This document shows positions 1 through 8,559 of a stretch of DNA of 8,559 bases, in pieces. The notes under the pieces were generated by a model that worked only from the letters and a program-made list of their open reading frames with translations, had not been told where the DNA came from and did no database searches. This stretch comes from Candidatus Latescibacterota bacterium (GTDB lineage: Bacteria > JAAXHH01 > JABIQT01), in contig JABIQT010000536.1 in assembly GCA_018667995.1 (NCBI GenBank), positions 1 through 8,559 of the forward strand, in the 5' to 3' direction. Both the position numbers and the translations under genes were made by a program. The first letter of the stretch is position 1. Every line of letters starts with the position of its first letter.

Positions 1-83
1 CATGCCACCGTCAGCCGCCCAGGCGACGGCACCTGTCCCCGATGCAGTTGGACCTCCCGCTGCCGCTCCCGCATCGTCCCCAT
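1..83 (-). CDS. Transposase N-terminus, probably IS30-like (partial, runs off left edge)
   Basis: Reading the minus strand, an ATG at 83-81 opens a frame with no stop to the window edge (27 codons). The protein begins MGTMRERQREVQLHRG and continues into a SPGRLTVA stretch. This resembles the SPGRP(P/T)VA segment I associate with the N-terminal region of actinobacterial IS30-family transposases. The start is supported by a strong Shine-Dalgarno (GGAGGT, plus-strand 94-89) five bases before the ATG. About 20 bp further upstream is a probable IS terminal repeat, which is the spacing expected when a transposase starts just inside the element end. The catalytic DDE domain would lie left of the window, so the family call rests on a short N-terminal stretch and the context. 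Other families with a helix-turn-helix N-terminus are possible, and I cannot tell whether the gene is intact. Confidence 0.45.
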   Translation of the reverse strand, partial: MGTMRERQREVQLHRGQVPSPGRLTVA

Positions 84-85
84 CT

Positions 86-108
86 AACACCTCCACAATC
101 GAGGTGTT
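86..108 (-). promoter_or_regulatory. Hairpin covering the transposase ribosome-binding site
   Basis: There is a perfect 8-bp inverted repeat, AACACCTC and GAGGTGTT, separated by a 7-nt loop. In a transcript reading leftwards from outside the element, the 3' arm contains GAGGT of the transposase Shine-Dalgarno, and the arm ends two bases before the ATG at 83. Such a stem would hide the ribosome-binding site in read-through transcripts, a device known for some other insertion sequences (for example IS10). The repeat is seen directly; the regulatory role is inferred. Confidence 0.45.
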
Positions 109-127
109 GCGACAACCAGTTGAACCT
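100..127 (-). repeat. Probable terminal inverted repeat of the leftward IS
   Basis: On the minus strand this reads GGTTCAACTGGTTGTCGCAA followed by CACCTCG. The pattern resembles GGTTCAACTGGT-type ends I associate with actinobacterial IS elements. It lies directly between the IS3 transposase remnant on its right and the transposase start on its left, where an element end should be. A second small palindrome (ACCAG at 115-119 with CTGGT at 126-130) overlaps the outer part. The partner repeat lies outside the window, so the exact end cannot be fixed. Confidence 0.4.
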
Positions 128-535
128 GGTCAATACCTGCTCTACACCGTTACACCGAACGCCTCGCCGAATGCGGCGTCGTGAACTCGGTCGGGTCGCG
201 CGGCGATTCCTCCCAGTGTCTTCTTGGTAGGAACCACATGGTCCATCACCAGGCCCCCACGTCTGAGGACCCTGCAACCTTAACCTTCGGACAGGAAGGC
301 CCTAGACGACCTCAAACCCGCCCCCCTCGAATGGGCCGACTGGTTCAACCACCGCCGCCTGTTCGGCGAGTTCGGCCACATCTCACCAGCAGAGTTCGAA
401 GACCTCCATTACCGTCAACACGTCCCAGCCGAACCGGCCAGGACTCCACCAAACCCAGAGCACATCACAGCCTGCGTGAAACCCGGGGCGGTTCAGTCAG
501 TCGCACACTTAGGTGTTGTACCCAGGGGCACTTGA
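128..535 (+). pseudogene. IS3-family transposase OrfB C-terminal remnant, frameshifted
   Basis: Three reading-frame fragments line up in order with the C-terminal part of an IS3-family OrfB (rve integrase core). The first is GQYL at about 128-139. The second starts at 148 and reads RYTERLAECGVVNSVGSRGD, matching the usual RYTERLAEAG..SVGSRGDSYDNA region. The third starts at 299 in another frame and reads LDDLKPAPLEWADWFNHRRL, then FGEFGHISPAEFEDLHYRQ, ending at TGA 533-535. An extra 2 nt separates fragments one and two, and a further shift with degenerate sequence (about 214-298) separates two and three. The segment that normally holds YDNA and the catalytic Glu cannot be read. The N-terminal half, the first catalytic Asp and OrfA are missing, apparently cut off by the leftward element. 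The gene cannot encode an active transposase. Confidence 0.8.
470..495 (+). repeat. IS3-type right terminal inverted repeat
   Basis: The sequence ends in acccggggcggttca at 481-495. Its reverse complement begins TGAACCGCCCCGGGT, the form typical of terminal repeats of one group of IS3-family elements. It sits inside the 3' end of the OrfB remnant, as it often does in IS3 elements where orfB runs up to or through the repeat. The left-hand partner is not in the window. Bases after 495 would be old flanking DNA, although the remnant frame happens to stay open to 535. Confidence 0.6.
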
Positions 536-838
536 ACGCTTGTAGGAGGACTTCCACAACTAATGACTAATGACGGCCAGTTGTCGAAGGTCGTGCGGCG
601 GTCGTCGGTGTTTATCAGAACGTGGGGAAGCATCAAGGTCCTGCCTCATATCTCAGAGATCCACAAGCAAAGGTGTCTGTAATTATTGAAACTCTTTGCG
701 TGACCAACTGCTTGTCGGCCGATGGGCAACCGGAGCCACTATGCGCGGATAAGATTGTCCTCGTCCGCCCGCCCAATAGTGAGGCAAGGAACGGTAGTCA
801 GCATCCTTAGTGCTCTGACTAGGAGAATTTAGGTCTAG
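536..838. other. Non-coding gap upstream of pseB; no convincing gene
   Basis: About 300 bp lie between the IS debris and pseB. The best small frame is 563-682 (39 codons, starting MTNDGQLSKVV), with AGGAGG at 544-549. The spacing to its ATG is 13 nt, which is long, and I recognise no family. The operon promoter should lie here because pseB is the first plus-strand gene, but I see no good -35/-10 pair; a TAAGAT at 750-755 lacks a matching -35. A likely pseB Shine-Dalgarno, AGGAG, occurs at 821-825. No terminator-like stem with a T run was found. Confidence 0.5.
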
Positions 839-1819
839 ATGTCAACACTCAACGGGGAGTCGATCCTCATTACTGGTGGTACCGGCTCGTTCGGTCGCGC
901 GTTTGCCAGATACGCGTTGGACAACCTGGATCCACCTCGTCTCGTTGTCTACTCACGAGACGAGGTAAAGCAACTTGAGTTGCGCAGGCACCTTGATGAC
1001 GACCCCCGACTACGGTTTTTTATTGGAGACATACGGGATCAGACACGACTCCAGCGAGCGCTCCACGGCGTGGAGTCGGTCATTCACTGTTCCGCTCTCA
1101 AACAGGTCGACACGGCGGAGTACAACCCAATCGAATGCATCAAGACCAACGTGTTCGGGGCAGAAAACCTGATTAACGCGAGCATCGACGCCGGTGTTAA
1201 GCGCGTGATCGCTCTTTCAACCGACAAGGCATCGAGCCCGATCAACCTCTATGGGGCTAGCAAGTTATGCGCAGACAAGTTGTTCGTGGCCGCAAACCAC
1301 TACTCGGGCCTGAACGGGACCCGCTTTGCAGTGGTGCGTTACGGAAACGTTGCCAAGAGTCGAGGGTCAGTGATACCCATCTTCCAGGAACTAGCGCCCT
1401 CGGGAACGCTGCCGGTGACCGACCGACGAATGACCCGATTCTGGATCAGCATTGATGATGCCGTTCAATTCGTGGTCGACAGTGTTCAACGCATGCGGCA
1501 CGGCGGCGAGTTGTTCGTCCCGAGAATTCCCAGTACAAGGATCATCGATCTGGCTGAAGCAATCGCACCCGGTTGCAAGATTGAGGAAACCGGCATCCGG
1601 CCTGGTGAGAAGTTACATGAAGAGATGATCGCCGCCGAGGACTCCCGGCGGACCCGCATGTTCGATGACTACTATGTGATGCAACCCGTTCTTTCAGCGT
1701 GGGGTGGTGAGACGCTCATGTTGGGCGATCCAGTGCCCGAGGGCTTCTGCTACCGATCCGACTCTAACGAAGACTGGCTCTCCGTAGAGCAAATTCGACA
1801 ACTCCTACTCCGCCTGTGA
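839..1819 (+). CDS. pseB: UDP-N-acetylglucosamine 4,6-dehydratase (inverting), PseB
   Basis: This is a 326-residue extended short-chain dehydrogenase. By family knowledge PseB (FlaA1) converts UDP-GlcNAc to UDP-2-acetamido-2,6-dideoxy-beta-L-arabino-hexos-4-ulose, the first step of pseudaminic acid synthesis, in the cytoplasm. The N-terminal Rossmann motif TGGTGSFG (12-19) binds NADP. STDKA (127-131) and YGASK (138-142) hold the Asp-Lys and Tyr/Lys catalytic residues of the inverting dehydratases. Further matches to the PseB type are ALKQVDTAEYNPIECIKTN (86-104), VVRYGN, SRGSVIP, RMTRFWIS and GIRPGEKLHEEMI. STDKA and the roughly 330-residue length separate it from the larger membrane-bound PglF/CapD type. 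It is the first gene of the plus-strand operon, with a possible AGGAG at 821-825. Its stop overlaps the pseC start by 4 nt (GTGA). A specificity switch to a related dehydratase cannot be excluded but is unlikely given pseC next door. Confidence 0.93.
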   Translation: MSTLNGESILITGGTGSFGRAFARYALDNLDPPRLVVYSRDEVKQLELRRHLDDDPRLRFFIGDIRDQTRLQRALHGVESVIHCSALKQVDTAEYNPIECIKTNVFGAENLINASIDAGVKRVIALSTDKASSPINLYGASKLCADKLFVAANHYSGLNGTRFAVVRYGNVAKSRGSVIPIFQELAPSGTLPVTDRRMTRFWISIDDAVQFVVDSVQRMRHGGELFVPRIPSTRIIDLAEAIAPGCKIEETGIRPGEKLHEEMIAAEDSRRTRMFDDYYVMQPVLSAWGGETLMLGDPVPEGFCYRSDSNEDWLSVEQIRQLLLRL

Positions 1820-2913
1820 CTAACGCCAGAGTTCCATATGGCCACCAGAGCCTTGATGAGGACGATCTCGCTGCCGTAAGACAGGTCATGCTCAGTGATC
1901 GGCTCACACAGGGTCCTGTAGTTCCAGAATTTGAGACGGCAGTCGCCAACTCAGTGGGTTCCAGGTTCGCCGTCGCATTCAGCAGCGGAACCGCTGCCCT
2001 CCACGGAGCTGCCTTCGCCAGCGGGCTCCACCCCGGCGAAGTCGTCGTCACAACCCCGCTCACCTTTATTGCCAGCCTGAACTGCATACGCTACGTTGGC
2101 GCCCGTCCAGCCCTCATTGACATAGATCCGGCGACACTAAACATCGATCTAACTCAAGTTTCCGAGGCCGCCGCGGGCCTAGTGGCTGTCCACTACGCTG
2201 GTCTACCGGTCGACCTACGAAAGTTGCGGTCTCGTCCTCGGATCGTGATTGAGGATGCATCTCATTCGCTCGGGGCTTCGACGCCGTACGGCCCAGTCGG
2301 CAACTGCGCTCTCAGCGACATGACGGTCTTTTCCTTCCACCCGGTCAAGCCGATCACTACAGGTGAGGGTGGAATGGTGACCACCAACTCCTCAGTGTTC
2401 GCTGAGTCCCTAAGACGATTTAGGAACCACGGAATCACGCCTCAACCGCAGAAGGGGGCTTGGTGCTACGACGTCACCGAACTCGGATACAACTACCGTA
2501 TGACCGACATGCAGGCAGCACTCGGACTCTCACAGTTACGAAAACTCAGTTGCTTTGTGGAACGACGAAACGCGATCGCCGATCGATACCGAACGCTCCT
2601 GACCAACCTATCGTTGCTTCTGCCCCCTGAAGCAGAAATGGGATTTCGTCACGGCTACCATCTCTTCCCTGTGCGGGTCGACAACCGGAGGCAGGTCTTC
2701 GACGGACTTCGTGCACGAGGCCTTGACGTTCAGGTGCACTACGTTCCCGCTCACCACCACGGGGTCAACATTGACCTAGGGCTCCGGCCCGGTGATCTCC
2801 CGAACTGCGACGCCGCCTACGACCGTCTTGTCAGCCTGCCGATCTTCCCTGATCTGACCGATCGGCAACAGGACCGTGTTGTCAACGCACTCAGAACAAT
2901 TCTGGTGTCTTGA
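1816..2913 (+). CDS. pseC: UDP-4-amino-4,6-dideoxy-N-acetyl-beta-L-altrosamine transaminase, PseC
   Basis: This 365-residue protein belongs to the DegT/DnrJ/EryC1/StrS PLP aminotransferases. PseC transfers an amino group, usually from glutamate, to C4 of the PseB 4-keto product to give UDP-4-amino-4,6-dideoxy-beta-L-AltNAc. Visible motifs are SSGTAALH (56-63, phosphate pocket), EDASHSLGA (146-154, with Asp147 for the pyridine nitrogen) and FSFHPVKPITTGEGG (172-186), where Lys178 is the Schiff-base lysine. The HPVKPITT form is characteristic of the PseC subgroup. YNYRMTDMQAALG and HYVPAHHHG further on are also typical. The GTG start at 1816 overlaps the pseB stop (GTGA), and no clear Shine-Dalgarno precedes it, so translation is probably coupled to pseB. 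Length is normal for the family and the gene looks intact. Confidence 0.93.
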   Translation: MTNARVPYGHQSLDEDDLAAVRQVMLSDRLTQGPVVPEFETAVANSVGSRFAVAFSSGTAALHGAAFASGLHPGEVVVTTPLTFIASLNCIRYVGARPALIDIDPATLNIDLTQVSEAAAGLVAVHYAGLPVDLRKLRSRPRIVIEDASHSLGASTPYGPVGNCALSDMTVFSFHPVKPITTGEGGMVTTNSSVFAESLRRFRNHGITPQPQKGAWCYDVTELGYNYRMTDMQAALGLSQLRKLSCFVERRNAIADRYRTLLTNLSLLLPPEAEMGFRHGYHLFPVRVDNRRQVFDGLRARGLDVQVHYVPAHHHGVNIDLGLRPGDLPNCDAAYDRLVSLPIFPDLTDRQQDRVVNALRTILVS

Positions 2914-2925
2914 GATGCATGCGTC

Positions 2926-2933
2926 GGAGAAGG
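2926..2933 (+). promoter_or_regulatory. Ribosome-binding site that decides the pseG start
   Basis: GGAGAAGG lies seven bases before the ATG at 2941 but only one base before the in-frame TTG at 2935. The spacing favours ATG 2941 as the real start, which gives 324 rather than 326 residues. Confidence 0.6.
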
Positions 2934-2940
2934 GTTGCCG

Positions 2941-3915
2941 ATGATCCCGCGACTTGTTGTGAGAGTCGATGGCTCGCGGGAAGTTGGATTCGGTCACGCC
3001 GTCAGATCCCTTGCGCTGGTCCAGGCTTGGCTAGATCAGGGAGGTACCGCCTCGGTGGCGAGCGCCTACCTGCCGGATCCTGTACGGCAGACCCTGCTAG
3101 ACGAAGGAGTCCAGATCATTGGACTCCCGTCGGTCGACACCGTCACGGACCCACTCCTAGAGTTGTTTGAACAAACTGATTGGGCAATCTTCGATAGTTA
3201 CGTAGTGCCAGCCCAAGTCCGTGAACTCGCCAAGGAGCGCTGTCCACGCACTGGGATGATCGATGATTTTGCCAACTCCACGCGCCCGGTAAATTTGGAT
3301 CTCATAGTTGATCAGAACTTGGGGGTAGGGCCAGAGTGTTATTCTGACGACAGGGTCAACTCGCTGCTTCTGGGAACTAGGTACGCTTTGCTCAGACGGT
3401 TCTTCAGGTCTACGGCCAGTCCCCGCCGGCAAACCAGCGACGGAAGGTTGCAAATTCTCTTCCTGACAGGCGGCTCGAGGCACCCTGTCGTCGCAGATGC
3501 ATTTCGTGGGGTCGCTGGCAACCTGAGACGCCAAGGGCACCATGTAATCGCTGTCGGTGGTGACCTAAGCGCACCACAGTTCGATTTCAACGACCTTCCC
3601 CGTGTCATGATTGAGGCGGACCTAGCAGTGTCTGCAGCCGGCTCCACCTGCTGGGAACTCGCCTGGTCTGGGGTTCCAACTGTTGCAATCCCCATAGCCG
3701 ACAACCAGAACCGGCTTGCCGAAGTCCTAGCATCGACGGGAGCAGCAGTGTCGCTTGACCCCAGGTCCCGCGAACTCCAGCGTGATCTCAGTCACACCAT
3801 TGCTGAGCTCGTCGCCACCCCAGAACGACGACAGGAAATGGCAGAAGTCGGCCGCAGTCTGGTCGACGGTTTAGGAACTGAACGGGTGGTTACCGCAATG
3901 ATGGACGAAATATAG
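2941..3915 (+). CDS. pseG: UDP-2,4-diacetamido-2,4,6-trideoxy-beta-L-altropyranose hydrolase, PseG
   Basis: This 324-residue protein has the GT-B-like fold of PseG, which releases UDP from the activated bis-amino sugar so that PseI can use it. The N-terminus contains VDGSREVGFGHAVRS, and His19 matches the catalytic His of the conserved GFGH motif (His17 in Campylobacter PseG). IDDFANS and DLIVDQNLG follow in the N-terminal half. The C-terminal nucleotide-binding half carries FLTGGSRH, AAGSTCWELAWSGVP (Ser235 and Glu239, the usual UDP-contact positions) and IADNQNRLAEVL (Asp254-Asn255-Gln256). It lies 27 nt after pseC. No PseH acetyltransferase is fused to it or next to it, so its true substrate may carry a different group at N4 (see the formyltransferase entry). 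The next gene begins after a 70-bp AT-rich gap. Intact. Confidence 0.9.
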   Translation: MIPRLVVRVDGSREVGFGHAVRSLALVQAWLDQGGTASVASAYLPDPVRQTLLDEGVQIIGLPSVDTVTDPLLELFEQTDWAIFDSYVVPAQVRELAKERCPRTGMIDDFANSTRPVNLDLIVDQNLGVGPECYSDDRVNSLLLGTRYALLRRFFRSTASPRRQTSDGRLQILFLTGGSRHPVVADAFRGVAGNLRRQGHHVIAVGGDLSAPQFDFNDLPRVMIEADLAVSAAGSTCWELAWSGVPTVAIPIADNQNRLAEVLASTGAAVSLDPRSRELQRDLSHTIAELVATPERRQEMAEVGRSLVDGLGTERVVTAMMDEI

Positions 3916-3985
3916 TGGAGCTTAGACTCTACAGAGTAACCCTATTTCAGCTAACACAATCAACTCTCGCAGGTGAACTATTACA

Positions 3986-4783
3986 ATGGTATCTAACGCT
4001 ATGTCCAACAAGGATAAGATTCATCAACAGATCATATCATACTGGGACAGTGTAGCCACGCCGTATCATGATACTGAGATAGGAGAGATAAATGCCTCAC
4101 CCGACATTCTGTGTAAAGAGTTGGAACTTGATGCACTTCATCGAGCCCTCAATCCAGATGTAGACACGATAGAAATCGGTTGCGGCAACGGCCACAATCT
4201 GTTCGAATTGCAGAAGACATTCACAGGCTCTCTTACAGGCCTTGATGTATCAGCTCAGATGATTAAGTCCGCAAAGACTCGAAACGCAGACATTAACTTT
4301 ATTACTAGTGACATCTTGACTGATCTGCCGTTTGAACATACCTTTTCCCAAGCGTTTTCGGTCAGATGCTTAATCAATATTCATCCATTTGAGAATCAAT
4401 TACATGCTCTTTCCCAAATTGCGTCTTTGCTAAACATGGGAGGAGTGGTTGCATTGATTGAACCAACACTTCAGTCACTACATCAACTGAACGAACTTAG
4501 GACGACCGTTGGCCTAGAAGAAATAGAACTTAGATGGCATAATCTATATATTGACGAAGAACAGTTCCTTGATAATCTACCTGGTGAATTAGAGTTAGAA
4601 TATATTGATCGCTTCTCAAGTACTTATTACTTGGCCTCACGAATCTTCAATGCTATTGCAACCCCTAGAGGCGAATCACCTGATTATCGTTCAGCGATCA
4701 ATCAAGCTGGTCGGCTACTGCCATCGTTTGGAGATTTCGGACCTCATAAAATGTTTGTTCTTAGGAAGGTGTGTCCTACATGA
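3986..4783 (+). CDS. Class I SAM-dependent methyltransferase
   Basis: This 265-residue protein has a Rossmann methyltransferase core: motif I EIGCGNGHN (63-71), an acidic residue after beta2 in GLDVSAQMI (Asp87), the ITSDILTDLPF segment and LNMGGVVALIEP as the post-core strands. No membrane segment or signal peptide is apparent. The acceptor is unknown. Its place between pseG and pseI suggests O- or N-methylation of a nonulosonate or its precursor, but this is inferred from context only. AGGTGA at 3971-3976 supports ATG 3986; ATG 4001 is an alternative. The gene ends in an ATGA overlap with pseI. Its composition is strikingly AT-rich: sampled lines are about 35-43% GC, against roughly 53-68% for sampled pseC lines. 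It also uses AT-ending codons freely. This points to separate acquisition. It could instead act on another cell-surface sugar made by genes outside the window. Confidence 0.85.
   Translation: MVSNAMSNKDKIHQQIISYWDSVATPYHDTEIGEINASPDILCKELELDALHRALNPDVDTIEIGCGNGHNLFELQKTFTGSLTGLDVSAQMIKSAKTRNADINFITSDILTDLPFEHTFSQAFSVRCLINIHPFENQLHALSQIASLLNMGGVVALIEPTLQSLHQLNELRTTVGLEEIELRWHNLYIDEEQFLDNLPGELELEYIDRFSSTYYLASRIFNAIATPRGESPDYRSAINQAGRLLPSFGDFGPHKMFVLRKVCPT
4763..4769 (+). promoter_or_regulatory. Ribosome-binding site that decides the pseI start
   Basis: AGGAAGG lies ten bases before ATG 4780 and one base before the in-frame GTG at 4771. ATG 4780 also forms an ATGA overlap with the methyltransferase stop, so it is the better start. 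Confidence 0.6.
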
Positions 4784-5835
4784 TAGGTAATATTGTTATT
4801 GGTGACAGGAATATTTGTGCCAGAGAGGCACCATTGATTGTGGCTGAGATGTCAGGGAACCACAACCAATCCCTTAATCAGGCGATAGGGATTGTTGAGG
4901 CCGCGGCAACTTCCGGTGCTCATGCTCTCAAACTTCAGACCTACACTGCTGATACTATGACTATCGATGTCAACGGGGACGGATTTTCTGTTACTGACTC
5001 AAATAGTCCATGGTATGGGCGCTCCCTCTATGACCTCTACGAAGAAGCGCACACTCCCTGGGAGTGGCATGAGGCCATTTTCGACCGATGCCGAGAACTT
5101 GGCCTAATCCCGATAAGCACGCCATTCGATGAAACTTCTGTCGAGTTTCTTGAACAGTTTGATCTTCCCGCCTATAAAGTGGCATCGTTTGAGAATACTG
5201 ATCTACCTCTTTTGCGGCGTATAGCTTCCACCGGCAAACCGATGATAATCTCGACTGGAATGACAACACTCACCGAACTTTCTGAGACGATTGAGGAAGT
5301 TCGAACCGCAGGTTGCGAGCAACTCGTACTCCTAAAGTGTACGAGTAGTTACCCAGCAAATCCAAGTTTCAGTAACCTGATGACTATTCCCCATATGCGG
5401 CAACTATTCGGCACCGAGGTCGGACTCTCGGATCACACCCTGGGGATTGGTGCGGCCATAGCCGCTGTAGCGCTGGGAGCTACCGTGATTGAGAAGCACT
5501 TCACACTTAGCCGCGCAGACGGTGGCGTTGACAGCCAATTCTCTCTGGAACCCGATGAGATGGCATCGCTAGTCATAGAATCTGAACGTGCATGGAATAG
5601 TCTCGGAGAGGTCTTCTACGCACCTACAGAGCCAGAAGTCGAATCACTCGTCTTCCGACGATCCCTCTACTTCGTGGAGGACATTGAGAGCGGGGGAACG
5701 ATCACCCAATCACACATTCGTAGAATTCGACCAGGCCTTGGTATTCCACCTAAGCATGAAGAAGAGATCATCGGACGTAAGGTCCGGGCAGCGGTCAAGC
5801 GCGGCTGGCCGGTGACGTGGGAACTACTCGAATAG
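4780..5835 (+). CDS. pseI: Pseudaminic acid synthase, PseI
   Basis: This 351-residue NeuB-family protein is a TIM barrel with a C-terminal SAF (antifreeze-like) domain. PseI condenses the free 2,4-diamino-2,4,6-trideoxy-L-altrose product with phosphoenolpyruvate to form the nine-carbon acid. Motifs typical of PseI rather than sialic acid NeuB are LKLQTYTADTMT, LYEEAHTPWEWH, STPFDETSV, YKVASFE (NeuB usually has KIASG/AD), IISTGM and LKCTSSYPA. Both metal-binding histidines of NeuB enzymes are present: His219 in GLSDHTLG and His240 in EKHFTLSR, 21 residues apart. FSLEPDEM follows. The SAF domain starts around FRRSLYFVEDIESG and contains IRRIRPGLGIPPKHEEEIIG. The 3' end overlaps the formyltransferase-like gene by 19 nt. 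The sharp rise in GC right at its start contrasts with the preceding methyltransferase gene. Confidence 0.93.
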   Translation: MIGNIVIGDRNICAREAPLIVAEMSGNHNQSLNQAIGIVEAAATSGAHALKLQTYTADTMTIDVNGDGFSVTDSNSPWYGRSLYDLYEEAHTPWEWHEAIFDRCRELGLIPISTPFDETSVEFLEQFDLPAYKVASFENTDLPLLRRIASTGKPMIISTGMTTLTELSETIEEVRTAGCEQLVLLKCTSSYPANPSFSNLMTIPHMRQLFGTEVGLSDHTLGIGAAIAAVALGATVIEKHFTLSRADGGVDSQFSLEPDEMASLVIESERAWNSLGEVFYAPTEPEVESLVFRRSLYFVEDIESGGTITQSHIRRIRPGLGIPPKHEEEIIGRKVRAAVKRGWPVTWELLE

Positions 5836-6560
5836 CCGGTTCGCCCGGACCAAAAACGAGCCCGTCATTCGTAGTTGTAGGCTCTCGTCCGTGGAACCGC
5901 CAACTGTTTGATAGGCAGATTCGAGATCAACCTGGCACATGGGTATTCATCGATTCTCCGGACGCCCTCAGCGTTGATCGTCTTGCTCAGATTGATCCCC
6001 GCTACGTGTTCTTCCTTCATTGGAGTTCACTCGTTCAACCTTCTATTCATGATCGATGGGAGTGTGTAGTTTTCCACATGACTGACGTCCCCTACGGCAG
6101 GGGCGGGAGTCCGCTCCAGAACCTAATGGCCCGCGGACATGAAGAAACGGTGCTTTCGGCCATTCGAATGACCAACAGTTTGGATGCCGGACCGGTCTAC
6201 ATGAAACAACTCCTACAGTTGGACGGTACCGCTGACGATATCTACCGCCGCGCTGGATTACAGTCGGTCAACATGATGATTGAGATCATTAACAGCGAGC
6301 CTGAACCCGTTCCCCAGGCAGGAGAAGTAACCATGTTTGAGCGGAGAACACCCGAGCAGAGTCAACTGAGCGCCAGCACTACAGACCTTAGGGATTTGGA
6401 TGTGTTCATCCGAATGCTTGACGCGGATGGATACCCAGCCGCCTTCCTACGCCACGGAAACCTCAGGCTTGAGTTCCGGGACTCCTCATTGCAAGACAAC
6501 CGAATCGTCGCCAAGGTGGAGATTACGAGTACAGACTCCAAGGAGGAACACACGACATGA
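5817..6560 (+). CDS. Formyltransferase-like protein, probable sugar N-formyltransferase (PseJ-like)
   Basis: This 247-residue protein has the core signature of N10-formyltetrahydrofolate-dependent formyltransferases. The block VVFHMTDVPYGRGGSPLQNL (84-103) corresponds to NxHxSLLPxxRG of methionyl-tRNA formyltransferase. His87 is the catalytic His, and SLDAGPVYMK supplies Asp123, 36 residues later, the same spacing as His108-Asp144 in E. coli Fmt. Val85 occupies the position of the catalytic Asn. FERRTPEQSQL (roughly 174-184) is typical of the polysaccharide-cluster subgroup. The C-terminus (about 190-247) resembles a small substrate domain. No PseH acetyltransferase is seen, so this protein is the natural candidate to acylate N4 of the PseC product, giving a 7-N-formyl pseudaminic acid. 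I recall such an enzyme being named PseJ, but the assignment here is inferred. The GTG start overlaps pseI and has no strong Shine-Dalgarno; no other start is near. It ends in ATGA with the deacetylase gene. Confidence 0.75.
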   Translation: MGTTRIAGSPGPKTSPSFVVVGSRPWNRQLFDRQIRDQPGTWVFIDSPDALSVDRLAQIDPRYVFFLHWSSLVQPSIHDRWECVVFHMTDVPYGRGGSPLQNLMARGHEETVLSAIRMTNSLDAGPVYMKQLLQLDGTADDIYRRAGLQSVNMMIEIINSEPEPVPQAGEVTMFERRTPEQSQLSASTTDLRDLDVFIRMLDADGYPAAFLRHGNLRLEFRDSSLQDNRIVAKVEITSTDSKEEHTT

Positions 6561-7237
6561 GCGTCCTTATCGTGGCATCCCATCCCGACGATGAGGTCCT
6601 CGGTTGCGGGGGCACGATAATGAGACATGTCCGAAATGATGAACGTGTCACTGTCGCGATCCTTGGCGAGGGTGTCACATCCCGGCAACCAACAGTTCGT
6701 GAAACTAGCATCCAGAGTCTTTCTGACCTCAGAGATGCAGCAAGAGAAGCCGCAACTCAACTGGGGGTAACCGACCTCAGGTTATTCGACTATCCCGACA
6801 ATAGATTCGATACCGTCGAGCTACTTGACTTGGTGAGAACCGTTGAGGAGATCATTGCCGATGTCAAGCCCCATACAGTCTATTGCCAACATGGCGGTGA
6901 CCTCAACATTGATCACCAGTTGACCTTTAGAGCTGTTCTCACTGCCACCAGACCACAGCCTGGACAGGTGGCCAAAAGGCTCTACACTTGGTCAACGCGA
7001 TCAGCCACCGAATGGACATTTGGCTCCATATCCCCAGTGTTCGTTCCCAGACTCTTTGTGGACATCAGTAGCACGCTTCAAGACAAGCTCGAAGCGCTGA
7101 GCATCTATGGGAACGAACTCCGCCCCTGGCCCCATTCCCGCTCCCTCCAAGCGATAGAAGCAGCCTGTCGCAGCAACGGCGCCAAGGTTGGCTTGGAAGC
7201 AGCTGAAGTATTTGACGTGATCCGAATAATAGATTGA
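6557..7237 (+). CDS. PIG-L/LmbE family de-N-acetylase
   Basis: This 226-residue protein matches zinc-dependent PIG-L deacetylases, which remove N-acetyl groups from GlcNAc-type sugars (for example GlcNAc-PI, MshB and BshB substrates). The N-terminal SHPDDEVLGCGGT gives zinc ligands His9 and Asp12 and catalytic base Asp11. HGGDLNIDH (112-120) supplies the third ligand, His120. Length is standard. A strong AAGGAGG (6540-6546) precedes ATG 6557, which overlaps the formyltransferase stop (ATGA), so the two are probably made together. The coupling suggests that one enzyme exposes an amine the other could acylate, or that both serve one product. The substrate is not shown by the sequence. A mycothiol-type role is unlikely in this setting because no thiol-pathway genes are present. 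It ends 38 nt before the second NeuB-family gene. Confidence 0.88.
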   Translation: MSVLIVASHPDDEVLGCGGTIMRHVRNDERVTVAILGEGVTSRQPTVRETSIQSLSDLRDAAREAATQLGVTDLRLFDYPDNRFDTVELLDLVRTVEEIIADVKPHTVYCQHGGDLNIDHQLTFRAVLTATRPQPGQVAKRLYTWSTRSATEWTFGSISPVFVPRLFVDISSTLQDKLEALSIYGNELRPWPHSRSLQAIEAACRSNGAKVGLEAAEVFDVIRIID

Positions 7238-7264
7238 AATATGTCTACGCTATTTCATAGATTG
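7229..7264. repeat. Direct repeat flanking a small inverted repeat at the deacetylase/NeuB2 junction
   Basis: The octamer ATAGATTG occurs at 7229-7236 and again at 7257-7264. Between and overlapping them, TGAAATA (7235-7241) and TATTTCA (7251-7257) form a perfect 7-bp stem with a 9-nt loop. The stem includes the PIG-L stop codon. There is no T run, so it is not a classical terminator. It may be a weak attenuator or the scar of a joining event. Confidence 0.4.
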
Positions 7265-7275
7265 GACTTTCTAAC

Positions 7276-8352
7276 ATGATCCGTATTGGCGATCATCCCG
7301 TCGGAGATACACACCCATGCTTTATCACTTTCGAAATAGGCCCAACACACGAGGGAGTTGAGTCAGCAAAACGGTTGATTCAGCACGCATCAACTGCAGG
7401 AGCTGATGCGGTCAAGTTCCAGATCCTCGATCCAGATCGTCTAGTTTCTGACAAGACTCAGATGTTCTCTTACAGTGTGTTAGTAGACAGAGATTCCGGC
7501 AGCACCGAAATAGTCGACGAGCCACTATATGACATCCTAAAACGGCGACACTTGGCCGACTACGAATGGAGAGAGTTGAAGGCTTTCAGTGATTCATTGG
7601 GCATGGCATTCTTCTCAACAGTCGCATTTGATGATGAAATAGAATTGCTGGAAGACCTTGGATGTCACTCAATCAAGATCGCCTCTGCAGACATAAACCA
7701 TCTACCTCTAATTAGACGAGCTGCGCAAACAGGTATGTGTATCCAACTAGACACAGGAATGGCAACTCTCGGAGAGATCGAGACGGCCGTCAATGTTATC
7801 AGCTCCGAAGGTAACCAAGATATAATAATACATCAGTGTCCATCAGGCTATCCCGCTCTTCTTGACAGTATCAATTTGCGAATAATTCCAACCCTCCGCC
7901 AACTATTTCCATATCCGGTTGCATTCTCTGACCATAGCCCTGGCATATTGATGGACGTCGCAGCCCTCGCCCTTGGAGCAAACCTCCTCGAGAAGACCAT
8001 TACCGAGAACCGAATGACTCCAAGCGTTGAACATATCATGTCCTTGGAGCCCGACGAAATGCACTCCTTCGTAAGAACTATACGCGATACAGAAACCGCC
8101 CTCGGTGCAACCCGCCGCGTTCTTACTCCTGACGAGTCTTCAGCCCGTCTCGCTGCACGCCGGAGCACATTCCTCACCGCAGAAGCAAAGGCAGGGCAAT
8201 CACTCAATGAATGCACCGTTGAATTCCGTCGTCCTGGATACGGACTTCCTCCGGACATATTCGTCACTCTTCAAGACGCGACTATAAATCGGGATCTGAA
8301 TGACGGTCACATGCTTCGACTTCGCGATTTGAGATGGACCCAGGAACTATGA
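7276..8352 (+). CDS. NeuB/SpsE-family nonulosonic acid synthase, divergent second copy
   Basis: This 358-residue protein has a NeuB barrel plus a C-terminal SAF domain. Recognisable blocks are FEIGPTHEGVESAKRLI, AGADAVKFQ, FFSTVAFDDEI, SIKIASADINHLPLI, DTGMATLGEI, HQCPSGYPA, AFSDHSPG (His220) and SLEPDEMHSF. The SAF domain starts near RRSTFLTAEAKAG and includes VEFRRPGYGLPPDIF. It differs from PseI upstream: KIASAD replaces KVASFE, the usual NH of EIGxNHxG is TH, and EKHFT is EKTIT. Thr241 therefore sits 21 residues after His220, where characterised NeuB has its second metal-binding His. A nearby His253 in SVEHIMSLEP may compensate; I recall that motif as typical of a whole subgroup. The substrate is probably a different six-carbon amino sugar. 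ATG 7276 has only a weak Shine-Dalgarno. The end overlaps pseF by ATGA. Composition is lower in GC in its middle (about 42% in sampled lines). Confidence 0.85.
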   Translation: MIRIGDHPVGDTHPCFITFEIGPTHEGVESAKRLIQHASTAGADAVKFQILDPDRLVSDKTQMFSYSVLVDRDSGSTEIVDEPLYDILKRRHLADYEWRELKAFSDSLGMAFFSTVAFDDEIELLEDLGCHSIKIASADINHLPLIRRAAQTGMCIQLDTGMATLGEIETAVNVISSEGNQDIIIHQCPSGYPALLDSINLRIIPTLRQLFPYPVAFSDHSPGILMDVAALALGANLLEKTITENRMTPSVEHIMSLEPDEMHSFVRTIRDTETALGATRRVLTPDESSARLAARRSTFLTAEAKAGQSLNECTVEFRRPGYGLPPDIFVTLQDATINRDLNDGHMLRLRDLRWTQEL

Positions 8353-8559
8353 CCCGTCTTGCGATTATTCCTGCCCGGGGCGGATCTATCCGTCTACCGC
8401 GGAAGAATATCTTGCCTTTAGAAAAAAAGCCAATGATCTGTTATCCGATTGAGGCTTCACTCGAGTCCAATCTCTTTGATCAGGTCCTGGTATCAACCGA
8501 TGATGAGGAGATTGCAGATATCGCGAGTGATTCTGGAGCTCACATTATCCACCGCCCAC
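8349..8559 (+). CDS. pseF: CMP-nonulosonate (pseudaminic acid type) cytidylyltransferase, N-terminal part, cut by right edge
   Basis: Seventy codons are visible before the window ends. The start reads MTRLAIIPARGGSIRLPRKN, the nucleotide-binding motif of CMP-sialic/pseudaminic acid synthetases (IPARGGSKRxPRKN). It continues with KKPMICYPIEASLES, LFDQVLVSTDDEEIADIA and SGAHIIHRP, all typical of NeuA/PseF. The enzyme activates the free nonulosonic acid with CTP, releasing pyrophosphate, the last step before glycosyl transfer. The Lys of the GSK motif is Ile here. The ATG forms an ATGA overlap with the preceding synthase stop. Pseudaminic specificity is inferred from pseB, pseC, pseG and pseI upstream. 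The immediate neighbour is the divergent synthase, so it could instead activate that product. Confidence 0.75.
   Translation, partial: MTRLAIIPARGGSIRLPRKNILPLEKKPMICYPIEASLESNLFDQVLVSTDDEEIADIASDSGAHIIHRP

Follow-up and report, generated by a model that had tools for sequence, protein, structure and literature searches.

A branch of the NeuB sialic acid synthase family with threonine at the position of the second metal-binding histidine, and its putative role in making a second nonulosonate

In NeuB, Mn2+ is coordinated by two histidines (PMC7591256). The protein described here, NeuB2, resembles two described synthases of this kind: it has the fold and the PEP- and sugar-binding residues in common with Neisseria meningitidis NeuB (TIGR03569, PDB 1xuu), and it is like the pseudaminic acid synthase PseI (TIGR03586; C. 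jejuni NeuB3, PDB 8h2c) in fold, in length, in having an antifreeze-like domain, and at most catalytic residues, besides sharing an operon with it. It differs from the former in the loss of the second Mn ligand and from the latter in having T241 for His and A138 for Phe, together with T24, D159, H186, and E252; a small residue at 138 is also found in Neu/Leg synthases. Outside the family, the non-metal form of KDO8P synthase carries out a related TIM-barrel PEP aldol condensation and is likewise changed at a metal ligand position, but there the change is Cys to Asn and no metal is used, whereas in NeuB2 the change is His to Thr in another family and may or may not go with loss of the metal. 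Shewanella SfmA (SO_3261) is a described case of an additional NeuB-domain protein that takes part in assembling a nonulosonate glycan, and it is associated with a glycan moiety of 236-264 Da on the nonulosonate (PMC3765264); its likeness to NeuB2 is one of described role, and its length differs (290 aa against 358).

The window, meaning the whole 8,559-nucleotide stretch of DNA analyzed, carries NeuB2 in an operon with the gene order PseB, PseC, PseG, methyltransferase, PseI, formyltransferase-like protein, PIG-L deacetylase, NeuB2, and PseF/NeuA-type cytidylyltransferase:

839..1819, + strand: PseB (TIGR03589, 476 bits, cut-off 408)
1816..2913, + strand: PseC-type aminotransferase (TIGR03588, 403.5 bits, slightly below the cut-off of 423.5)
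2935..3915, + strand: PseG-type UDP-sugar hydrolase (TIGR03590, 127 bits, below the cut-off of 153.6)
3986..4783, + strand: SAM methyltransferase (PF13649)
4771..5835, + strand: PseI, ordinary pseudaminic acid synthase with both metal His (TIGR03586, 467 bits, cut-off 340)
5817..6560, + strand: formyltransferase-like protein (PF21553)
6557..7237, + strand: PIG-L family deacetylase (PF02585)
7276..8352, + strand: NeuB2, predicted EKT-clade NeuB-family PEP-condensing synthase (ATG start, 358 aa; PF03102, E 2.3e-64)
8349..8559, + strand: PseF/NeuA-type cytidylyltransferase, cut by the contig end (PF02348 at 8361-8549, E 2e-19)

The ATG of the cytidylyltransferase gene overlaps the NeuB2 stop codon (ATGA). 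No PseH was recognized in the window, and together with the formyltransferase-like and PIG-L genes at 5817-7237 this suggests that the pseudaminic acid is N-formylated or re-acylated. A further NeuB-family gene, of the EIGNNH type, lies elsewhere in the same genome (G000:C423:11698-12396).

NeuB2 belongs to the NeuB family by profile and by predicted structure. It scores 217.6 bits against PF03102, for which the curated cut-off is 22.1, and its AlphaFold2 model (pLDDT 90) has NeuB, PseI, and SpsE as its top structural neighbors and DAHP and KDO8P synthases as its second. A NeuB-type TIM barrel is present, with a Z score of 35.0 against 1xuu (336 residues aligned, rmsd 8.9 over both domains) and of 35.3 against 6ncs (rmsd 1.6 over 257 barrel residues). 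The Pfam search reported no match to SAF, the antifreeze-like domain; in profile alignment with PseI this domain is present, the alignment reaching residue 354, and R319 falls in the column of the substrate-binding R314 of N. meningitidis NeuB (Nm). NeuB2 is neither a named Neu5Ac synthase nor a named pseudaminic acid synthase: its scores of 249.7 for the NeuB_NnaB equivalog TIGR03569 (cut-off 399.65) and 215.1 for the PseI equivalog TIGR03586 (cut-off 340.25) are far too low, and both names were rejected.

The first-pass annotation of this DNA had proposed that NeuB2 keeps the first metal-binding His, as H220 in an SDH motif, and has lost the second to T241 in EKTIT, and pairwise alignment with 1xuu bears this out, H220 lying on H215 and T241 on H236, which we take to be the two Mn-binding His of N. 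meningitidis NeuB. NeuB2 thus has one of the two metal His that mark the Mn-dependent NeuB/PseI synthases. PseI of the same window has both, as had been stated, at 219 and 240 counted from an ATG three codons in, or 222 and 243 from the listed GTG. The reported GPTH at residues 22-25 is likewise there, with a small correction to the motif given for comparison: the partner PseI reads EMSGNH instead of EIGxNH, and the consensus of the NeuB2 clade is EAG(P/A)TH.

That the Thr is no accident of one genome is indicated by its distribution. A scan of GTDB genomes found 17 NeuB2-like loci at 51-63% identity, whose record names include Alphaproteobacteria, Desulfobacteraceae, Nitrospinota, a cyanobacterium, Phycisphaerae, and others, labels that are approximate because they are mostly titles of metagenome-assembled genomes; four classes, searched at about 290 genomes each, contributed 4, 8, 0, and 1 further members. 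A profile of the clade separates it sharply, with members at or above 488 bits (except one contig-truncated copy at 377) and the best non-member at 287. In a family tree from which the ten trait columns were left out, the EKT sequences form one group (SH-aLRT 96), so the clade that the earlier reading proposed to look for is real. Among plasmid and phage collections searched by tblastn, no relative of NeuB2 was listed above about 37% identity, and a literature search, with most subscription journals outside its coverage, found neither such a clade nor a metal-independent NeuB. Across 30 distinct members, T24, D159, H186, P189, H220, M226, and T241 are invariant, as is E252 wherever the residue is present, whereas column 241 in 148 other family members holds His in 137, Arg in 8, Asn in 2, Pro in 1, and Thr in none. 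By this comparison T241, which none of the 30 distinct members lacks although they span several phyla, is more than chance and no private mutation. The residues that set the site apart are as follows:

7345..7347, + strand: T24, in place of the Asn of the E-x-G/S-x-N-H motif (30/30 in the clade, 10/127 in others)
7750..7752, + strand: D159, in place of Ser154 in Nm numbering (30/30 in the clade)
7831..7833, + strand: H186, a new invariant His where NmNeuB has L180 (30/30 in the clade, 2/148 in others)
7933..7935, + strand: H220, the retained first metal His, NmNeuB H215 (30/30 in the clade, 140/148 in others)
7996..7998, + strand: T241, at the second metal His, NmNeuB H236 (30/30 in the clade; in others Thr 0/148, His 137/148)
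8029..8031, + strand: E252, in place of Asp247 in Nm numbering (29/29 in the clade, 4/148 in others)

Outside the clade T24, D159, and H186 follow the loss of the second His: it is absent from all 10 non-clade sequences that have T24, the 11 non-clade sequences with Asp at 159 are exactly the 11 without it, and both non-clade sequences with H186 are of the EKN type. Since D159 replaces a Ser that presumably lies near the PEP phosphate in the NeuB structure, NeuB2 might use a different donor. An altered metal site, as first proposed, is supported in sequence by T241 and this linked set, but H253, which had been offered as a replacement ligand, does not hold up. It aligns with I248 of NmNeuB, and His stands there in 95 of the 148 other NeuB-family proteins, nearly all of which retain the second metal His; being common in ordinary members, it is no compensating change. 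Column 252 holds Asp in 133 of those 148, and when aligned by hhalign with DAHP synthases, both this Asp in PseI (Nm D247) and E252 in NeuB2 fall on the Asp of the SDG motif. The metal-binding Asp of KDO8P synthase sits in the corresponding CDGP motif (PMC3052366), which makes E252 a candidate ligand. E252 and D159 are therefore better candidates than H253, whether they serve as replacement ligands or belong to a site without metal.

The clade shows no variation at the equivalents of Nm E25, K53, Q55, T110, K129, S132, Y186, S213, H215, E234, and R314, most of which are in a published active-site list (PMC6795526), and because the catalytic residues checked are otherwise kept, NeuB2 is probably an active PEP-condensing enzyme. 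In Caulobacter crescentus NeuB, the H245A variant retains partial activity and E30A and R322A have none (PMC7591256). Spacing after the catalytic Glu suggests that H245 is the His replaced in NeuB2: it lies at +215 from E30, and the corresponding distance of the second metal His is +211 for NmNeuB and +217 for the PseI of this window, that of the first being +190-196. NeuB2 would then have kept the indispensable residues and lost the more tolerant one.

The sugar substrate also appears to differ, as the first-pass annotation had suggested. A Phe at the position corresponding to 138 marks Pse-type substrates and a Gly marks Neu/Leg-type ones (PMC7371886); the Phe that follows the KIAS motif (C. 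jejuni F129) never occurs in the clade, where residue 138 is Ala, Gly, or Ser in 30 of 30 members (A138 in NeuB2). With the pseudaminic-marking Phe missing, NeuB2 most likely makes a second nonulosonate, and sequence and gene context together support a sugar that is probably different.

That context is recurrent. NeuB2 sits inside pseudaminic operons (PseB-PseC-NeuB2-PseF...PseG-PseI), and its coexistence with an ordinary PseI, noted at the outset for this locus, extends to the clade: a second, His-type NeuB/PseI lies within about 10 kb at 25 of the 27 EKT loci with several kilobases of readable contig, the two exceptions being cut by a contig end on one side. PseB, PseC, PseF, PseG, and PseI recur in the clusters, which vary in their GNAT or formyltransferase, PIG-L, and HisH/HisF/WbuX amidination genes; HisH/HisF/WbuX-type genes in four of them (L039:9081-11847, L044:9106-11797, L047:11103-13661, and L048) point to acetamidino nonulosonates. 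The NeuB2 clusters have no constant gene in common that would provide a separate sugar substrate, and no NeuC or LegG was recognized in them, a difference from N. meningitidis NeuB to be read with many cluster genes remaining unlabelled. In the genome of the cultured cyanobacterium Baaleninema simplex PCC 7105 (G061; NeuB2 orthologue at L037), where pseF adjoins neuB2, and likewise in G072 and G073, two synthases go with a single cluster pseF, and the one other clear CTP-transferase match is a KdsB-like gene. NeuB2 usually overlaps or abuts pseF. The neuB2-adjacent pseF may or may not be a clade of its own, the pseF seed set having been biased toward such genes and a high-scoring pseF also standing beside an ordinary PseI (L062).

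Pairing extends beyond the EKT clade. Among 80 IMG/VR loci, a second NeuB-family gene is near in 11 of the 11 with a non-His gene, which amount to about five independent cases because of near-identical contigs, against 12 of the 69 others, where the pairs consist of a short SGH-type and a long NeuB. These short proteins (about 280-295 aa, with the SGH motif; L154, L155, L159, L164, L175, L177, L178, L179, L190, L193, L199, and L201) are SfmA-like by length. The 11 non-His sequences outside the EKT clade come mostly from IMG/VR contigs, which are putatively viral; all 11 have D159 and D139 and 10 have T24. Both metal His are gone in 8 of them, with Asp or Pro at 220 and Arg at 241, and the others have Asn (two) or Pro (one) at 241. 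Most of the EKR relatives have Asp at 220 and His at 252, the reverse of the usual His and Asp. At the IMG/VR loci L122, L123, L125, L127, L133, L134, L144, L158, and L165, the gene lacking both His (D/P at 220, R at 241) adjoins or is near an ordinary His-type NeuB, and PseB/PseC/PseF/PIG-L-like genes belong to the clusters; a relative with Pro at the second position (L096, G575:C99:7380-8411) has an in-frame TGA. Two His sequences (L102 and L142) fell among the non-His ones in a free quick tree, but keeping all 32 non-His rows together improved the likelihood of the tree by 34 log units (AU p 0.87). A single origin of the EKT, EKR, EKN, and EKP sequences as one larger clade is thus the better reading of these alignments, not a proven one, because a p value over 0.05 does not demonstrate a clade.

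The reading that we favor, with moderate confidence, is that NeuB2 belongs to an old, distinct branch of NeuB in which the active site has been remodeled about the missing second His, and that it is a PEP-dependent synthase of a second nonulosonate sharing PseF with PseI. It would most likely be a domain-swapped, aldol-type enzyme, converting PEP and an open-chain amino sugar, distinct from the one that PseI uses, into a second nonulosonate, which the shared PseF would activate with CMP for the same glycan as the PseI product. The site may be metal-free, with the Thr and its neighbors acting like the Asn of non-metal KDO8P synthase, or may hold a metal through H220 with E252, D159, or both; we infer the catalysis, the PEP donor, the identity of the sugar, and either form of the site from the comparisons above. 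Points that weigh against this reading are the possible change of donor that goes with D159, the absence of a sugar-supplying gene common to all clusters, and the low scores of NeuB2 with both NCBIfam synthase models. A broader and more tentative proposal is a class of metal-independent nonulosonate synthases, a counterpart to non-metal KDO8P synthase. It would be a single ancient branch in which Thr, Asn, Pro, or Arg replaces the second His (the Arg type also being without the first), usually paired with an ordinary synthase and giving two nonulosonates per pathway. Set against metal independence is ordinary, metal-dependent chemistry with exchanged ligands, H220 and E252 with possibly D159 or H186, for which the invariance of E252, its alignment with a metal-binding Asp, and the swap of 220 and 252 to Asp and His in most EKR relatives all speak. 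Such a site could not form in two EKR relatives with Pro at 220, and we consider it somewhat unlikely.

NeuB2 might instead make an alpha-keto acid that is not CMP-activated and that pseudaminic acid carries as a substituent or second moiety, much as SfmA is needed for a Shewanella flagellin glycan whose nonulosonate bears a further moiety (PMC3765264). A single PseF for two synthases in several clusters would fit, but at its length SfmA cannot accommodate the antifreeze-like domain, which NeuB2 has along with R319, and the usual overlap with pseF points to CMP activation, so that we regard this as improbable. Still less probable is a non-catalytic or regulatory partner, forming a swapped heterodimer with PseI in which the antifreeze-like domain of NeuB2 (R319) would complete the PseI site: NeuB is indeed a domain-swapped dimer (PMC7591256) and ordinary synthases do lie near almost all non-His genes in bacterial clusters and IMG/VR loci alike, but the barrel's catalytic residues would not be expected to stay invariant in a dead partner, and in the tree the PseI partners lie within the ordinary PseI branch and form no clade of their own. 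As for a decaying duplicate that lost its His by drift, one of the two metal ligands is gone, but T241 and its linked residues are invariant across phyla at about 50-64% identity, in intact frames at a stable operon position; conservation rules out a pseudogene, and we give drift almost no credence.

The NeuB2-type branch is, by the homologues recovered here, widespread in the sialic-acid-synthase family. Its members can readily pass for an extra copy of PseI or NeuB, and product predictions for such clusters may therefore be incomplete; NeuB2-type genes mark operons likely to make unrecognized bacterial sialic-acid-like sugars. Sialic acid synthases are described as metalloenzymes, and a conserved branch without one or both metal His would show that the family, like KDO8P synthase, is able to change its metal site.
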